From: Winogradskyella immobilis
GTDB taxonomy: Bacteria; Bacteroidota; Bacteroidia; Flavobacteriales; Flavobacteriaceae
NCBI RefSeq assembly: GCF_021887715.1
Contig: NZ_JAIQXX010000008.1
Span: 1-64,000 of the forward strand
DNA length: 64,000 nt
Direction of reading: 5' to 3'
Position 1 is the stretch's first letter. Each line of letters starts with the position of its first letter. Below, piece after piece: positions 1 to 64,000 of the stretch. The notes under the pieces are model-generated. The model had not been told where the DNA came from, ran no database searches, and saw nothing but the letters and a program-made list of their open reading frames with translations. The translations under genes and the position numbers were made by a program.

Positions 1-41
1 CATTTTTAGTGAATGTGCGAGCATGCGCGTGAGGGAAATTT

Positions 42-311
42 TTAGTTGTCATCCGTTTTTTTAGGCACAGGATCATGGCCAGAACCTCCCCAAGGATGAC
101 AACTAAAAATCCGTTTTATAGCCAATCGACCTCCTTTAAAAAAACCATGAGTCTCTAAAGCTTCTTTCGCATAATGCGAACAAGTTGGCTGGTACCGGCA
201 AGTGGCAGGGGTTAATGGAGATATTAGAGTTTGATAAACCTTTATCAGTAATAGAAACGGGTATGTGAGTAGTTTTTTAATGGGTTTGTTTAGGTGTTTA
301 GATGTAATCAT
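42..311 (-). CDS. yidD: Membrane protein insertion efficiency factor YidD
   Basis: An 89-residue basic protein of the YidD family, which associates with the inner membrane and helps YidC/Sec insert membrane proteins. The N-terminal part (about residues 10-30) is an amphipathic/hydrophobic helix. It is followed by the family's cysteine-containing core [12 protein letters not shown] and the C-terminal GGSGHDPVP motif. Length is normal for the family. It lies alone, 77 bp downstream of cysS on the same strand, not in the usual rnpA-yidD-yidC cluster. Identification is confident from the core motif; the exact role is known only from the family. Confidence 0.93.
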
Positions 312-388
312 AATTAATGACTACTAACTAGATGATACATTTATGGAAATAGACAACTAACGACAATACAACTTAACGATTTACAAAG

Positions 389-1864
389 TTAATTTGTGGT
401 AAACGTAGTGCCTTCTCTACCATCTTTGAGTGTAATACCTACAGCAGCCAATTCATCTCTAATTTTATCTGATAAAACAAAATCTTTATTGATACGTGCT
501 TCTTTTCTTAAGTTAATTAAAATTTCAACAGCTCCATTAAGTTTATCAGTGCCTGTTTCAGATTTGGCAGTGTCTTCTAATCCTAAAACATCAAATGTAA
601 ATGTATGTAATGTTGCTTTTAAAATTTCTAAATCTTCAGCTGTAATTGACGCACTTCCGTCTTTAATTTGATTAATAAATTTAGAGGCTTCAAATAATGT
701 TGCAATTAAAATAGGTGTATTAAAATCATCATCCATAGCATCGTAACAACGTTGTTTCCAATCCAAAACATTAAATGAAGACGTATTACATACATTTAAA
801 TCATTACTATATTTTATGGCTTCCATTAAACGGTAGAATCCTTTTTCACTGGCTAATAGTCCATCATCTGTTAAGTCTAAAATACTTCTGTATGACGACT
901 GCATCATAAAGAAACGTACCACACTTGGAGCATACGCTTTAGACATAATAGTGTTTTCGCCCGAAAGTAACTCAGCAGGATTAATAGTATTTCCTGTACT
1001 TTTAGACATGCGAGCTCCATTAAGTTCAAGCATATTGGCATGCATCCAATAGTTTACAGGGGATTTTCCTTTAGCAGCCTGGTTTTGTGCAATCTCACAT
1101 TCGTGATGAGGAAATTTTAAGTCCATTCCGCCGCCGTGAATATCAAATTGTTCACCAAGATATTTAGTGCTCATCGCAGTACATTCTAAATGCCAACCTG
1201 GAAAACCATCACTCCATGGAGACGCCCAACGCATAATATGTGTAGGTTCTGCTTTTTTCCAAAGTGCAAAATCTTGTGGGTTACGTTTGTCACTTTGTCC
1301 GTCTAACGCACGTGTGTTATGAATTAAATCTTCGAGCTTACGCTTACTTAAAATACCGTAGTTATTAGTTTCATTGTATTTATGAACATCAAAATATACT
1401 GAACCATTCACTTCATAAGCAAAACCATTATCTATAATGGTACTAATAAGTTCAATCTGTTCAATAATATGTCCAGTAGCGGTAGGCTCTATACTTGGTG
1501 GCAGAAAATTAAATTGATCGAGTACATTATGAAAATCAACAGTATAACGTTGCACAATTTCCATAGGTTCTATCTCTTCTAATCGCGCTTTTTTAGTAAT
1601 TTTATCTTCGCCAACATCTGCATCATTTTCTAGATGACCAGCATCAGTGATATTTCTTACGTATCGTACTTTATAACCTAAATGTTTAAGGTAACGAAAA
1701 ATCATATCAAAAGACATAAACGTCCTTACATTACCTAGATGTACATTACTATAAACCGTAGGTCCACAAACATACATACCAATGTGTCCGGCATTAATAG
1801 GTTTAAAAACTTCCTTTTCGCCAGTAAGGCTATTGTATATTTTTATAGTATGATTTTGATACAT
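389..1864 (-). CDS. cysS: Cysteinyl-tRNA synthetase
   Basis: Class I aminoacyl-tRNA synthetase that charges tRNA-Cys in the cytoplasm. The 491 residues are full length. The HIGH-type motif is HLGN at residues 42-45, and the KMSKS loop reads RMSKS at 285-289. The catalytic zinc ligands are C33, C228, H253 and E257 (CGPTVY, HLEC and FPHHECE segments). The C-terminal helical anticodon-binding part is present. Upstream on the same strand lies a small four-helix-bundle gene, with tandem octamers in the 53-bp gap. Confidence 0.97.
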
Positions 1865-1870
1865 TACTGC

Positions 1871-1894
1871 TTGTCTGTTTGTCTGTTTGTCTGT
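1871..1894. repeat. Tandem octamer repeat TTGTCTGT x3
   Basis: Three perfect consecutive copies of TTGTCTGT, followed by a degenerate partial copy. They lie in the short gap between the cysS start and the stop of the four-helix-bundle gene. A second tandem octamer array lies on the other side of that small gene at 2309-2348. Confidence 0.85.
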
Positions 1895-1917
1895 TGTTTG
1901 TATTTTGTAAAGTCGTT

Positions 1918-2277
1918 TTATTTTAGAAAATGATTTCTGAGTGCATTTATTTTATTGGTAATAGATTCTATATTTAATCTAATACTGTTGTAGTGATCTT
2001 CAGAAATAAACTTCAATTCATATGAAATTATAGCTTGATTTAATAATTCTATAGCTGAGCTATATGCAATAGTCATAAAATGAGCCTTGTCTTTTTTTGT
2101 TAGTCTAGATGTTCCCTCTGCAATATTTGAAGATACTGAAACAGAACATCTTCTCATTTGCGAAATTAAACCAAATTTTTCTTCATTTGGATATTGATTG
2201 GTTATTTTATATACAAAGATTGCTAATTGATTAGCTTCTTTCCAAACGTCTAATTTTTCAAATGAATATGTGTGCAT
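1918..2277 (-). CDS. Four-helix-bundle protein (S23 / 23S rRNA intervening-sequence family)
   Basis: A 119-residue helical protein of the S23 family, relatives of which are encoded within 23S rRNA intervening sequences and of which the retroelement accessory protein Avd is a structural cousin. Visible family features are the N-terminal [11 protein letters not shown] helix, the central [17 protein letters not shown] segment (residues about 62-78) and a C-terminal helix. There is no rRNA nearby, so it is a free-standing copy. It is bracketed by tandem octamer arrays on both sides (1871-1894 and 2309-2348) and separates cysS from folE. Molecular function of stand-alone members is unknown; nucleic-acid binding is inferred from relatives. 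Confidence 0.85.
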
Positions 2278-2308
2278 AGTAGTAAACTCTTACTATATGA
2301 TTAACGGC

Positions 2309-2348
2309 TCAACATCTCAACATCTCAACAACCTAACATCTCAACAAC
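2309..2348. repeat. Tandem octamer repeat TCAACATC x5 (two units variant)
   Basis: Five consecutive 8-bp units: TCAACATC, TCAACATC, TCAACAAC, CTAACATC and TCAACAAC. The array ends exactly at the folE stop codon (2349-2351) and lies just upstream of the four-helix-bundle gene. The units are too short and have no spacers, so this is not a CRISPR array. Confidence 0.88.
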
Positions 2349-3026
2349 TTAAAATTGAGTATTTAATTTAATATAGTCTAAAAACTCACGACGCGTATCT
2401 TTATTTTTAAATTGACCACCAAATTCTGAAGTAATGGTGCTGCTTTCAATATCTCGGATGCCTCTAGAGTTAACACAAAGGTGTTTGGCATCTATAACAC
2501 AAGCCACGTCTTCTGTGCCTAAAACTTCTTGAAGTGCTTTAACTACTTGTATTGTTAAACGTTCTTGTACTTGCGGACGTTTTGCATAATAATCTACAAT
2601 ACGGTTCATTTTAGAAAGGCCAACTACAGTGCCGTTAGAGATATAAGCAACATGTGCTTTACCTACAATTGGTAATAGGTGATGCTCACAAGTAGAATAA
2701 ACCGTAATGTTTTTTTCTACAAGCATTTCTCCATACTTGTACTTATTATCAAATGTTGAAGCTTTTGGTTTTTTATCAGGATCTAATCCACCAAAAATCT
2801 CATTGACAAACATTTTAGCAACACGGTTAGGAGTTCCTTTTAGGCTATCATCGGTTAGATCTAAACCTAAGGTTTCCATAATGTGTTTTACATCTTCTTT
2901 TATACTTTCAATTTTTTCTGAATTTGATAATTCAAAAGCATCATCGCGCATTGGTGTTTCACTAGCAGAAGAGACATGGTCATCGCCAATAGTATCTATA
3001 ACATTAAAATTGTTATCTAATTTCAT
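2349..3026 (-). CDS. folE: GTP cyclohydrolase I
   Basis: Converts GTP to 7,8-dihydroneopterin triphosphate, the first step of folate/pterin synthesis. The 225 residues include the zinc/catalytic sites CEHH (C113-H116) and HLCVNSRGIRD with C184. The N-terminal 40 residues are an acidic, poorly conserved extension; the core starts around residue 40. folP, another folate gene, is elsewhere in the window (16826-17650). The stop codon abuts a tandem octamer array. A candidate -7 element is present at 3123-3130. Confidence 0.96.
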   Translation of the reverse strand: MKLDNNFNVIDTIGDDHVSSASETPMRDDAFELSNSEKIESIKEDVKHIMETLGLDLTDDSLKGTPNRVAKMFVNEIFGGLDPDKKPKASTFDNKYKYGEMLVEKNITVYSTCEHHLLPIVGKAHVAYISNGTVVGLSKMNRIVDYYAKRPQVQERLTIQVVKALQEVLGTEDVACVIDAKHLCVNSRGIRDIESSTITSEFGGQFKNKDTRREFLDYIKLNTQF

Positions 3027-3122
3027 AAGGTTTTGTTTTTAATTCAAAAGTCAAATAAGGTGCTAGTTTTACACAACATCTTATTTGCAAAAACGTTAAT
3101 TATCTAAGGTAAACTTAGAGGG

Positions 3123-3130
3123 CAAAGATA
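3123..3130 (-). promoter_or_regulatory. Candidate -7 element (TATCTTTG) for folE
   Basis: On the minus strand this reads TATCTTTG, matching the Bacteroidota -7 consensus TAnnTTTG, 97 bp before the folE start. No clear -33 TTTG is seen at the right distance, so support is weak. Confidence 0.3.
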
Positions 3131-3284
3131 GTTAATAAAAACAGCATATATAGGATAGGGGTTTTATAAATCTACTTGTTATAACGTTAAAAGTGTTATA
3201 ATAATCGGATGTAGCGTTAAAATATATGCTATTCGTTAAAATTTTATTAATTTTCAAACCGCTCTAATATAGTATAAGTAGGTT

Positions 3285-6200
3285 ATGGTAAAAAAGTATA
3301 TCAGTTTTTTAGTAATGCTTTTCTTAATTGGTCTTCAGTTTATTGAAGCACAAGCATGTCAAACAATTACCTCCCAAATAGATTCTTTTTCTATTACTCC
3401 AAATGCAGATGGGTTTATACAAGTCTGCCCCGGAGATGAGATTACATTAACGGGTAGTGGTATCTTTTCTGATAATGGAACTGGCGCTACTTTTGAATGG
3501 GATTTAGGAGATGGTAACACAATTACTGGTCAAACGGCAACATTCTCTTATACACAACCAGGGATTTATTTAATTAATTTAAATATAAGAGATACTAACA
3601 TTGCTAATGACCCTTTAGGTTGTCCTAATACAAATTTGCTTAACCAAGTAGTCCAGGTAAGCACTGATATAGATTTTACAGGAACACAGGCTCTAGAAAA
3701 TGAAATATGTTTTGGGGATAGTGTTGAAATAGAAGGTGTTTTTAATACACAAGAAGTGATTTTTGATTGCACACCACCAGTCAGTGAAGTTACATTTTTA
3801 CCAGATGGATTAGGGGCTTCTTATACATCTTCAATTACAGTAAATTGTTTTGGTTCAGGCCAAACATTAACTGATATTAGTCAGTTAACAAGTATCTGTT
3901 TAAATATGGAGCATTCTTGGGTAGCAGATTTAACTATAGAAATTATTTCACCCAACGGACAATCAGTTATTTTACATGATATGGGAGGAGGTTCAGCAAA
4001 TTTAGGAATTCCATGGGCAACAGGAGTTTCTGATGGTGATAGTGAAAATACTACTCCAGGCACTGGATTTACATATTGCTTTGTGCCTAATAGTTCTAAT
4101 CCAACTTTAGAAGGAGGAGTACAATCAGGTGGGACATTTCCTTTTGGTGATGGAGCAACAACTTATACTGATGATTTTATACCTGCAGGAGATTATAGTT
4201 CGATTAACCCATTGAGTGGTCTTGTAGGTTCCCCTTTAAATGGGGATTGGACGATAATGGTCACAGATAACTTTGAACGAGATAATGGTTACATCTTTGA
4301 ATGGACGCTTGATTTTGATCCAAGTATATTACCGCAAGATGCTACCTTTACACCTGTTGTTGTATCTGCAGCTTGGGATACTGATCCTTCGATTATCTCA
4401 ACTTCTGGAAATAATATTACAGTGCAACCGACAACTAGTGGACAAAACTGTTATACTCTTAGAGTGATCAATGACTTTGGATGTGAATATACAGAACAAG
4501 TTTGTATAGAAGTTAGACCAGAAATAGTTGCCAATCCAATTCCTGATCAATTCGTATGCGATGATGACAATGACGGTTTTTCTACTTTTAATTTAACGTC
4601 GTTTAATGCTACTGTTTTAGGTGGGCAATCTACTGCAGATTTTGTGGTCAGTTATCACAATACTATGGCAGATGCGGAAGCCAATACCAACCCTATTACA
4701 GGAAATTACACTAATGCTGTTGCATTTACACTAGAAACTATTTTTGTAAGGGTAGAAAATATTAATAATCCAGATTGTTTTGCAACCACAAGTTTTGATA
4801 TTAATGTGCTTGCTACGCCAGTGGCCAATACGGTTAACGATCAATTGCTTTGTGATGATGATAATGATGGCTTTTGGGATTTTGATTTAGATGCACTAAG
4901 AGCTACGGTTTTTGGAGGACAATCAACGACCGATTTCACCATAACATTTCATGGTTCTACGGCTGATGCTGATGCAAATTTAAATCCTTTGCCAGATGTT
5001 TATACCAACCAAGTGGCAAACACTCAGGAAACCATTTTTGTACGTATAGAAAATAACAGTAATACCGATTGTTTTTCTACCATAAGTTTTAATATTAATG
5101 TGTTTGATTCACCTATAGCAAATACGGTCAATGATCAATTGATTTGCGATGATAATAACGATGGCTTTTGGGATTTTGATTTAGCAGCATTACAAACGGC
5201 AGTACTAGGTACACAAGCCCAAGCAGATTTTACCATTACCTATCATAGAACACAAGCCGATGCGGATAATTCTCAGAATGCTTTACCTGCAGTTTATACC
5301 AATGAAATCGCTTTTCAAGAAGAAACTATTTTTGCACGTATAGAGAACAATCTAAATGCTACATGCTTTGATGCCACTAGTTTTTTAATTGATGTTTTTG
5401 ATCAGCCTACGGCAACAGCATTCACTTTTGAATTATGTGATGACGCTGTTGATGGAGATGACACCAATGGTTTTGTGGTTTTTGATTTAGCGTCTATTAA
5501 TGCACAAATATTAGGGGCACAAGACCCTACACAATTTACGGTAACCTATCATACAGATCAAGCCAATGCAGATGCTAATACAGGAGCGTTACCAAATTTA
5601 TATACAAATGTTACAACCAATGCAGATCAAATAGTGGTTCGGGTAGAAAATAATGACAATACCAATTGTTTTGAAACTGCTTTAATCGATTTGGTAGTAA
5701 ATCCATTACCAGTAATTACAGCATCCGTAGAGTTATTTCAGTGTGATGATGATACCGATGGTTTTACCGATTTTAACCTTACTGAAGCTAATATTTTAAT
5801 CTCTGCAAATGCAGCAAATGAAACGTTTAGTTATTACTTAAGCATGGCAGACGCGACTAATGCCAACAATCCTATTCCAAACCCTATAGCATACACCAAT
5901 ACGGATCCGTCATCTAACCCAGATATAGTGTTTGTTCGTGTTGAAACGAATAATGGATGTTTTAGAATTGCACAACTCGATTTATTAGTTTCTACTACAC
6001 AAATTCCTGCGAATTTTGAATTATTATTTGAGGCCTGTGATGACGATTTAATAGATGGAGATAATACCAATGGCATTACTGCTTTTGATTTTAGCACCGC
6101 TACAACTCAAATCTTGGCTTTATTTCCAGCAAATCAAAATATTACAATTAGCTATTATGAAACCGAAGCAGATGCTTTAGCGGAAACCAATGCAATTTCT

Positions 6201-7970
6201 GATATATCAAATCATAGAAACGACACTTCACCTTTTGATCAAGGCATTTATGTTAGGGTAGATAGCGATTTGGATAACGCGTGTTTAGGTTTAGGAGTGC
6301 ATGTGCGTTTGCAAACTATTAACCCTACACCTAATTTAAATCCAGCAGATATTATACTATGTGATGATACCAATCCAGGAGATTTGATAGAAACTTTCAA
6401 TTTAACACAGAATGAAGCTTTTATCTTTAACGGAGATCCTAATGTTAGCGCAACCTATCATTTAACTTTCGCTGATGCAGATGCAGGTACAGCTGCAATT
6501 ACTAATCCTGCAGCATATATAAATACAGATCCAACGGAAACGATTTATGTTAGAGTCGAAAACATAACGACAGGATGTTTTGCAACGGTTGATTTTGATA
6601 TTATGGTAAATCCATTGCCAGATGCCAATATTACTATTACCGATTTCTTTGAATGCGAAAACAATACCGATTTTATTTTCGATTTTGATTTATCTACAAA
6701 AACGAATGAAATATTAAATGGACAAGATCCTTCCGTCTTTGCAGTAACCTATCATGAAACGCAAGCAGAAGCAGATAATTTAACAGGCATATTGCCATTG
6801 ACGTATACCAATACCAGTAATCCTCAACAGATTTTTGTAGCGATTACCAATACAGTAACGGGTTGCTCTATAAGTACATTAACATTTAACATAGAAGTTA
6901 CCGAAGGCGCCAATGCAAATCCTGATGGTGAGCCTTTAATATTTGAAATTTGTGATAACGTTGCAGATAATGATGGTTTTGGACAGTTTGATTTAGCCAC
7001 ACAAGATGCCGAAATTTTAGACGGACAAGATCCTATGATGTTTACCTTAACCTATCATGACGATCTTAATGAAGCAATGAATGGAACAGATGAAATTCCT
7101 ACATTATATGAGAATACATCTAATCCTCAAATTATCTATGCACGTGTCAGTAATAATATTGCAGCGCAAGATTGTTTTGAAGTTGTAGAAATAATGCTGC
7201 AAGTTAATTTGTTTCCAGAGTTTGAGTTAGATCCACTTTATGTATTATGTGTAGATCTCAATGGAACAGAAGTTGTGGATGTACCACCAGTGATAGATAC
7301 AGGGTTATCGGCAACAGATTTTAGTTTTCTATGGACGTTAAATGGAGCTATTTTACCAACAGAAACAGGTCCAAGTCTTGTCCCTACACAAGGAGGTACT
7401 TACGAAGTTACCGTAACAGACATTACAACATCTACGTTAACGATGTGTGAAACTATTGCAACAACTCAAGTTATTGAAAGCGGAATACCAATAGTAACTG
7501 CAGAAGTCACCTCTGAAGCATTTTCGGGAAATAATACCATTAGAGTTACGGCCACTGGTATAGGAGATTATGGATATAGTTTAGATAATGGCCCATACCA
7601 AGATAGCAATGTTTTTGAAGATGTATCTGCAGGAGACCATTTGGTTTTAGCAAGAGATATTAATGGTTGTGGTATTGCATCGACAACAATAACCGTTATC
7701 GACTATCCAAGGTTTTTCACTCCTAATGGAGATGGCAATAACGATCAGTGGAATATTGAAGGTATAGATTCTCAACCTGGAGCACGGATTTTTATCTTTG
7801 ACCGTTATGGGAAGCTATTAAAACAAATAAGCCCTACTAGCTCAGGCTGGGACGGAACTTTTAATGGCAATCTTATGCCTACTAACGATTATTGGTTTAG
7901 CCTCGAATATCAAGAACCTATAACTGGAGAAACCAGAACGTTTAGAGCACATTTTACGTTGAAGCGATAA
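3285..7970 (+). CDS. Giant T9SS type B cargo protein with PKD, P-domain and nine tandem repeats
   Basis: A secreted 1561-residue surface protein. An N-terminal signal peptide (KYISFLVMLFLIGLQFIEAQA) is followed by a PKD-like domain (about residues 30-125, FEWDLGDG) and a proprotein-convertase P-domain-like region (about 165-350, SWVADLTIEIISPNG). Nine roughly 85-100-residue repeats (about 420-1310) each begin with a CDDDxDGFxxFDL-type motif and contain VTYH-ADA and ETIFVRVEN motifs. The last 90 residues match the gliding-motility-associated type B sorting domain (FFTPNGDGNNDQW...IFDRYGK...WDGTFNG). Repeats 2 and 3 are nearly identical at DNA level, showing recent duplication. Acidic repeats suggest calcium binding or adhesion, which is inference. 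It is monocistronic and ends at a bidirectional terminator. Confidence 0.92.
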   Translation: MVKKYISFLVMLFLIGLQFIEAQACQTITSQIDSFSITPNADGFIQVCPGDEITLTGSGIFSDNGTGATFEWDLGDGNTITGQTATFSYTQPGIYLINLNIRDTNIANDPLGCPNTNLLNQVVQVSTDIDFTGTQALENEICFGDSVEIEGVFNTQEVIFDCTPPVSEVTFLPDGLGASYTSSITVNCFGSGQTLTDISQLTSICLNMEHSWVADLTIEIISPNGQSVILHDMGGGSANLGIPWATGVSDGDSENTTPGTGFTYCFVPNSSNPTLEGGVQSGGTFPFGDGATTYTDDFIPAGDYSSINPLSGLVGSPLNGDWTIMVTDNFERDNGYIFEWTLDFDPSILPQDATFTPVVVSAAWDTDPSIISTSGNNITVQPTTSGQNCYTLRVINDFGCEYTEQVCIEVRPEIVANPIPDQFVCDDDNDGFSTFNLTSFNATVLGGQSTADFVVSYHNTMADAEANTNPITGNYTNAVAFTLETIFVRVENINNPDCFATTSFDINVLATPVANTVNDQLLCDDDNDGFWDFDLDALRATVFGGQSTTDFTITFHGSTADADANLNPLPDVYTNQVANTQETIFVRIENNSNTDCFSTISFNINVFDSPIANTVNDQLICDDNNDGFWDFDLAALQTAVLGTQAQADFTITYHRTQADADNSQNALPAVYTNEIAFQEETIFARIENNLNATCFDATSFLIDVFDQPTATAFTFELCDDAVDGDDTNGFVVFDLASINAQILGAQDPTQFTVTYHTDQANADANTGALPNLYTNVTTNADQIVVRVENNDNTNCFETALIDLVVNPLPVITASVELFQCDDDTDGFTDFNLTEANILISANAANETFSYYLSMADATNANNPIPNPIAYTNTDPSSNPDIVFVRVETNNGCFRIAQLDLLVSTTQIPANFELLFEACDDDLIDGDNTNGITAFDFSTATTQILALFPANQNITISYYETEADALAETNAISDISNHRNDTSPFDQGIYVRVDSDLDNACLGLGVHVRLQTINPTPNLNPADIILCDDTNPGDLIETFNLTQNEAFIFNGDPNVSATYHLTFADADAGTAAITNPAAYINTDPTETIYVRVENITTGCFATVDFDIMVNPLPDANITITDFFECENNTDFIFDFDLSTKTNEILNGQDPSVFAVTYHETQAEADNLTGILPLTYTNTSNPQQIFVAITNTVTGCSISTLTFNIEVTEGANANPDGEPLIFEICDNVADNDGFGQFDLATQDAEILDGQDPMMFTLTYHDDLNEAMNGTDEIPTLYENTSNPQIIYARVSNNIAAQDCFEVVEIMLQVNLFPEFELDPLYVLCVDLNGTEVVDVPPVIDTGLSATDFSFLWTLNGAILPTETGPSLVPTQGGTYEVTVTDITTSTLTMCETIATTQVIESGIPIVTAEVTSEAFSGNNTIRVTATGIGDYGYSLDNGPYQDSNVFEDVSAGDHLVLARDINGCGIASTTITVIDYPRFFTPNGDGNNDQWNIEGIDSQPGARIFIFDRYGKLLKQISPTSSGWDGTFNGNLMPTNDYWFSLEYQEPITGETRTFRAHFTLKR

Positions 7971-7998
7971 ACTCTTTTTCTATAAAATAAGAATAAAT

Positions 7999-8030
7999 AA
8001 AAATGCCTTGAATTTCTTCAAGGCATTTTT
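7999..8030. terminator. Bidirectional terminator between the T9SS cargo gene and rho
   Basis: Perfect stem AAAAATGCCTTGAA / TTCAAGGCATTTTT with a 4-nt loop and T-runs on both strands. It lies between the convergent 3285-7970 gene and rho. Confidence 0.9.
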
Positions 8031-8055
8031 TATAGTCTAAAATTTTAATGTCTAA

Positions 8056-9717
8056 TTAACTATTCATAGAAATTAAAAACTCTTCGTTATTACGAGTTTG
8101 TTTAAAACGATCGTTAATAAACTCCATAGCTTCAACAGGGTTCATGTCTGCTAAATATTTACGCATTACCCACATGCGTTGAATGGTATTTTGATCTAAT
8201 AATAAATCATCACGTCTTGTACTTGATGATGTTAAATCTATAGCAGGGAAAATTCTACGGTTAGAAATCTTACGATCTAATTGAAGCTCCATATTACCTG
8301 TTCCTTTAAATTCTTCAAAAATCACTTCGTCCATTTTAGAACCTGTTTCCGTTAATGCTGTAGCAATAATGGTTAATGAACCACCATTTTCAATGTTACG
8401 TGCTGCACCAAAGAAACGTTTTGGTTTATGTAACGCATTAGCATCAACACCACCAGATAATATTTTACCAGAAGCAGGTTGTACTGTATTATAAGCTCTT
8501 GCCAAACGTGTAATAGAATCTAAAAGAATAACAACATCGTGTCCACATTCTACTAGGCGTTTTGCTTTTTCTAATACAATATTAGCAATTTTAACATGCT
8601 CGTGTGCCTCTTTATCAAAGGTAGAAGCAATAACTTCTCCACGAACATTACGTTGCATATCTGTAACTTCTTCAGGGCGCTCATCAATTAAAAGAATCAT
8701 CTGATATACTTCAGGATGATTTGCAGCAATCGCATTAGCCACATCTTTTAAAAGCATGGTTTTACCCGTTTTTGGTTGCGATACAATCATACCACGTTGT
8801 CCTTTTCCTATCGGAGAGAACAAATCCATAATACGTGTAGAAATGGTACTTTGCTTTTCGGCAATATTAAATTTCTCTTTAGGAAATAACGGAGTTAAAT
8901 GTTCAAAAGCCACACGGTCTCTAACCACTTGCGGACTTAAACCGTTAATTTTACTTACTTTAATTAAAGGGAAATATTTTTCACCTTCTTTTGGTGGACG
9001 AACATGTCCCAGAACCGTATCTCCAGTTTTTAAACCAAACAAACGAATTTGCGATTGTGATACATAAATATCATCAGGAGAGGTTAAGTAATTATAATCC
9101 GAAGATCTTAAAAACCCATAACCGTCTTGCATAATATCTAAAACGCCTTCACTTTCAATAATAGCATCGAATTCAAAATCGGGCTCACGGTAACGGTTTC
9201 GGTTATCCTTATTGCCGTTATTTTTAGAGTTTTGGTTGTTGTGGTTTTTGTTGTTATTATGATTGTTGTCTTTAGAACGTTGTTGACGATTGTCATTATT
9301 TTGGTTCTGCGGACGACGATTATCATCTTTATTATTTTGAGGCTTTTTTTGCTCTTGTTTTTGATCTTTATTAGAATCAGAATTTTGTTGAGGAGCTTTA
9401 GCTGTATTCTCTTTTTTAGGTTCTTCTTTTTTATCCTCAAACTTCATGGTTTGCTGTTCTTTCTTTTCTTGAGGTTTTTGAACACGAGCACGTTTTTGAC
9501 GTTGCTGTTGCTGTTGCGGTTGTTGAGTACTCTTTTCTTGAGGCGCTTCAGATTTTGCAACGGCCTTTACAGCATTAGGGTTTGCAGCTTGATAGTCTAA
9601 AATCTGATATACAAGGTCTAATTTTTTTAAACTGCGGTACTTTGGGACATTAAGTTGTTTCGCTATTTCCTGTAGTTCAGGAAGTTTCTGAGCTTTTAAC
9701 TGTGAAATTTCAAACAT
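8056..9717 (-). CDS. rho: Transcription termination factor Rho with N/Q/K-rich insertion
   Basis: ATP-dependent RNA helicase that terminates transcription. Domain order: Rho_N helical domain (residues 1-45), a long low-complexity Q/N/K/R-rich insertion (about 50-178), the cold-shock RNA-binding domain (about 190-265, GYGFLRS), and the RecA-type motor with Walker A SQPKTGKT (313-320) and Walker [11 protein letters not shown]. At 553 residues it is about 130 longer than E. coli Rho, entirely because of the insertion. Such insertions are typical of Bacteroidota Rho and are proposed to be disordered. Shadow reading frames inside the insertion are compositional artefacts. Confidence 0.96.
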
Positions 9718-9907
9718 TATGTATGTATTGTTGTATAGTATTATAATTATGACAAAGATTAATTCAGGATTTTCTAAAAAATAAATAAGAAGAAAAAGTG
9801 AAATTAAATCGGAAGATAGTTAAGAGCAATCCTTAGATTGATATATAACCACTGCAATAATACAATATTTTATTTAAAAATATAGACATCAATTAAAAAT
9901 AAACTGT

Positions 9908-9915
9908 TAATTTTG
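9908..9915 (+). promoter_or_regulatory. Candidate -7 element (TAATTTTG) upstream of DUF4293 gene
   Basis: Matches TAnnTTTG and ends 22 bp before the ATG at 9938, a spacing shared by several other genes in this window. No clear -33 partner. Confidence 0.4.
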
Positions 9916-9937
9916 TTGCTCAAATTTTTAGAATTTA

Positions 9938-10348
9938 ATGATTCAGAGAATACAAACCTTATACTTATTAGTTGCTGCCATTATATCTGGCGGACTTATA
10001 TTTGTATTTCATTTATGGACTGATGGCTCCGAAGCTTTAGTCTATGCAAAAGAAGATTACACATTTTTAGGATTGTTTTTGGGCTCAGCTTTACTATCAT
10101 TAATTTCTATTTTTAAATATAAAGCTAGAAAATCCCAATTTATATTGGGACGACTTAATATAATATTAAACTTTATTTTACTAGGAGTATTCGTTTATCA
10201 ATCTCTAAATTTATCTGGAGAAACTAACGTTTCTGAGAAAGGTATTGGGATGATTCTTCCTGTTTTTTCTATCGTGTGTTTGGCCTTAGCAAATAAGGCA
10301 ATTAAAAAGGACGAAGATCTCGTAAAATCTGTAGATCGATTACGATAA
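9938..10348 (+). CDS. DUF4293 family integral membrane protein
   Basis: A 136-residue protein with four predicted transmembrane helices (about residues 7-25, 45-60, 72-90 and 107-125) and an IQRIQTLYLL start typical of DUF4293, a family found next to rho in Bacteroidota. The role is unknown. It is divergent from rho (220-bp gap) and ends at a shared terminator with the phosphodiesterase gene. Family assignment rests on N-terminal motif, size, helix count and neighbourhood. Confidence 0.8.
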   Translation: MIQRIQTLYLLVAAIISGGLIFVFHLWTDGSEALVYAKEDYTFLGLFLGSALLSLISIFKYKARKSQFILGRLNIILNFILLGVFVYQSLNLSGETNVSEKGIGMILPVFSIVCLALANKAIKKDEDLVKSVDRLR

Positions 10349-10375
10349 ACCTAACATCTTAGTAGTATTAGTGTG

Positions 10376-10405
10376 AAAAACCCAGAGTGAAAACTTTGGG
10401 TTTTT
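10376..10405. terminator. Bidirectional terminator after DUF4293 and phosphodiesterase genes
   Basis: Stem AAAAACCCAGAG / CTTTGGGTTTTT (one G-T pair) followed by a T-run. It lies in the 56-bp gap of a convergent gene pair. Confidence 0.85.
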
Positions 10406-10896
10406 TATTTTTTAAATTCAATAACTTCTAAGTTTTCAATTTTAGAACCATCAATAGTAAAACGAAGCATAGTACGCACTTTATGAAATCCATGTTTGCC
10501 AACAGCACCAGGATTCATATGTATAAGGTTTAATTTTTTATCTGGCATTACTTTTAATATGTGAGAATGTCCGCAGATAAATAAGCGTGGTGGATTTATC
10601 TGTAAAGCTTCTTTGGTTCGGGTATTGTATTTTGGTGGATAACCACCGATATGCGTTATCCACACATCAACATCTTCGCACATAAAGCGATTATGTTCAG
10701 GGAATTCTACACGAACTTTAGCATCATCAATATTACCATAAACACCGCGTAATGGTTTTATCTTTTTTATAGCATCCGTAACTCTTAGATCTCCGATATC
10801 ACCAGCATGCCATACTTCGTCTGCCTGTTCAACATATTTTAAAATATCAGCATCGATGTAACTATGAGTGTCAGATAATAATAGTATGCGTTTCAT
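10405..10896 (-). CDS. YfcE/MJ0936-type metallophosphoesterase
   Basis: A 163-residue calcineurin-like phosphodiesterase. All dinuclear-metal motifs are present: SDTH near the N-terminus, HAGDIGD, GNIDD, ITHIGG and CGHSH, with NPGAVGKH near the end. Family members hydrolyse phosphodiesters in vitro; the natural substrate is not known. It is a single gene, convergent with the DUF4293 gene across a terminator and divergent from truA. Confidence 0.9.
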   Translation of the reverse strand: MKRILLLSDTHSYIDADILKYVEQADEVWHAGDIGDLRVTDAIKKIKPLRGVYGNIDDAKVRVEFPEHNRFMCEDVDVWITHIGGYPPKYNTRTKEALQINPPRLFICGHSHILKVMPDKKLNLIHMNPGAVGKHGFHKVRTMLRFTIDGSKIENLEVIEFKK

Positions 10897-11022
10897 TGAG
10901 TTAAAATGCTTTGTTTATGTGTAAAAGACAGTTCATTAATACTTTAGTTTTTATGGGTTATTTTAATGAATGAGATTCTTGCCTTGCTGAAATAAACACA
11001 GTACAAATCGCAGGAATAAAAC

Positions 11023-11030
11023 TATCTTTG
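11023..11030 (+). promoter_or_regulatory. Candidate -7 element (TATCTTTG) for truA
   Basis: Matches TAnnTTTG, 28 bp before the truA TTG start. Supports transcription beginning just upstream of the chosen start. Confidence 0.42.
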
Positions 11031-11058
11031 TGGTTTAAAACAAAAGTAAAGGTTTAGA

Positions 11059-11805
11059 TTGAGATATTTTATCCAATTATCATATAATGGAGCAGCGTAT
11101 CATGGCTGGCAAATTCAGCCTAATGCAAATACAGTTCAGGCGACTATTGAGAATGCTTTGTCCACATTATTAAATAGTAAAATAAGCATAGTTGGTGCTG
11201 GTAGAACGGATGCAGGTGTGCATGCTTCTGAGATGATTGCACATTTTAATTTTGATGCAAAAATTGATACTACAGATCTTAGATACAAGCTTAATTCGTT
11301 TTTACCAAAAGATATAGCTATTGCTTCAATATATAAAGTTAACCCAGATGCTCACGCTCGTTTTAATGCAATACAACGCACATATAATTATAGAGTTTCT
11401 ACATTAAAAAATGTATTTGAATATGATTACGCCTACTATATGCATTTGCCTTTAAATATAGAAAAGATGAATGCTGCTAGTGAAATTCTATTAACCTATA
11501 GAGATTTTCAATGTTTTTCTAAAGTTAATACAGATGTAAAGACGTATAATTGCGCTATAAAAAAAGCGTTTTGGGTAAAAGAAAAAGATCAACTTATTTT
11601 TACCATTAGTGCAGATCGCTTTTTAAGAAATATGGTAAGAGCTATTGTTGGAACGCTAATTAATATTGGTTTAGGTAAAATAGAGGTAGAAGAGATGCAT
11701 ATTATTATTGCTTCAAAAAAACGAAGTGAAGCCGGATATTCTGTGCCAGCACAAGGCTTATATTTAACAGAAGTGAAATATCCCGAAGATATACGAATAC
11801 ACTAG
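11059..11805 (+). CDS. truA: tRNA pseudouridine synthase A (TTG start)
   Basis: Makes pseudouridine at positions 38-40 of tRNA anticodon arms. The 248 residues include the catalytic aspartate in GAGRTDAGVHA (D51) and the conserved N-terminal IQLSYNGAAYHGWQ. The start is TTG: an in-frame TAA lies at 11047-11049 with no ATG between, and any downstream ATG would remove the conserved first strand. It is separated by one base from the ABC exporter gene downstream, implying co-transcription. Confidence 0.95.
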   Translation: MRYFIQLSYNGAAYHGWQIQPNANTVQATIENALSTLLNSKISIVGAGRTDAGVHASEMIAHFNFDAKIDTTDLRYKLNSFLPKDIAIASIYKVNPDAHARFNAIQRTYNYRVSTLKNVFEYDYAYYMHLPLNIEKMNAASEILLTYRDFQCFSKVNTDVKTYNCAIKKAFWVKEKDQLIFTISADRFLRNMVRAIVGTLINIGLGKIEVEEMHIIIASKKRSEAGYSVPAQGLYLTEVKYPEDIRIH

Positions 11806-11806
11806 A

Positions 11807-13573
11807 ATGGCAGAAAAAGGAAGAGAAATATTTGATGTAACGTTGTTTAAAAGGTTATTAACCTTTATTAAACCCTACCGATTAATATTTATTGTCTCTA
11901 TACTCTGCGTTGTAGGTTTGGCTGTTTTTGGTGCATTAAAACCAAGGGTTTTACAAGAAGCTATAGATACCCAAGTGGCACTTAAAAAGTATGATGGGTT
12001 TGTTTTCTATATAGGCATTATGCTTGGCTTATTAGTGTTAGAAGTGATTTGTCAGCTCTTTTTTATTTACTATGCAAGTTGGTTAGGCCAATCTGTTGTA
12101 AGAGATATTAGAGTGAAGTTATTTAAGCACATGCTTAAATTTAAAATGACATATTACGATAAGTCTTCAGTAGGTGTTTTAATTACAAGAGCAGTGACTG
12201 ATATGGAGCGTATTGCAGATATATTTGGTCAAGGACTTTTTATGATTTTCAGTGATATACTGAAAATGGCAGTTGTTGCAGGTTTTATGATTGCTATGAA
12301 TCTAAAATTAAGTTTAATCGTATTTATAACATTACCGTTAGTAGTTGTAGCTACTAAAATTTTTCAGCGTTATATGAAGCAAGCGTTTGAAGATGTACGT
12401 ACTGAGGTTTCTAATTTAAACTCTTTTGTACAAGAACGAGTTACAGGTATGAAAATCCTTCAATTATTTACAAGAGAAGCTACTGAATACAGAAATTTTA
12501 AAACCATTAACGAACGTCATAAAAAAGGATGGTTAAAAACAGTATGGTATAATTCTATTTTCTTTCCTATTGCAGAATTTTTGTCTTCTCTAACAATGGG
12601 AGTAATTATTTGGATAGGAGGACTTAACGTGGTAAGTACACAAACAGCATCTGTTGGTGAGTTAATGGCTTTTATAATGTTTATACCAATGTTGTTTAGA
12701 CCATTAAATCAAATTGCTAATAAGTTTAATACACTACAAATGGGTATGGTTGCTGCAGATCGTGTATTTAAAGTATTAGATACGGAATCTCAACTTGACG
12801 ATACGGGTACTGTTGAAGCCACGCATTTTAAAGGAGACATAACGTTTAATAACGTATATTTTTCATACATAGAAGATGAAGAAGTACTTAAAGGAATATC
12901 TTTAAACATAAAAGCAGGTGAAACTGTTGCTATTGTTGGAGCTACAGGAGCAGGCAAATCGACGATTATAAATTTGTTAAACCGTTTTTACGATATTAAT
13001 TCTGGTGTTATAAAAATTGATGACATTGATATTAAAGATATGCGATTAGCAGCTTTAAGAAGTCAAATAGCAGTAGTATTACAAGATGTTTTTTTGTTTG
13101 CAGATACGATTTTAAATAATATCACTTTAAACAACCCAGAAATATCTGAAGATGATGTTATAGAAGCAGCGAAAGCAATCGGGATACATAAATTTATATC
13201 TAGCCTTCCTAACGGTTATCATTACAATGTAAAGGAACGAGGTGTAATGTTGTCTTCTGGTCAACGTCAACTCATTTCGTTTTTAAGAGCCTATGTCACC
13301 AATCCAAGTATTTTAATTTTAGATGAAGCTACTTCTTCTGTAGATTCGTATTCAGAACAGCTTATTCAAGATGCTACAGATACCATTACAAAAGGCAGAA
13401 CATCTATTGTTATTGCGCATCGTTTAGCTACCATTCAACAAGCAGATAAAATCATTGTTATGGATGCAGGTAAAATTGTAGAACAAGGCACACATCAATC
13501 ACTTCTAGAAAAAGACAATGGGTATTATAAAAACCTATATGAAGTTCAGTTTTTAAAGGCTGAAGCAGTTTAA
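11807..13573 (+). CDS. ABC exporter, fused membrane and ATPase domains
   Basis: A 588-residue half-transporter of the MsbA/lipid- and multidrug-exporter type that works as a dimer. Six transmembrane helices span about residues 20-310. The nucleotide-binding domain has Walker A VGATGAGKST (about 376-385), a Q-loop at VLQDVFLFAD, Walker B ILILDEATSSVD and an H-loop IAHRL. The signature motif reads LSSGQ rather than LSGGQ. It starts one base after the truA stop. Substrate cannot be told from sequence. Confidence 0.92.
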   Translation: MAEKGREIFDVTLFKRLLTFIKPYRLIFIVSILCVVGLAVFGALKPRVLQEAIDTQVALKKYDGFVFYIGIMLGLLVLEVICQLFFIYYASWLGQSVVRDIRVKLFKHMLKFKMTYYDKSSVGVLITRAVTDMERIADIFGQGLFMIFSDILKMAVVAGFMIAMNLKLSLIVFITLPLVVVATKIFQRYMKQAFEDVRTEVSNLNSFVQERVTGMKILQLFTREATEYRNFKTINERHKKGWLKTVWYNSIFFPIAEFLSSLTMGVIIWIGGLNVVSTQTASVGELMAFIMFIPMLFRPLNQIANKFNTLQMGMVAADRVFKVLDTESQLDDTGTVEATHFKGDITFNNVYFSYIEDEEVLKGISLNIKAGETVAIVGATGAGKSTIINLLNRFYDINSGVIKIDDIDIKDMRLAALRSQIAVVLQDVFLFADTILNNITLNNPEISEDDVIEAAKAIGIHKFISSLPNGYHYNVKERGVMLSSGQRQLISFLRAYVTNPSILILDEATSSVDSYSEQLIQDATDTITKGRTSIVIAHRLATIQQADKIIVMDAGKIVEQGTHQSLLEKDNGYYKNLYEVQFLKAEAV

Positions 13574-13581
13574 GAATGTTA

Positions 13582-14370
13582 TTATGGAGCTAAACTTTTA
13601 AACATGTTTATAATAGCCTCCTTACCTTCAATAAAATAAATTAGAACTAAGACGATAATAGCTATTATAATGTATAATACCATATACACTACAAAGGATA
13701 AAAAAGTTCGTCCTATAATCTCAGCGATATTGAGTTTGTATAAACGCTTAAAACAATACGAGATATATAAAACTTGAATAAATGAATTTATGTAGGTTAC
13801 TGCACCAATATCATAGCCAAGTGAAACACAAATTATATTTAAAACAGCACCTATTAATGATATTACGGCTAACATGTATGTGAAAGCAGCAATATGTTCC
13901 GTGTAATTATACTTTTTATTGTCAAAAAACACGATTCTAGATATAATAGCGTATATAGGAACAAATAACATCATTATTATAGAACTGTATTTTTGAAAAA
14001 GGTCAATAAAGTCTTCTAGAAATGTCTCATCTCCATTTAATGAAATAGAAGACATATTTATTAAATTAGGAAAAAACTTCTGAAGAATTAGCCACTCTAA
14101 ACCTATAACTGTTAGTGTTAATCCAAAAAAACTAATAGGATTTACATAACGTTTTCTAACACCATTAATATATCCTCCAATGACAACTTCAGGTTTTTTA
14201 AACAGATCTATAAATGTTCTTAATAGCTTATTATCATAATTAAAAAAAGTTTCAGAAAGATGCGAAAACAGGTTTCCAAAAGTCAATCGATTTCTAATTA
14301 TACGACCACCACAAGCACTACAATAACTGTTGTGTTCTTCTAATTTTTGATTACAATTTTTACAATTCAT
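13582..14370 (-). CDS. DUF3667 zinc-ribbon membrane protein (third tandem copy)
   Basis: A 262-residue protein with an N-terminal zinc ribbon (CKNC...CSACG, residues 3-20). An amphipathic region with a FxxKPExVIxxYINGxRKRYVNP motif follows, then about five transmembrane helices. It is the last of three tandem paralogues downstream of cdaA. The motif KRYVNPISFFGLTL is shared by all copies. Function is unknown; the soluble ribbon followed by a membrane bundle suggests a membrane-tethered regulator or scaffold, which is only a guess. Confidence 0.88.
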   Translation of the reverse strand: MNCKNCNQKLEEHNSYCSACGGRIIRNRLTFGNLFSHLSETFFNYDNKLLRTFIDLFKKPEVVIGGYINGVRKRYVNPISFFGLTLTVIGLEWLILQKFFPNLINMSSISLNGDETFLEDFIDLFQKYSSIIMMLFVPIYAIISRIVFFDNKKYNYTEHIAAFTYMLAVISLIGAVLNIICVSLGYDIGAVTYINSFIQVLYISYCFKRLYKLNIAEIIGRTFLSFVVYMVLYIIIAIIVLVLIYFIEGKEAIINMFKSLAP

Positions 14371-14429
14371 AATTACTTAAAAAAAGCTAAAAAAAAAAGA
14401 ATATTAAATAATAGCATTACTATTATAGG

Positions 14430-15233
14430 TTAAAATTTCCCTGTTGCAAAAGCATAGATAACTATAACTAGAACTATTAATATTGAAATAATACTAAAGG
14501 CAATTAAATATATAAAGAATGCTCCTAAAAACCGTATAAGAGCATTAAAGTACGATATTTTATGAATTCTTTTAAAAATATAACTTGTGTAGCCAATAAC
14601 TAAAGGAGTAGTAAGTAATGATGCTGTTAAAAAGTCAGAGAATCCTATAATAGCAAATAATATTATTAGAACAAATGTTATAAGAAGTATTTGAGCATTA
14701 GCATATAAATTAATAACTAGATGTTCGGTATAATTGTGCTTGCTTTTATCTATAAATGTTAACCAAGTACCAAGGGCCCAAAAAGGAACAGTTATAGAGG
14801 TGACGATACTAATATAATCGTTCATTTTATCCATAGATTCCACAAGTAGGTTGTTGAAATTAGGAATTTCTTGATTTTCAGGGAGATTTTCTAATAATGC
14901 ATTAGTTTGTGATGTAAAAAAATCGACAAACACATTTTGCAATAAAAAGTATTGAAACCCTAAAACGGTAAGTGCTAAAGCATAATAAGGGATAACACCA
15001 ATATAGCGTTTTCTTGTGCCATTGATGTAACCATTAATAACAGATTCAGGTTTTTTAAATAAAGCTATAAAAGTTAATGCAAATTTATTATCCACAGTCC
15101 AAAACTCTTCATTCACTTGTTGAATAAGAATCTTAGGAGTAAGTCTGTTTCTTATAATTTTAGCACCACACTTATTACAGTAATCACTTTCTTCTAAGAG
15201 TTCTTTTTTACAATTTTTACAATTCATAATCAT
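14430..15233 (-). CDS. DUF3667 zinc-ribbon membrane protein (second tandem copy)
   Basis: A 267-residue paralogue of its two neighbours: zinc ribbon CKNC...CNKCG, ALFKKPESVINGYINGTRKRYIGV motif and several transmembrane helices. The ATG at 15233 overlaps the preceding gene's TGA (ATGA overlap), which favours translational coupling. A second in-frame ATG at 15227 aligns better with the neighbouring paralogue and may be used instead. Function unknown. Confidence 0.87.
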   Translation of the reverse strand: MIMNCKNCKKELLEESDYCNKCGAKIIRNRLTPKILIQQVNEEFWTVDNKFALTFIALFKKPESVINGYINGTRKRYIGVIPYYALALTVLGFQYFLLQNVFVDFFTSQTNALLENLPENQEIPNFNNLLVESMDKMNDYISIVTSITVPFWALGTWLTFIDKSKHNYTEHLVINLYANAQILLITFVLIILFAIIGFSDFLTASLLTTPLVIGYTSYIFKRIHKISYFNALIRFLGAFFIYLIAFSIISILIVLVIVIYAFATGKF

Positions 15234-15997
15234 TTAAAAAAACTAAAATATATTAGAGCTATAATGCCAATAATAGGCACTAAAATGATAAAACACATAA
15301 AGGAATATAGTGTAATGCTAACAATTAGCCGCCAAAATGTTTCCCAAACAGATAATTTATATAGACGTTTAAAACCATACCCAATGTATCCGTAGCTTAA
15401 TATAGTCATTAAAGTAAAACTAATATTTACATTAATATTAAAAAGCATTAAAAAGAAGAAAGAAAACACAAAAAGTATAGTGTATTGAGCTGTTATAAAT
15501 ATATTTATAACAATATGTTCTGCGAAATTATGCTGTCTATTATTAGAAAATAAAAGATAAGTGGAAATAGCAAGAAGAGGTATAGTTGCTATGCTTATAA
15601 AGCCTATATAATCACCTATGTTTTCAGTACTTGTTTGAATTAGTTCATCAAATTCTTTAAGACCTGTAGATTCAATATCATTGTTAAATCCTTTAGAATA
15701 AAATTTTTGAATGAGATAGAACTGAAATCCAAATAAAGATAAAGAAAGCATTAAATAACTAATAACATTTACATAGCGTTTTCGGATGCCAGATAGATAA
15801 GACTCTATAACTATTTCGGGTCTTATTAATAAATCCTTAAAAGTGCGTAGTAATTTATTATCAAGACTAAAAAATTCTTCATTGAATCTCGCAAAAATTC
15901 GTTTTATTGTAACTCTACTTGTTTGTGTCTTTTCTCCACAAATAGAACAAAAGACACTGTGATCTAAAATTTTGGATTCACAATTTTTGCAAACCAT
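15230..15997 (-). CDS. DUF3667 zinc-ribbon membrane protein (first tandem copy)
   Basis: A 255-residue zinc-ribbon (CKNC...CSICG) plus multi-helix membrane protein with the shared IRPEIVIESYLSGIRKRYVNV signature. Its ATG overlaps the cdaA stop codon by one base (TAATG), so it is very likely translated together with cdaA. This coupling is the best hint that the family works near c-di-AMP signalling, but that is inference. Confidence 0.88.
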   Translation of the reverse strand: MVCKNCESKILDHSVFCSICGEKTQTSRVTIKRIFARFNEEFFSLDNKLLRTFKDLLIRPEIVIESYLSGIRKRYVNVISYLMLSLSLFGFQFYLIQKFYSKGFNNDIESTGLKEFDELIQTSTENIGDYIGFISIATIPLLAISTYLLFSNNRQHNFAEHIVINIFITAQYTILFVFSFFFLMLFNINVNISFTLMTILSYGYIGYGFKRLYKLSVWETFWRLIVSITLYSFMCFIILVPIIGIIALIYFSFFK

Positions 15998-16779
15998 TAC
16001 ACCAAATCTTTTTTAATTTTATTGATGAGCTCTTCCATGTCTTTATACATTATAAATTCACCATTTTTTATATAAGATATTTGCCCCGTTTCTTCACTTA
16101 CAGCTAATGCTAGAGCATCTGTTTTTTCCGTAATACCAATAGCAGCCCTATGCCTTAACCCAAAACGATTAGGAATGTTTTTTTCGTTATTTACAGGCAA
16201 TATTACACGCGTTGCCTTCACTATATTATTATCTATAATTATAGCGCCATCATGCAAAGGACTATTTTTAAAAAAGATACTTTCAATAATAGGTTGCGAT
16301 ACCGAAATATTCATTTCATCACCAGTATTGGTTAAAAAATCGAGATTATTATTGCGCTCAATAACAATTAAAGCTCCAGTGTTGTTTCTTCCCATTTGTA
16401 CACAAGCTTTAATAATAACATCAATATCGGTAGTTGTTTCGCTATCGCTTTTTAAGAATTTAAAATTTTTAAAAATCCGCTTTTTGCCTCCTAAATTAGT
16501 TGAACCTACCATGAGCAAAAACTTTCTAATTTCTGGTTGAAAGACAACAATTAAGGCAATAATTCCAACCTTCATAAACCCATCAAAAATACGATGGAGG
16601 AGATGCATGTTTAAATAATCTGTAACTAACCAAACAATATATATAACAAGAATACCTATAAAGATATTAATGGCAACAGTACCTTTTACGAGTTTGTATA
16701 CATAATAGAGTAGGATAGCAACGAGGAAGACGTCAACAAAATCTATAAATCTAAAATTCCAAAATTGTAAATTATCCAA
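15997..16779 (-). CDS. cdaA: Membrane diadenylate cyclase CdaA
   Basis: Makes the second messenger c-di-AMP from two ATP. Three N-terminal transmembrane helices (residues about 12-85) precede the DisA_N catalytic domain with its DGA motif (177-179) and RHR motif (209-211). The 260 residues are complete. It follows folP by 46 bp on the same strand, an arrangement common in Flavobacteriaceae. It overlaps the first DUF3667 gene by one base. Confidence 0.95.
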   Translation of the reverse strand: MDNLQFWNFRFIDFVDVFLVAILLYYVYKLVKGTVAINIFIGILVIYIVWLVTDYLNMHLLHRIFDGFMKVGIIALIVVFQPEIRKFLLMVGSTNLGGKKRIFKNFKFLKSDSETTTDIDVIIKACVQMGRNNTGALIVIERNNNLDFLTNTGDEMNISVSQPIIESIFFKNSPLHDGAIIIDNNIVKATRVILPVNNEKNIPNRFGLRHRAAIGITEKTDALALAVSEETGQISYIKNGEFIMYKDMEELINKIKKDLV

Positions 16780-16825
16780 GGTGGTTGCTTTTTGCTAATT
16801 TAATAATTTAGTATTAATAAACACA

Positions 16826-17650
16826 TTAAGCTTTAAGTTGATTATGAAGAGTAATACATTCCATAGCTTCTTTAACATCGTGTACTCTTAAAATAGAAGC
16901 TCCATGCTGTAAAGCAATCATGTTTAAGGCTGTTGTTCCATTTAAAGCAGATTTAGCGGATATATTTAAAGTTTTATAAATCATAGACTTTCGAGAAACC
17001 CCTGCCGATACGGGTTTGTTAGCTATATCTAAAAGATTTAAATTATTCAACAACTGGTAATTCTGTTCTAAAGTTTTAGAAAATCCAAACCCAGGATCTA
17101 TGATGATGTCTTTAATTTGGACTTTATGAGCAGCAGCTATACGTTCTGAAAAATAAAACAAAATATCTTTTACTAAATCGTCATAACCTGTGTGTTGATT
17201 CATGGTTTGTGGTGTGCCTTTTAAATGCATCATTATATAAGGAACGGATAGTTGACCGATAGTAGTAAGCATATTTTCATCTAAATGTCCTGCGGAAATA
17301 TCATTAACTATAGCAGCACCAGCAACAATACTTTTTTTTGCAACTTCACTTCTAAAGGTGTCAACAGAGATTATAGTGTCAGGGAAATGTTTAATAATTA
17401 ATTCTACAATAGGAACGACACGTTTTAATTCTTCATCTAAAGAGACTTCGTCAGCACCAGGTCTAGAGCTATAACCACCAACATCAATAAAAGTTGCACC
17501 TTCATTAAGCATTGTTTCAACTTGTCTTAATAATTCAGATTCGTTTTTATAGATGCCACCATCATAAAATGAATCTGGAGTTACATTTAAAATCCCCATT
17601 ACTTTAGGTGTAGATAGATCTATAAGTTGCCCTTTGCAATTAATTGTCAT
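16826..17650 (-). CDS. folP: Dihydropteroate synthase
   Basis: Condenses p-aminobenzoate with dihydropterin pyrophosphate in folate synthesis. The TIM-barrel motifs NVTPDSFYDGG, the SRPGA loop (ATFIDVGGYSSRPGADEV), DPGFGFSKT and the C-terminal RVHDVKEA are all present in 274 residues. It is first in an apparent operon folP-cdaA-DUF3667 x3. The three tandem genes between cdaA and the ABC exporter are read toward the exporter's end. Confidence 0.96.
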   Translation of the reverse strand: MTINCKGQLIDLSTPKVMGILNVTPDSFYDGGIYKNESELLRQVETMLNEGATFIDVGGYSSRPGADEVSLDEELKRVVPIVELIIKHFPDTIISVDTFRSEVAKKSIVAGAAIVNDISAGHLDENMLTTIGQLSVPYIMMHLKGTPQTMNQHTGYDDLVKDILFYFSERIAAAHKVQIKDIIIDPGFGFSKTLEQNYQLLNNLNLLDIANKPVSAGVSRKSMIYKTLNISAKSALNGTTALNMIALQHGASILRVHDVKEAMECITLHNQLKA

Positions 17651-17856
17651 GCTATAATTTTATGTTACATCTATTGGTGAAAAGTGCTGTGTAAAACTTT
17701 AAACCTTAAACTTTGAACTTCTAATTTATTTATGCGAAATTTACGCAAATTTTACTCGATAATCGAGATTTAAATATATCGAAATCCATTTCAGAAATCA
17801 TATATTTAATAACTATAATCATGTAAGTGTGCTTGCATGATGTTAATTTTGAATAG

Positions 17857-18390
17857 ATGCAAGATACCTCAAAACAATATGATGCTATTGTTACAAAATG
17901 CAGAACGCTTTTTGTGAATAAAATGAGTGATTATGGAAGCGCGTGGCGTATATTAAGATTGCCTTCGCTTACCGATCAAATATTTATAAAAGCACAACGT
18001 ATTAGAAGTTTACAACAAAATAGTGTACGTAAAGTTGATGAAGGTGAAGTAAGTGAATTTATAGGCATAATAAATTATTGTGTTATGGCATTGATTCAAC
18101 TAGAGCATGGAGTGGTTGAACAGCCAGATATGGATACAAAAAAAGCTACAACATATTATGATGAAAAAATTGCAATAACCAAACAGTTAATGCTCGATAA
18201 AAATCATGATTATGGTGAAGCATGGAGAGATATGCGCGTGAGTTCGTTAACAGATTTAATTTTACAAAAATTGCTTCGTGTAAAACAAATTGAAGATAAT
18301 GCAGGTAAAACTATTGTTAGCGAAGGTATTGATGCCAATTATCAAGATATGATTAATTACGCTGTTTTTGCTTTAATTCATTTAGATTAA
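17857..18390 (+). CDS. DUF1599 protein with internal duplication
   Basis: A 177-residue soluble protein made of two homologous halves: KMSDYGSAWRILRLPSLTDQ (residues 26-45) and KNHDYGEAWRDMRVSSLTDL (about 115-134). Each half ends in an INY-hydrophobic-AL-H/Q-L stretch. The family resembles small all-helical nucleotide-binding folds, but no activity is known. It is divergent from folP. In the upstream gap a 20-bp imperfect palindrome CATGTAAG-N4-CTTGCATG lies at 17820-17839. Confidence 0.85.
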   Translation: MQDTSKQYDAIVTKCRTLFVNKMSDYGSAWRILRLPSLTDQIFIKAQRIRSLQQNSVRKVDEGEVSEFIGIINYCVMALIQLEHGVVEQPDMDTKKATTYYDEKIAITKQLMLDKNHDYGEAWRDMRVSSLTDLILQKLLRVKQIEDNAGKTIVSEGIDANYQDMINYAVFALIHLD

Positions 18391-18409
18391 TATACAAATA
18401 ACAAAAACT

Positions 18410-18419
18410 AAATTCCAAA
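18410..18419. repeat. Left flank AAATTCCAAA of four-helix-bundle gene
   Basis: The decamer AAATTCCAAA lies just before the small gene at 18429. Its reverse complement TTTGGAATTT occurs twice in tandem overlap after the gene (18794-18810), so the gene is bracketed by inverted short repeats. Confidence 0.55.
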
Positions 18420-18428
18420 AAAAGGAGA

Positions 18429-18779
18429 ATGCCAAATTCAAAATCGTATAACTTAGAAGAGAGGACGTTTGAATTTGCTAGAGATTGTAGGTTATTTGTA
18501 AAGAAATTGAAGAAAACGGTTTCAAATATTGAAGATGTAAAACAATTAGTTAGATCTTCGGGTTCTGTAGGAGCAAATTACATAGAAGCTAATGAAAAAC
18601 TTGGAGAAAAAGATTTAAAATTTAGATTAAAAATCTCAAGAAAAGAAGCAAAAGAAAGTAGATATTGGTTGCGGTTATTAAAAGCACTTAATAAAGAACA
18701 TGAAGAGGAGATAGAGTCATTAATTATTGAAGCTGATGAGCTTAGAAAAATTTTGTCAGCAATTATTAATAAAATATAA
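18429..18779 (+). CDS. Four-helix-bundle protein (S23-like), second copy
   Basis: A 116-residue highly charged helical protein. Family features are the RTFEFARDCRLFVKKL first helix, SSGSVGANYIEANEKLG in the middle (residues about 48-64) and a KEAKESRYWLRLLKA third helix. It shares the family and size of the gene at 1918-2277 but is clearly divergent. A good ribosome-binding sequence (AAAGGAGA) precedes the ATG. Short inverted repeats flank it. Function unknown. Confidence 0.85.
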   Translation: MPNSKSYNLEERTFEFARDCRLFVKKLKKTVSNIEDVKQLVRSSGSVGANYIEANEKLGEKDLKFRLKISRKEAKESRYWLRLLKALNKEHEEEIESLIIEADELRKILSAIINKI

Positions 18780-18793
18780 TTTTGAATTCTTTA

Positions 18794-18810
18794 TTTGGAA
18801 TTTGGAATTT
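18794..18810. repeat. Right flank TTTGGAATTT repeats
   Basis: Two overlapping copies of TTTGGAATTT (18794-18803, 18801-18810) immediately after the small four-helix gene, inverted relative to the left flank at 18410-18419. Confidence 0.55.
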
Positions 18811-18836
18811 AAAAATTGAAATTTATAGTATAAATT

Positions 18837-19934
18837 ATGAAATATTTAGTTGCAATAAGTAGGCTATTAGTAGGTGTATTATTTATCATTTCTGGTTTAA
18901 TAAAGCTTAATGATCCGCTTGGGTTTTCGTATAAACTACAAGAATATTTTAGTACAGATGTTTTAAATATTCCTTTTCTAGAACCATATGCATTAGGTAT
19001 TTCAGTATTAGTTGTTGTCTTTGAGGTTGTGCTTGGAGTTTTTCTGCTTATAGGTTATAAACCAAAATTTACGGTTTGGAGTTTATTAGGGATGATTGTC
19101 TTTTTTACTTTTTTAACCTTTTATTCAGCTTATTTCGATAAGGTAAAAGATTGTGGTTGTTTTGGGGATGCTTTAAAATTAACACCATGGGAAAGCTTTA
19201 CTAAAGATGTTGTATTACTTTTCTTTATTCTAATATTGTTTTTTGGACTAAAGCACATTAAACCCATATTAGCAAAAATGCCAAATGCTATCGTGGCTGT
19301 GTTAAGCTTATTACTTTCATTGTGGTTTGGGTATCATGTATTAATGCATTTGCCAACTAAAGATTTTAGAGCGTACAAAATTGGAGATAACCTCCAAAAG
19401 AATATGGAAATTCCTGCTAATGCAGCTAAACCAATTGTACAGCACACATGGACATTTAATATTAATGGTGAAGAAAAGGAATTTATAACTAACGGGAGTT
19501 ATCCTTCTGTAGATAATGGTGAATATGTAGGAGTAGAAACGAAAGAAATTGATCCAGGGTTTATTCCTAAAATTCAAGATTTTAGTATAGAATCTAATGA
19601 CGAAGATTTAACCACATACTTTTTAGAGAAAGATAGATTGGTTATTGTAGCGATGTATAATATTTTAAACTCTGAAGCAGATGGTCTAGCAAAGCTAAAG
19701 CGTTTTACTGATAATGCTATTGATAAAGGATATACAGTAATTGGTTTATCTGCATCTGGCGATGTGGCAAAACAACAATTAAAAACAGATTATAATTTAA
19801 GCTTTGATACGTACCTGTGTGATGAAAAAGTGGTAAAGACTATAGTAAGAGCAAATCCTGGTATTGTTATTTTAGAGAAAGGAACAGTAGTTAACAAAGC
19901 TCACTGGAACGATATAGAAGATATAGAGTTGTAA
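18837..19934 (+). CDS. DoxX/BT_3928-type membrane protein with thioredoxin-like C-terminus
   Basis: A 365-residue inner-membrane protein. The N-terminal half has four transmembrane helices and a DoxX/MauE-like layout with the CGCFGD motif (residues about 104-109). The C-terminal half (about 250-365) resembles a peroxiredoxin/thioredoxin fold (IVAMYNI...YTVIGLSASGD...FDTYLCDE...NPGIVILEKGTVV) but lacks a CxxC pair. It matches the family called BT_3928 in Bacteroidota; a redox role is inferred. It precedes the ABC permease, tpiA, prmA and clpS on the same strand. Confidence 0.82.
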   Translation: MKYLVAISRLLVGVLFIISGLIKLNDPLGFSYKLQEYFSTDVLNIPFLEPYALGISVLVVVFEVVLGVFLLIGYKPKFTVWSLLGMIVFFTFLTFYSAYFDKVKDCGCFGDALKLTPWESFTKDVVLLFFILILFFGLKHIKPILAKMPNAIVAVLSLLLSLWFGYHVLMHLPTKDFRAYKIGDNLQKNMEIPANAAKPIVQHTWTFNINGEEKEFITNGSYPSVDNGEYVGVETKEIDPGFIPKIQDFSIESNDEDLTTYFLEKDRLVIVAMYNILNSEADGLAKLKRFTDNAIDKGYTVIGLSASGDVAKQQLKTDYNLSFDTYLCDEKVVKTIVRANPGIVILEKGTVVNKAHWNDIEDIEL

Positions 19935-19997
19935 ACTAAAAACTCGATTTCTCTCTATAAATTAAATAATTTGATGTTTAGAATTACATGAATAATT

Positions 19998-20025
19998 CAC
20001 CTAACACCTAACACCTAACACCTAA
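19998..20025. repeat. Tandem heptamer CACCTAA x4
   Basis: Four perfect copies of CACCTAA followed by CACCTGA, which supplies the apparent CTG start of the permease gene. The array occupies the place where the 5' leader should be. Confidence 0.9.
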
Positions 20026-20028
20026 CAC

Positions 20029-21105
20029 CTGATAAAATATATACTACATAAAGTTTTTTACGCGTTTCTTACTTTAATAGGTGTAGTTACTGTAATTTTC
20101 TTTTTGTTTACTATTCTTCCGGGTGATCCTGCTAAAATGATGCTGGGCCAAAATCAAACGGCAGAACAGGTGGATGCCGTGAAAAAAAAGTACGGGTTTG
20201 ATAAGCCTATAAGCACACAGTATGCCTATTATATTAATGATTTATCACCTATTTCTTTTCACTCAATATTAGAAAATGATTATACGTTTCTATCCGAAAA
20301 TAAATACAAGGTATCAAAACTTTTTACCGTTGGTAAAACGACAATAGTTATAAAATTACCTTATTTAAGAGAGTCTTTTACTAAACAAGGTAAAAAAGTA
20401 AGTCAGGTGATAAAAGAGACTTTACCCAATACATTTGTACTTGCAGTTTCGGCAATATTAATTGCTATCGTTTTAGGTGTTATTTTTGGAATTGTATCGG
20501 CATTATATAAAGATAAATGGATAGATAAAAGTATTCAGATATTAAGTACTTTGGGTATGAGTGTACCTTCCTTTTTTAGTGCTATTTTATTTGCTTGGTT
20601 ATTTGGTTTTGTATTGCATAAATACACAAATTTAGAAATGACAGGCAGTTTATATGAGTTAGATGATTTTGGCGAAAAGGTAAATGTAAAATGGAAAAAT
20701 CTTATACTGCCAGCAATAGTTTTAGGAATAAGACCTCTAGCAGTTGTTATACAGTTGATGCGTAATTCACTTCTAGAAGTAATGAACCAAGATTATATTA
20801 GAACGGCTAGAGCTAAAGGACTTAGTGAATTTCAAGTCATAAAAAACCATGCGGTTAAAAATGCTTTAAATCCTGTGATTACAGCAATTTCTGGTTGGTT
20901 TGCTTCTATGTTGGCAGGAGCTGTTTTTGTCGAATATATCTTTGGGTGGAATGGACTTGGGAAAGAAATTGTAAATGCATTAAACACATTAGACCTTCCA
21001 GTAATTATGGGTTCTGTATTAATTATAGCCACAAGTTTTATTATAATTAATATTGGTGTAGATTTAATTTATGCGTGGTTAGATCCTAGAGTGAAATTAG
21101 ATTAA
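20029..21105 (+). CDS. ABC transporter permease, DppB/OppB type (apparent CTG start)
   Basis: Inner-membrane permease of the peptide/nickel importer family, about 358 residues with six transmembrane helices. Near the end it has the EAA-type loop (YIRTARAKGLSEFQVIKNHAVKNALNP). In-frame sequence upstream of the first TTG (20104) encodes IKYILHKVFYAFLTLIGVVTVIFF, the expected first helix. The only start-like codon in front of it is CTG at 20029, bounded upstream by an in-frame TAA at 20023. A TTG start would delete most of helix 1. No DppC partner, ATPase or binding protein lies beside it. Confidence 0.8.
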   Translation: MIKYILHKVFYAFLTLIGVVTVIFFLFTILPGDPAKMMLGQNQTAEQVDAVKKKYGFDKPISTQYAYYINDLSPISFHSILENDYTFLSENKYKVSKLFTVGKTTIVIKLPYLRESFTKQGKKVSQVIKETLPNTFVLAVSAILIAIVLGVIFGIVSALYKDKWIDKSIQILSTLGMSVPSFFSAILFAWLFGFVLHKYTNLEMTGSLYELDDFGEKVNVKWKNLILPAIVLGIRPLAVVIQLMRNSLLEVMNQDYIRTARAKGLSEFQVIKNHAVKNALNPVITAISGWFASMLAGAVFVEYIFGWNGLGKEIVNALNTLDLPVIMGSVLIIATSFIIINIGVDLIYAWLDPRVKLD

Positions 21106-21134
21106 TTTATAAAGTTCCATCTTCAATAATACCT

Positions 21135-21142
21135 TATTTTTG
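21135..21142 (+). promoter_or_regulatory. Candidate -7 element (TATTTTTG) for tpiA
   Basis: Matches TAnnTTTG in the 108-bp gap before tpiA, 71 bp from the ATG. Spacing is longer than for the other candidates in this window, so support is modest. Confidence 0.3.
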
Positions 21143-21213
21143 TATAACATTAAAGCTTTTGCTTTGTAGAGATTTAGATTAATAAAACATTCCGTTTTAG
21201 CGGATTATATACT

Positions 21214-21963
21214 ATGAGAAAACATATCGTTGCAGGGAATTGGAAAATGAATAACAATTTATCAAAAACCGAAAACCTATTAAATGAACTAAAAAAACAA
21301 ACCAAATCTTCTGATGCTGAAGTTATGGTAGCACCAACATTTGTTAATTTATCCCATGCTTTTAAAACTTTAAAACAAACAGATATAGAAGCTGTTGCAC
21401 AGAACATGCATTTTGCAGAAAATGGCGCCTATACTGGTGAAATTAGTGCAGACATGCTTAAAAGTATCGGAATAAATACAGTTATTTTAGGGCATAGCGA
21501 ACGCCGTGCGTATTACAATGAAACAGATGCTTCATTAGCGAAAAAAATAGATGCGGCATTAGCCAATAACATGCGTAGTATTTTTTGTTTTGGAGAAGAA
21601 TTAGCAGATAGAAAATCGGGGAATCAAGAAACGATTGTAGCTTCTCAAATTAAAAATGCATTATTTCATTTAAAAGCTGATGCTTTTACAAACATTGTTT
21701 TAGCTTATGAGCCTGTTTGGGCTATAGGAACAGGCGAAACCGCAAGCCCAGAACAAGCTCAAGAAATGCATGCATTTATAAGACAGTTGTTGTCTGATAA
21801 GTATGGAGATGCTGTAGCTAACTCGGTTTCTATTTTGTATGGAGGAAGCGTAAAGCCTAATAATGCTAGAGAAATTTTCTCAAAACCTGATGTTGATGGA
21901 GGTTTAATTGGTGGAGCTTCGCTTAAAGCAGAAGATTTTTATGCCATTGTTAATGCGTTTTAA
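21214..21963 (+). CDS. tpiA: Triosephosphate isomerase
   Basis: Interconverts dihydroxyacetone phosphate and glyceraldehyde 3-phosphate in glycolysis. It is complete at 249 residues with catalytic K11 (AGNWKMN), H94 (LGHSERR) and E166 (AYEPVWAIGTG), and phosphate-binding YGGSVKPNN and GGLIGGASL loops. It is followed by prmA after 6 bp, suggesting a tpiA-prmA-clpS transcript. Confidence 0.97.
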   Translation: MRKHIVAGNWKMNNNLSKTENLLNELKKQTKSSDAEVMVAPTFVNLSHAFKTLKQTDIEAVAQNMHFAENGAYTGEISADMLKSIGINTVILGHSERRAYYNETDASLAKKIDAALANNMRSIFCFGEELADRKSGNQETIVASQIKNALFHLKADAFTNIVLAYEPVWAIGTGETASPEQAQEMHAFIRQLLSDKYGDAVANSVSILYGGSVKPNNAREIFSKPDVDGGLIGGASLKAEDFYAIVNAF

Positions 21964-21969
21964 TTAAAC

Positions 21970-22812
21970 ATGTCAGATAATATATATATAGGTTATACAT
22001 TTGAGGTAGAACCTTTGCAGCCTGCTACAGAAATTCTTATTGCAGAACTTGGTTATGCAGGGTTTGAAAGTTTTGTAGAAAATGACAAAGGAGTTATTGC
22101 TTATATACAAAAAGAAGAATGGTACGATGCTATTTTAGAAGATATTCAAATATTGAATTCATCTGAATTTCATATTTCATATAACGTTGAAGAAATTGCA
22201 CAAACCAATTGGAATGCCGAATGGGAAAAGAATTTTCAACCTATTGTAGTTGATGATATTTGTACGGTTCGTGCTCCATTTCATAAAAAACCAACAACAA
22301 AATTTGATTTGGTTATAGAACCCAAAATGAGTTTTGGAACAGGTCATCATGAAACCACACACATGATGATTCAGCATATTCTAAAAAACGATTTCCAAGA
22401 CAAATCAGTTTTAGATATGGGTTGTGGCACAGGTGTTTTAGCCATTTTAGCTGAGAAAGTTGGAGCAAAAAATATAGATGCTATAGATATAGATCATTGG
22501 TGCTATTTAAATAGTTTAGAAAATGTAGAAAGGAATTTCTGTAAAAATGTTTCGGTTTATCAAGGTGATGCTACTTTATTACATGGAAAAGCATATGATA
22601 TTATTATTGCTAATATTAATAGAAACATATTATTAAATGATATGGCAACTTATGCTAAGTGCTTGAATAAAAATGGTATTTTATTTTTAAGTGGATTTTA
22701 TGAAAACGATATCTCTATAATTGAGGAAGAATGTCAACGGCATATGTTAAAATTGAAAGAAACCATAAAAAGAGGATCTTGGGTTTCATTAAATTTTTTT
22801 ACATTAGATTAA
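21970..22812 (+). CDS. prmA: Ribosomal protein L11 methyltransferase
   Basis: SAM-dependent methyltransferase that trimethylates ribosomal protein L11. A short N-terminal substrate-recognition domain (WNAEWEKNFQPIVV) leads into the catalytic domain with PKMSFGTGHHETT and SAM motif LDMGCGTGVLA, then the NINRN active-site region. The 280 residues are complete. It lies 6 bp after tpiA. Confidence 0.95.
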   Translation: MSDNIYIGYTFEVEPLQPATEILIAELGYAGFESFVENDKGVIAYIQKEEWYDAILEDIQILNSSEFHISYNVEEIAQTNWNAEWEKNFQPIVVDDICTVRAPFHKKPTTKFDLVIEPKMSFGTGHHETTHMMIQHILKNDFQDKSVLDMGCGTGVLAILAEKVGAKNIDAIDIDHWCYLNSLENVERNFCKNVSVYQGDATLLHGKAYDIIIANINRNILLNDMATYAKCLNKNGILFLSGFYENDISIIEEECQRHMLKLKETIKRGSWVSLNFFTLD

Positions 22813-22870
22813 AATTGAATGGCTAAGAACAACCTAATAGGAAAAAAGGTTGTAAAAGCAAAAGTATAAT

Positions 22871-23146
22871 ATGAGTACTAAAGAAAAAGTATTAGAAGAT
22901 TTACTTGTCGAAGAAGAGACTATTAAACAAAATGAAATTGTATTGTTTAATGACGATGTTAATACATTCGATCATGTTATCGAATGCCTAATGCATGCCT
23001 GTGATCATACACCAGAGCAAGCTGAACAATGCTCGATAATTGTACATTATAAAGGAAAGTGTACGGTTAAAACTGGCGCATACGACGATTTAAAACCACG
23101 TTGCTCTAAATTATTACAAGCCGGACTAAGTGCCGAAATTGTTTAA
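22871..23146 (+). CDS. clpS: ATP-dependent Clp protease adaptor ClpS
   Basis: Adaptor that delivers N-degron substrates to ClpAP. The 91 residues contain the core IVLFNDDVNTFDHVIECL, with the NDD-NT substrate/ClpA-binding region, and the C-terminal KAGLSAEI-like end. It is in line with tpiA and prmA. Confidence 0.93.
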   Translation: MSTKEKVLEDLLVEEETIKQNEIVLFNDDVNTFDHVIECLMHACDHTPEQAEQCSIIVHYKGKCTVKTGAYDDLKPRCSKLLQAGLSAEIV

Positions 23147-23244
23147 ATTATTTGTAGCTAGATCTACGCTTCTCTCAATAGTACATCAATTAGAATAAGT
23201 TAATAGAACTTACATTTATTAATACACCAGCAATACCATTGAAA

Positions 23245-24651
23245 TTATAAGGTACTTGGGCAAATAAAATCTGTTGTCTTTAAATTTGTTTTTTTAATAG
23301 CCCCGAAACCACCAGCAACATCAACTAATTTATCAAAACCTCTTGCTTTTAGTATAGAAGCAGCTATGACAGAACGATAACCACCAGCACAATGTATGTG
23401 ATACATTTTATCTTTGCTAACAGCATCCATATTGTTGTTAATATAATCTAAAGCAAAATGCTGAGCATTTTCTAAATGCATTGTTTTATACTCGCCATCT
23501 TTTCTAACATCTAATATGTTTACCTCTCCATTATTAATTCGTGTTTCAAAAACTTCAGCAGAAATAGATTCTAAAGTGTCTGTTTCTCTTCCAGAAGATT
23601 TCCAAGCCTCAATTCCTCCTTCTAAATATCCTAAAGTGTTATCATAGCCCACACGAGAAAGCCGTGTTACTGCTTCTTTAGATTTGCCTTCAGGCACAAC
23701 AAGAATAATAGGCTGTTTTAAATCTGTAATTAAAGCACCAACCCACGGAGCAAATGATCCATTTAAACCAATAAATATAGAATTAGGAATATGACTTTCT
23801 ATAAAATCGGATTGTGGTCTAACATCTAAAACTAGAGCAGATTCATGATTTGCCATTGCTTCAAAAGCATCAGAACTTAGTGGTATATCTCCTTTTTCTA
23901 AAACAGCTTCAAAATCGTCATATCCCATTTTATTAAGCATAGCATTTTTAGCAAAATATTGAGGTGGCGGCGCTATACCATCGAGCACTTCTTTAACAAA
24001 TTCTATTTTGGTCATGTCAGCCCTTAACGCATAGTTGGTTTCTTTTTGTTCTCCTAAAATACCTACAGTTTCTTTACTTAAGTTTTTTCCGCAAGCAGAG
24101 CCAGCTCCATGCGCAGGATAAACAACAACATCGTTAGATAAAGGCATAATTTTGTTACGTAAGGAGTCATAGAGCATACCTGCTAAATCTTCGCGCGTTA
24201 AGTCAGATTTTATAGCTAAATCTGGTCGACCAACATCTCCTAAAAATAAAGTATCACCCGAAAAAATAGCGTGATCTTTTCCTGTTTCATCAATAAGCAG
24301 ATAAGTTGTAGATTCTAAGGTATGACCAGGAGTATGTAACACTTTAAAAGTAAGTTTGCCTAATGAAAAAGTTTCATTGTCGACAGCAGAATGGATATTG
24401 TATTCTGTTTTAGCTTCTGGACCGTAAATAATAGTTGCTCCAGTTTTTTTAGCTAAATCTACATGGCCAGAAACAAAATCTGCATGGAAATGCGTTTCAA
24501 AAATATACTTAATCTTTGCATTGTTTGCTTCAGCTTTATCAATGTATTGTTGAGTTTCACGTAAAGGGTCAATAATTGCAACTTCTCCTTCAGACTCAAT
24601 ATAATATGCTCCTTGTGCTAAGCATCCTGTATATAATTGTTCAATCTTCAT
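23245..24651 (-). CDS. MBL-fold / double rhodanese sulfur-handling protein
   Basis: A 468-residue cytoplasmic protein. Residues 1-210 form a metallo-beta-lactamase domain of the ETHE1/persulfide dioxygenase type (THFHADFVSGH with H54, H56, D58, H63; TPGHTLEST; FSGDTLFLGDVGR). Two rhodanese domains follow (about 265-355 and 370-460). The first lacks the active-site cysteine (VVPEGKSKE); the second has CAGGYR with C421. The likely job is oxidation or transfer of sulfane sulfur from glutathione or other persulfides. It is the last gene of a sulfur operon with TauE and two YeeE-type genes. Confidence 0.9.
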   Translation of the reverse strand: MKIEQLYTGCLAQGAYYIESEGEVAIIDPLRETQQYIDKAEANNAKIKYIFETHFHADFVSGHVDLAKKTGATIIYGPEAKTEYNIHSAVDNETFSLGKLTFKVLHTPGHTLESTTYLLIDETGKDHAIFSGDTLFLGDVGRPDLAIKSDLTREDLAGMLYDSLRNKIMPLSNDVVVYPAHGAGSACGKNLSKETVGILGEQKETNYALRADMTKIEFVKEVLDGIAPPPQYFAKNAMLNKMGYDDFEAVLEKGDIPLSSDAFEAMANHESALVLDVRPQSDFIESHIPNSIFIGLNGSFAPWVGALITDLKQPIILVVPEGKSKEAVTRLSRVGYDNTLGYLEGGIEAWKSSGRETDTLESISAEVFETRINNGEVNILDVRKDGEYKTMHLENAQHFALDYINNNMDAVSKDKMYHIHCAGGYRSVIAASILKARGFDKLVDVAGGFGAIKKTNLKTTDFICPSTL

Positions 24652-24724
24652 AATCGTTTATTTTTATTTTTCATTTCAAATTTACAAAACTTCGTTTTTA
24701 GTCAATGCCAAATTTTTCATATAA

Positions 24725-25522
24725 TTATATGAGCTCTTTACATATAATATAAAACGCCATAACTAAAATAAAATAACCAAAGCCTTTCTTTAATTTTTTA
24801 CCACTAATGTATCTTGATAAGTAAACACCAAGGATTATACCTATAATGGATAACGCTGTAAAGCTTAATAAAAAGACCCAATCAATATCAATATTATTAA
24901 GATCTCCTAAAAAGCCTATTAAAGATTTTATGGCAATGATAAAAAGAGAAGTTCCTATCGCTTTTTTCATAGGTAGTTTTGCTAGTAATACTAAAGCAGG
25001 AATAATTAAAAATCCACCACCAGCACCAACAAGTCCTGTGAGTAAACCCACAAGAATACCTTCTAATGCTATTAAAGGAAAATTATAAGTAACTTTAGAT
25101 ACAGTGTTATTATTATCTTTTCTGCCTCGTATCATAGATAGACTTGCAAGTAGCATAACTATTGCAAATAATAACATTATAAAAATGGTATTAGTGACTT
25201 TAAAATTACCGATACTAAATACTACATCAGGTATTATAGGAACAAGAAAACGTCGAGTTAGGTAGACAGCAATAAATGCAGGAATTGCAAAAATAATTGC
25301 TGTTTTAAGATCTATAAATCCTTTTTTAAAATTTTGAAAAGCTCCTATTGCAGAAGTAACACCTACAACAAATAAAGAATATGCTGTAGCAACCAGTGGG
25401 TTTAAACCAAATAAGTAAACTAAAATAGGAACAGATAGTATGGAACCACCGCCACCAATTAAACCTAGAACGAGACCCGCTATGACAGCTCCAAAATATC
25501 CTAAAATAGTAGCTATATCCAT
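24725..25522 (-). CDS. TauE/SafE sulfite/sulfonate exporter family protein
   Basis: A 265-residue inner-membrane protein with about eight transmembrane helices in two inverted halves. Each half has the family glycine motif (LGLIGGGGSILSVPILVY and GLVGAGGGFLIIPALVLL). Family members export sulfite or sulfoacetate-type anions. It directly abuts the upstream YeeE gene (no gap) and lies 73 bp before the MBL/rhodanese gene, so sulfite produced by the latter is the probable substrate (inference). Confidence 0.9.
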   Translation of the reverse strand: MDIATILGYFGAVIAGLVLGLIGGGGSILSVPILVYLFGLNPLVATAYSLFVVGVTSAIGAFQNFKKGFIDLKTAIIFAIPAFIAVYLTRRFLVPIIPDVVFSIGNFKVTNTIFIMLLFAIVMLLASLSMIRGRKDNNNTVSKVTYNFPLIALEGILVGLLTGLVGAGGGFLIIPALVLLAKLPMKKAIGTSLFIIAIKSLIGFLGDLNNIDIDWVFLLSFTALSIIGIILGVYLSRYISGKKLKKGFGYFILVMAFYIICKELI

Positions 25523-25933
25523 TTAATGAGGTAGTTTATTTTTTAATAGACCATATACAAAAGTACCAAGTATTGCAGATGCTATCATTATAAGTACTGA
25601 AAATGATCCTGTGCCTACTAATATGTACATTGGTCCAGGACATGCACCAGAAAGCGCCCATCCGAGTCCAAAAATTGAACCTCCAATAATATAGCGAAAA
25701 ACTCCTTTTTCTTTAAGCGGAATGTTAATGGTTTTGCCTTCTATATTTTTTGTTTTCTTACCAATCAGTAGTAGTAAAATACCTGTGCCTACTGCAGTGC
25801 CGATAATTCCATACATATGAAAAGATTGAAATTTAAACATCTCAAAGATACGATACCAAGACACAGCTTCAGATTTCACTAATACAATTCCAAAGAAGAT
25901 ACCGACGACTAAAAATTTTAGATACTTTGCCAT
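25523..25933 (-). CDS. YeeE/YedE-type sulfur transporter, small half (DUF6691-like)
   Basis: A 136-residue protein with four transmembrane helices and the half-site motif GLGWALSGACPGPMYILVG. It corresponds to the C-terminal half of single-chain YeeE/YedE thiosulfate transporters. It is one base downstream of the larger half (25935-26492) and touches the TauE start. The two halves most likely assemble into one transporter. Confidence 0.88.
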   Translation of the reverse strand: MAKYLKFLVVGIFFGIVLVKSEAVSWYRIFEMFKFQSFHMYGIIGTAVGTGILLLLIGKKTKNIEGKTINIPLKEKGVFRYIIGGSIFGLGWALSGACPGPMYILVGTGSFSVLIMIASAILGTFVYGLLKNKLPH

Positions 25934-25934
25934 G

Positions 25935-26492
25935 TTAAAATAGTATTGGAAAAATTAAATGAATCATAATTAGACCTCCAATAAAAAAACCAATAACAGC
26001 GATTAATGAAGGTAACTGTAAACTACTTAAGCCTGTTATAGCATGCCCCGAAGTACAACCTCCAGCATAACGTGTGCCAAAACCGACAAGAAAACCGCCA
26101 ATAATAAGGATTAAAAACCCTCTAATGCTTAATACAGCATCACAACTATAAATTTCGTTAGGGACTAAGGTTTTACCAGCATTTTCAAAGCCTAAAACAC
26201 TTAAATCTGAAACGGTCTGTTGACTTAAATTAATGTCTGTAGGACTTGATAAGAAATGGTGTGCTATAAATCCTCCAATAACAGCTCCTAATACAACAGT
26301 AAGATTCCAACGTTGTGCTCTCCAATCGAACTTAAAAAAATCTGAATATTTAGAAGCTCCCCCAATGGCACAAAGTGTTTTTAAATTAGAAGACATGCCA
26401 AAGGTCTTTCCAAAATAAATTAAAATAAACATAATGCCTGCTATAAGTGGGCCAGAGATATACCATGGCCAAGGCTGAAGAATATATTCCAT
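25935..26492 (-). CDS. YeeE/YedE-type sulfur transporter, large half
   Basis: A 185-residue membrane protein with the motif [21 protein letters not shown], the cysteine-containing signature of thiosulfate transporter YeeE. First gene of the operon YeeE-large, YeeE-small, TauE, MBL/rhodanese. Import of thiosulfate or another reduced sulfur compound is inferred from the family and context. Confidence 0.88.
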
Positions 26493-26588
26493 AATTAAAT
26501 TGTTTAATACAAAAATAGAAGATTAGAATTTAGTTTATATTACAAATGTTATTAAAACACAGATATTTCAATTTTTGAAATAAATAGT

Positions 26589-26620
26589 TTGGCTGGTTTT
26601 TAATATTTGTGTTATATTTG
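26589..26620 (+). promoter_or_regulatory. Promoter of tRNA-Arg (-33 TTG, -7 TATATTTG)
   Basis: TTG at 26589-26591 and TATATTTG at 26613-26620 with a 21-bp spacer match the Bacteroidota sigma-ABfr consensus TTTG-N17-23-TAnnTTTG. The tRNA begins 16 bp after the -7 box. Confidence 0.65.
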
Positions 26621-26635
26621 CACCCACTTAAAAAC

Positions 26636-26709
26636 GGCCATGTGGCGCAACTGAATAGCGCACTTGATTACGGCTCAAGAGGTTCCAGGTTTGAATCCTG
26701 GCATGGTCA
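26636..26709 (+). tRNA. tRNA-Arg (anticodon ACG)
   Basis: A 74-nt cloverleaf. Acceptor arms GGCCATG and CATGGTC pair (one G-U), with discriminator A. The anticodon stem CTTGA/TCAAG encloses loop TTACGGC with anticodon ACG, and the T-loop is GGTTTGAATCC-like. CCA is not encoded. ACG is the A34 (inosine) isoacceptor reading CGN codons. Confidence 0.95.
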
Positions 26710-26711
26710 CA

Positions 26712-26738
26712 AAAAGCTTACCAATTTGGTAAGCTTTT
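26712..26738 (+). terminator. Terminator after tRNA-Arg
   Basis: Stem AAAAGCTTACC / GGTAAGCTTTT directly after the tRNA, ending in T-rich sequence. Confidence 0.85.
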
Positions 26739-26899
26739 CTGTTTTATAAAATCTGATGAAACGTGCTAGATTTTGTTTTTTATATGTTTATAGATTATCA
26801 TGAATAATAAAGATAATTAGTTTTCTGAATTAGCACCACTTACAAAATTTTGTGTTGCATGATAATAATTTAATTGCATATATTTACAAAAAAAAAAGA

Positions 26900-29800
26900 A
26901 TGAAAAGAAAAACGCTTCTTGTACCTCTAGTACTTCTAATATTAGTGACTTTCTCTGTTATGTTTACTAATAAAAATAGTGAAGAAGAAATTAAAAATCA
27001 AGAAATCACAAAGCTTAGAGAAAAACACAAACAATTTTTAAAGAATACAGCTTATAAAAAAAACAGAAAGCTTTCAAGGACAGAACGTAAAGCTAAAGCT
27101 TTACCACCTAATGCTTTTTATGAACAATTATGGGAGAGAACAATGGATCCTAATTTGGGTTATCCAGATTTAAAAGAAGGGTTGAGAGTTCAGCATGAAT
27201 TAATTAAAGCTAGAAAAGATCAAAATATAGTAGCTAGAGTTCCAGGGCAAGATGAAGATAATGCTTGGGTAGAGCGTGGGCCTAGTAATTTTGGTGGAAG
27301 AACAAGAGGAGTTTTGTTTGATCCTAATGATTCTAATAATCGACGTGTTTTTGCAGGCGGTGTAAGTGGTGGTGTATGGGTCAATGATGATATTACTGAT
27401 GCTAATTCTGTTTGGCAATTGGTGCCTGGTGTTCCTGAGAATATAGCAGTTAATGTTTTTGCTGTAGACCCTAATAATACTAATATAATATATATAGCTT
27501 CCGGGGAAGAATATACAAATAACGCATCTGTAGGAAATGGAGTATATCGTTCTGTTGATGGAGGCGAAAATTGGGAAATGATTTTTGGTGGACCTGAAGG
27601 TACATCTACGCCAAATGGTAATAATATTTTATTAGATGGAATATTTCAAGTCAATGATATTATTACAAGAAATGTGGGCGGAGCAACAGAAGTGTATTTT
27701 GCTGCAACAAATGGTGCATTCACTCAAGGTGGGTCGCCAGTAGCACTTCTCGGGGTAGAACAAAGAGGAGTATATAGGTCATTAGATAATGGAGATACTT
27801 GGGAGCAATTAGATATTATAGATTCTTCTGCGAACGTACAAATTAATCCTAATGATATAGAATTAGACGCTAATAATAATATATGGGTTGCTACGGCAAA
27901 TTCAAGTAGCGGTGGTACTTCTGTTACAAATGGAGGGCAAATCTATATGTCATCAAACGGAGTAGATTTCTCATTTGTTAATAGTATAGGTAATAATATT
28001 AATAGAACTGAAATAGCAGCTTCATCTCAAGATTCTAATTTATTTTATATGGCTGTAAATCAGGGTGGCCAGGCTAACTTATTTATAACCACAGATGCTT
28101 TTGAAACTATAGAACCATTGAATGAACCAGAAGATGCTGATGGTGGTATTCCAGCTAATGACTATACTAGAGGGCAAGCATTTTACGATTTACCTATTGA
28201 AGTTGACCCAAATAATGACGGCATATTATATGTTGGAGGGATTAATTGGTTTAGAGGTGTTATGGATCAATCTACTGGGGATATTGATTGGGATCAAATC
28301 TCAAGATGGAATACAGGTATAAATATTAATGTTCCTTTAGTTCATGCAGATATGCATGCACTTACATTTCGACCAGGAAGTTCAAATCAAGCTATTATAG
28401 GAACAGATGGCGGAGTGTATTATGCAAATAATTTACTTTTGAGTTCTTTTACTACTAACGCTATAACTCCTAGAAATAATGGTTACGCAGTAACACAGTT
28501 TTACTTTGGAGATATTAATGATGTAGATGGTACTGTAGGTGGTGGCACTCAAGATAATGGTACACCGTTTAATTTAACAGGAGATGCAAGTAATGGTGTA
28601 GAACCATTTTTTGCAGTTAGAGGAGGAGATGGAGCCTACGGTCAATTTGATGATGATGGGGATTATTTCATTCATTCTATACAGAATATCAGTTATACTT
28701 TTACAAATACACCTATTAGTGGTGGAACTAATGCTTTTGGAGGTGCTGCTATTCCAACAGTTGGCAATACTGGATATGGTATAACGAGTAGGGCACAAAA
28801 TTCTGGCGAAGGTAATTTTATTAATGAAGCAGATGTAGATACTAATTTAGATATTCTTTATATAAATTCAAGTGTTCCAGGTGGTCAATTTAGAATAGGT
28901 GTATATGGTAATTTAGAAGGTGGGTCTAGTGCAGCTATTACTGAAGATTTCTTAACCAATGGTATTTTTGGTAGTGAGCCTTCTGCATTACAAGTGTCTC
29001 GTTTTACAACTGACGCTACATTGTTGATGATAGGGACGGATACAGGTCAACTATTGCGAGTAGAAAATGCAAATGAGGGTTCTGATGATTCTCAATTTAC
29101 AGATATTAGGGGTTCTGATTTTGTTGGCTCGATTTCCGATATTGAGTTTGGGGAAAATGAAAATTCAATAATGGTCACTATGTCTAATTATGGTGTAGAT
29201 AGTGTGTTTTTTACAGAAGATGGAGGAGCAACTTGGGCATCTAAAGAAGGGAATTTACCAAACATTCCAGTATATGCAATATTACCAAGTCCATTTAATC
29301 CTAACGAGGTTATTTTAGGAACACAGTTTGGAGTGTTTAGAACAGATAACTTTTTAGATGCAAACCCAATATGGCAACCTTCTTTTAATGGTATGAGTAA
29401 TGTGCCAGTAAGAGATTTAGATTTACGTCCGTCTACTAATGAAGTTTTAGCAACTACTCATGGTCGAGGAATGTTTGTGGGTCAATTTATAGATTCTTTT
29501 GATCCTAATGGTGATGATGATGGCGATGGCATATTAAATGGCGTAGATAATTGCCCTGATAATGCTAACCCAGATCAAGAAGATATAGATGGTGATGGTA
29601 TAGGAGATGTATGTGATAACTGCATGAATAATGCAAACCCTAACCAAGAGGATTTCGATAATGATGGAATAGGTGATGCTTGTGATGATAGTGATGGTGA
29701 TGGAATTAATGATGATGTGGATAATTGTCGAAATAATGCAAATCCAGGACAAGAAGATGCCGATGGTGATGGCATAGGTGATGCATGTTCTGATAGTGAT

Positions 29801-30754
29801 GGTGATGGTGTAATAGATGTAGAAGATAACTGCCCCGATAACGCTAATCCTGAGCAAGAAGATTTTGATGGTGATGGTATAGGTGACGTGTGTGAAGATA
29901 GCGATGGTGATGGAATTAATGATGATATAGATAACTGTCCAGAGAATTCAAATGCAGACCAAGCAGATACAAATGGAAATGGCATTGGTGATGTATGCGA
30001 TCCAGCACCAGAAGCTCCAGATAATATATCTATTCAAACAATATCAGAATCCTGTCCAGGTTTAGATAATGGAGATATATTAGTTACCGTAAATGAAACA
30101 TTTGTAAATTATACGGCAATCTTAACGGATAATTCAGGTACACAGATTGGTGATTCAATAAGTTTCAATACTACTGCAAGTTTTGAAGAATTGCCAGTAG
30201 GTACGTATACATTGTGTGTAGCAATAGATGGTAGAAATTTTGAAAATTGTTTTGAAATTAATATAGAAGCTGCACCTGAATTAGATATTGATTTTAATTC
30301 ACTTCCAATACTAAATAGAGTTATAAATAATACATATACCTTTAATATAAATACTGGAACTAGTCCATTTGAAATTCGTTTAAATGGTGATTTATTACGT
30401 ACTACAAGTGAGAGAAATATAGAAATTGAAATAGAAGATTCAGGAGTATTAGAAATTATATCATCTAGATTGTGTGAAGGTATATTTTCAATAAATATTG
30501 AGCCAACAATACAAGATGTACGGGCATTTCCTAATCCAGTAATTAATAATCTTTTAGTGACAATACCTGGGAATGTAGATACTGTTCCAGTTAGCGTTTT
30601 TAGCATAACAGGGCAATTAGTATATCAATCTAATAGTGTTGTGTCTTCAAATAGAATAAGTATACCATTTGTTAATATGTCTGAAGGTGTGTATTTTGTA
30701 AGATTGGATATGCAAGGACAAGATGAACCAGTAGTATTAAGAATAATAAAATAA
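26900..30754 (+). CDS. Secreted beta-propeller protein with thrombospondin type 3 repeats and T9SS tail
   Basis: About 1284 residues. The ATG at 26900 is chosen because MKRKTLLVPLVLLILVTF then forms a proper signal peptide; a GTG at 26852 would add 16 unlikely residues. The body (about 110-860) is a sortilin/sialidase-like beta-propeller with repeated YRSxDxGxTW Asp-box motifs (VYRSVDGGENW, VYRSLDNGDTW, FFTEDGGATW). Calcium-binding thrombospondin type 3 repeats follow (about 872-1035, D-D-GDGI-D-DNC units), then the type A sorting domain (FPNPVINNLL...VYFVRL). It probably sits on or is released from the outer membrane. A lipoprotein gene follows after 8 bp. Confidence 0.9.
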   Translation: MKRKTLLVPLVLLILVTFSVMFTNKNSEEEIKNQEITKLREKHKQFLKNTAYKKNRKLSRTERKAKALPPNAFYEQLWERTMDPNLGYPDLKEGLRVQHELIKARKDQNIVARVPGQDEDNAWVERGPSNFGGRTRGVLFDPNDSNNRRVFAGGVSGGVWVNDDITDANSVWQLVPGVPENIAVNVFAVDPNNTNIIYIASGEEYTNNASVGNGVYRSVDGGENWEMIFGGPEGTSTPNGNNILLDGIFQVNDIITRNVGGATEVYFAATNGAFTQGGSPVALLGVEQRGVYRSLDNGDTWEQLDIIDSSANVQINPNDIELDANNNIWVATANSSSGGTSVTNGGQIYMSSNGVDFSFVNSIGNNINRTEIAASSQDSNLFYMAVNQGGQANLFITTDAFETIEPLNEPEDADGGIPANDYTRGQAFYDLPIEVDPNNDGILYVGGINWFRGVMDQSTGDIDWDQISRWNTGININVPLVHADMHALTFRPGSSNQAIIGTDGGVYYANNLLLSSFTTNAITPRNNGYAVTQFYFGDINDVDGTVGGGTQDNGTPFNLTGDASNGVEPFFAVRGGDGAYGQFDDDGDYFIHSIQNISYTFTNTPISGGTNAFGGAAIPTVGNTGYGITSRAQNSGEGNFINEADVDTNLDILYINSSVPGGQFRIGVYGNLEGGSSAAITEDFLTNGIFGSEPSALQVSRFTTDATLLMIGTDTGQLLRVENANEGSDDSQFTDIRGSDFVGSISDIEFGENENSIMVTMSNYGVDSVFFTEDGGATWASKEGNLPNIPVYAILPSPFNPNEVILGTQFGVFRTDNFLDANPIWQPSFNGMSNVPVRDLDLRPSTNEVLATTHGRGMFVGQFIDSFDPNGDDDGDGILNGVDNCPDNANPDQEDIDGDGIGDVCDNCMNNANPNQEDFDNDGIGDACDDSDGDGINDDVDNCRNNANPGQEDADGDGIGDACSDSDGDGVIDVEDNCPDNANPEQEDFDGDGIGDVCEDSDGDGINDDIDNCPENSNADQADTNGNGIGDVCDPAPEAPDNISIQTISESCPGLDNGDILVTVNETFVNYTAILTDNSGTQIGDSISFNTTASFEELPVGTYTLCVAIDGRNFENCFEINIEAAPELDIDFNSLPILNRVINNTYTFNINTGTSPFEIRLNGDLLRTTSERNIEIEIEDSGVLEIISSRLCEGIFSINIEPTIQDVRAFPNPVINNLLVTIPGNVDTVPVSVFSITGQLVYQSNSVVSSNRISIPFVNMSEGVYFVRLDMQGQDEPVVLRIIK

Positions 30755-30762
30755 AAATAGCA

Positions 30763-31461
30763 ATGAATAGATTAAATAATAAATATATAGGACTATTAAT
30801 AACAGTAATATTATTCTCCTGTGGAGGTGGTGATGATGGACCACCACCAAATCAATTACCTGGACTTATTGGTACGGTACAATTTCCAACAGCTAATTTG
30901 TTATGCATAGATAATAATATAACGTTTGATTGGAATGATGCTACAGACGCTGAAGATGGTAATAATGTTACATATAGAATTACTATTGCAAGAGATAGAG
31001 ATTTAACAGATATAGTTGAAACACGTATAGTAGCAACAAGTCAAGTTACAATTTTGTTAGATCGTAATATGGCTTTTTATTGGAATGTAGTAACAAGAGA
31101 TAGTGAAGGTTTAGAGAGCGAACCATCCCCAACATTAGCCTTTTTTACAATGGGAGATGGTGAAACTAATAGTGTGCCGTTTACAGCGGCATTAGTTGCG
31201 CCTGGCGATGATGCTAATGTACCTTCAGGTACGGTGACGCTATCATGGTTAGGTGGTGATGCTAATCCAAATGATATATTAATGTATGATGTATTTTTTG
31301 GAACAAATCCTAATCCACCAATGATCTCGTCAGATATAACGGATGAAACTTTTGATGTTATGGCGCCAGACGCAGCAACGACATATTATTGGAGAATTAA
31401 TACAACTGATGGTTCTGGCTCAAGAAGTATAGGTAGAGTATGGCAGTTTATAACAAATTAG
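30763..31461 (+). CDS. Fibronectin type III-like surface lipoprotein
   Basis: A 232-residue protein with a lipoprotein signal (ITVILFSC|GGGDDGPP, acyl cysteine at about residue 20). Two beta-sandwich repeats resemble fibronectin type III (about 45-125 and 135-230), each ending in a conserved aromatic strand (FYWNVVTRDSEG, YYWRINTTDGSG). The Gly/Asp stretch after the cysteine resembles the lipoprotein surface-export signal known in Bacteroidota. It lies 8 bp after the T9SS beta-propeller gene and the two probably act together on the cell surface. Confidence 0.78.
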   Translation: MNRLNNKYIGLLITVILFSCGGGDDGPPPNQLPGLIGTVQFPTANLLCIDNNITFDWNDATDAEDGNNVTYRITIARDRDLTDIVETRIVATSQVTILLDRNMAFYWNVVTRDSEGLESEPSPTLAFFTMGDGETNSVPFTAALVAPGDDANVPSGTVTLSWLGGDANPNDILMYDVFFGTNPNPPMISSDITDETFDVMAPDAATTYYWRINTTDGSGSRSIGRVWQFITN

Positions 31462-31474
31462 AATTTGTAAACAA

Positions 31475-31517
31475 AATCAAAAAAAGCGATTACAATTAGT
31501 AATCGCTTTTTTTGATT
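31475..31517. terminator. Bidirectional terminator after lipoprotein gene
   Basis: A long stem AATCAAAAAAAGCGATTAC / GTAATCGCTTTTTTTGATT around a short loop. It separates the convergent lipoprotein and OmpA-like genes. Confidence 0.9.
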
Positions 31518-31545
31518 GCATGTCTCGTCCTGAAATAGCGTTACA

Positions 31546-32367
31546 CTAAAATTTATTCTTCATGTACTCACTAACCAAAGTGTAAAAGGCACTATAGTTA
31601 GGATCGATAATAATCCGAGTTACTGTATCTACACCTGTAGTGGCATATTCACTTTTACCCATTGCATTCATACGTTTAGGGTCGATAGAATACTGGTTTT
31701 GTAAAACTCTAACAACAGAGGCAGCTTGCCTAGAGCTGAGATCCCAATTATCGATTGATGTTTTGTCTTCAAACTTTATAGCATTACTGTTGCCCTGAAC
31801 AGTAATTTTTATTTCAGGGTTATTATTCATTAATTTTGAGAGTTGTTCTAATGCTTTTTTTCCATTTTCATTAACTTCAAAATTTTTATCAGTATTTTCA
31901 AAAAGTAATGTGTTTGGAATACTTAAAGTTATAGTTTCATTGTTAAGTTTTACGGAAATACTGCTGTTAATTAATTCTTTTTTTAATTGAGTAAGTGTTA
32001 TTAGTTTTAAAGAATCTCTTTGCGCTAATGCTTCCCCTATATATTTTATTTGATTCTCTTTTTCTTTTAAACTTTGTAAAGTATTACTAACATTTTCAGA
32101 CTTCTTTTTAGAAGCTTCAGTTAGTAAAGTTATATTTTTTAAAAAAGAAGCATTGGTTTCTTTTAATTGAGAATTTTGTTCTTTGAGCGTTAATAATTTA
32201 GCTTCATTTACTTTTTCATTTCTTTGAGAAACTGCCAAATTTTCTTGCATTTCATTTAATTCTGATTTAAGCATTTCAATTTTTAATAGTAAATCTTTTT
32301 TCTTTTGGGCAATAGCAATCATTCCGATTAAAGAAAACGTAATAGTAAAAAAAGTAACTTTCTTCAT
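31546..32367 (-). CDS. OmpA-like periplasmic protein with coiled coil
   Basis: 273 residues: a signal peptide (MKKVTFFTITFSLIGMIAIAQ), a coiled coil (about 25-145, repeated Leu/Lys/Glu heptads) and a C-terminal OmpA-type peptidoglycan-binding domain. The last contains the recognisable helix TSIDNWDLSSRQAASVVRVL. It lacks an outer-membrane barrel, so it is likely a periplasmic linker between envelope layers. Single gene, convergent with the lipoprotein gene. Confidence 0.85.
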   Translation of the reverse strand: MKKVTFFTITFSLIGMIAIAQKKKDLLLKIEMLKSELNEMQENLAVSQRNEKVNEAKLLTLKEQNSQLKETNASFLKNITLLTEASKKKSENVSNTLQSLKEKENQIKYIGEALAQRDSLKLITLTQLKKELINSSISVKLNNETITLSIPNTLLFENTDKNFEVNENGKKALEQLSKLMNNNPEIKITVQGNSNAIKFEDKTSIDNWDLSSRQAASVVRVLQNQYSIDPKRMNAMGKSEYATTGVDTVTRIIIDPNYSAFYTLVSEYMKNKF

Positions 32368-32579
32368 AAGATGTATTTTTGTGCTTAATATATGAAATCA
32401 CTTAGTAGTGAAGTACTGTGTTATTTTAAGATCAAAAATAAAACAATTAGAAATAAGAATCTACATTGAAAACAAATTGTGCATAAAGAGTGGAATTGTA
32501 CAACTCACTTTTTAAAATTATGTGACTTTTATAATTATTTTGTATCTTAATACTATATAACTTATTAAAATTTAAAGAT

Positions 32580-32780
32580 ATGTCAGTAATGAAAGTCATT
32601 GAAGTATTAGCAAACTCAGAAAAGAGCTGGGAAGATGCTACTAGAAAAGCAGTAAAACAAGCTTCAAAAAGTGTGAAAAATATTAAATCCGTTTATGTGC
32701 AATCGCAAAGTGCAGTTGTTAATGACGATGAAGTAACTGAGTTTAGAGTAAATATAAAACTTACTTTTGAAGTTAATTAA
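32580..32780 (+). CDS. Dodecin family flavin-binding protein
   Basis: A 66-residue beta-alpha-beta-beta protein with the dodecin core (VIEVLANSEKSWEDATRKAV and a C-terminal EFRVNIKLTFEV strand). Dodecins form hollow dodecamers that store riboflavin or FMN. Length is normal. A stand-alone gene; the terminator at 32979-33006 could end its transcript after passing an antisense small gene. Confidence 0.92.
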   Translation: MSVMKVIEVLANSEKSWEDATRKAVKQASKSVKNIKSVYVQSQSAVVNDDEVTEFRVNIKLTFEVN

Positions 32781-32792
32781 AATACTTAACAT

Positions 32793-32945
32793 TTACCCTA
32801 AAGCATTTTTAGTAACATAAGTGCGCCAACCAATAATAGCTAATTGAATTTTAGAAGCTTTAGAGAGATCTAATTGTCTTTTAGAATAGCAAGGGAAGAT
32901 AACTTTATTCATCTTAGCTAAAATTTTAAATAAAGATTGCCTCAT
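32793..32945 (-). CDS. Small basic 50-residue protein (family often labelled 'SsrA-binding protein')
   Basis: An open frame of 50 residues starting MRQSLFKILAKMNKVIFP and ending YVTKNALG, rich in Lys and hydrophobics, with the phrase SKRQLDLSKASKIQLAIIGW in the middle. From memory, similar roughly 50-residue proteins occur across Flavobacteriaceae and are auto-named SsrA-binding protein. It is far too short to be SmpB and shares no visible SmpB motif. It lies convergent to dodecin (12-bp gap). A hairpin with a T-run (32979-33006) lies in its likely leader. Function unknown. Confidence 0.65.
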   Translation of the reverse strand: MRQSLFKILAKMNKVIFPCYSKRQLDLSKASKIQLAIIGWRTYVTKNALG

Positions 32946-33513
32946 AAATATTAGTTGTATTGATGGTATAAAAATAACAAAACCTAATCGTTTCCGATTA
33001 GGTTTTTATTATTTTGATTGGTTGGTGTTATTTTTTTAGAATAAAGCAAAAATAAATTCAACAATAATTTTTACGACTGTCAGCATAATTTTTCGGTTTA
33101 ATAAGGTTAATATTTTATAACGTTTTTTAGATTGAGTTTTCAATATATGTTAAGCTTTAACCTATTGCCAAATGATTTTATATAAATCAATGATATTGAA
33201 TTCTATTTTGTAAGTGAAAAAATGAATAATATTACATATTAAAACGCAATGTCTTCAAAAAAGTTTTTATATATAACTATAAAGTGAATTTATGATTTCA
33301 ATTAATAATAATTGTAGAGTGTTTTAATAAGGAGTTTTAAAAACCAAGGGGAAGAAATCGTTAAAAAACAACTTTTTTTAGCATTTCATCTTTTATAATA
33401 AAATGATAATTGATTATTAGACTTTAATTATTTGAAATGTTTTTCAGCAATTTTATGGCAATTTATTAATTACACATCCTAAGTTATTAATGTATATTTA
33501 CTAAAAAAAAGCA
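32946..33513. other. 568-bp AT-rich intergenic region
   Basis: No open frame of note. It holds a terminator-like hairpin (32979-33006) and a minus-strand -7-like motif TATTTTTG (33047-33054). The remainder is very AT-rich leader DNA upstream of the endonuclease gene. No RNA gene recognised. Confidence 0.6.
32979..33006. terminator. Terminator or attenuator hairpin
   Basis: Perfect stem AAAACCTAATCG / CGATTAGGTTTT with TTTC loop and T-rich tails on both strands. On the plus strand it could end the dodecin transcript. On the minus strand it lies in the leader of the 50-residue gene, 34 bp before its ATG. Confidence 0.8.
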
Positions 33514-35484
33514 ATGTTGAGATACTTTCTTTTAATTATACTATTATTTTCAACCTTAATAAGTATAGATGCTCAAGATTTGATAATTAATGAGCTAGAT
33601 GCAGATACACCGGGAGTGGATAATCAAGAGTTTATAGAGCTTAAGTCAATAACTCCAAACTTTTCTACAGATGGGTTTGTGCTTGTTTTTTTTAATGGCT
33701 CTACCAGCGGTGGTGACACTAGTTACTTGGCTTATGATTTATCTGGTTTTACAACGGATAGTAATGGATTATTAGTTTTAGGAAGTACTGGTGTATCTCC
33801 ATTTCCACAGATAGTTATTAACGAAAGTGTAATACAAAACGGAGCTGACGCTGTTGCTATATATAGCGGTACATTAGATATGTTTCCTGGAGGAACTTTA
33901 GCTACGCAAACTAATTTAATAGATGCATTGGTCTATGGTACTAATGATGCAACAGATGATGGCTTGCTAGCGCTTCTTGGGAAAACTATTCAACATAATG
34001 ATAATGGAACCAATGCAAACCCTAAGTCGATACAACGATTTGTAGATGATATGGGAGATGTTATATTTTCTGCAGAACTTCCAACACCTAGGATGCCTAA
34101 CGATGGAAGTGGTATTGTTTTTAACCCAGTTTCAATAACGGTAGACCAATCTGACTATAATGAAGGAGATAGTTTTACAATCACTTTTACATCAGAGACT
34201 AATGTAACCTCAGATTTGAACTTTAATATAAATTTAGATAATGGTACTTTTAACATCTCCGATTTTTCGGGAGATACAAATTTAACTATCCCTAATGGTC
34301 AAAATACAATCAGTACTACAATTACACTTACAGACGATACCATTGATGAAGGAGATGAGGTATTGCGTATTCAATTTATTGACCTTGTTGAACCAATAAT
34401 AGCATCTAATAATTTAGTAGAAGTAAGAGTTGTTGATAATGATTTTACAACTGCAGCATGGGGAACACCTGTAAATCCAACTTTTGGTTTGGTGACTAGC
34501 ACACAACCTAATGGTTATTACAATAGCTTAGATGGATTAGCTGATTTAGATTTGCGGCAAGCGATACAAGATATTATTGCAGATCCAAATGTGGTAAGAG
34601 CTCAGACTTATGCAGATGTTATAGATATTTTAAAGTTGGCAGATCAAAACCCAGAAAATAGTAATGAGGTTTGGTTGGTATATACCGAAGAAGGGCGCTC
34701 CAAATTAGATTTTCAAACCTCATCAAGTAATGTGGGAAAATGGAATAGAGAACATACGTTTCCTTTGTCTAGAGCTGGTTACAATGGTATAGACGCGGAT
34801 GATATAGCCGATGGTATAGATGTATTTTTCCTAACAGAAGCTGATTCTTTACGACATGGTTATTCAGATGCACATGCATTAAGAGCTGTTGATGGTTCAG
34901 AGAATAGTTCTAGAGGAAGTAGACATTATGGTGCTGGAGAATATATTGGACCGTCTGGTACATTAGGCAGTTTTAGAGGTGATGTGGCTCGAGGAGTTCT
35001 ATTTTTAGAATTACGTTATAATGGATTGGAGGTAATAGATGGATTTACAACATCTACGGGACAAATGGGTGATTTGGCAACTTTATTAGATTGGCATAGA
35101 AATGATCCGCCAGACGATTTTGAAATGAATAGAAATAATATAGTCTTTGAATGGCAAAAAAATAGAAATCCTTTAATAGATCAACCGCTTTTAGTGGAAT
35201 TTATCTGGGGAAATAGAGTAGGAGATGTTTGGCAACAAACGCTGAGTGCAAATGAAAATAATACATTAAATATAGATGTTTATCCAAACCCAACAGATGA
35301 CCGTATTTTTATAAAAGGCTTAAATGAACCAGCAGAAATAAAAGTGTTTTCCGTTGAAGGAAAAGAACTGCTCTCTGAAACAGTTAGCAATAATACTATG
35401 GATTTAAAATTGAGTTCAGGTTTATATCTTATAGAAATAGTGACGGACAAAGGCTCTGCTATAAAACGAATAATTGTAAAATAA
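33514..35484 (+). CDS. Secreted endonuclease I with lamin-tail and Calx-beta domains and T9SS tail
   Basis: A 656-residue extracellular nuclease. Order: signal peptide (residues 1-20), lamin-tail domain (about 21-190, LIINELDADTPGVDNQEFIEL), Calx-beta domain (about 205-310), endonuclease I domain (about 325-575) and type A sorting domain (about 585-656, VYPNPTDDRIFI...GLYLIEI). In the endonuclease domain the catalytic region NREHTFPLSRAGYNG and following GDVARGVLFLELRYNG are intact. It probably degrades extracellular DNA/RNA for phosphate and nucleotides. Single gene closed by a terminator. Confidence 0.92.
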   Translation: MLRYFLLIILLFSTLISIDAQDLIINELDADTPGVDNQEFIELKSITPNFSTDGFVLVFFNGSTSGGDTSYLAYDLSGFTTDSNGLLVLGSTGVSPFPQIVINESVIQNGADAVAIYSGTLDMFPGGTLATQTNLIDALVYGTNDATDDGLLALLGKTIQHNDNGTNANPKSIQRFVDDMGDVIFSAELPTPRMPNDGSGIVFNPVSITVDQSDYNEGDSFTITFTSETNVTSDLNFNINLDNGTFNISDFSGDTNLTIPNGQNTISTTITLTDDTIDEGDEVLRIQFIDLVEPIIASNNLVEVRVVDNDFTTAAWGTPVNPTFGLVTSTQPNGYYNSLDGLADLDLRQAIQDIIADPNVVRAQTYADVIDILKLADQNPENSNEVWLVYTEEGRSKLDFQTSSSNVGKWNREHTFPLSRAGYNGIDADDIADGIDVFFLTEADSLRHGYSDAHALRAVDGSENSSRGSRHYGAGEYIGPSGTLGSFRGDVARGVLFLELRYNGLEVIDGFTTSTGQMGDLATLLDWHRNDPPDDFEMNRNNIVFEWQKNRNPLIDQPLLVEFIWGNRVGDVWQQTLSANENNTLNIDVYPNPTDDRIFIKGLNEPAEIKVFSVEGKELLSETVSNNTMDLKLSSGLYLIEIVTDKGSAIKRIIVK

Positions 35485-35498
35485 CGATATAGCATAAT

Positions 35499-35530
35499 AA
35501 AAAACTCGAAGAATTGTCTTCGAGTTTTTT
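35499..35530. terminator. Bidirectional terminator after endonuclease gene
   Basis: Stem AAAAAACTCGAAGA / TCTTCGAGTTTTTT with a 4-nt loop, between the convergent nuclease and M56 genes. Confidence 0.9.
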
Positions 35531-35552
35531 GAAACCTATTTAGCTTTAATGC

Positions 35553-37781
35553 TTATTGTCTAATAAATTTATTACGGATTTTTTGTTCTCCATCGTTTAA
35601 TTCAACGATATATGTACCTCCTTTTAGTTTAGAGACATTAATACGTTTAGAGGCTTTACCAGAAGATACTTCTTTGCCTGTAATATCAAATATTCTGTAA
35701 GATATCCGTTTGTTTTTTATAGATTGAAAGTTTAAAAAATCTCCTTTAACAGGGTTTGGATATATCTTTAAATCTGAAACATTATTTAATTTCTGAGTTT
35801 CGTCATTATTTAGATACTCTATAATGGATTCTTCTAAATCATCCTTTACTTTAATCTTTTTCTTATTGACTTTAGTAAATATAACTATAGCACCATCTTT
35901 AGCATCATCTCCATAGAGTTCTATAGCTTTTTCACCTTTAATAACATTTACAGATAAAATATCATTAGGATTTAAAGTTTTAAACGTTTTCTTTTTTATT
36001 TTTTTACCATCTAATATAAATAATAGATTAGTAGTGAACTCTGAACGTACAACTACTTTGCTGTCATCATTTTCACGAATTTCTATTTTACCATCGCTGT
36101 CTATAGTTTCAATAACAACAACACCATTTTTGCCTTCATTTCCATATAGTTCTACGGCTTTAGTGTTTTTTATAACATCTACTGATTTAATTTTGTCAGC
36201 ATTTGTTTTTTTTAACTCACTTTCTTCAACTTTTTTACCATCTAAAATATATAATGGCTGTGTATTAATCTGCACATTACTAGCTTTAACTGTTTCTTTA
36301 TTTGGTATAGTTTCAATATATATACTATCTCCAGAAGTGTAAGTGTAGTTTCCTCTAATGACTACATTGTTTTTGATACTATCATAGTTATATTTATAAG
36401 CATCTTTAACAATCTTAGCGCTATCTGCATAAATTACATTATTTGTACCTATTGTATATGGGTGCTTTAAAACTATAGTGTCTTTAATTTTTTTATAGTT
36501 ATTGGAATAAGCTGATGTAATGGTCAAGACATCTTTAATTTTATCACTCTTTTCCTTTTTGGATTTATCGTTCTTGGATTCATACGCTTTAGCAAAATCT
36601 TTGACAAATTTATCATAAACAGGAGTGCTATTTAATGGTCCTACAGCAATGCTACTTTCATCATTCTTGAAATAAAAAGAATTTATACCATCTTCTTTTT
36701 TATCGGAATTAAAGCTGACAAAGCCTGTTTTAGTTTCAAATTTAACGCTGATTGTAGTGATTTTACCTTTGCTATTCCTATCAATATTATTAATAGTCAT
36801 AGTAATACCTTTAGCTTTTAAATCAGCTTTTATTTTATTTAACTCTTCATCAGTCATATCTTTATTAAATGCGACTTCGGTTAGCTCTGGAGTATCAATG
36901 CTATTAACGACATTAAAACTTTCTATTGGTTTTTCAATGAAAACCTCTTTGGTATTAGCACTCATTAAAAATAGAGCAAGCAAAGGAAGAATAATGGCAA
37001 ACTTCCATTTGCTATTCGATTTTGATCTTGATTTGTGTAACATAAGGATTCGTTTTTTGATTAATGAATTGTAAAAGTTATTAGCCAAGTCAATATGTTG
37101 ATTAGCAATACTTGTCTTTAATAACAACCGTTGGTAGTCTTTTTCACTGTTTGTTTCTCTCTGTGTTTTGTAATCTGCAATGTATTCTAGATTTTGTTGA
37201 ATGTCTTTTTTGTAAAACCAGATAAAAGGGTTAAACCAAAAGATGACGCAGGCTAAGCGAGTAAGTATAATGTCTACAGAATGGTACTGCCGTACATGTA
37301 CTTTTTCGTGATTAATAATAAGGTTTAATTCGTCATTATTATATAAATCAGGGTTATATACTATCCATTTAAAAAATGAAAAAGGAGACACCTTGTTTTT
37401 TACGATAATGTATGTATATATGCCTTCTTTGTTTTTTGGGTTTTTTAGTAATAATAGAATTAATGACCCAAATTGAAGTATAAATTGAATGAAGAAAAGT
37501 ATAAATCCAATACTATAAACAATAGGTAAAAGGTCTAACCATTGAAATGTTTTTTTAGGTTGCGTCGTAATAGTATCAGCTATTAGTAGATTTTCAGGAA
37601 TTATAATAGGTTCTACTTCTATATATATAGGAATAATAATGTTAGGTAAAACTAAAGCAGTTATTAATCCTATAAGTAGAAACCAACGGTTATGCTGAAA
37701 AAAAGTGTCGCGTTTTAAAAATATAATATAGCACAGATAGAATATAACCAGTACTACACTAGCTTTTAATAAATACTCCAT
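35553..37781 (-). CDS. BlaR1-like M56 metallopeptidase with plug-like repeats and T9SS-type tail
   Basis: 742 residues. The N-terminal part (1-290) has four to five transmembrane helices around the zinc protease motif HEKVH (H158-H162), as in the BlaR1/MecR1 sensor-peptidases. The extracytoplasmic part carries two copies of a TonB-plug-like unit (LYILDGKKVEESEL...VELYGNEGKNGVVVI and LFILDGKKIKKKTF...IELYGDDAKDGAIVI). The last 75 residues resemble a T9SS type A sorting domain (IYPNPVKGDFL...GGTYIVELNDG), odd for a membrane-anchored protease. It follows the BlaI-type gene by one base: a two-gene sensor/repressor operon. Confidence 0.87.
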   Translation of the reverse strand: MEYLLKASVVLVIFYLCYIIFLKRDTFFQHNRWFLLIGLITALVLPNIIIPIYIEVEPIIIPENLLIADTITTQPKKTFQWLDLLPIVYSIGFILFFIQFILQFGSLILLLLKNPKNKEGIYTYIIVKNKVSPFSFFKWIVYNPDLYNNDELNLIINHEKVHVRQYHSVDIILTRLACVIFWFNPFIWFYKKDIQQNLEYIADYKTQRETNSEKDYQRLLLKTSIANQHIDLANNFYNSLIKKRILMLHKSRSKSNSKWKFAIILPLLALFLMSANTKEVFIEKPIESFNVVNSIDTPELTEVAFNKDMTDEELNKIKADLKAKGITMTINNIDRNSKGKITTISVKFETKTGFVSFNSDKKEDGINSFYFKNDESSIAVGPLNSTPVYDKFVKDFAKAYESKNDKSKKEKSDKIKDVLTITSAYSNNYKKIKDTIVLKHPYTIGTNNVIYADSAKIVKDAYKYNYDSIKNNVVIRGNYTYTSGDSIYIETIPNKETVKASNVQINTQPLYILDGKKVEESELKKTNADKIKSVDVIKNTKAVELYGNEGKNGVVVIETIDSDGKIEIRENDDSKVVVRSEFTTNLLFILDGKKIKKKTFKTLNPNDILSVNVIKGEKAIELYGDDAKDGAIVIFTKVNKKKIKVKDDLEESIIEYLNNDETQKLNNVSDLKIYPNPVKGDFLNFQSIKNKRISYRIFDITGKEVSSGKASKRINVSKLKGGTYIVELNDGEQKIRNKFIRQ

Positions 37782-37782
37782 G

Positions 37783-38142
37783 TTATTTTTTTTGTTCTAT
37801 TAATGTAATAATTTCTTTAAGTTCTTCGATACTTATCTTTTCTTCTTTGGCAAAAAATGAAACCACATTTTTGTAAGAACTATTAAAATAATTATCTATA
37901 GCATTATTAAAAAAACGTTTACGATAAATTTCTTTTTCTATAATAGGAAAGTATTGATGTGTTTTTCCGTAAGCATTATAACTAACATAACCTTTGTCTT
38001 CCAAATTTCTAATAATTGTAGATAATGTATTGTAATGTGGCTTATCTTCTTTTATCTCAGCTAATACATCTTTTACAAAAGCTTTTTCTAGCTTCCATAA
38101 TATGTGCATTATCTCTTCTTCTTTGTTTGTTAATTTTTGCAT
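37783..38142 (-). CDS. BlaI/MecI-type transcriptional repressor
   Basis: About 119 residues with winged-helix core (LTNKEEEIMHILWKLEKAFVKDVL, then YNTLSTIIRNLEDKGYVSY) and a helical dimerisation tail. The start at 38142 (MQKLTNKEEE) is preferred over an ATG at 38172, because the latter falls inside the apparent -7 promoter box (38170-38177). It is expected to repress its own operon, with derepression when the M56 partner is activated. Two palindromes of BlaI-operator shape lie directly upstream. Confidence 0.92.
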   Translation of the reverse strand: MQKLTNKEEEIMHILWKLEKAFVKDVLAEIKEDKPHYNTLSTIIRNLEDKGYVSYNAYGKTHQYFPIIEKEIYRKRFFNNAIDNYFNSSYKNVVSFFAKEEKISIEELKEIITLIEQKK

Positions 38143-38169
38143 AATAAAAACGGTTTTAAAACTTAAAAA

Positions 38170-38214
38170 CAAACATATAACTATTTTTGTAGTTATACAA
38201 CTATTTTGATAGTT
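38170..38214 (-). promoter_or_regulatory. Promoter plus two operator palindromes of the BlaI/M56 operon
   Basis: On the minus strand: TTG (38200-38198), 20-bp spacer, TATGTTTG (38177-38170). Palindrome 1, TATAACTA-N6-TAGTTATA (38176-38197), fills the spacer. Palindrome 2, AACTAT-N4-ATAGTT (38199-38214), covers the -33 region. Both share the ACTA/TAGT half-sites typical of BlaI-family operators. Confidence 0.75.
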
Positions 38215-38295
38215 ATTTAACGAAATTTTAGTTTTTGGTTTCTATAGAAAGGTTGTGTTATCTTCGCATTTAAATAAATTAGAAGCTGAGTTTTA

Positions 38296-39240
38296 ATGAG
38301 TGTATTGTTAATAATTATTGGATTGCTATTGCTAGTTGTAGGTGGTGAGTTTTTGGTAAGAGCATCGGTTGCTTTATCCTTTAAGTTTAAAATTTCTAAA
38401 TTGGTTATTGGTATGACGGTGGTTTCTTTTGCTACATCGGCACCAGAACTTTTAGTAAGTATACAAGCTGCTTTAGAAGGAGTTAGTGATATTGCCTTAG
38501 GTAATGTAATAGGGTCTAATATTGCTAATATAGGATTGGTTTTGGGCATAACAGCTTTAATTTCTCCATTGGCAATCGATAGAGAATTTTACCGATTAAA
38601 TTGGCCAATGCTAATGTTAATGTCCTTTGGGTTGTACTTCTTTTTAAAGAACGATAAAGTGTTGTCCGCTGTAGAAGGCTTAATATTATTTGTGTCGTTA
38701 ATCATCTTTTTAATCGTTTTAATTAAAGATTCAAGGAAGAAAACAAAATTAAATTTAGCGGAAGTAGATGATAGTTTAGCTGTAACTTCTAACTTCAAGG
38801 TTTTTATTTGGTTACTTATAGGTGCTTTAGGATTGTATTACGGTTCTTTATGGTTGGTAGATGGAGCAAAAGACTTGGCAACGTCTATAGGAATCAGTGA
38901 TTATGCAATTTCTGTAACTGTTATTGCTATTGGTACTAGTGTGCCAGAATTGGCGGCATCAGTCATGGCAGCATTACGAAGAGAGAAAGCAATTTCTCTG
39001 GGAAATCTTATAGGTTCAAATATTTTTAATATTGCTTCTGTATTAGGATTAACCGCTATTATAAAACCAATAACTGTTGAGTCATCAAAAATATTATCAA
39101 CTAATATTTTTTGGATGATTTGTTTTGCAGCCATTTTAATTCCTCTTGTATTTATTCCTAAACGTTTTCAAATAACTAGATATAAAGGGCTTTTGCTTTT
39201 TGGGGCTTATATAGTATTTGTTATAATGGCGTTGGTATAA
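38296..39240 (+). CDS. Calcium/sodium antiporter, CaCA family (YrbG type)
   Basis: A 314-residue inner-membrane exchanger with about ten helices in two inverted halves. Each half has an alpha-repeat (SFATSAPELLVSIQAALEG...LGNVIGSNIANIGLVLG and AIGTSVPELAASVMAALRR...LGNLIGSNIFNIASVLG) carrying the ion-binding Glu/Asn residues. It is divergent from the BlaI operon and ends at a terminator shared with the type II glutamine synthetase gene. Confidence 0.94.
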   Translation: MSVLLIIIGLLLLVVGGEFLVRASVALSFKFKISKLVIGMTVVSFATSAPELLVSIQAALEGVSDIALGNVIGSNIANIGLVLGITALISPLAIDREFYRLNWPMLMLMSFGLYFFLKNDKVLSAVEGLILFVSLIIFLIVLIKDSRKKTKLNLAEVDDSLAVTSNFKVFIWLLIGALGLYYGSLWLVDGAKDLATSIGISDYAISVTVIAIGTSVPELAASVMAALRREKAISLGNLIGSNIFNIASVLGLTAIIKPITVESSKILSTNIFWMICFAAILIPLVFIPKRFQITRYKGLLLFGAYIVFVIMALV

Positions 39241-39271
39241 AAAAACGCCTACTTATAAAAGTAGACGTTTT
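39241..39271. terminator. Bidirectional terminator between antiporter and glutamine synthetase genes
   Basis: Stem AAAACGCCTACTT / AAGTAGACGTTTT with an ATAA loop (one mismatch) followed by T-rich sequence. Confidence 0.85.
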
Positions 39272-39304
39272 CCAATTTTTAATAATTTATAAAATGATTA
39301 GTGC

Positions 39305-40318
39305 TTAAGATATATTTGCACTTTTTACAGTTTTAACAATTCGTCCTGCAATTTTATAAGGATCACCATTAGAAGCAGGTCTACGATCTTCTAACCAACC
39401 TTTCCAGCCTTTTTCTACTGTGATAATTGGAATACGAATAGATGCACCTCTATCAGAGATACCATAACTAAAATCGTGGATTGAAGCGGTTTCGTGTAAA
39501 CCAGTTAAACGTTGATCATTAAATTCTCCATATACAGCAATATGTTCAGCAGTTACAGGTCTAAATGCTTCACAAATTTTCTCATATACTTCTTGACTTC
39601 CGCAAGTACGTAGTGTTGTGTTAGAGAAATTAGCATGCATACCAGAACCATTCCAATCTCCTTTTACAGGTTTTGGATGATATTCAATATAATAACCGTA
39701 TTGTTCTGTTAAACGATCAAGTAAATAACGTGCAATCCATATTTCATCACCTGCTATTTTTGCTCCTTTAGCAAATAATTGAAACTCCCATTGTCCAGAA
39801 GCCACTTCTTGATTAATGCCTTCAAAATTCAAGCCAGCTGCTATGCATAAATCAGCATGTTCTTCTACAAAGTCACGACCATGAGTATTTCGTCCACCAA
39901 CTGAACAATAGTACATACCTTGTGGGCCAGGATAACCTCCAATAGGGAATCCTAAAGGCAGTTGTGTCTCTCTATCCATAATAAAATACTCTTGCTCAAA
40001 ACCAAACCAAAAATCATTATCTTCATCTTCAATCGTTGCTCTCGCGTTAGATTCGTGTGGAGTACCATCAGCATTTAGAACTTCGGTCATCACCAAATAA
40101 CCATCTTTACGTGCTGGATCTGGATATATGGCTACAGGTTTTAATAAACAATCAGAAGAACCACCTACAGCTTGTCTTGTAGAAGAACCATCAAAAGACC
40201 ATATTGGGCAATCCTCTAATTTTCCGCTAAAATCTATTTCAACTTTAGTTTTACTTCTCATGTTTTGGGTTGGTTTGTAACCGTCTAGCCAAATGTATTC
40301 TAGTTTAGATTTACTCAT
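39305..40318 (-). CDS. Glutamine synthetase, type II (eukaryote-like)
   Basis: About 337 residues; the start at MSKSKLEYIWLDGYKP is chosen over an ATG 30 bp upstream because alignment of this family begins there. Motifs: IWSFDGSSTRQA, FGFEQEYFIMD (metal-binding Glu), SGQWEFQLF, GDWNGSGMHANFS (substrate/ATP site) and RGASIRIP. It assimilates ammonia by making glutamine from glutamate. It is divergent from a type III enzyme gene at 40501, with a palindromic control region between them. Confidence 0.94.
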   Translation of the reverse strand: MSKSKLEYIWLDGYKPTQNMRSKTKVEIDFSGKLEDCPIWSFDGSSTRQAVGGSSDCLLKPVAIYPDPARKDGYLVMTEVLNADGTPHESNARATIEDEDNDFWFGFEQEYFIMDRETQLPLGFPIGGYPGPQGMYYCSVGGRNTHGRDFVEEHADLCIAAGLNFEGINQEVASGQWEFQLFAKGAKIAGDEIWIARYLLDRLTEQYGYYIEYHPKPVKGDWNGSGMHANFSNTTLRTCGSQEVYEKICEAFRPVTAEHIAVYGEFNDQRLTGLHETASIHDFSYGISDRGASIRIPIITVEKGWKGWLEDRRPASNGDPYKIAGRIVKTVKSANIS

Positions 40319-40381
40319 TACTTTGTAATTTTTAATTTTAAAGTGCAAATATTAATATTTTTATTCAATACTCAAAAAAAA

Positions 40382-40428
40382 TAGGGGTATAACTCAATAT
40401 TTATTATTAACAATTGTTAATACCCCTA
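40382..40428. promoter_or_regulatory. Nested palindromes between divergent glutamine synthetase genes
   Basis: Outer perfect arms TAGGGGTAT (40382-40390) and ATACCCCTA (40420-40428) enclose a perfect 14-bp palindrome TTAACAATTGTTAA (40407-40420). A third partial copy, TAGGGTAT, lies at 40436-40443. This is a plausible operator for both genes, just upstream of the type III -7 box. Confidence 0.6.
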
Positions 40429-40468
40429 AAATTTATAGGGTATATTAATTTATATTACAATTATTGAT

Positions 40469-40476
40469 TATTTTTG
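40469..40476 (+). promoter_or_regulatory. Candidate -7 element (TATTTTTG) for type III glutamine synthetase
   Basis: Matches TAnnTTTG, 24 bp before the ATG at 40501, the same spacing as for purM, prfA and icmF in this window. Confidence 0.45.
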
Positions 40477-40500
40477 CCATACAATTTATAATGTATAGAT

Positions 40501-42687
40501 ATGTCTACACTTAGATTTCATGCTGTAAAAGCATCTTTAGAAAGAACTCCTATAAAAATTAAAGAACCCAACCGCCGATCTTCGATATTTGGAACTAATG
40601 TTTTTAACGAAACAGCAATGCGCCAGTATTTAACTAAAGATGCATTTGTAAGTGTTTTAGAAGCGATTGAAAAAGGAGCGAAAATAGATCGTGTTATCGC
40701 AGATCATATTTCTACAGGGATGAAAGAATGGGCGCTTTCTAAAGGAGCAACGCATTATACCCATTGGTTTCAACCCTTAACAGGAGCAACAGCTGAAAAA
40801 CACGATGCTTTTTTTGAAACCATAAGTGGAGGAGTAGCTATTGAAAAGTTTGATGGAGGACAATTAGTACAGCAAGAACCTGATGCGTCTAGTTTTCCTA
40901 ATGGAGGAATTAGAAATACGTTTGAAGCTCGTGGTTATACCGCCTGGGACCCAACGTCTCCTGCATTTATATATGGCACTACACTTTGTATACCTACAGT
41001 TTTTGTAGCATATACAGGTGAGGCTTTAGATTACAAAACCCCATTATTAAGAGCTTTACAAGCGGTTGATAATGCAGCAGTGGCAGTTTGTAAATATTTC
41101 GATAAAAATGTAAAAAAAGTTAACGCATCATTGGGTTGGGAACAAGAGTATTTTTTAATCGATAGTGCTTTGGCTGCATCACGACCAGATATTTCTTTAA
41201 CAGGGAGAACATTATTAGGACACTCATCAGCTAAAGGACAACAATTAGACGATCATTACTTTGGTACCATTCCTAACCGAGCTATGGCTTATATGCGCGA
41301 TTTAGAAACCGAATGTATGTTACTTGGTATTCCTGTGAAGACAAGACATAATGAAGTCGCACCCAATCAATTTGAATTAGCACCTATATACGAAGAAGCT
41401 AATTTAGCTGTTGATCATAATTCATTATTAATGGATGTGATGCATAAAGTTGCTATACGTCATAATTTTAAAGTACTGTTGCATGAAAAACCTTTTGCAG
41501 GTGTTAATGGCTCAGGAAAGCACAATAATTGGAGTTTAAGTACTGATACAGGAGTAAATTTATTATCTCCAGGAAAAACACCAATGAGTAATCTGCAATT
41601 TTTAACCTTTTTTATTAATACTATTAAAGCGGTAAGAGAGAATGAAGAATTGCTGAGAGCAGCTATTGCGTCAGCGAGTAATGATCATCGATTAGGTGCT
41701 AATGAAGCTCCGCCGGCTATTATATCTGTATTTATAGGCGATCAGTTGACTAAAGTTTTAGAAGAATTAGAAACAGTAACTAAAGGAAAACTGTCACCAC
41801 AAGAAAAAACGGATTTAAAGTTGAATGTGGTTGGTAAAATTCCAGAAATACTCTTAGATAATACGGATCGTAATAGAACGTCTCCATTTGCATTTACAGG
41901 TAACAAATTTGAATTTAGAGCAGTAGGCTCAACAGCAAACTGTGCAAATCCTATGACAGTATTAAATACAATTGTAGCCAAGCAATTGATTGATTTTAAA
42001 GAGGAAGTAGATGCGTTGATCGATAAAAAATCCATGAAGAAGGATGATGCTGTTTTTAATGTATTGAGGGAATACATTAAACAATCTAAAGCGATTCTGT
42101 TTGAAGGAAATGGATATGGAGATGCATGGGAAAAAGAAGCGAAAAAACGTGGGCTAAGTAATAATAAAACGACACCCGAAGCTTTAAAAGTAAAAATATC
42201 AAAAGCATCTATTGCACTTTTTGAAGGATTAGGTGTGATGAATAAAGTAGAATCTGAGGCACGTTACGAAATTGAAATGGAAGAATACATTCTTCATGTG
42301 CAGATAGAGAGTCGTGTTTTAGGTGATATTGCTCGTAACCATGTAGTGCCTACAGCTGTACGTTATCAGAATGTGTTGATAGAAAATGTAAAAGGACTCA
42401 AAGAAATTTATGGAACAGGTTTTAAAAAATTAGCGAAAGAGCAATTGACTTTAATTGAGGAGATTTCAGAACATATTGAAGCTATAAATTCAGCCGTTAC
42501 TAATATGACTGCGGAGCGTAAAACAGCAAATAACTTATCAACTTTAGAAAATAAGGCATCAAATTATTGCGATAAAGTAAAACCATTTTTTGAAGTCATC
42601 CGTTACCATTGCGATAAATTAGAATTACTTATTGATGACGAACTTTGGCCGTTAACAAAATATAGAGAGTTGCTCTTTACTAAATAA
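40501..42687 (+). CDS. glnN: Glutamine synthetase, type III
   Basis: A 728-residue enzyme of the large GSIII class, active as a dodecamer of double rings. The N-terminal class III signature (FGTNVFNETAMRQYL) is followed by GWEQEYFLID, TRHNEVAPNQFELAPIYEEANLAVDHN, HEKPFAGVNGSGKHNNWSL (ATP/ammonium site) and FAFTGNKFEFRAVGS. A long helical C-terminus is present. It complements the divergent type II enzyme; having both suggests regulated ammonia assimilation. Confidence 0.95.
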   Translation: MSTLRFHAVKASLERTPIKIKEPNRRSSIFGTNVFNETAMRQYLTKDAFVSVLEAIEKGAKIDRVIADHISTGMKEWALSKGATHYTHWFQPLTGATAEKHDAFFETISGGVAIEKFDGGQLVQQEPDASSFPNGGIRNTFEARGYTAWDPTSPAFIYGTTLCIPTVFVAYTGEALDYKTPLLRALQAVDNAAVAVCKYFDKNVKKVNASLGWEQEYFLIDSALAASRPDISLTGRTLLGHSSAKGQQLDDHYFGTIPNRAMAYMRDLETECMLLGIPVKTRHNEVAPNQFELAPIYEEANLAVDHNSLLMDVMHKVAIRHNFKVLLHEKPFAGVNGSGKHNNWSLSTDTGVNLLSPGKTPMSNLQFLTFFINTIKAVRENEELLRAAIASASNDHRLGANEAPPAIISVFIGDQLTKVLEELETVTKGKLSPQEKTDLKLNVVGKIPEILLDNTDRNRTSPFAFTGNKFEFRAVGSTANCANPMTVLNTIVAKQLIDFKEEVDALIDKKSMKKDDAVFNVLREYIKQSKAILFEGNGYGDAWEKEAKKRGLSNNKTTPEALKVKISKASIALFEGLGVMNKVESEARYEIEMEEYILHVQIESRVLGDIARNHVVPTAVRYQNVLIENVKGLKEIYGTGFKKLAKEQLTLIEEISEHIEAINSAVTNMTAERKTANNLSTLENKASNYCDKVKPFFEVIRYHCDKLELLIDDELWPLTKYRELLFTK

Positions 42688-42746
42688 AGTGAGTTCTGTA
42701 TAATTAATTTAATAAAATGTTATTTGTCAGTTAATTATTAGATTAC

Positions 42747-42820
42747 TGTCAGGTTGAGCGCAGTCGAAACCTATTAAAATATAGTTATACAGAGACCTTT
42801 CGACTGCGTTCAAGGTGACA
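42747..42820. repeat. Palindromic intergenic repeat, family A (GAGCGCAGTCGAAA)
   Basis: A 74-bp inverted repeat. The left arm contains GGTTGAGCGCAGTCGAAAC; the right arm contains TTTCGACTGCGTTCAAGG, followed by TGACA. Copies of the same core occur inside icmF (52941-52960) and, degenerate, at 55015-55030 and 61457 onward. It lies between the type III glutamine synthetase and purM genes. Confidence 0.88.
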
Positions 42821-42918
42821 TGTATTCATTTTATTGATAATTTTTGCATGTAATGTATAAGCTTATATTTAAACTCACGTAAAATAGAAAAAGTCATTAT
42901 GAGTTCAATAACTATTGT

Positions 42919-42926
42919 TACTTTTG
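42919..42926 (+). promoter_or_regulatory. Candidate -7 element (TACTTTTG) for purM
   Basis: Matches TAnnTTTG, 24 bp before the purM ATG. Confidence 0.45.
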
Positions 42927-42950
42927 CAACATCATTTTTAAGTCGTACCA

Positions 42951-44129
42951 ATGAGTAAACCAGTTAGTGATAGATATGCGCAGCGCGGAGTATCTGCTTC
43001 AAAAGAAGATGTACATAATGCTATCAAAAATATAGACAAAGGCTTGTTTCCTAAAGCGTTTTGTAAAATAGTGCCAGATTACCTTACTAACGATGACGAT
43101 TACTGTTTAATTATGCATGCAGATGGTGCAGGTACTAAATCAGCATTAGCCTATATGTATTGGAAAGAAACAGGTGATATCTCTGTATGGAAAGGCATTG
43201 CGCAAGATGCCTTAATAATGAATATAGACGATTTACTTTGTGTCGGTGCTACGGATAACATTATGCTATCATCTACAATTGGTAGAAATAAAAATTTAAT
43301 TCCAGGAGAAGTTATTTCGGCAATTATTAATGGTACTGAAGGACTTATAGAAGATTTAAAATCGTTTGGGGTTACTATACATTCCACAGGAGGCGAAACC
43401 GCAGATGTTGGTGATTTAGTGCGTACAATAATCGTAGATTCTACAGTTACGGCACGTATGAAACGTAGTAATGTTATAGATAATGCCAATATACAAGCAG
43501 GTGATATTATTGTAGGATTAGAATCGTTTGGCCAAGCCACTTATGAAACCGAATATAATGGCGGAATGGGAAGTAATGGATTAACCTCTGCGCGTCATGA
43601 TGTGTTTAGTAAATATTTAGCCAATAAATATCCGGAAAGTTTTGATGCAGCTGTACCTAGTGATTTGGTATATTCGGGACAAACAAAACTCACAGATACA
43701 ATAGAAGACTCACCAATAGATGCGGGTAAATTGGTGTTATCTCCAACACGGACATACGCACCAATTATTAAAGCTATTTTAAAAGAATATACTAGTGATT
43801 CTATTCATGGCATGGTTCATTGTAGTGGAGGTGCGCAAACAAAAATTTTGCATTTTATAGATAATGGACATATTATAAAAGATAATTTGTTTCCAATTCC
43901 ACCTTTATTCAAATTAATACAAGAACAATCTAAAACAGATTGGAAAGAAATGTATCAAGTTTTTAATTGTGGGCATCGTATGGAGCTTTATGTTAAGCCA
44001 GAAGTTGCTGAATCTATTATAGCTATTTCTAAATCATTTAATGTTAATGCTCAAATCGTTGGTCGTGTTGAGGAGTCATCAAATAAAAAACTGACGATAA
44101 AGAGTGAATATGGTCATTTTGAATATTAA
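42951..44129 (+). CDS. purM: Phosphoribosylformylglycinamidine cyclo-ligase (AIR synthetase)
   Basis: ATP-dependent ring closure forming aminoimidazole ribonucleotide in purine synthesis. The 392 residues include MHADGAGTKSALAYMYW, MNIDDLLCVGA, HSTGGETADVGDLVRT, NGGMGSNGLTSARHD and the C-terminal HCSGGAQTKI. It is longer than E. coli PurM, as usual for the Bacteroidota form. A small envelope-type gene follows after 5 bp. Confidence 0.93.
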   Translation: MSKPVSDRYAQRGVSASKEDVHNAIKNIDKGLFPKAFCKIVPDYLTNDDDYCLIMHADGAGTKSALAYMYWKETGDISVWKGIAQDALIMNIDDLLCVGATDNIMLSSTIGRNKNLIPGEVISAIINGTEGLIEDLKSFGVTIHSTGGETADVGDLVRTIIVDSTVTARMKRSNVIDNANIQAGDIIVGLESFGQATYETEYNGGMGSNGLTSARHDVFSKYLANKYPESFDAAVPSDLVYSGQTKLTDTIEDSPIDAGKLVLSPTRTYAPIIKAILKEYTSDSIHGMVHCSGGAQTKILHFIDNGHIIKDNLFPIPPLFKLIQEQSKTDWKEMYQVFNCGHRMELYVKPEVAESIIAISKSFNVNAQIVGRVEESSNKKLTIKSEYGHFEY

Positions 44130-44134
44130 TTATT

Positions 44135-44617
44135 ATGAGATATCTTAAATATACCTATTTTATAATTTTTCTTTTTACACTTAATTTAACATTTAGTCAA
44201 AGTATGAAACAGGATAAAATGAAGGTGTTAAATTATATGGTTGGCGAATGGATTGGAATATCTAAATCTTATAAAAATGGTGTTGTAGATAAACAAGTAT
44301 CGGCTTTTGAAAAGATTAAATACGATTTAGATAAACACATTATTGTTATTGATTTAAATTCTGAGTCTCTTCAACTACATACTATTATCTATTACGATGA
44401 TGAAGATAATACCTATTACTACAATCCGTATTCTAAATCAGGTTCACGTCGATTGCCAGCTAGCTTTAAAGATGGTAAATTTATTGTCGCAGCCAATGCA
44501 ACCACGAGGTATGTGTTTACAACGGATGAAGAAGGTAATTTTAAAGAATATGGAGAACGTCTTCAAAATGGAAAATGGACAAAGTTTTTTGAGGATACTT
44601 TTAAAAAGTCTAAGTGA
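44135..44617 (+). CDS. Exported lipocalin-like hypothetical protein
   Basis: 160 residues with a signal peptide (about 1-21, YFIIFLFTLNLTFSQS). A single beta-rich domain begins LNYMVGEWIGISKSYKNG and ends with GKWTKFFEDTFKK, the shape of DUF1579-like calycin domains. A second protein with the same layout but low identity is encoded at 49738-50244. Function unknown. It starts 5 bp after purM and is probably co-transcribed by position only. Confidence 0.72.
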   Translation: MRYLKYTYFIIFLFTLNLTFSQSMKQDKMKVLNYMVGEWIGISKSYKNGVVDKQVSAFEKIKYDLDKHIIVIDLNSESLQLHTIIYYDDEDNTYYYNPYSKSGSRRLPASFKDGKFIVAANATTRYVFTTDEEGNFKEYGERLQNGKWTKFFEDTFKKSK

Positions 44618-44691
44618 TTTTTGCCAAAATATAGATAAGGTATTTTAATACTTTTACTTTCTGTAAATTGCTAATAATACTCAAGAAGAAA

Positions 44692-45447
44692 TCAAAGAGA
44701 TTTCTGTTCTTCAGCAATCATTTTTTTTAATTCTTCAGATTTTTTAATAATGCCCTTTAACTTATTTAAGATTAACTCGCTATGAATTTTGACATAATTT
44801 ACAAATTGCCTAAAATAAATATAATCTTTAGCTCTCGGGTTAAATAACCACTGGTGATATTTTATAGCATTCTCAGGATTTTGCCTATACATATATTTAA
44901 AATCATACCAACCTTCATTACATTTATCTAAAAGACTATTCGCTCTATCACTATAATTTAAATTATAAAACGATTCTCTATCACATAATTGATAGTAGCG
45001 TTGAATTTCGGTGACTAGATGATCTGATCCTATAGAATAAAGGCTTGCAGTATTTTTTAATTCTTCAAATACAGAGGTGTTTAAATTAAAGGTATTAACA
45101 TAGAAAATAAGCTGACTCTGCATATAATCTAAGTCCTCTATTCGAATGCCTCTATCTAAAATATTAAGTAAACTGTCAGAAAAGATTAGTCGATCTCCAA
45201 AACTATCGCCGGTAGTATCTAATAATATTGCACGTTCTATGTTTAGATCTAATTCCTTAGATAGCTTTATTAAAAGCTCATTATTACGCTTGTCATTTAT
45301 TCTTTGAGTATTCCAATTATTTATAGCAAGTGCTATAAGAATACCAATGACAACTAGAATAACTTCTCCAATGGCATATTTAAAGTATTTACCGCTTTTA
45401 TTTTCAGAAATGAGCTTTTGACGAATTTTACGGAAGAATTTTATCAT
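44692..45447 (-). CDS. DUF6090 family membrane-anchored protein
   Basis: About 251 residues starting MIKFFRKIRQKLI (chosen over an upstream ATG by comparison with the paralogue at 61573-62298). Basic N-terminus, one transmembrane helix (about 25-45, AIGEVILVVIGILIALAINNWN) and a long helical extracytoplasmic domain. The FRKIRQ...GEVILVVIGILIAL core is the family hallmark. Function unknown. Confidence 0.85.
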   Translation of the reverse strand: MIKFFRKIRQKLISENKSGKYFKYAIGEVILVVIGILIALAINNWNTQRINDKRNNELLIKLSKELDLNIERAILLDTTGDSFGDRLIFSDSLLNILDRGIRIEDLDYMQSQLIFYVNTFNLNTSVFEELKNTASLYSIGSDHLVTEIQRYYQLCDRESFYNLNYSDRANSLLDKCNEGWYDFKYMYRQNPENAIKYHQWLFNPRAKDYIYFRQFVNYVKIHSELILNKLKGIIKKSEELKKMIAEEQKSL

Positions 45448-45542
45448 TGTTAATTGGTTAGTAATCAAAGATAGTTAAAAAAGAAAAGTACTATTATAAA
45501 ACTCACTTTTAGCAGTTTTATAAAAATTGATGTGTTTTAATA

Positions 45543-46205
45543 TTATGAAAGACTTCCAACACTCAAATACTTATAATCTTCAAGCTCTTTAATATTATCA
45601 ATTAATTTTGTTGTGCTATTTTTAAGAAGATATATAGCATCAGATAAATCTATAATATGCCGATACATATGATCGCTAATAATAATAGCTTTGTGTTGTT
45701 TTTCTTCAATAATTAATTGCTTAATGCTTTCAATATGTAATGGTGCTAAATGAGAAAAAGGTTCATCTAATAATACTATTTTACTTTCGCTTTTTAAGAT
45801 AATGTAGGTTTCTATAAGCCGTCGTTCACCACCAGATAGGTTTATGAATTTTTGATTTTCAAAACCAGTAAAGATTTCAAATTTAGATATAAAATCTTTC
45901 CAATTTAATTGAAACAATTGAAAGGCTTTTTTAAGTTTCATACCATTTGGTATAAAATGATGTTGAGGTAAAAATTTTACTAATCCTGTATTATATAATG
46001 GTTTTATAATGGGTTTGCTGTCTAATCTAATAAGTTGATATTTTGCTTTAAGATTGCCAAATGCAATATTTAATAAACAACTTTTTCCGCAGCCATTACT
46101 TCCTAAAATACCAGTAACCATGCCAGTTTCTGCCTTTAGGTAAATGCCATTTAAAATGCGTTTGCTTTTAAAGTAAAGTTCTACATTATCGAGTTCAAAT
46201 ATCAT
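45543..46205 (-). CDS. ABC transporter ATP-binding protein (orphan)
   Basis: 220 residues with Walker A GILGSNGCGKSC (about 32-43), signature LSGGERR and Walker B KIVLLDEPFSHL. It is shorter than usual and has no membrane subunit, periplasmic protein or second ATPase beside it. It may pair with a distant permease or energise a regulatory rather than transport function; the sequence does not decide. Confidence 0.88.
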   Translation of the reverse strand: MIFELDNVELYFKSKRILNGIYLKAETGMVTGILGSNGCGKSCLLNIAFGNLKAKYQLIRLDSKPIIKPLYNTGLVKFLPQHHFIPNGMKLKKAFQLFQLNWKDFISKFEIFTGFENQKFINLSGGERRLIETYIILKSESKIVLLDEPFSHLAPLHIESIKQLIIEEKQHKAIIISDHMYRHIIDLSDAIYLLKNSTTKLIDNIKELEDYKYLSVGSLS

Positions 46206-46373
46206 TATGAGTTTGAGTTTTTTCTAGAGAAAAACTACAGATTTTGGTTTTAGGCGAAAAAGAAAAATTAATCATAGCTAAGTTATGGTTTATTTTTATT
46301 TTGAAGCATCAAATAAATAGATGCATTTTTTAACAGAAAATAATTTAAACTCATAATGATGAGTATTTATTAA

Positions 46374-46667
46374 TTAAGTAAATTCCTTAAAAACTAATAG
46401 AAAGCTAATCGTTAAGATAATATCCACTAAAAATAAGGAAGAAAATAGCTTAAAAGTAGAAATTCCTAAATTTTTATAAAACGTAAGCTTGCGTTTGGCG
46501 TTAGTTTCACTTACATAATACCATACAAAAACCGTAAGGAACAATTTAGTCACTATAGCTGGTGCAAGATGCGGATTAAAAAATCCCATTAGTGCATTAA
46601 CAGCAAATGACCAAACTACAAATGGTTTGTAAAATGCAAGTATAGTTAGGAGTCTCTGCATATACAT
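46374..46667 (-). CDS. Hypothetical membrane protein, 97 residues
   Basis: Three hydrophobic segments (about 8-26, 38-52, 75-93) around a basic loop (SETNAKRKLTFYKNLG). Two start codons lie close together (MYM). It matches no family I recognise with certainty. It is separated by 168 bp from the orphan ABC ATPase upstream of which it lies on the same strand; it is too small to be a normal ABC permease, but a small membrane partner cannot be excluded. Confidence 0.6.
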   Translation of the reverse strand: MYMQRLLTILAFYKPFVVWSFAVNALMGFFNPHLAPAIVTKLFLTVFVWYYVSETNAKRKLTFYKNLGISTFKLFSSLFLVDIILTISFLLVFKEFT

Positions 46668-46748
46668 GTGTTAACGCTTATTCTTTATAATTATTTTTCA
46701 CTGTTGATATGTGCTTAAAACAGGCAATTTAAAATTGATAAATTATCG

Positions 46749-46756
46749 TACTTTTG
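46749..46756 (+). promoter_or_regulatory. Candidate -7 element (TACTTTTG) for prfA
   Basis: Matches TAnnTTTG, 20 bp before the prfA ATG; identical to the purM box. Confidence 0.45.
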
Positions 46757-46776
46757 CGTAACAATTTTGTAGATAA

Positions 46777-47853
46777 ATGTTAGAGAAAATTCAGATCGTA
46801 AAGCAACGTTTCGATGAGGTTAATGACCTAATTATACAACCAGATATAATTTCGGATCAAAAACGATATATAAAACTTAATAAAGAGTATAAAGACCTTA
46901 AGATTATTGTAGATAAAGGCATTATATATAAAGAGTTATTAGATAACATTACAGAAGCTGAAGAAATTATTGCCGATGGATCTGATGCTGAAATGACAGA
47001 AATGGCAAAGATGCAGCTAGAAGACTCTAAAGCACAATTGCCAAAAATAGAAGAAGATATTCGCTTTTTGCTAATTCCTAAAGATCCAGATGATGCTAAA
47101 AACGTTGTAGTAGAGGTACGTGCAGGAACAGGTGGTGATGAAGCAAGTATTTTTGCAGGGGATTTATACCGTATGTATTCTAAATATTGCAGTGATAAAA
47201 AGTGGAGTGTAGATGTGGTAAATATGAGTGAAGGTACTTCTGGTGGATTTAAAGAAATTATTTTCGAAGTTTCAGGAGAAGATGTCTATGGAACTATGAA
47301 GTTTGAAGCTGGTGTGCATCGTGTACAACGTGTACCACAGACTGAAACTCAAGGTCGTGTGCATACTAGTGCGGCAACGGTTATGGTTTTGCCAGAAGCT
47401 GAAGAAATCGATTTTGAATTAGATATGACCGAAGTTCGTATAGAGCGTACAACATCAACAGGCCCAGGAGGTCAGTCAGTAAACACTACATATTCGGCTA
47501 TTAAGTTACATCATGAACCTACGGGAATGATTGTAAGTTGTCAAGATCAAAAATCATCGCATAAAAACTTAGAAAAAGCACTTAAGGTATTACGTTCTCG
47601 TTTATATGAGCGTGAGTTAGAAAAACAACGTGCAGCAGATTCTGAGAAACGTAAAAGTATGGTGTCTTCTGGAGACCGTAGTGCAAAGATTAGAACCTAT
47701 AATTATCCCCAAGGACGTGTTACAGATCATAGAATAGGGTTAACTCTATATGATTTGTCTAATATTATAAATGGGGATATTCAAAAAATAATAGACGAAT
47801 TAATGTTAGCTGAAAACACAGAGTTGTTGAAGGCTAATGATGATGTGATATAG
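46777..47853 (+). CDS. prfA: Peptide chain release factor 1
   Basis: Releases finished proteins at UAA/UAG stop codons. The 358 residues include the catalytic GGQ (231-233, [10 protein letters not shown]), and the codon-recognition domain is complete. It is followed by a palindromic repeat and pyrF. Confidence 0.96.
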
Positions 47854-47857
47854 ATCT

Positions 47858-47934
47858 GTCATTCCTGCGAATGCAGGAATCTCATAATAGTATTAAGTTT
47901 TAAATAATTAGATTCCTGCATTTGCAGGAATGAC
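47858..47934. repeat. Palindromic intergenic repeat, family C (ATTCCTGC/GCAGGAAT)
   Basis: Two 25-bp arms (47858-47882 and 47910-47934), inverted, each itself containing the hairpin ATTCCTGC-N4-GCAGGAAT. The right arm ends in GGAATGACA, which supplies an ATG (47930) nine bases upstream of the presumed pyrF start. A classic REP/BIME-like double hairpin. Confidence 0.9.
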
Positions 47935-47938
47935 AAAA

Positions 47939-48751
47939 ATGACAACAAACCAACTCATAGAACAAATCCAAAAAAAACAATCCTTTCTCTGTATAGGGTT
48001 AGATGTAGATTTAAATAAAATCCCAAAACACTTATTAAAAGAAGACGATCCCATTTTTGCTTTTAATAAAGCGATTATAGATGCAACACATCATTTATGC
48101 GTAGCCTATAAACCAAATACAGCATTTTATGAAGCTTATGGCATTAAAGGTTGGAAAGCTTTAGAGAAAACTATAAATTATCTTAACAAAAATCATCCTG
48201 AAATCTTTACTATAGCAGATGCCAAACGTGGCGATATAGGTAATACAAGTACGATGTATGCAAAAGCCTTTTTTGAAGATTTAAGTTTTGATAGTGTTAC
48301 CGTTGCGCCCTATATGGGAAAAGATTCCGTAGAACCTTTTTTAGCTTTTAAAAATAAGCATACCATTCTTTTAGCATTAACATCTAATGCGGGTGCTTTT
48401 GACTTTCAGACCAAAATGGTTAATGACATGGAAGTCTATAAACAAGTTTTAGAAACGTCTAAAACCTGGCAGAATTCAGAAAATTTAATGTATGTTGTTG
48501 GTGCAACCAAAGCAGAATATTTAGCAGATATTCGCAAAATTGTACCAGATTCTTTTTTGTTAGTACCAGGAGTTGGAGCTCAAGGAGGTAATCTTCAAGA
48601 CGTTTGTAAATACGGAATGAATGATTCTGTTGGATTGTTGATTAACTCTTCGAGAGGAATTATCTATGCATCAAATGACCAAGATTTTGCAGAAGCTGCT
48701 GCTAAAAAAGCTGAAGATTTACAACTTCAAATGAAACAAATAATATCATAA
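47939..48751 (+). CDS. pyrF: Orotidine 5'-phosphate decarboxylase (subfamily 2)
   Basis: Last step of UMP synthesis. About 270 residues of the longer subfamily, with catalytic [15 protein letters not shown] and substrate loops LCIGLDVDL and VPGVGAQGG. An in-frame ATG at 47930 lies at the end of the upstream repeat (MTKMTT...); the second ATG at 47939 is the more likely ancestral start. Repeat insertion may have replaced the leader. The downstream cobalamin-receptor-like gene starts 18 bp later. Confidence 0.94.
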
Positions 48752-48769
48752 TAAAGGTTTCTACGTTCT

Positions 48770-49564
48770 ATGGTATTTAAAGATCAACTTAATAGAACGA
48801 TTAATTTGGTTAACACTCCAAAACGTATTGTTAGTTTAGTACCAAGTCAAACAGAATTATTGGTTGATTTGGGCTTAGAATCTAATATTTTGGGCATTAC
48901 TAAATTCTGTGTACATCCCAGTCATTTATTGAAATCTAAAACTATAGTCGGCGGTACAAAGCAAGTTCATGTTGAAAAGGTAAAAGCATTGAATCCAGAT
49001 ATTATACTATGTAATAAAGAGGAAAATTCTTTAGAAATTCTTCAGCAAATGGAGCAAATAGCTCCAGTACATATGAGTGATATCTATACTTTAGATGATG
49101 GTTTAGATTTAATTAAAGTCTATGGTGAGATATTTGATTGTAAAAACAATGCAACAGACATTGTATCTCAAATTAAAATTCAATTGGAAAGTTTTAAAAC
49201 ATACATAGCAAATAAACCAGAATTAAAAGTCGCTTACTTTATTTGGAAAACCCCATGGATGGTAGCTGCAAAACACACGTTTATTAATCATTTATTAGAG
49301 ATCAATAAATTTAAAAATGTATATGGACATTTAGAGCGTTATCCAGAAATAGATATAAATATTATGTCTTCTCAAATAAAACCAGATTTGGTTTTATTAT
49401 CTAGTGAACCATTTCCATTTAAAGAAAAACATAAAGAAGAGTTAGAATTGCTATCTAGTAATTTAAAAGTAGTATTAGTCGATGGAGAATATTTTTCATG
49501 GTATGGCTCTCGACTAATTGAGGCCTTTAATTACTTTAAAACATTGAGATTGAATTTATATTAA
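48770..49564 (+). CDS. BtuF-like helical-backbone metal receptor, no signal peptide
   Basis: 264 residues of the ABC-type cobalamin/Fe-siderophore binding fold. It begins FKDQLNRTINLVNTPKRIVSLVPSQTELLVDLG with the two lobes joined by a long helix. Unlike true binding proteins it has no signal peptide or lipobox, so it should stay in the cytoplasm; such forms are common in Bacteroidota and unassigned. A B12-dependent mutase (icmF) lies 2 kb downstream, which makes corrinoid binding a testable guess. Confidence 0.83.
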   Translation: MVFKDQLNRTINLVNTPKRIVSLVPSQTELLVDLGLESNILGITKFCVHPSHLLKSKTIVGGTKQVHVEKVKALNPDIILCNKEENSLEILQQMEQIAPVHMSDIYTLDDGLDLIKVYGEIFDCKNNATDIVSQIKIQLESFKTYIANKPELKVAYFIWKTPWMVAAKHTFINHLLEINKFKNVYGHLERYPEIDINIMSSQIKPDLVLLSSEPFPFKEKHKEELELLSSNLKVVLVDGEYFSWYGSRLIEAFNYFKTLRLNLY

Positions 49565-49565
49565 A

Positions 49566-49593
49566 AAAAGTCGATATTGGTATATCGACTTTT
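49566..49593 (+). terminator. Terminator after the metal-receptor gene
   Basis: Stem AAAAGTCGATAT / ATATCGACTTTT with a short TGGT loop, immediately after the stop codon. Confidence 0.88.
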
Positions 49594-49737
49594 GTACTAA
49601 CTAACAACTAACTTAACTAAAGGAGTGTGTTTCTCTTTTATGGTACAAATATCAAAAGATTTATTGGTAATAATGTTAACACAATGTTAGTAGATGATTA
49701 AGTATAAGTTTAATAATTTTATGGAAACTAGTCAATT

Positions 49738-50244
49738 ATGAAACGCATATATTTAACTTCAATGCTTCTGTTATTGGTAATGTATACTTTCTCTCAGAAT
49801 AATACTTGTAAGTGTTGTACAGAAAATCATAATCAATTCAATTTTTGGGAAGGAGAATGGAGTGTAACTAACGCCGATGGATCTTTGGCAGGCACAAATA
49901 CAATAACTAAAATACAAGGTAATTGTATACTTCAAGAAAATTGGATAAGTAATACGCCGGGTTATACAGGTACAAGTAATAACTTTTATAATGCTAAATT
50001 AAAACGCTGGGAGCAAATATGGATTGATAACCAAGGTGGAAGTCTTCACCTCAAAGGAAATAAAATTGGGAATCAAATGATTTTAAGAACCGATGATGAG
50101 ATTAATAAAACGGGAGACACATTTTATCATCAGATTACTTGGACAAAAAATGATGATGGTACGGTGCGTCAATTATGGGAAACATTTACAAAAGGAAAAC
50201 CTGTTGTAGTAGCTTTTGATGGTTTGTATAAAAGAAAACGATAA
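49738..50244 (+). CDS. Exported lipocalin-like (DUF1579-type) protein
   Basis: 168 residues: signal peptide (about 1-20, MLLLLVMYTFSQN), then a Cys pair (CKCC) and a beta-barrel-like domain beginning FNFWEGEWSVTNADGSLAG with regular W/Y strands. Resembles DUF1579-like proteins and has the same layout as the gene at 44135-44617. Function unknown. It ends one base before a convergent small gene. Confidence 0.75.
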   Translation: MKRIYLTSMLLLLVMYTFSQNNTCKCCTENHNQFNFWEGEWSVTNADGSLAGTNTITKIQGNCILQENWISNTPGYTGTSNNFYNAKLKRWEQIWIDNQGGSLHLKGNKIGNQMILRTDDEINKTGDTFYHQITWTKNDDGTVRQLWETFTKGKPVVVAFDGLYKRKR

Positions 50245-50245
50245 C

Positions 50246-50437
50246 TTAATTATATTGTGTGTCTTTGACAACAAATTTAAGTTCATTAATTCTGTTTAAA
50301 ATTTTAATAGATCGATATTCAGCAATATCGCTCAGGCTATGATCTATTTGTCTATAATTATAAGCATCTTCTATAAGCAAAAGGTATTTTTGCCTTAGTT
50401 TATGCATTCTTTGGAGTAATTTATCTTCGCCTGACAA
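50246..50437 (-). CDS. Small helical hypothetical protein, 63 residues
   Basis: A charged helical hairpin (LLQRMHKLRQKYLLLIEDAYNY...IAEYRSIKILNRINELKF). It recalls the small Lacal_2735-type helical proteins of Flavobacteriaceae but I cannot confirm this. It is convergent with the preceding gene with one base between stops. It may be real because it fills the gap cleanly and shows normal codon use. Confidence 0.55.
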   Translation of the reverse strand: MSGEDKLLQRMHKLRQKYLLLIEDAYNYRQIDHSLSDIAEYRSIKILNRINELKFVVKDTQYN

Positions 50438-50557
50438 AACGGTTATTGATTTTAATAGAATAAAGGTATACCAAAAAAACTATATAAAACTATATTTTGT
50501 TTAATATTTTGTCTAATAAATCGAAATATTGATAAAAAAGTTAAACAAAATAGATTT

Positions 50558-51265
50558 CTAATCTTGTAAAGCAAATACTTTTCTTAATAAATCTGTTGTT
50601 CTAGAAGATACTTTATTACGTATTTCTTTTTCCTCAAGAGCTATCATTGTATATACACCTTTTAAAGCTTCACCAGTGACATAATCTGTTAAATTAGGAT
50701 TAACATTATTAGTTAGAGGAATAGCATTATACTTGGTAATAAGATTAGTCCATATCTTATCCGCACCGACTTTACTAAAAGATTGTTGAATGACAGGCTT
50801 AAATTTATTGTATAAATCTGTTTCTGTTCTAGAATTTAGATATAGAGTTGCCGCATTATCTTCACCTAATAAAATATTTTTAGCATCATTAAACGTAATG
50901 CCTTTAACCGCATTTACAAATATAGGAGTAGCTTCTTTTACGGCATCTTCAGCAGCTCTGTTTAATATCTTTAATCCATCATCAGCTAATGAACTTAATC
51001 CTATTTTTCGTAACGCTTTATCTACTTTTTGTAATTCTTCTGGTAATAAAATTTTAACTAATTCGTTTTTAAAAAAACCATCTTTTTGTGTCAATTTGCT
51101 AACTTGTTTGTCTATACCTAAGTCTAATGCTTGTCTTAGTCCAGTAGCAATATCTGTATTGCTTAACACGCTACTATCTTGGGGTAATTGATTGACAACT
51201 TGTTGTAATTCTGCACATGCAGTTAGACTTAAAATAAAGAATAGTACAATAGTTCTTTTAATCAT
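50558..51265 (-). CDS. DUF4197 lipoprotein
   Basis: 235 residues with a lipoprotein signal (FFILSLTAC, acyl cysteine at residue 17) and an all-helical DUF4197 domain: GLRQALDLGIDKQVSKL, LPEELQKVDKALRKIGL and the C-terminal IALEEKEIRNKVSSRTTDLLRKVF. Envelope protein of unknown function. Single gene, divergent from icmF. Confidence 0.88.
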   Translation of the reverse strand: MIKRTIVLFFILSLTACAELQQVVNQLPQDSSVLSNTDIATGLRQALDLGIDKQVSKLTQKDGFFKNELVKILLPEELQKVDKALRKIGLSSLADDGLKILNRAAEDAVKEATPIFVNAVKGITFNDAKNILLGEDNAATLYLNSRTETDLYNKFKPVIQQSFSKVGADKIWTNLITKYNAIPLTNNVNPNLTDYVTGEALKGVYTMIALEEKEIRNKVSSRTTDLLRKVFALQD

Positions 51266-51491
51266 GGTTTTTGAGATTTTTTATAAAGTAAAGATATATG
51301 TTATAGATGAAAATATCTTAATATAATTAAGAAACTAATGTTTTAAAAAAGTCACTTTAATAGTGAAAAATAATTGTTCAATACTATTTTTATTATAAAC
51401 TTCAAGTTTAATATTTCAAAAAAAAGAATATTCTTAGATTGTAACTCCTTATAATATTCTTAATAGATGCAATATGTTTTTCAATATTCCG

Positions 51492-51499
51492 TAAATTTG
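51492..51499 (+). promoter_or_regulatory. Candidate -7 element (TAAATTTG) for icmF
   Basis: Matches TAnnTTTG, 27 bp before the icmF ATG. Confidence 0.42.
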
Positions 51500-51526
51500 C
51501 AGCTCAATTAAGCAACCTCATTACGA

Positions 51527-54500
51527 ATGATACAAGTCGCACCATATAAACCAAAATATAAAGTACGTATAGTAACCGCAGCATCACTCTTTGATGGGCA
51601 TGATGCAGCGATAAACATTATGCGCCGCATTATACAATCTACTGGTGTAGAGGTGATTCATCTTGGCCATGATAGAAGTGTTGAAGAAGTTGTTAATACA
51701 GCAATTCAAGAAGATGCTAATGCCATTGCGATGACGTCTTATCAAGGAGGTCATAATGAGTATTTTAAATATATGTATGACTTGCTGAATGAAAAAGGTG
51801 CAGGTCATATAAAAATCTTTGGAGGTGGAGGAGGAGTTATTCTACCTGAAGAAATCAAAGATTTAATGGATTATGGTATTACCAGAATCTATTCGCCAGA
51901 TGATGGAAGAGAACTTGGTTTGCAAGGGATGATTAACGATTTGGTAAAACAATCGGATTATGCAATAGGTGATAGTTTAAATGCTGAAGTTAAAATTCTT
52001 CAAGATAAAAACCCTAAAGCAATTGCTAGAGTCATTTCCGCAGCAGAGAATTTTCCAGAAGTTGCAAAAGATGCTTTAGAAACGATTCATAATAAAAATA
52101 AGACGTCAAAGACACCAGTTCTTGGTATAACAGGAACAGGTGGTGCAGGAAAATCGTCTTTAGTAGATGAATTAGTGCGACGCTTTCTAATTGATTTTCC
52201 TGAGAAAACAATAGGTCTTGTTTCTGTTGATCCTTCAAAACGAAAAACAGGAGGTGCGTTATTAGGAGATCGTATTCGTATGAATGCAATTAACTCACCA
52301 CGTGTTTATATGCGTAGTTTGGCAACACGTCAATCTAACTTAGCATTATCTAAATATGTTAATGAAGCTATTGAGGTTTTAAAAGCCGCAGAATACGATT
52401 TAATTATATTAGAAACTTCTGGTATTGGTCAGTCAGATACTGAGATCATGGAGCACAGTGATGTGGCTTTATATGTAATGACACCAGAATTTGGTGCAGC
52501 AACTCAGTTAGAGAAAATCGATATGTTAGATTTTGCTGACTTGGTAGCGATTAACAAGTTTGATAAACGTGGTTCTTTAGATGCGTTACGCGATGTGAAA
52601 AAACAATATATGCGTAATAATAACCTTTGGGATATTCCGCAAGATCAATTACCAGTATATGGCACAATAGCTTCGCAATTTAATGATCCAGGAATGAATA
52701 CGCTTTACAAAGCCATTATGGATAAATTGGTTGAAAAAGCAGACTCAGAGTTAAAATCGACTTTCGAGATTTCGAAGGAAATGAGCGAGAAGATTTTTGT
52801 GATTCCACCGAGTAGAACACGTTATTTATCTGAGATAGCAGAGAACAATCGTGCTTATGATAAGAAAGCAAATGAACAAGTTGAGGTTGCTCAGAAATTA
52901 TATGGTATTTATAAAACGATTTGTTCTGTAGGGAATGTCTCCTTGAGCGCAGTCGAAAGGTCTTTTATTGGGAAATTAGGGTTAAATGAAGATGAGATCC
53001 TGAATCAAGTTCAGGATGACACCACAAGAGAGTTTTTAAATCTTTTAATTAAAGAATTCGATCGTGTAAAACTAAACTTAGACCCATACAATTGGGAAGT
53101 GATTACAGGTTGGGATGAAAAAGTAAATAAATATAAAAACCCAATCTATTCTTTTAAAGTAAGAGATAAAGAAATAAAAATAGAAACGCATACCGAGTCA
53201 TTATCGCATACGCAAATACCAAAAGTAGCTTTACCTAAGTATCAAGCTTGGGGAGATATTTTAAGATGGTGCTTGCAAGAAAATGTTCCAGGAGAATTTC
53301 CGTATGCTTCAGGATTATATCCTTTTAAGAGAACAGGAGAAGATCCAGCACGTATGTTTGCTGGTGAAGGTGGACCAGAACGTACAAACAAACGTTTTCA
53401 TTACGTAAGTATGGGTTTACCAGCAAAACGTTTATCAACTGCTTTTGATAGTGTAACGCTATATGGTAACGATCCAGATTTAAGACCAGATATTTATGGT
53501 AAAATTGGTAATGCAGGAGTCTCTATTTGTTGTTTAGACGATGCTAAGAAACTTTATTCAGGTTTTGATTTAGCAAACGTGATGACCTCTGTGAGTATGA
53601 CCATTAATGGGCCAGCACCAATGTTGTTAGGTTTCTTTATGAATGCTGCCATAGATCAACAATGTGAGATTTACATTAAAGAGAATGGTTTAGAAAAAGA
53701 AGTAGAAAATAAGATTGCTAAACTCTACAAAGGTAAAGAACGCCCAAGATATAATGGGGAACTTCCAGAAGGTAATAATGGTTTAGGTTTAATGCTTTTA
53801 GGTGTTACAGGTGATCAAGTATTACCAGCAGATGTCTATTTAGATATTAAAACTAAAACAATTGCTCAGGTTAGGGGTACAGTACAAGCAGATATATTAA
53901 AAGAAGATCAAGCGCAAAACACCTGTATATTTTCAACGGAATTTGCGTTGCGATTAATGGGAGATGTGCAAGAGTATTTTATTGAGAATAATGTTCGTAA
54001 TTTTTATTCGGTTTCTATTTCTGGGTATCATATTGCCGAAGCAGGTGCCAACCCAATTACGCAATTAGCATTAACCTTATCAAATGGATTTACTTATGTA
54101 GAATACTATTTGAGTAGAGGTATGGATATCAATAAATTTGGTCCAAATTTATCGTTCTTTTTCTCAAACGGAATAGATCCAGAATATGCAGTAATTGGTC
54201 GTGTAGCTCGTAAAATATGGGCAAAAGCATTAAAACATAAATATGGCGCAAATTCTAGAGCGCAGATGTTAAAATATCACATCCAGACTTCTGGACGTAG
54301 TTTGCATGCACAAGAAATTGACTTTAACGATATACGTACTACGCTTCAAGCCTTATATGCTATTTATGACAATTGTAATTCGTTACATACAAATGCATAT
54401 GATGAAGCGATTACAACGCCAACAGAAGAGTCTGTACGTCGCGCCATGGCAATTCAACTAATTATTAATAAGGAATTAGGTTTAGCGAAGAATGAAAATC

Positions 54501-54967
54501 CTATTCAAGGATCTTTCATTATTGAAGAATTAACAGACTTAGTTGAAGAAGCTGTTTTAACAGAATTCGATCGTATTACAGAACGTGGTGGAGTATTAGG
54601 TGCTATGGAAACCATGTACCAACGTTCTAAAATACAAGAAGAAAGTTTGTATTATGAAACGTTGAAACATAACGGAGAGTTTCCAATTATAGGTGTAAAT
54701 ACATTTTTAAGTAGCAAGGGTTCACCAACAGTTGTACCTAAAGAAGTCATTAGAGCTACTGAAGATGAAAAACAATATCAAATTAAGATATTAGAAAACC
54801 TTCATAGTGCGCATAAGACAGATGATTTATTGCATGAATTGCAACAAAAAGCAATAAGTAATCAAAATATTTTTGAAGCTTTAATGGAAGTTTGTAAAGT
54901 GTGTTCTTTAGGGCAGATTACATCGGCTTTATTTGAGGTTGGCGGTCAGTATCGTAGGAATATGTAA
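51527..54967 (+). CDS. icmF: Fused acyl-CoA mutase with chaperone GTPase (IcmF type)
   Basis: A 1146-residue coenzyme-B12 enzyme. Order: B12-binding domain (about 10-145, [11 protein letters not shown] with the cobalt-ligand histidine H25), MeaB-like G-protein chaperone (about 195-430, Walker [27 protein letters not shown]) and the TIM-barrel mutase (about 560-1130, [21 protein letters not shown]). It rearranges isobutyryl-CoA/methylmalonyl-CoA-like substrates; the exact one is not certain. Residues 471-499 are encoded by an in-frame copy of the genomic palindromic repeat (52937-53021), in the linker between GTPase and mutase domains. Confidence 0.93.
52941..53017. repeat. Palindromic repeat inserted in-frame inside icmF
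   Basis: The left part CCTTGAGCGCAGTCGAAAGG (52941-52960) is the family A core found intergenically at 42747-42820. The right part, ATCCTGAA-N5-TTCAGGAT (52997-53017) plus GACA, is a second palindrome family common in Flavobacteriaceae intergenic regions. Both read through in frame as SLSAVERS and ILNQVQDD. Confidence 0.88.
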
Positions 54968-55014
54968 GTAGAGAACCACTTTTTGTTTTCATAAAAATTG
55001 TGTGAATTGTATAT

Positions 55015-55030
55015 GCTGAGCACGGTCGAG
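55015..55030. repeat. Degenerate copy of repeat family A
   Basis: GCTGAGCACGGTCGAG, followed by TATGTCA, resembles the GTTGAGCGCAGTCGAA core downstream of icmF. A half-copy without an inverted partner. Confidence 0.4.
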
Positions 55031-55127
55031 GTATGTCATAATATAACGACTTGATTTGAACGATAATTTATGCTTTATTAATTTTTCACTTATCTTACCC
55101 GACAAGTATTAACTTAGAAGTGATGTT

Positions 55128-55595
55128 ATGGATAGTAAAATTGTAAAATCGATTCTTTTAGAAGCAATTAAATCAGCAGAAAAAACTTTAGAGAGAGATA
55201 TTAAAAAAGACGAACAATCAAAAAAGATTATTCATTATTTATTACAGTTTTTTAAAAACTTAGGTTTAGATACAATAAACAGATTACTTTTAGAAGGTAA
55301 GCTTTATGTAAAAGACCAAATTAAAAGCGGGTTAAGAACCGTTGTACTTTCTTTATCTAACATTATATATTCAATAGTAAAATTAATTACAGGGTTTTTA
55401 ATTATTAGTATTGGATTAGTGTTTGGTGCTATTGCCTTTTCATTATGGTTGGGAGAAATTGTAGGCAGTTCAGCATTAGGTTTTGTAATAGGTGGTATTT
55501 CCTGGGTATTAATAATGTTTATCGTTATTAGATTTTTTATTAATAAGAATAGAATAGAAAAAATGATTAAATCTAAGATCAATATTAATTTTTAA
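55128..55595 (+). CDS. Small membrane protein, holin-like (Phage_holin_3_6 type)
   Basis: 155 residues. A charged helical N-terminus (1-75) and two transmembrane helices (about 86-108 and 115-138), with a basic tail. The layout matches the chromosomal phage-holin-family/DUF membrane proteins of Bacteroidota, which are not tied to phages here (no phage genes nearby). Function unknown. Confidence 0.65.
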   Translation: MDSKIVKSILLEAIKSAEKTLERDIKKDEQSKKIIHYLLQFFKNLGLDTINRLLLEGKLYVKDQIKSGLRTVVLSLSNIIYSIVKLITGFLIISIGLVFGAIAFSLWLGEIVGSSALGFVIGGISWVLIMFIVIRFFINKNRIEKMIKSKININF

Positions 55596-55673
55596 GCTAA
55601 ATAAGTAAATCTAATAAGTTATAAAACAATAGGATTACCTATATACGTTCATTGTACCACTTACAAACATAAA

Positions 55674-56288
55674 ATGTCATTAAAAAAATTACATCCATTA
55701 TTAAAAGAAGCGATAGATAATATAGGTATTAAAGATTCTAATACACTTCAAAAAAAAGTCTTACCTGTTTTAAAAGGTGGAGCAGATGCTTATGTTATTG
55801 CTCCAACGGGAAGTGGTAAAACCACAGCACTAATTATTAATACCATTCATAAACTGAAAGCTGAAGCTTTTGAAGATTCTCCTCGAGCATTAATTTTTGT
55901 TGAAACCAAACAAAAAGCATTAGACTTAAAGGAGCAATTTGTAACATTTACTAAGCATACAAACTTGAGGGCTTATACAGTTTACGATGCATATGATATA
56001 GAAAAACAGCGTGATGAAATATATGTAGGTACAGACATTTTAATTGCTACTCCTGCACGTTTAAGTAAATTATATTTTAAAAATTGGGTACACTTGGGGC
56101 AAATAAAATTATTAGCGGTTGAAGATGCAGGTTATATAGTGAGAAACAATATTCATAATATAATTTTGCGTTTGACTGAAAGTGTAGATAAGTGTCAGTT
56201 TATAATTATTTCTGATACTATGAATTCCAAAATGGCAAATTATCAAAATTCATTTATGAGTAATGCCAGAATTTTAAAAGAAGATTAA
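55674..56288 (+). CDS. Single-domain DEAD-box-like helicase protein
   Basis: A 204-residue protein equal to the first RecA domain of a DEAD-box RNA helicase. It has Q-motif-like NTLQKKVLPVL, Walker A APTGSGKTTA (43-52) and motif Ib-like TPARLSKL. Motif II reads VEDAG instead of DEAD, and motif III reads SDT instead of SAT. The second RecA domain is absent and no fragment follows. ATP binding is likely; hydrolysis and unwinding are doubtful. Such short forms recur in Flavobacteriaceae, so it may be a genuine regulator rather than a remnant. Its stop overlaps a convergent gene by 4 bp. Confidence 0.82.
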   Translation: MSLKKLHPLLKEAIDNIGIKDSNTLQKKVLPVLKGGADAYVIAPTGSGKTTALIINTIHKLKAEAFEDSPRALIFVETKQKALDLKEQFVTFTKHTNLRAYTVYDAYDIEKQRDEIYVGTDILIATPARLSKLYFKNWVHLGQIKLLAVEDAGYIVRNNIHNIILRLTESVDKCQFIIISDTMNSKMANYQNSFMSNARILKED

Positions 56289-56680
56289 AGTGTTAACATC
56301 CAATTGTTTTTAAGTAATCTGAATGTTTTTAATTCAGTTCTTAAAATAGATAAGTAATCTTTACCATTACTATTTGCTTTTTCTAGACGTTTGCAATTTT
56401 TATATAAAAGCGAAGTTAAACGATCTATACGCTCAATGTGCTTGTATTTCTTTTCAGAAAATTTTTCACGTTCAGCATTCATAATTTCTGGTGCAAGAGA
56501 ATTCGATTGTTGAACAATATCTCCAGAAAAATAAATATTTGGATCTTCACGGCCATCATCATCGATATAATTCAAGTCCTGATTTAGATATGTAGAAATA
56601 TTTTGCGATAACACAATAATATCCATAGCCTTATTATAAAGCGGCATATCAGAAAAATAAGATGGTATAGTGTTAATCAT
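56285..56680 (-). CDS. Helical-bundle hypothetical protein
   Basis: 131 residues, mostly helical. It is a distant paralogue of the protein at 62815-63318: shared features are MPLYNKAMDII versus LPIFKKAMELQ at the start and YLSILRTELKTFRLLKNNW versus YLDLLRNEVDEFRILFSEW near the end. The N-terminal pattern also recalls four-helix-bundle S23-like proteins. Function unknown. Confidence 0.7.
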   Translation of the reverse strand: MINTIPSYFSDMPLYNKAMDIIVLSQNISTYLNQDLNYIDDDGREDPNIYFSGDIVQQSNSLAPEIMNAEREKFSEKKYKHIERIDRLTSLLYKNCKRLEKANSNGKDYLSILRTELKTFRLLKNNWMLTL

Positions 56681-56727
56681 TTTCTATTAAACTGATACAA
56701 ATTTAATGACAAGAAGTGAACTTCTGA

Positions 56728-56762
56728 ATTTGATATTAAATCAAATCGCTATATTTGATTTA
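56728..56762. promoter_or_regulatory. Operator-like palindromes upstream of Lrp/AsnC gene
   Basis: Three alternating half-sites: ATTTGAT (56728-56734), ATCAAAT (56740-56746) and ATTTGAT (56753-56759). The last two extend to a perfect inverted repeat TAAATCAAAT-N6-ATTTGATTTA (56737-56762). It ends 32 bp before the regulator's ATG and is probably its autoregulatory site. Confidence 0.6.
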
Positions 56763-56794
56763 AATATTAAAGTATTTCACGTAAAAAACATTAA

Positions 56795-57238
56795 ATGAAT
56801 ATAGATCCGCTGAATTGGCAAATTTTAAAATGCTTACAACGTAATGCACGCATGTCTAACGTAGAGATAGGTAAGATTATAGGCTTGAGCTCACCAGCAG
56901 TTTCAGAACGTATAAAAAAAATGGAGGACATAGGTATTATTCAAGGTTATCATGCTGTTGTGTCTCCTGCAGAAGCAGGCTATCAACTAAAAGCTATAAT
57001 AACGTTGCGTGCTTTTATGGGGATGTTAAAACCATTCCTTGAAAAAGTAAAAATTTATAACGAAGTCATTAATTGCTACAGAATCACGGGCAACGAAAAC
57101 ATTGTAATGGAAGTGGTTTTAAAAAACCAAAAACACCTCGAAGATTTTATCGATCAGCTTATTGTATATGGAGAAACTAAAACTCAGATAGTATTATCTC
57201 ATGTTGTAGATTATAATGATATTACTCCTTTAAAATAA
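56795..57238 (+). CDS. Lrp/AsnC family transcriptional regulator
   Basis: 147 residues: N-terminal helix-turn-helix (LQRNARMSNVEIGKIIGLSSPAVSERIKKME, about 14-44) and C-terminal ligand-sensing RAM domain (KAIITLRAFMGML...CYRITGNENIVMEVVLKNQKHLEDFID). It normally binds DNA as dimers or octamers and responds to amino acids. A perfect palindrome lies upstream. Convergent neighbour: amidohydrolase gene (2-bp gap). Confidence 0.92.
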   Translation: MNIDPLNWQILKCLQRNARMSNVEIGKIIGLSSPAVSERIKKMEDIGIIQGYHAVVSPAEAGYQLKAIITLRAFMGMLKPFLEKVKIYNEVINCYRITGNENIVMEVVLKNQKHLEDFIDQLIVYGETKTQIVLSHVVDYNDITPLK

Positions 57239-57240
57239 GT

Positions 57241-58824
57241 TTAATCTTTAACTCCAGGTTGTTTTAATGTCCAATTGGTTTTTGCTTTCTCAGCATCGAC
57301 CATATCCTTTACATCTTTAAGTAAGCGTTTTGCATCATAAATAACACCATCTTTAATGGTATACTTTACGCCTCCAACACGAACAACTTCGTTGTCGTCT
57401 GTCAATTTGATAGCTCCAGTACCATAAAGCACTTTTAAATTTGCTAAAGGGTTTTCTTCTACGATTACAAAATCTGCTAATTTTCCTATTTGTATAGATC
57501 CAATTTTATCATCCATACCTAATGCTTCAGCTCCATTAAACGTTGCTGATTTAATGACTTCTAATGGATGAAAACCTGCTTCACGTAATAATTCTAACTC
57601 ACGTATGTATGCAAACCCATAGAGTTGATAAATAAACCCAGAGTCAGAACCTGTTGTCACACGACCACCACGATTTTTATATTCGTTAATAAAAGTCATC
57701 CAAAGCTGAAAATTTTGTTTCCACGCTACTTCTTGCTCTGTTCCCCAATCGTGCCAATACGATCCGTGAGAAATTTTACTGGGCTCGTAAAATTTCCAAA
57801 GTGATGGTAGCGTGTAATCTTCATGCCATTCTGCACGACGTGCACGTTGTAAATCCCTGCTGGCTTCATAGATATTAAACGTAGGATCTAATGTGAAATC
57901 TAACTCTAATAATTCATTCATTACAATATTCCAATGCTCAGAATAGGGTTTTGCAGCTTGTTGCCAAAGTTTACCAGCTTCTTCAAAACGGTGTTGTTCG
58001 TTTTGATAATTATAATCTAGTGGATAATCTTGTATGGTTTTGTCTTCAAATAAAGCTTCTGGTAAGCCATACCAATGTTCCATAGAGGTTAATCCAGCTC
58101 TAGCCGAATGCAAGACATTCCATCGTGCAACACTTAATTGAGCATGGTGTGCAGCAGAACCTAGCCCTAGTTTTTTATTTTCGTCCAAAGCTGCCGTCAT
58201 AATATCGGGTTCGGCTCCAAAAAACTTAATGCCATCTGCACCACGTTTAGCATTAGCACGCACCCATTGTCTAGCCATTTCTGGTGTAGTAATTGGCACA
58301 TCATTAAGCGGATTAAAATCTGGATTTTTTTGACCAAATCTTGTAAAAGTAATAATACGAGGTGCTACAATTTTATGTGCGTCACTTTTCTTTTTCATAT
58401 CTACAGACCAATCCAAACCACGCCCACCAACTTCTCTTACTGTAGTCACACCATGTGCCATCCAAAGTTTAAAAACGTATTCCCAATCAGCACCTTGACC
58501 TGTTCCGCCTATATGGGCATGCATATCTATAAAACCTGGCAATACATACATGCCATTTGCATCTAATTCTTTTCCGCCTGCTTTTAATTTAGGACGTTTA
58601 GACTCGTCAATCTCAACTCCAGGATAGCCTACAACTTGTATGTTAACAATCTTATTATTTTCTACCACGATATCAATTGGACCTCTTGGTGGTGCACCAT
58701 CTCCACTTATAAGTGTAACACCTCTAATTATAAGTTGAGGAAATGGACCTTCACCCAAATAGTCATCTTGTGCAAAAGATGAAAAAGAAAATATAAGAGC
58801 GACTAAAAGAATATAAGGTTTCAT
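57241..58824 (-). CDS. Exported amidohydrolase family enzyme
   Basis: A 527-residue metal-dependent hydrolase with a signal peptide (about 1-19, LLVALIFSFSSFAQ). The metal site is HAH (H102-H104 in PGFIDMHAHIG). The C-terminal part with GSDSGFIYQLYG and LADFVIVEENPL completes the TIM-barrel and the small beta domain. The class acts on peptides, dipeptides or imidazolone-like substrates; the actual one is unknown. It follows an M14 carboxypeptidase gene by 10 bp, so a peptide-degrading pair is likely. Confidence 0.88.
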   Translation of the reverse strand: MKPYILLVALIFSFSSFAQDDYLGEGPFPQLIIRGVTLISGDGAPPRGPIDIVVENNKIVNIQVVGYPGVEIDESKRPKLKAGGKELDANGMYVLPGFIDMHAHIGGTGQGADWEYVFKLWMAHGVTTVREVGGRGLDWSVDMKKKSDAHKIVAPRIITFTRFGQKNPDFNPLNDVPITTPEMARQWVRANAKRGADGIKFFGAEPDIMTAALDENKKLGLGSAAHHAQLSVARWNVLHSARAGLTSMEHWYGLPEALFEDKTIQDYPLDYNYQNEQHRFEEAGKLWQQAAKPYSEHWNIVMNELLELDFTLDPTFNIYEASRDLQRARRAEWHEDYTLPSLWKFYEPSKISHGSYWHDWGTEQEVAWKQNFQLWMTFINEYKNRGGRVTTGSDSGFIYQLYGFAYIRELELLREAGFHPLEVIKSATFNGAEALGMDDKIGSIQIGKLADFVIVEENPLANLKVLYGTGAIKLTDDNEVVRVGGVKYTIKDGVIYDAKRLLKDVKDMVDAEKAKTNWTLKQPGVKD

Positions 58825-58834
58825 AGGGTTTAGT

Positions 58835-61378
58835 TTAGTTAAAACTTCTTGGAATAAATATTTGATTACCCAAAAACAAAGCGTTTACAAACAAGCGATT
58901 AGTACCATACCAAGCGCCTCTAAAATTAGGATTATCAGCAAAAAGAACAACACGTCCACCACCTAAAGGACTTACAATAAGCGATGCAGATGGTTTAATA
59001 AATGTTTCCAAATTTTTATTAGATATAAAGCCATCGACATGCGGGTCTTTGGTGTATTTTGCTACTGTAGAATATGGATTTTTACTAGGTGAAAGATATA
59101 CGTTATTATTTTTGTATACGGGTAATTCATTACGTTGATAACCAAACCCAAGGGGATGTGTAATATCTAAATTTACATTAAATATTGCGCCTCCCAATTG
59201 CTCTCTTCCTATATGTTCTGAAGCATCAACATAAGGCAACCTTTCCGTTTTAGTTTTAGAACTGTCTTTGGGCTTTTGAGTTAGCTTTTCGTTTACCAAC
59301 TTGCTGTTTATTGCCCATCTTGAAGCTCCAGCAATAGTAATTAATGTATTACCTTTAGCTGTCCAAGATTTTAATCGTTGTTTTTGAATAGAATCTAATT
59401 GACTATAGCCACCAGAAACCATCACTAGTGTATTGTATTTATCTAAATTAGCACGATTAAAGTTAGTCATTCTAATTTTTGTTATTGGCATGTGTATTCT
59501 GGTATCTAATAAATGCCATACTTCCCCAGCTTCATAACTATTAACGCCTTCACCTATTAATAATGCTGCTTTAGGTGTTGCTATTGTTCTAAAATTATTA
59601 CTACCTAAATCAATACCTTTAATACTAAACCCTGTATTTGTAGAATACACAGGTACATTATAGTTTTGTTGAGCTTCTTTAATTATAGCATAAACTTCAC
59701 TACTAGATAATTTTTGCTTACTCACAGGAATCATAACAGCACCATAATTAAAAGACTGTATACCGTTATTGGTATTAGCAGAAAATGGCTTAAATGCAGA
59801 AGATGCTTTTACACCTTTAGATTGCATATAATACAATGCAGAAGGTGCATTGTAATCGTCCCAATCCATAATATAAGCGTATTCTGATTTTGTGACTTGT
59901 GTATTAGAAACAATATTTGAAACCTCCGTAATTTCTTCACCTAGCTTTGAAGATTTTAACCCTTTATACGGCATATTATAAAAGTTGGCGACTGACCAAG
60001 CAGAAGCATCATAAAACACACTATCTCTATATTTACTATAGGTTTCGAAGATGGTTTGTACCATGCGTTGTTGCGGTTGTTTTAATGGTACTTGAAATTT
60101 ATCTTTAGCTTTATAGACTTTGATTTTGTGCTTTAATAATAAATCTAGGAAAGCTTTGGTTCTGTTTTTGTCATGAGTATCTCCAAATTCATAAGCAGAA
60201 ACTCCGGATTTTGTAGAATTAGCAACAGCAGATTTAAAAAAATCTTGTTGGTATTTGCGTAATTGCACTTTGTTTTCTACAGCAGCTTTTATAGTGGCTA
60301 TACTTGAGGTATACTGATTGCGTATGGTAAACGGAAATGTTATTTTTCCATAATCGGTATCTTGTACATGACCTCTAGAGCTTGCTTGCTCAAACAATAA
60401 AGCTAAAGCTCCTTGCAAATCAGGATATGAAGATCCATAACCTGGATATGTACCATCAAAAGCTTCTTTGGTATAGTATAAAGACCCAATATTATCTAAA
60501 GCATTGGCGTAATACGGTGCAAATAGATTGTTGAGGTCTTCATAATTTTCTTTAGGCATTATCGGGTCTTGAGAACCTATTGGTTTCATTGGTTCAAAGA
60601 AATAATTGCTATTGGTTCCCATTTCATGAAAATCAGTAACTACATTAGGATACCAGTTATGAAACCATTTTAATTTCCCTTGACTTTCAGGGTGTACCGC
60701 TAATAACCAATCTCTGTTTAAATCAAACCAAAAATGATTGGTTCTTCCTCGCGGCCAAGCTTCATTATGTTCGGCATCTATATTATCCGAAACTAAAGGA
60801 TTTGATTTATATTGATTTGCCCATTGCGTATGTCGATCTCTCCCATCTGGGTTTATTGTAGGATCTATAAATACGATACTTTTATTTAAATAGTTTTGAA
60901 CTTCAGAGCTATTAGAAGCAACAAGTGTGTATGCTGTAAGTAATGCAGCTTCTGAGCTTGAAGGTTCATTACCATGTACATTATAACCTAATTGGATAAA
61001 AACAGGGACATCGTCATAATTACTAGGGCTTTTATTAGGGTCTACAAACTGTAAATGTTTAGTTTTAATTGTTTCTAAATTTGAAAGATTATCAGGGTTA
61101 GAAACCGTAAGTATCACCAGTTTTCTGCCTTCATGTGTTTTTCCGTAAACTTCAATGGTAGCTCTATCTGAAACTTCAGCAAGTTTATACAAATAGGCCA
61201 CAATTTGATCATGACGTGTATGTTGCTCACCAATACCATAGCCTAAAAAGGTTTCAGGTGAAGGAATACTAGCATTAAAAGGTGCTTTGTCTTTAAAAAA
61301 ATAATCTTGTGAAAATGTTGTAACTGATATTAATAGTGTAAAGATTCCAGTTGTAAGAAATCGTTTTGTTAGTGTCAT
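58835..61378 (-). CDS. Secreted M14 family zinc carboxypeptidase
   Basis: 847 residues with signal peptide (about 1-23). The catalytic domain has H135 and E138 (HGNEPSSSE), H251 (DFHEMG) and catalytic E330 (LLFEQASSRG). A large C-terminal part (about 520-847) resembles a class I glutamine-amidotransferase-like fold (GEGVNSYEAGEVWHLLD), a usual companion in this subfamily. It removes C-terminal amino acids from extracellular or periplasmic peptides. It is probably co-transcribed with the downstream amidohydrolase. Confidence 0.92.
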   Translation of the reverse strand: MTLTKRFLTTGIFTLLISVTTFSQDYFFKDKAPFNASIPSPETFLGYGIGEQHTRHDQIVAYLYKLAEVSDRATIEVYGKTHEGRKLVILTVSNPDNLSNLETIKTKHLQFVDPNKSPSNYDDVPVFIQLGYNVHGNEPSSSEAALLTAYTLVASNSSEVQNYLNKSIVFIDPTINPDGRDRHTQWANQYKSNPLVSDNIDAEHNEAWPRGRTNHFWFDLNRDWLLAVHPESQGKLKWFHNWYPNVVTDFHEMGTNSNYFFEPMKPIGSQDPIMPKENYEDLNNLFAPYYANALDNIGSLYYTKEAFDGTYPGYGSSYPDLQGALALLFEQASSRGHVQDTDYGKITFPFTIRNQYTSSIATIKAAVENKVQLRKYQQDFFKSAVANSTKSGVSAYEFGDTHDKNRTKAFLDLLLKHKIKVYKAKDKFQVPLKQPQQRMVQTIFETYSKYRDSVFYDASAWSVANFYNMPYKGLKSSKLGEEITEVSNIVSNTQVTKSEYAYIMDWDDYNAPSALYYMQSKGVKASSAFKPFSANTNNGIQSFNYGAVMIPVSKQKLSSSEVYAIIKEAQQNYNVPVYSTNTGFSIKGIDLGSNNFRTIATPKAALLIGEGVNSYEAGEVWHLLDTRIHMPITKIRMTNFNRANLDKYNTLVMVSGGYSQLDSIQKQRLKSWTAKGNTLITIAGASRWAINSKLVNEKLTQKPKDSSKTKTERLPYVDASEHIGREQLGGAIFNVNLDITHPLGFGYQRNELPVYKNNNVYLSPSKNPYSTVAKYTKDPHVDGFISNKNLETFIKPSASLIVSPLGGGRVVLFADNPNFRGAWYGTNRLFVNALFLGNQIFIPRSFN

Positions 61379-61456
61379 AGAATTTGTTTTGATGTAACCT
61401 AGAATATTAAGATTGATAAAATTAAGGATTTATAATTAGCCGTAAAAGTTTAAGGG

Positions 61457-61565
61457 CTGTCATGTTGTCCCGATGGCTGTCGAGATTATTTCAACATCTT
61501 AGCTTGTTTGTGATTAGATTCTGAAATACAGAAGAAAATTCAGCACAAGTAAGTTCAGAATGACA
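61457..61565. repeat. Degenerate composite palindromic repeat
   Basis: Contains CTGTCATGTTGTCC-like and AACATCT sequences, then AGATTCTGAAATACA and AAGTTCAGAATGACA. It looks like decayed copies of the repeat families at 42747 and 52997, between the DUF6090 gene and the M14 peptidase gene. Confidence 0.5.
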
Positions 61566-61572
61566 AAAGAAT

Positions 61573-62298
61573 TTAATCATTTTTTAATTCTTTATCTATC
61601 AATTCTTGTATTTCAATAATTTCTTTTTCTATTTGTTTGTACAATGCTATCAATTCGTGTTTTAAAAATATCTCAAATTTTAAAACTTCTAGGAAGCTAT
61701 TATTCGTGTAGAGTTCTTCTAAATTATAAGGTGCAGCGTCTACCAAAACACTTTTAGATTTGAGTGCTTTAAACAACATTGGTCTGAATTGACCCAATAA
61801 AAATTCATTAGAGATGCGGTTATTCAAACCATCTAAATAATCATATCTAGCAGTATATAAATTTGTAATTTTTCGTCTTAACTCATCATTTGAAATAAGA
61901 TTAACTCCAAAGGTTTTTAGATTTTCGTATGCAGAACTATTTTTTACGAGAACTGTGCCATTTGAAAGTTGACCATAATGAGGTCTTAACGAATCGTGAA
62001 ATGGTAATTTGTTTTCTAATTGAGTTAAAACAATCTCGTTAGATCTAAGCGTTTTTGTATCAGCATCAATATTTGAACGAATATCACTTAAGTCAAGAGC
62101 AAGATTTTCTTTCATTTCAAGAAGTAAACTGCGTTCTAATTGTTTTTGCTGTTTATGTTCATTGTTGTTATTAATTTGAAGTGCGATTAAAATGCCAATG
62201 ACCACCAAAATGATCTCACCTATGGCATATAATAGGTACTTTGAAAATTTATTTTCTTTAATCATCGTTTGACGTATTTTTCTGAAAAACTTGATCAT
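61573..62298 (-). CDS. DUF6090 family membrane-anchored protein, second copy
   Basis: About 241 residues from MIKFFRKIRQTMIK. Basic N-terminus, one transmembrane helix (about 24-45, YAIGEIILVVIGILIALQINN) and an extracytoplasmic helical domain. Paralogue of 44692-45447; the first 45 residues are strongly conserved and the rest diverges. An upstream ATG (62352) would add 18 hydrophobic residues and is less likely. The 28-bp inverted repeat lies just upstream. Confidence 0.85.
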   Translation of the reverse strand: MIKFFRKIRQTMIKENKFSKYLLYAIGEIILVVIGILIALQINNNNEHKQQKQLERSLLLEMKENLALDLSDIRSNIDADTKTLRSNEIVLTQLENKLPFHDSLRPHYGQLSNGTVLVKNSSAYENLKTFGVNLISNDELRRKITNLYTARYDYLDGLNNRISNEFLLGQFRPMLFKALKSKSVLVDAAPYNLEELYTNNSFLEVLKFEIFLKHELIALYKQIEKEIIEIQELIDKELKND

Positions 62299-62348
62299 TA
62301 ATTTAATCGTTTTAACTTGTTGGATATAAATGTAATAAAATTTGAAAA

Positions 62349-62428
62349 ACACCCCTAAAGTCCCCTCAAGGGGACATTATAAAGAAACGTATTAGGATCC
62401 TGTCCCCTTGAGGGGACTTTAGGGGTGT
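62349..62428. repeat. Perfect 28-bp inverted repeat (ACACCCCTAAAG...)
   Basis: Arms 62349-62376 and 62401-62428 are exact reverse complements with a 24-bp spacer. Each arm ends in an inner near-palindrome GTCCCCTCAAGGGGAC. The right arm ends on the first base of the DUF559 stop codon. The element spans the whole gap between the DUF6090 leader and the DUF559 gene. Confidence 0.95.
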
Positions 62429-62793
62429 CAATTTAAAAGCGCTTTAACTTTTTCTTCAATCACTAATAGCACACTAAACATGTTTGTCTTGACTTCTTCA
62501 TTTGAAAAGCGTAAAAATTGAACGCCATATGCTTCAATTTCGCCTTGTCGTTTTGCATCATATATAAAACTATGATCATGACTTTTTCCGTCAATTTCTA
62601 TAGCCAAACCAATTTCATGACAATAAAAATCAACTATATAATTTAACATTGGAACTTGTCTGTGAAACTGAACTTCAAGTGCTCTTTTCTTAAGATTTTG
62701 CCACAATAAGACTTCAGTTAAAGTACTATTTTTTCTTAGTTGCCGAGCTAATAACTTTAATTCTGGGTTATATGGGATAATTTTGTTTCTCAT
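62428..62793 (-). CDS. DUF559 endonuclease-fold protein (Vsr-like)
   Basis: 121 residues of the DUF559/restriction-endonuclease-like fold. The family core is clear: LRKNSTLTEVLLWQNLKKRALEVQFHRQVPM, then VDFYCHEIGLAIEIDGKSHDH with the putative catalytic Asp/Glu residues, and GVQFLRFSNEEV. The stop codon overlaps the perfect inverted repeat 62349-62428. The family is widespread in Bacteroidota, often in stand-alone copies of unknown role. Confidence 0.9.
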   Translation of the reverse strand: MRNKIIPYNPELKLLARQLRKNSTLTEVLLWQNLKKRALEVQFHRQVPMLNYIVDFYCHEIGLAIEIDGKSHDHSFIYDAKRQGEIEAYGVQFLRFSNEEVKTNMFSVLLVIEEKVKALLN

Positions 62794-62814
62794 TCATCAT
62801 TGGTTGATGATTAA

Positions 62815-63318
62815 TTATTCTATATCATAAAAAGGGTTTTGAAAAGGTCGGTCATCATCAGGATCTTTGTCATCATAGTTTATTCCTGGTGGATTGAATA
62901 AACCCCATCGATCAATGCTATAGTTCCAGCAATCAAAGGTTTTTACCCATTCGGAAAAGAGTATTCTGAACTCATCAACTTCATTTCTGAGCAGATCTAA
63001 ATATTCAATGTCTTTAAAACCATGCATTTGTATATCTCGAGCATCGGTAATCAATTCTCGAGCAGCTTTATGAATAATGGCTGCATTTTCCATTTTTATG
63101 TCATACAACATATCTTCGTCTGCTACTCCAGCGATTTTTGCAGGAATGATTAATGAATTTTCTCTTAAATAATTTAGATTATGCTTAATCATTTCTTTTT
63201 CAATCTCATGTTCAGGTTGAATTTCTGTATTTTCAACTACCTTAACAATATGATCTACTAGCTTTTGAAGCTCCATGGCTTTTTTAAATATGGGAAGTTT
63301 TTTCCATTTTTCTTTCAT
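62815..63318 (-). CDS. Helical-bundle hypothetical protein, paralogue
   Basis: 167 residues, mostly helical, with an acidic proline-rich tail (DDKDPDDDRPFQNPFYDIE). It is related to 56285-56680 through the first helix and the YLDLLRNEVDEFRILFSEW segment. The general layout recalls four-helix-bundle accessory proteins. It lies between DUF559 and a palindromic repeat. Function unknown. Confidence 0.68.
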   Translation of the reverse strand: MKEKWKKLPIFKKAMELQKLVDHIVKVVENTEIQPEHEIEKEMIKHNLNYLRENSLIIPAKIAGVADEDMLYDIKMENAAIIHKAARELITDARDIQMHGFKDIEYLDLLRNEVDEFRILFSEWVKTFDCWNYSIDRWGLFNPPGINYDDKDPDDDRPFQNPFYDIE

Positions 63319-63338
63319 GATAAGCTATTATCGATATA

Positions 63339-63369
63339 GACCTACAAGGTTTTTGAAACCTTGCAGGTC
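63339..63369. repeat. Palindromic repeat GACCTACAAGG/CCTTGCAGGTC
   Basis: Inverted arms GACCTACAAGGTTT (63339-63352) and AAACCTTGCAGGTC (63356-63369), differing at one position. A T-run follows on the plus strand. It may act as a terminator but has the look of a widespread Bacteroidota intergenic repeat. It lies between the DJ-1 gene and the helical-bundle gene. Confidence 0.8.
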
Positions 63370-63373
63370 GTTT

Positions 63374-64000
63374 TTATTCTATTACTAAATGTGGCACCTC
63401 TTCTAAATCCCAGTCAATGACCAAACCACCAGCAAGAGAACGTGCAATTTCTTTACCGTATAAATGTTCTGCTAAATATAAAGCAGCTTCAAAACTTTTG
63501 GCACCTCCGGCAGAGGTAATGTATTTCCCGTCGTGAACGAAAAGAACTTCTTTTCGAATATCTAGATCAGGAAACATGTCTCGCATTTTATCAATGTCAC
63601 TAGGGAATGTTGTTGATACTGAATTGTCTAGTAACCCTGCTTTTGCTAATACAAAAGCACCGTCGCAATGCGAAGTTATAAATAGCGCTTCCTTATCCAC
63701 TTCTTTTACAAAGTTTATCATCGCTTCATCATCGAGATCGGTATCTAAATGATGTTCTGCACTAGGAACCACTAAGATGTCAATTTTAGGCAACTTGTCT
63801 TGTAAATAATTAAAATCAGGAAGCAAACGTATGCCTTCAAAGGTGGTAATTGACTCGTCCGTATTAGCAACTGTAAAGACATTCATTGCTTTTATACTAT
63901 CTCTAAAAATAGTATGTTGAAAAATATCATAAGGCGCAGTGAGTTCAGTATTGTAAACACCTTCCATAATTAAAAACGCTACGTTGTAACGGTTGGGTTC
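63374..64000 (-). CDS. DJ-1/PfpI family protein (5' end outside window)
   Basis: At least 208 residues. Class I glutamine-amidotransferase-like fold with nucleophile elbow TSHCDGAFVLAKAG (cysteine of the DJ-1 type), DILVVPSAEHH and YITSAGGAKSFEAALYLAEHLYG. The open frame continues upstream of the first ATG to the window edge (NRYNVAFLIMEGVYNTEL), so the true start lies beyond 64000 and the ATG at 63967 is internal. Members act as chaperone, protease, amidase or transcription-factor-like domains; which one applies is not visible. Confidence 0.85.
   Translation of the reverse strand, partial: EPNRYNVAFLIMEGVYNTELTAPYDIFQHTIFRDSIKAMNVFTVANTDESITTFEGIRLLPDFNYLQDKLPKIDILVVPSAEHHLDTDLDDEAMINFVKEVDKEALFITSHCDGAFVLAKAGLLDNSVSTTFPSDIDKMRDMFPDLDIRKEVLFVHDGKYITSAGGAKSFEAALYLAEHLYGKEIARSLAGGLVIDWDLEEVPHLVIE

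Follow-up and report, generated by a model that had tools for sequence, protein, structure and literature searches.

The window, a stretch of 64,000 nucleotides from Winogradskyella immobilis, contains an icmF gene whose product joins a B12-binding domain (Pfam, residues 14-109), a MeaB-type GTPase (residues 164-398) and an acyl-CoA mutase (best stretch of the MM_CoA_mutase match, residues 775-1139), and which matches the fused isobutyryl-CoA mutase PDB 4xc6 with 1370.6 bits. In the structure 4xc6, from C. metallidurans, a linker connects the GTPase and mutase parts (PMC10481361). Residues 458-521 of the protein encoded in the window are unaligned to 4xc6, and the MeaB match ends at residue 398. 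The initial annotation had placed a repeat in the linker between the GTPase and mutase domains, and this position was confirmed: positions 52937-53021 lie inside the icmF reading frame and encode residues 471-499 (VSLSAVERS...ILNQVQDD) in frame. The segment consists of GTCTCCTTGAGCGCAGTCGAAAGGTCT, 30 bases, and GAGATCCTGAATCAAGTTCAGGATGACA. The ten codons in the middle are native, since the K-x-G-(I/L) motif that they encode is also present in repeat-free icmF kin and G485 is invariant in all 22 aligned IcmF proteins. A structure prediction was of too low quality for use (mean pLDDT of 43, 22 rows).

The left (27 nt) and right (28 nt) ends of the segment correspond to two distinct REP hairpins, each with a TGTC tag and facing in opposite directions. 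Their tags form the outer ends (52936-52939 on the plus strand, 53018-53021 on the minus strand), and both REPs point outward. In the genome of the strain (3,006,726 bases in 82 contigs), the left core TGAGCGCAGTCGAA occurs at 46 places and the right core CAAGTTCAGGATGAC at 11 places with at most one mismatch, against one place for each reversed control. Both ends of the segment thus match dispersed repeats, in agreement with the earlier proposal that a dispersed palindromic repeat is translated in frame within icmF. The left core is also shared with the intergenic palindrome at 42747-42820, as had been suggested, and is found there once on each strand (Table 1). This head-out pair folds at -17.1 kcal/mol (z -5.63), with none of 200 shuffles folding as well. 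The second palindrome of the initial annotation, ATCCTGAA-N5-TTCAGGAT, likewise proved real, with a perfect 8-bp stem, a 5-nt loop and a folding energy of -6.4 kcal/mol (z -3.18; 0/200 shuffles as good). The left hairpin alone folds weakly (-1.0 kcal/mol; 163/200 shuffles as good), and the whole 85 nt fold no better than shuffled sequences (52/200 as good). In the left REP, a variable stem surrounds TGAGCGNAGTCGAA, which is nearly constant. Across 45 of its 46 places in the genome (one was dropped by identical-context removal or by the regex), the stem arms covary, with 159 of 180 cells paired, compared to 109 on average and at most 127 in shuffles (0/2000 as many). Some left-type REPs of this genome (L064, L068, L062, L063) seem to be nested in the loops of other palindromes, as in gatatcctgaat-[REP]-tttcaggatc.

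Table 1. Positions of the icmF gene, its repeats and related features; coordinates refer to the window unless another locus is named.
Feature	Position	Strand	Basis
icmF, fused B12-binding / MeaB-type GTPase / acyl-CoA mutase, 1146 aa	51527..54967	+	ORF, Pfam, PDB 4xc6
Left REP: TGTC tag and imperfect hairpin, TGAGCGCAGTCGAA family, VSLSAVERS, residues 471-479	52936..52963	+	46 own-genome places
Native linker core between both REPs, residues 480-489	52964..52993	+	K-x-G-(I/L) motif also in repeat-free kin
Right REP: TGTC-ATCCTGAA-CTTGA-TTCAGGAT-CTC; on the plus strand EILNQVQDD, residues 490-498	52994..53021	-	11 own-genome places, perfect stem
Intergenic head-out pair of left-type REP, reference copy	42747..42820	none	Sequence, fold, cores C81:42755+ / 42799-
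RAYT-HemF fusion	L161 5441-6958	minus	Y1_Tnp domain match
RAYT-HemF fusion	G000:C8 near 11440-12960		

Variability of the repeats is also found in the icmF linkers of related species. We collected 104 icmF genes, which gave 102 distinct genes after merging identical linkers; 11 of the 80 named kin loci yielded no linker by regex. Rows of the same-genus congeners coincide in the tree with W. thalassocola and another Winogradskyella, which places the window in this genus. Depending on the species, the left nonapeptide reads VTLSAVERS, VTSSAVEMS, VIASEAKQS or VISNESEKS, and the right site reads ILKQVQDD, ILRYAQDD or LRQAQGD. A third linker position carries VILSGVEG in Flavobacterium and VSSSAVEN in Gaetbulibacter. 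As in the genomic copies, the arms of the left repeat compensate each other: across all 29 left icmF sites recovered by one regex, 89 of 145 cells are paired (shuffles: mean 66.7, maximum 81, 0/2000 as many), and a smaller test with 20 of the 29 sites, one of them shifted by a codon, gave 77/100 paired cells and a shuffle maximum of 72.

The repeat cores are concentrated in the linker. Using core patterns that were chosen after the linkers had been inspected, we found exact GAGCGNAGYCGA 12 times in the linkers of the 102 genes and never in the rest of the gene, which comprises about 22-fold more sequence (17 vs. 2 at up to one mismatch). The corresponding exact counts are 5 vs. 0 for CTGAANCAAGTTCAG and 2 vs. 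0 for CTTCGACARGCTCAG, with 2 vs. 1 and 2 vs. 0, respectively, at exactly one mismatch, so that the three cores together account for 19 exact matches in linkers and none elsewhere. Reversed core patterns were absent from the 102 genes at up to one mismatch and from their linkers at up to two. The plus-strand matches of the left core at up to two mismatches share one reading frame in 26 of 27 cases, and several repeat types stand in the same codon register. A blastn search free of such choices, comparing 81 icmF genes with 968 intergenic pieces from the 80 named kin loci, showed a modest lead for the linker: at 36 bits or more, the linker bins were matched by 5 and 3 pieces and every other 60-nt bin by at most one, and at 32 bits or more by 8 and 4 pieces compared to at most 6 in other bins. 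With a larger library of 1071 pieces, which included own-genome loci selected for bearing the repeat, the linker bins reached 23 and 15 vs. 6. Bins near the end of icmF and near base 240 have many matches to one or two pieces, which look like paralogous coding fragments rather than repeats.

The repeats change the length of the protein only slightly. The initial annotation had anticipated a gap of 28-29 residues relative to other IcmF proteins, and this was not borne out, as the linker of the window's icmF has 37 aa and the 20 listed repeat-free short linkers have 26-30 aa. A full 27-nt insertion would add 9 residues and the whole segment 28; the gain seen in the window relative to repeat-free near kin is about 8. 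N-terminal to the K-x-G motif, every one of the 20 listed repeat-free short alleles has 8 residues, compared with 14 in each of the 15 listed left-repeat alleles. On its C-terminal side, the listed repeat-free short alleles have 14-18 residues and 13 of the 15 left-repeat alleles have 18-19; the other two, L014 and L081, have 34 because of a further stretch. The linkers of these two alleles reach 52 aa through this in-frame stretch (KGNVIPTEGGTTDEES in L014, KGVAISTEGGTTEEES in L081), which is probably another repeat family. Among the Flavobacterium genes with a third-site repeat, 3 of 4 have linkers of 33 aa, equal to 8 listed repeat-free kin, and the fourth (L149) is 6 residues longer. L147 and L142, two Flavobacterium genes with 93.0% DNA identity outside the linker, differ in one tract of about 35 nt with no change in length. 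Long alleles without a recognisable core (35-37 aa) are about as long as the repeat-bearing ones. The allele lists used for these length comparisons were hand-picked, and two alleles counted as repeat-free (L126 and L141) match a core at two mismatches, which we took as chance. Kin differ through most of the linker, and no clean pair of empty and filled alleles was found at the two sites of the window; compared with L022g, for example, its protein is 96.9% identical outside the linker and 53 of 120 linker bases are alike. Such alleles could have arisen by an insertion that was later trimmed, by direct conversion, or by recombination that transferred a linker.

On a tree of 101 icmF proteins, calculated without the linker, the repeat-bearing genes are scattered. 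Of three rows marked for omission from this tree, two had already disappeared when identical linkers were merged. A core is found in the linkers of 34 of the 101 genes at up to two mismatches, of which about 3 are expected by chance according to an estimate from counts outside the linker, and in 22 at up to one mismatch; these distributions require at least 26 and at least 17 changes, respectively. The segment therefore does not represent residues common to most homologues and written in unrelated codons. A single clade of the 31 long linker alleles is rejected (AU test, p 1e-4), and 22 changes between length classes are needed, with L106, L132 and L143 left without a long or short call. This number is hardly lower than that obtained with shuffled labels (mean 26.8, minimum 21 in 200 shuffles), and some of the scatter may thus reflect tree error or recombination. 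The gene nearest to that of the window is L082 by the flanks (0.86) and L080 by the linker (0.79), and for repeat carriers in general, the nearest kin by linker often differ from the nearest kin by the rest of the gene. Linker alleles are accordingly largely uncoupled from the remainder of icmF. A search for a recent recombination donor yielded no pair with linkers clearly more alike than the flanks (best excess of about 2 points).

Among 31 congeners, 27 contain TGAGCGNAGTCGAA, with 0 to 64 places per genome. TCGAGNGNAGTCGAGA is present in 32 of 38 genomes. The host of L084 has 32 places and that of L110 has 27, and the icmF genes of both bear the TCGAGNGNAGTCGAGA stem type or a decayed form of it. 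In contrast, genome G003 (L012) has a decayed left repeat in icmF, yet no left-type and 3 TCGAG-type places in the genome, and G010 (L018) has no GCGAGYGAAGCGAAGC-type place at up to one mismatch other than the one in icmF; both counts argue against a simple match of repeat type between host and gene. K-mer scans with a mixed coding background were uninformative.

We consider it probable that the icmF linker serves as a site where small TGTC-tagged REPs land recurrently, and that they were captured repeatedly in different lineages. Several REP subfamilies would have entered at a few linker positions, where they would replace native codons or add slightly to them and then decay by point mutation, and linker alleles would seemingly have been exchanged between lineages. 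The gene in the window would be one outcome of this process, in which two unrelated REPs with outward tags came to lie on either side of a conserved native motif and are both translated. We infer repeated capture together with recombination rather than one ancient insertion, and the filter acting on captured repeats may simply be an open reading frame and a tolerated linker. For IcmF, the repeats most likely represent tolerated linker variation.

The competing explanation with the most in its favour, which we nevertheless regard as rather unlikely, is that one or two ancient insertions in an ancestor of the flavobacteria were followed by decay and by linker recombination among species, with no repeated capture. 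It would account for the long alleles of 35-37 aa that have no recognisable core, for the discordance between linker and gene relationships, and for the stem of L096, in which a left arm of one type is combined with a right arm of a different type. As L096 offers a mutational path between stem types, some of the differences in repeat type could indeed be due to drift in place. However, the differences between stem types are compensated between the arms, linkers of the VIASEAKQS kind are set in an ESV background (L018, L090, L092) while most others have CSV, and other types occupy another linker position in Flavobacterium and Gaetbulibacter. The left repeats of L124 and L013 are alike in 27 of 27 bases, although the two genes use the same codon at only 404 of 838 conserved amino acids outside, which is also difficult to reconcile with an old common insertion. 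Across carriers, the codon identity of the left REP exceeds the gene average in only 8 of 28 pairs (uncorrected P < 0.05; best 0.0014), which weighs against the preferred reading.

It is very unlikely that the 85 bp, as the initial annotation had supposed, are one mobile palindromic element (a REP doublet with spacer) that entered icmF in a single insertion. The outward tags are spaced as in intergenic doublets, e.g. 42747-42820 and C22:62718+/62763-, and given this head-out spacing, the two REPs may possibly have been captured as one unit. A search of the strain's genome with the 85 bp gave 12 matches (40 of 53 candidates scored), namely the segment itself, 8 that cover just the left end and 3 that cover just the right end; none of the 11 others extends over both ends, the 30-nt spacer encodes the native motif, near-kin linkers are about 8 and not 28 aa shorter, and right-type REPs occur in short linkers without the left-site REP of the window (e.g. 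L134, L116). We find it even less credible that the repeats are kept for a function of the DNA or RNA, such as an mRNA hairpin or a protein-binding site, with the peptide being incidental. The compensating arms at the icmF site would fit such a role, but the capture of intact copies from genomic families would produce compensation anyway; the left hairpin on its own folds no better than shuffled sequences, the right one is a simple stem, and 67 of the 101 genes lack a core at up to two mismatches. A chance or convergent likeness of linker codons to intergenic repeats can practically be dismissed. Native linkers at the third site do already resemble the REP reading (e.g. ILPSGIAEH vs. VILSGVEGL), but linkers are identical to intergenic copies over 27 of 27 bases (L124 vs. 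L050) and 25 of 25 bases (L134 vs. L116), and the exact cores are confined to linkers. A more specific mechanism is conceivable, which we put forward as a doubtful possibility: instead of being inserted, REPs would overwrite native codons without changing the length, in a templated, conversion-like manner guided by short similarity, and REP-like linkers (V-x-x-S-x-V-E) would be converted repeatedly. If so, repeat DNA would be a standing source of in-frame linker variation for housekeeping enzymes throughout a bacterial family.

Insertion of a Rickettsia palindromic element typically adds the whole element to the protein. The linkers studied here lack a gain of this size: relative to repeat-free kin of the same group, three of the four Flavobacterium carriers gain nothing, L149 gains 6 residues and the icmF product of the window about 8. 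No single longer palindromic insertion was present among the linkers read. They also differ from the Rickettsia case in having 9 codons per element and a recurrent position. Both systems have palindromic repeats between genes and also within housekeeping proteins, where they are read in frame (here 6 of 45 copies in ORFs), and the parallel drawn by the initial annotation is apt, as the right REP agrees in most features with the CGTC/TGTC superfamily, to which RPE-4 and RPE-6 belong (PMC3733652, accessible text; for the Rickettsia elements it cites Ogata et al. 2002 and Claverie and Ogata 2003). According to the accessible parts of that paper, CGTC repeats have an unpaired CGTC tag at one end, with TGTC or CCTC as allowed variants, an 8-9 bp stem that starts with complementary A, T pairs, a loop of 4-5 nt, and unpaired tails that in most but not all cases fit CCA (PMC3733652). 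Both REPs of the window have the TGTC variant of the tag, and the right one has A-T first pairs, an 8-bp stem and a 5-nt loop; its tail is CTC instead of CCA. The left family departs further, with a variable, bulged stem, a second pair other than A-T and a 6-nt loop. Opposite-orientation pairs and copies inside ORFs are further points in common with the CGTC repeats, which are not known to have a dedicated transposase (PMC3733652, in part), and short dispersed intergenic hairpins that also form opposite-orientation pairs are shared with REPIN/RAYT systems as well (PMC2817692, PMC3116915, PMC6006769, as far as accessible).

The repeats in icmF are of different types, recur across the Flavobacteriaceae and are not specific to one strain, and the initial annotation was too narrow in this respect. 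We take the G. forsetii named in print to be Gramella forsetii, a flavobacterium. CGTC repeats have already been reported for Bacteroidetes and for G. forsetii, REPs of the CGTC/GTAG kind inside ORFs (including RPE-4 and RPE-6) are known, and the proposal that flexible linkers or loops tolerate REPs has been published too (Di Nocera et al. 2013, PMC3733652, accessible text). What differs here is that several REP types have probably entered one and the same linker again and again within a bacterial family. In a literature search mostly at title and abstract level, we found no report of repeats in icmF, and for the repeated use of one linker by several REP types only the remark that two Xanthomonas recB genes carry REPs at about the same site (PMC3733652, in part). 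In its accessible portion, the same survey lists intragenic REPs genome by genome and leaves open whether they reflect chance survival or recurrence. The IcmF linker, which lies between the G-protein chaperone and the mutase, can be traced in some 100 genomes, where it has several repeat types or none, so that insertion vs. replacement, as well as the decay and recombination of peptides encoded by repeats, can be tested directly. For annotation, it should be borne in mind that short peptides of flavobacterial proteins, such as VILSEVEG, VIASEAKQS or ILKQVQDD, can stem from the translation of repeat DNA and may lead alignments astray.

Repeats are also found inside other genes. In the genome of the strain, 8 of the 45 left-type copies lie in ORFs of at least 100 aa and 6 of 45 in ORFs that we took as real genes, i.e. 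those for IcmF, RNase R, adenine deaminase, dihydroorotate dehydrogenase, a PurL-like protein and one protein without a Pfam match. The other two are located in a 105-aa ORF and in the start-proximal stretch of an ORF that we read as HisIE-like. The repeat lies between Pfam domains in adenine deaminase and PurL and inside one in RNase R and dihydroorotate dehydrogenase. In RNase R of the same genus, for which 23 of 30 loci could be parsed, 6 of the 23 carry palindromic repeats at one loop. Three of the 23 have the left type (two exact cores and one with one mismatch), L206 has the same core as the left repeat with another stem and reading frame, and L198 and L200 have palindromes unrelated to the left repeat. 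The palindromes of L198, L200 and L206, from three species, are in frame at the same loop; the loop is much shorter in 4 of the 23 loci.

A RAYT was considered as the mover of the left-type REPs and rejected, as the one Y1-like gene found in the strain has another palindrome at its borders and the number of left-type places does not follow the presence of the gene, which also sets these repeats apart from REPIN/RAYT systems. The genome contains one weak Y1 transposase match (22.2 bits, below the cut-off), which is the N-terminal part of a 505-aa ORF, the remainder being HemF. Palindromes of the ACCTN..AGGT type, unlike the left REP, flank this gene on both sides, and left-type copies are found farther away, beyond hemF and the next ORF. 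Among the congeners, G001, G016, G020 and G022 have 35-64 left-type places (35 in G016 and 38 in G020) and no match to the RAYT-like protein of the strain, whereas G003 has a RAYT-like gene and no left-type places. G014 also has no left-type places, yet two clear Y1 matches (PF01797). PF01797 had no match in G001, G016 and G020 and also missed the RAYT-like gene of G003, so these misses are weak evidence, and a distant Y1 enzyme could have escaped this profile. Some CGTC repeats are described as having no associated transposase genes (Di Nocera et al. 2013, PMC3733652, accessible text).

The RAYT/Y1-like domain (HUH motif 'NHYH', 'YIHRNP'; Y1_Tnp with 20.4 bits, below the cut-off) is fused in frame to HemF. 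A RAYT-like domain was matched in 12 of 31 Winogradskyella genomes, including that of the strain, as one open frame of 490-529 aa in each, and one of the 12 has a second, short match with a stop. The stretch between the two domains is palindromic in 11 of the 12 loci read (gacctgtcaggttttgaaaacctgacagg and variants), and in the genome of the strain a palindrome of the gacctgtcaggttttgaaaacctgacagg type lies directly upstream of the fusion gene. The arrangement looks like a REPtron whose downstream REP may be translated as the linker of a heme-synthesis enzyme; the literature searched, as far as accessible, contained no report of such a fusion. The palindrome bounding the RAYT-HemF gene has a further copy in the window at 63339-63369 (gacctacaaggtttttgaaaccttgcaggtc), with two overlapping matches at up to three mismatches where 0.08 are expected.
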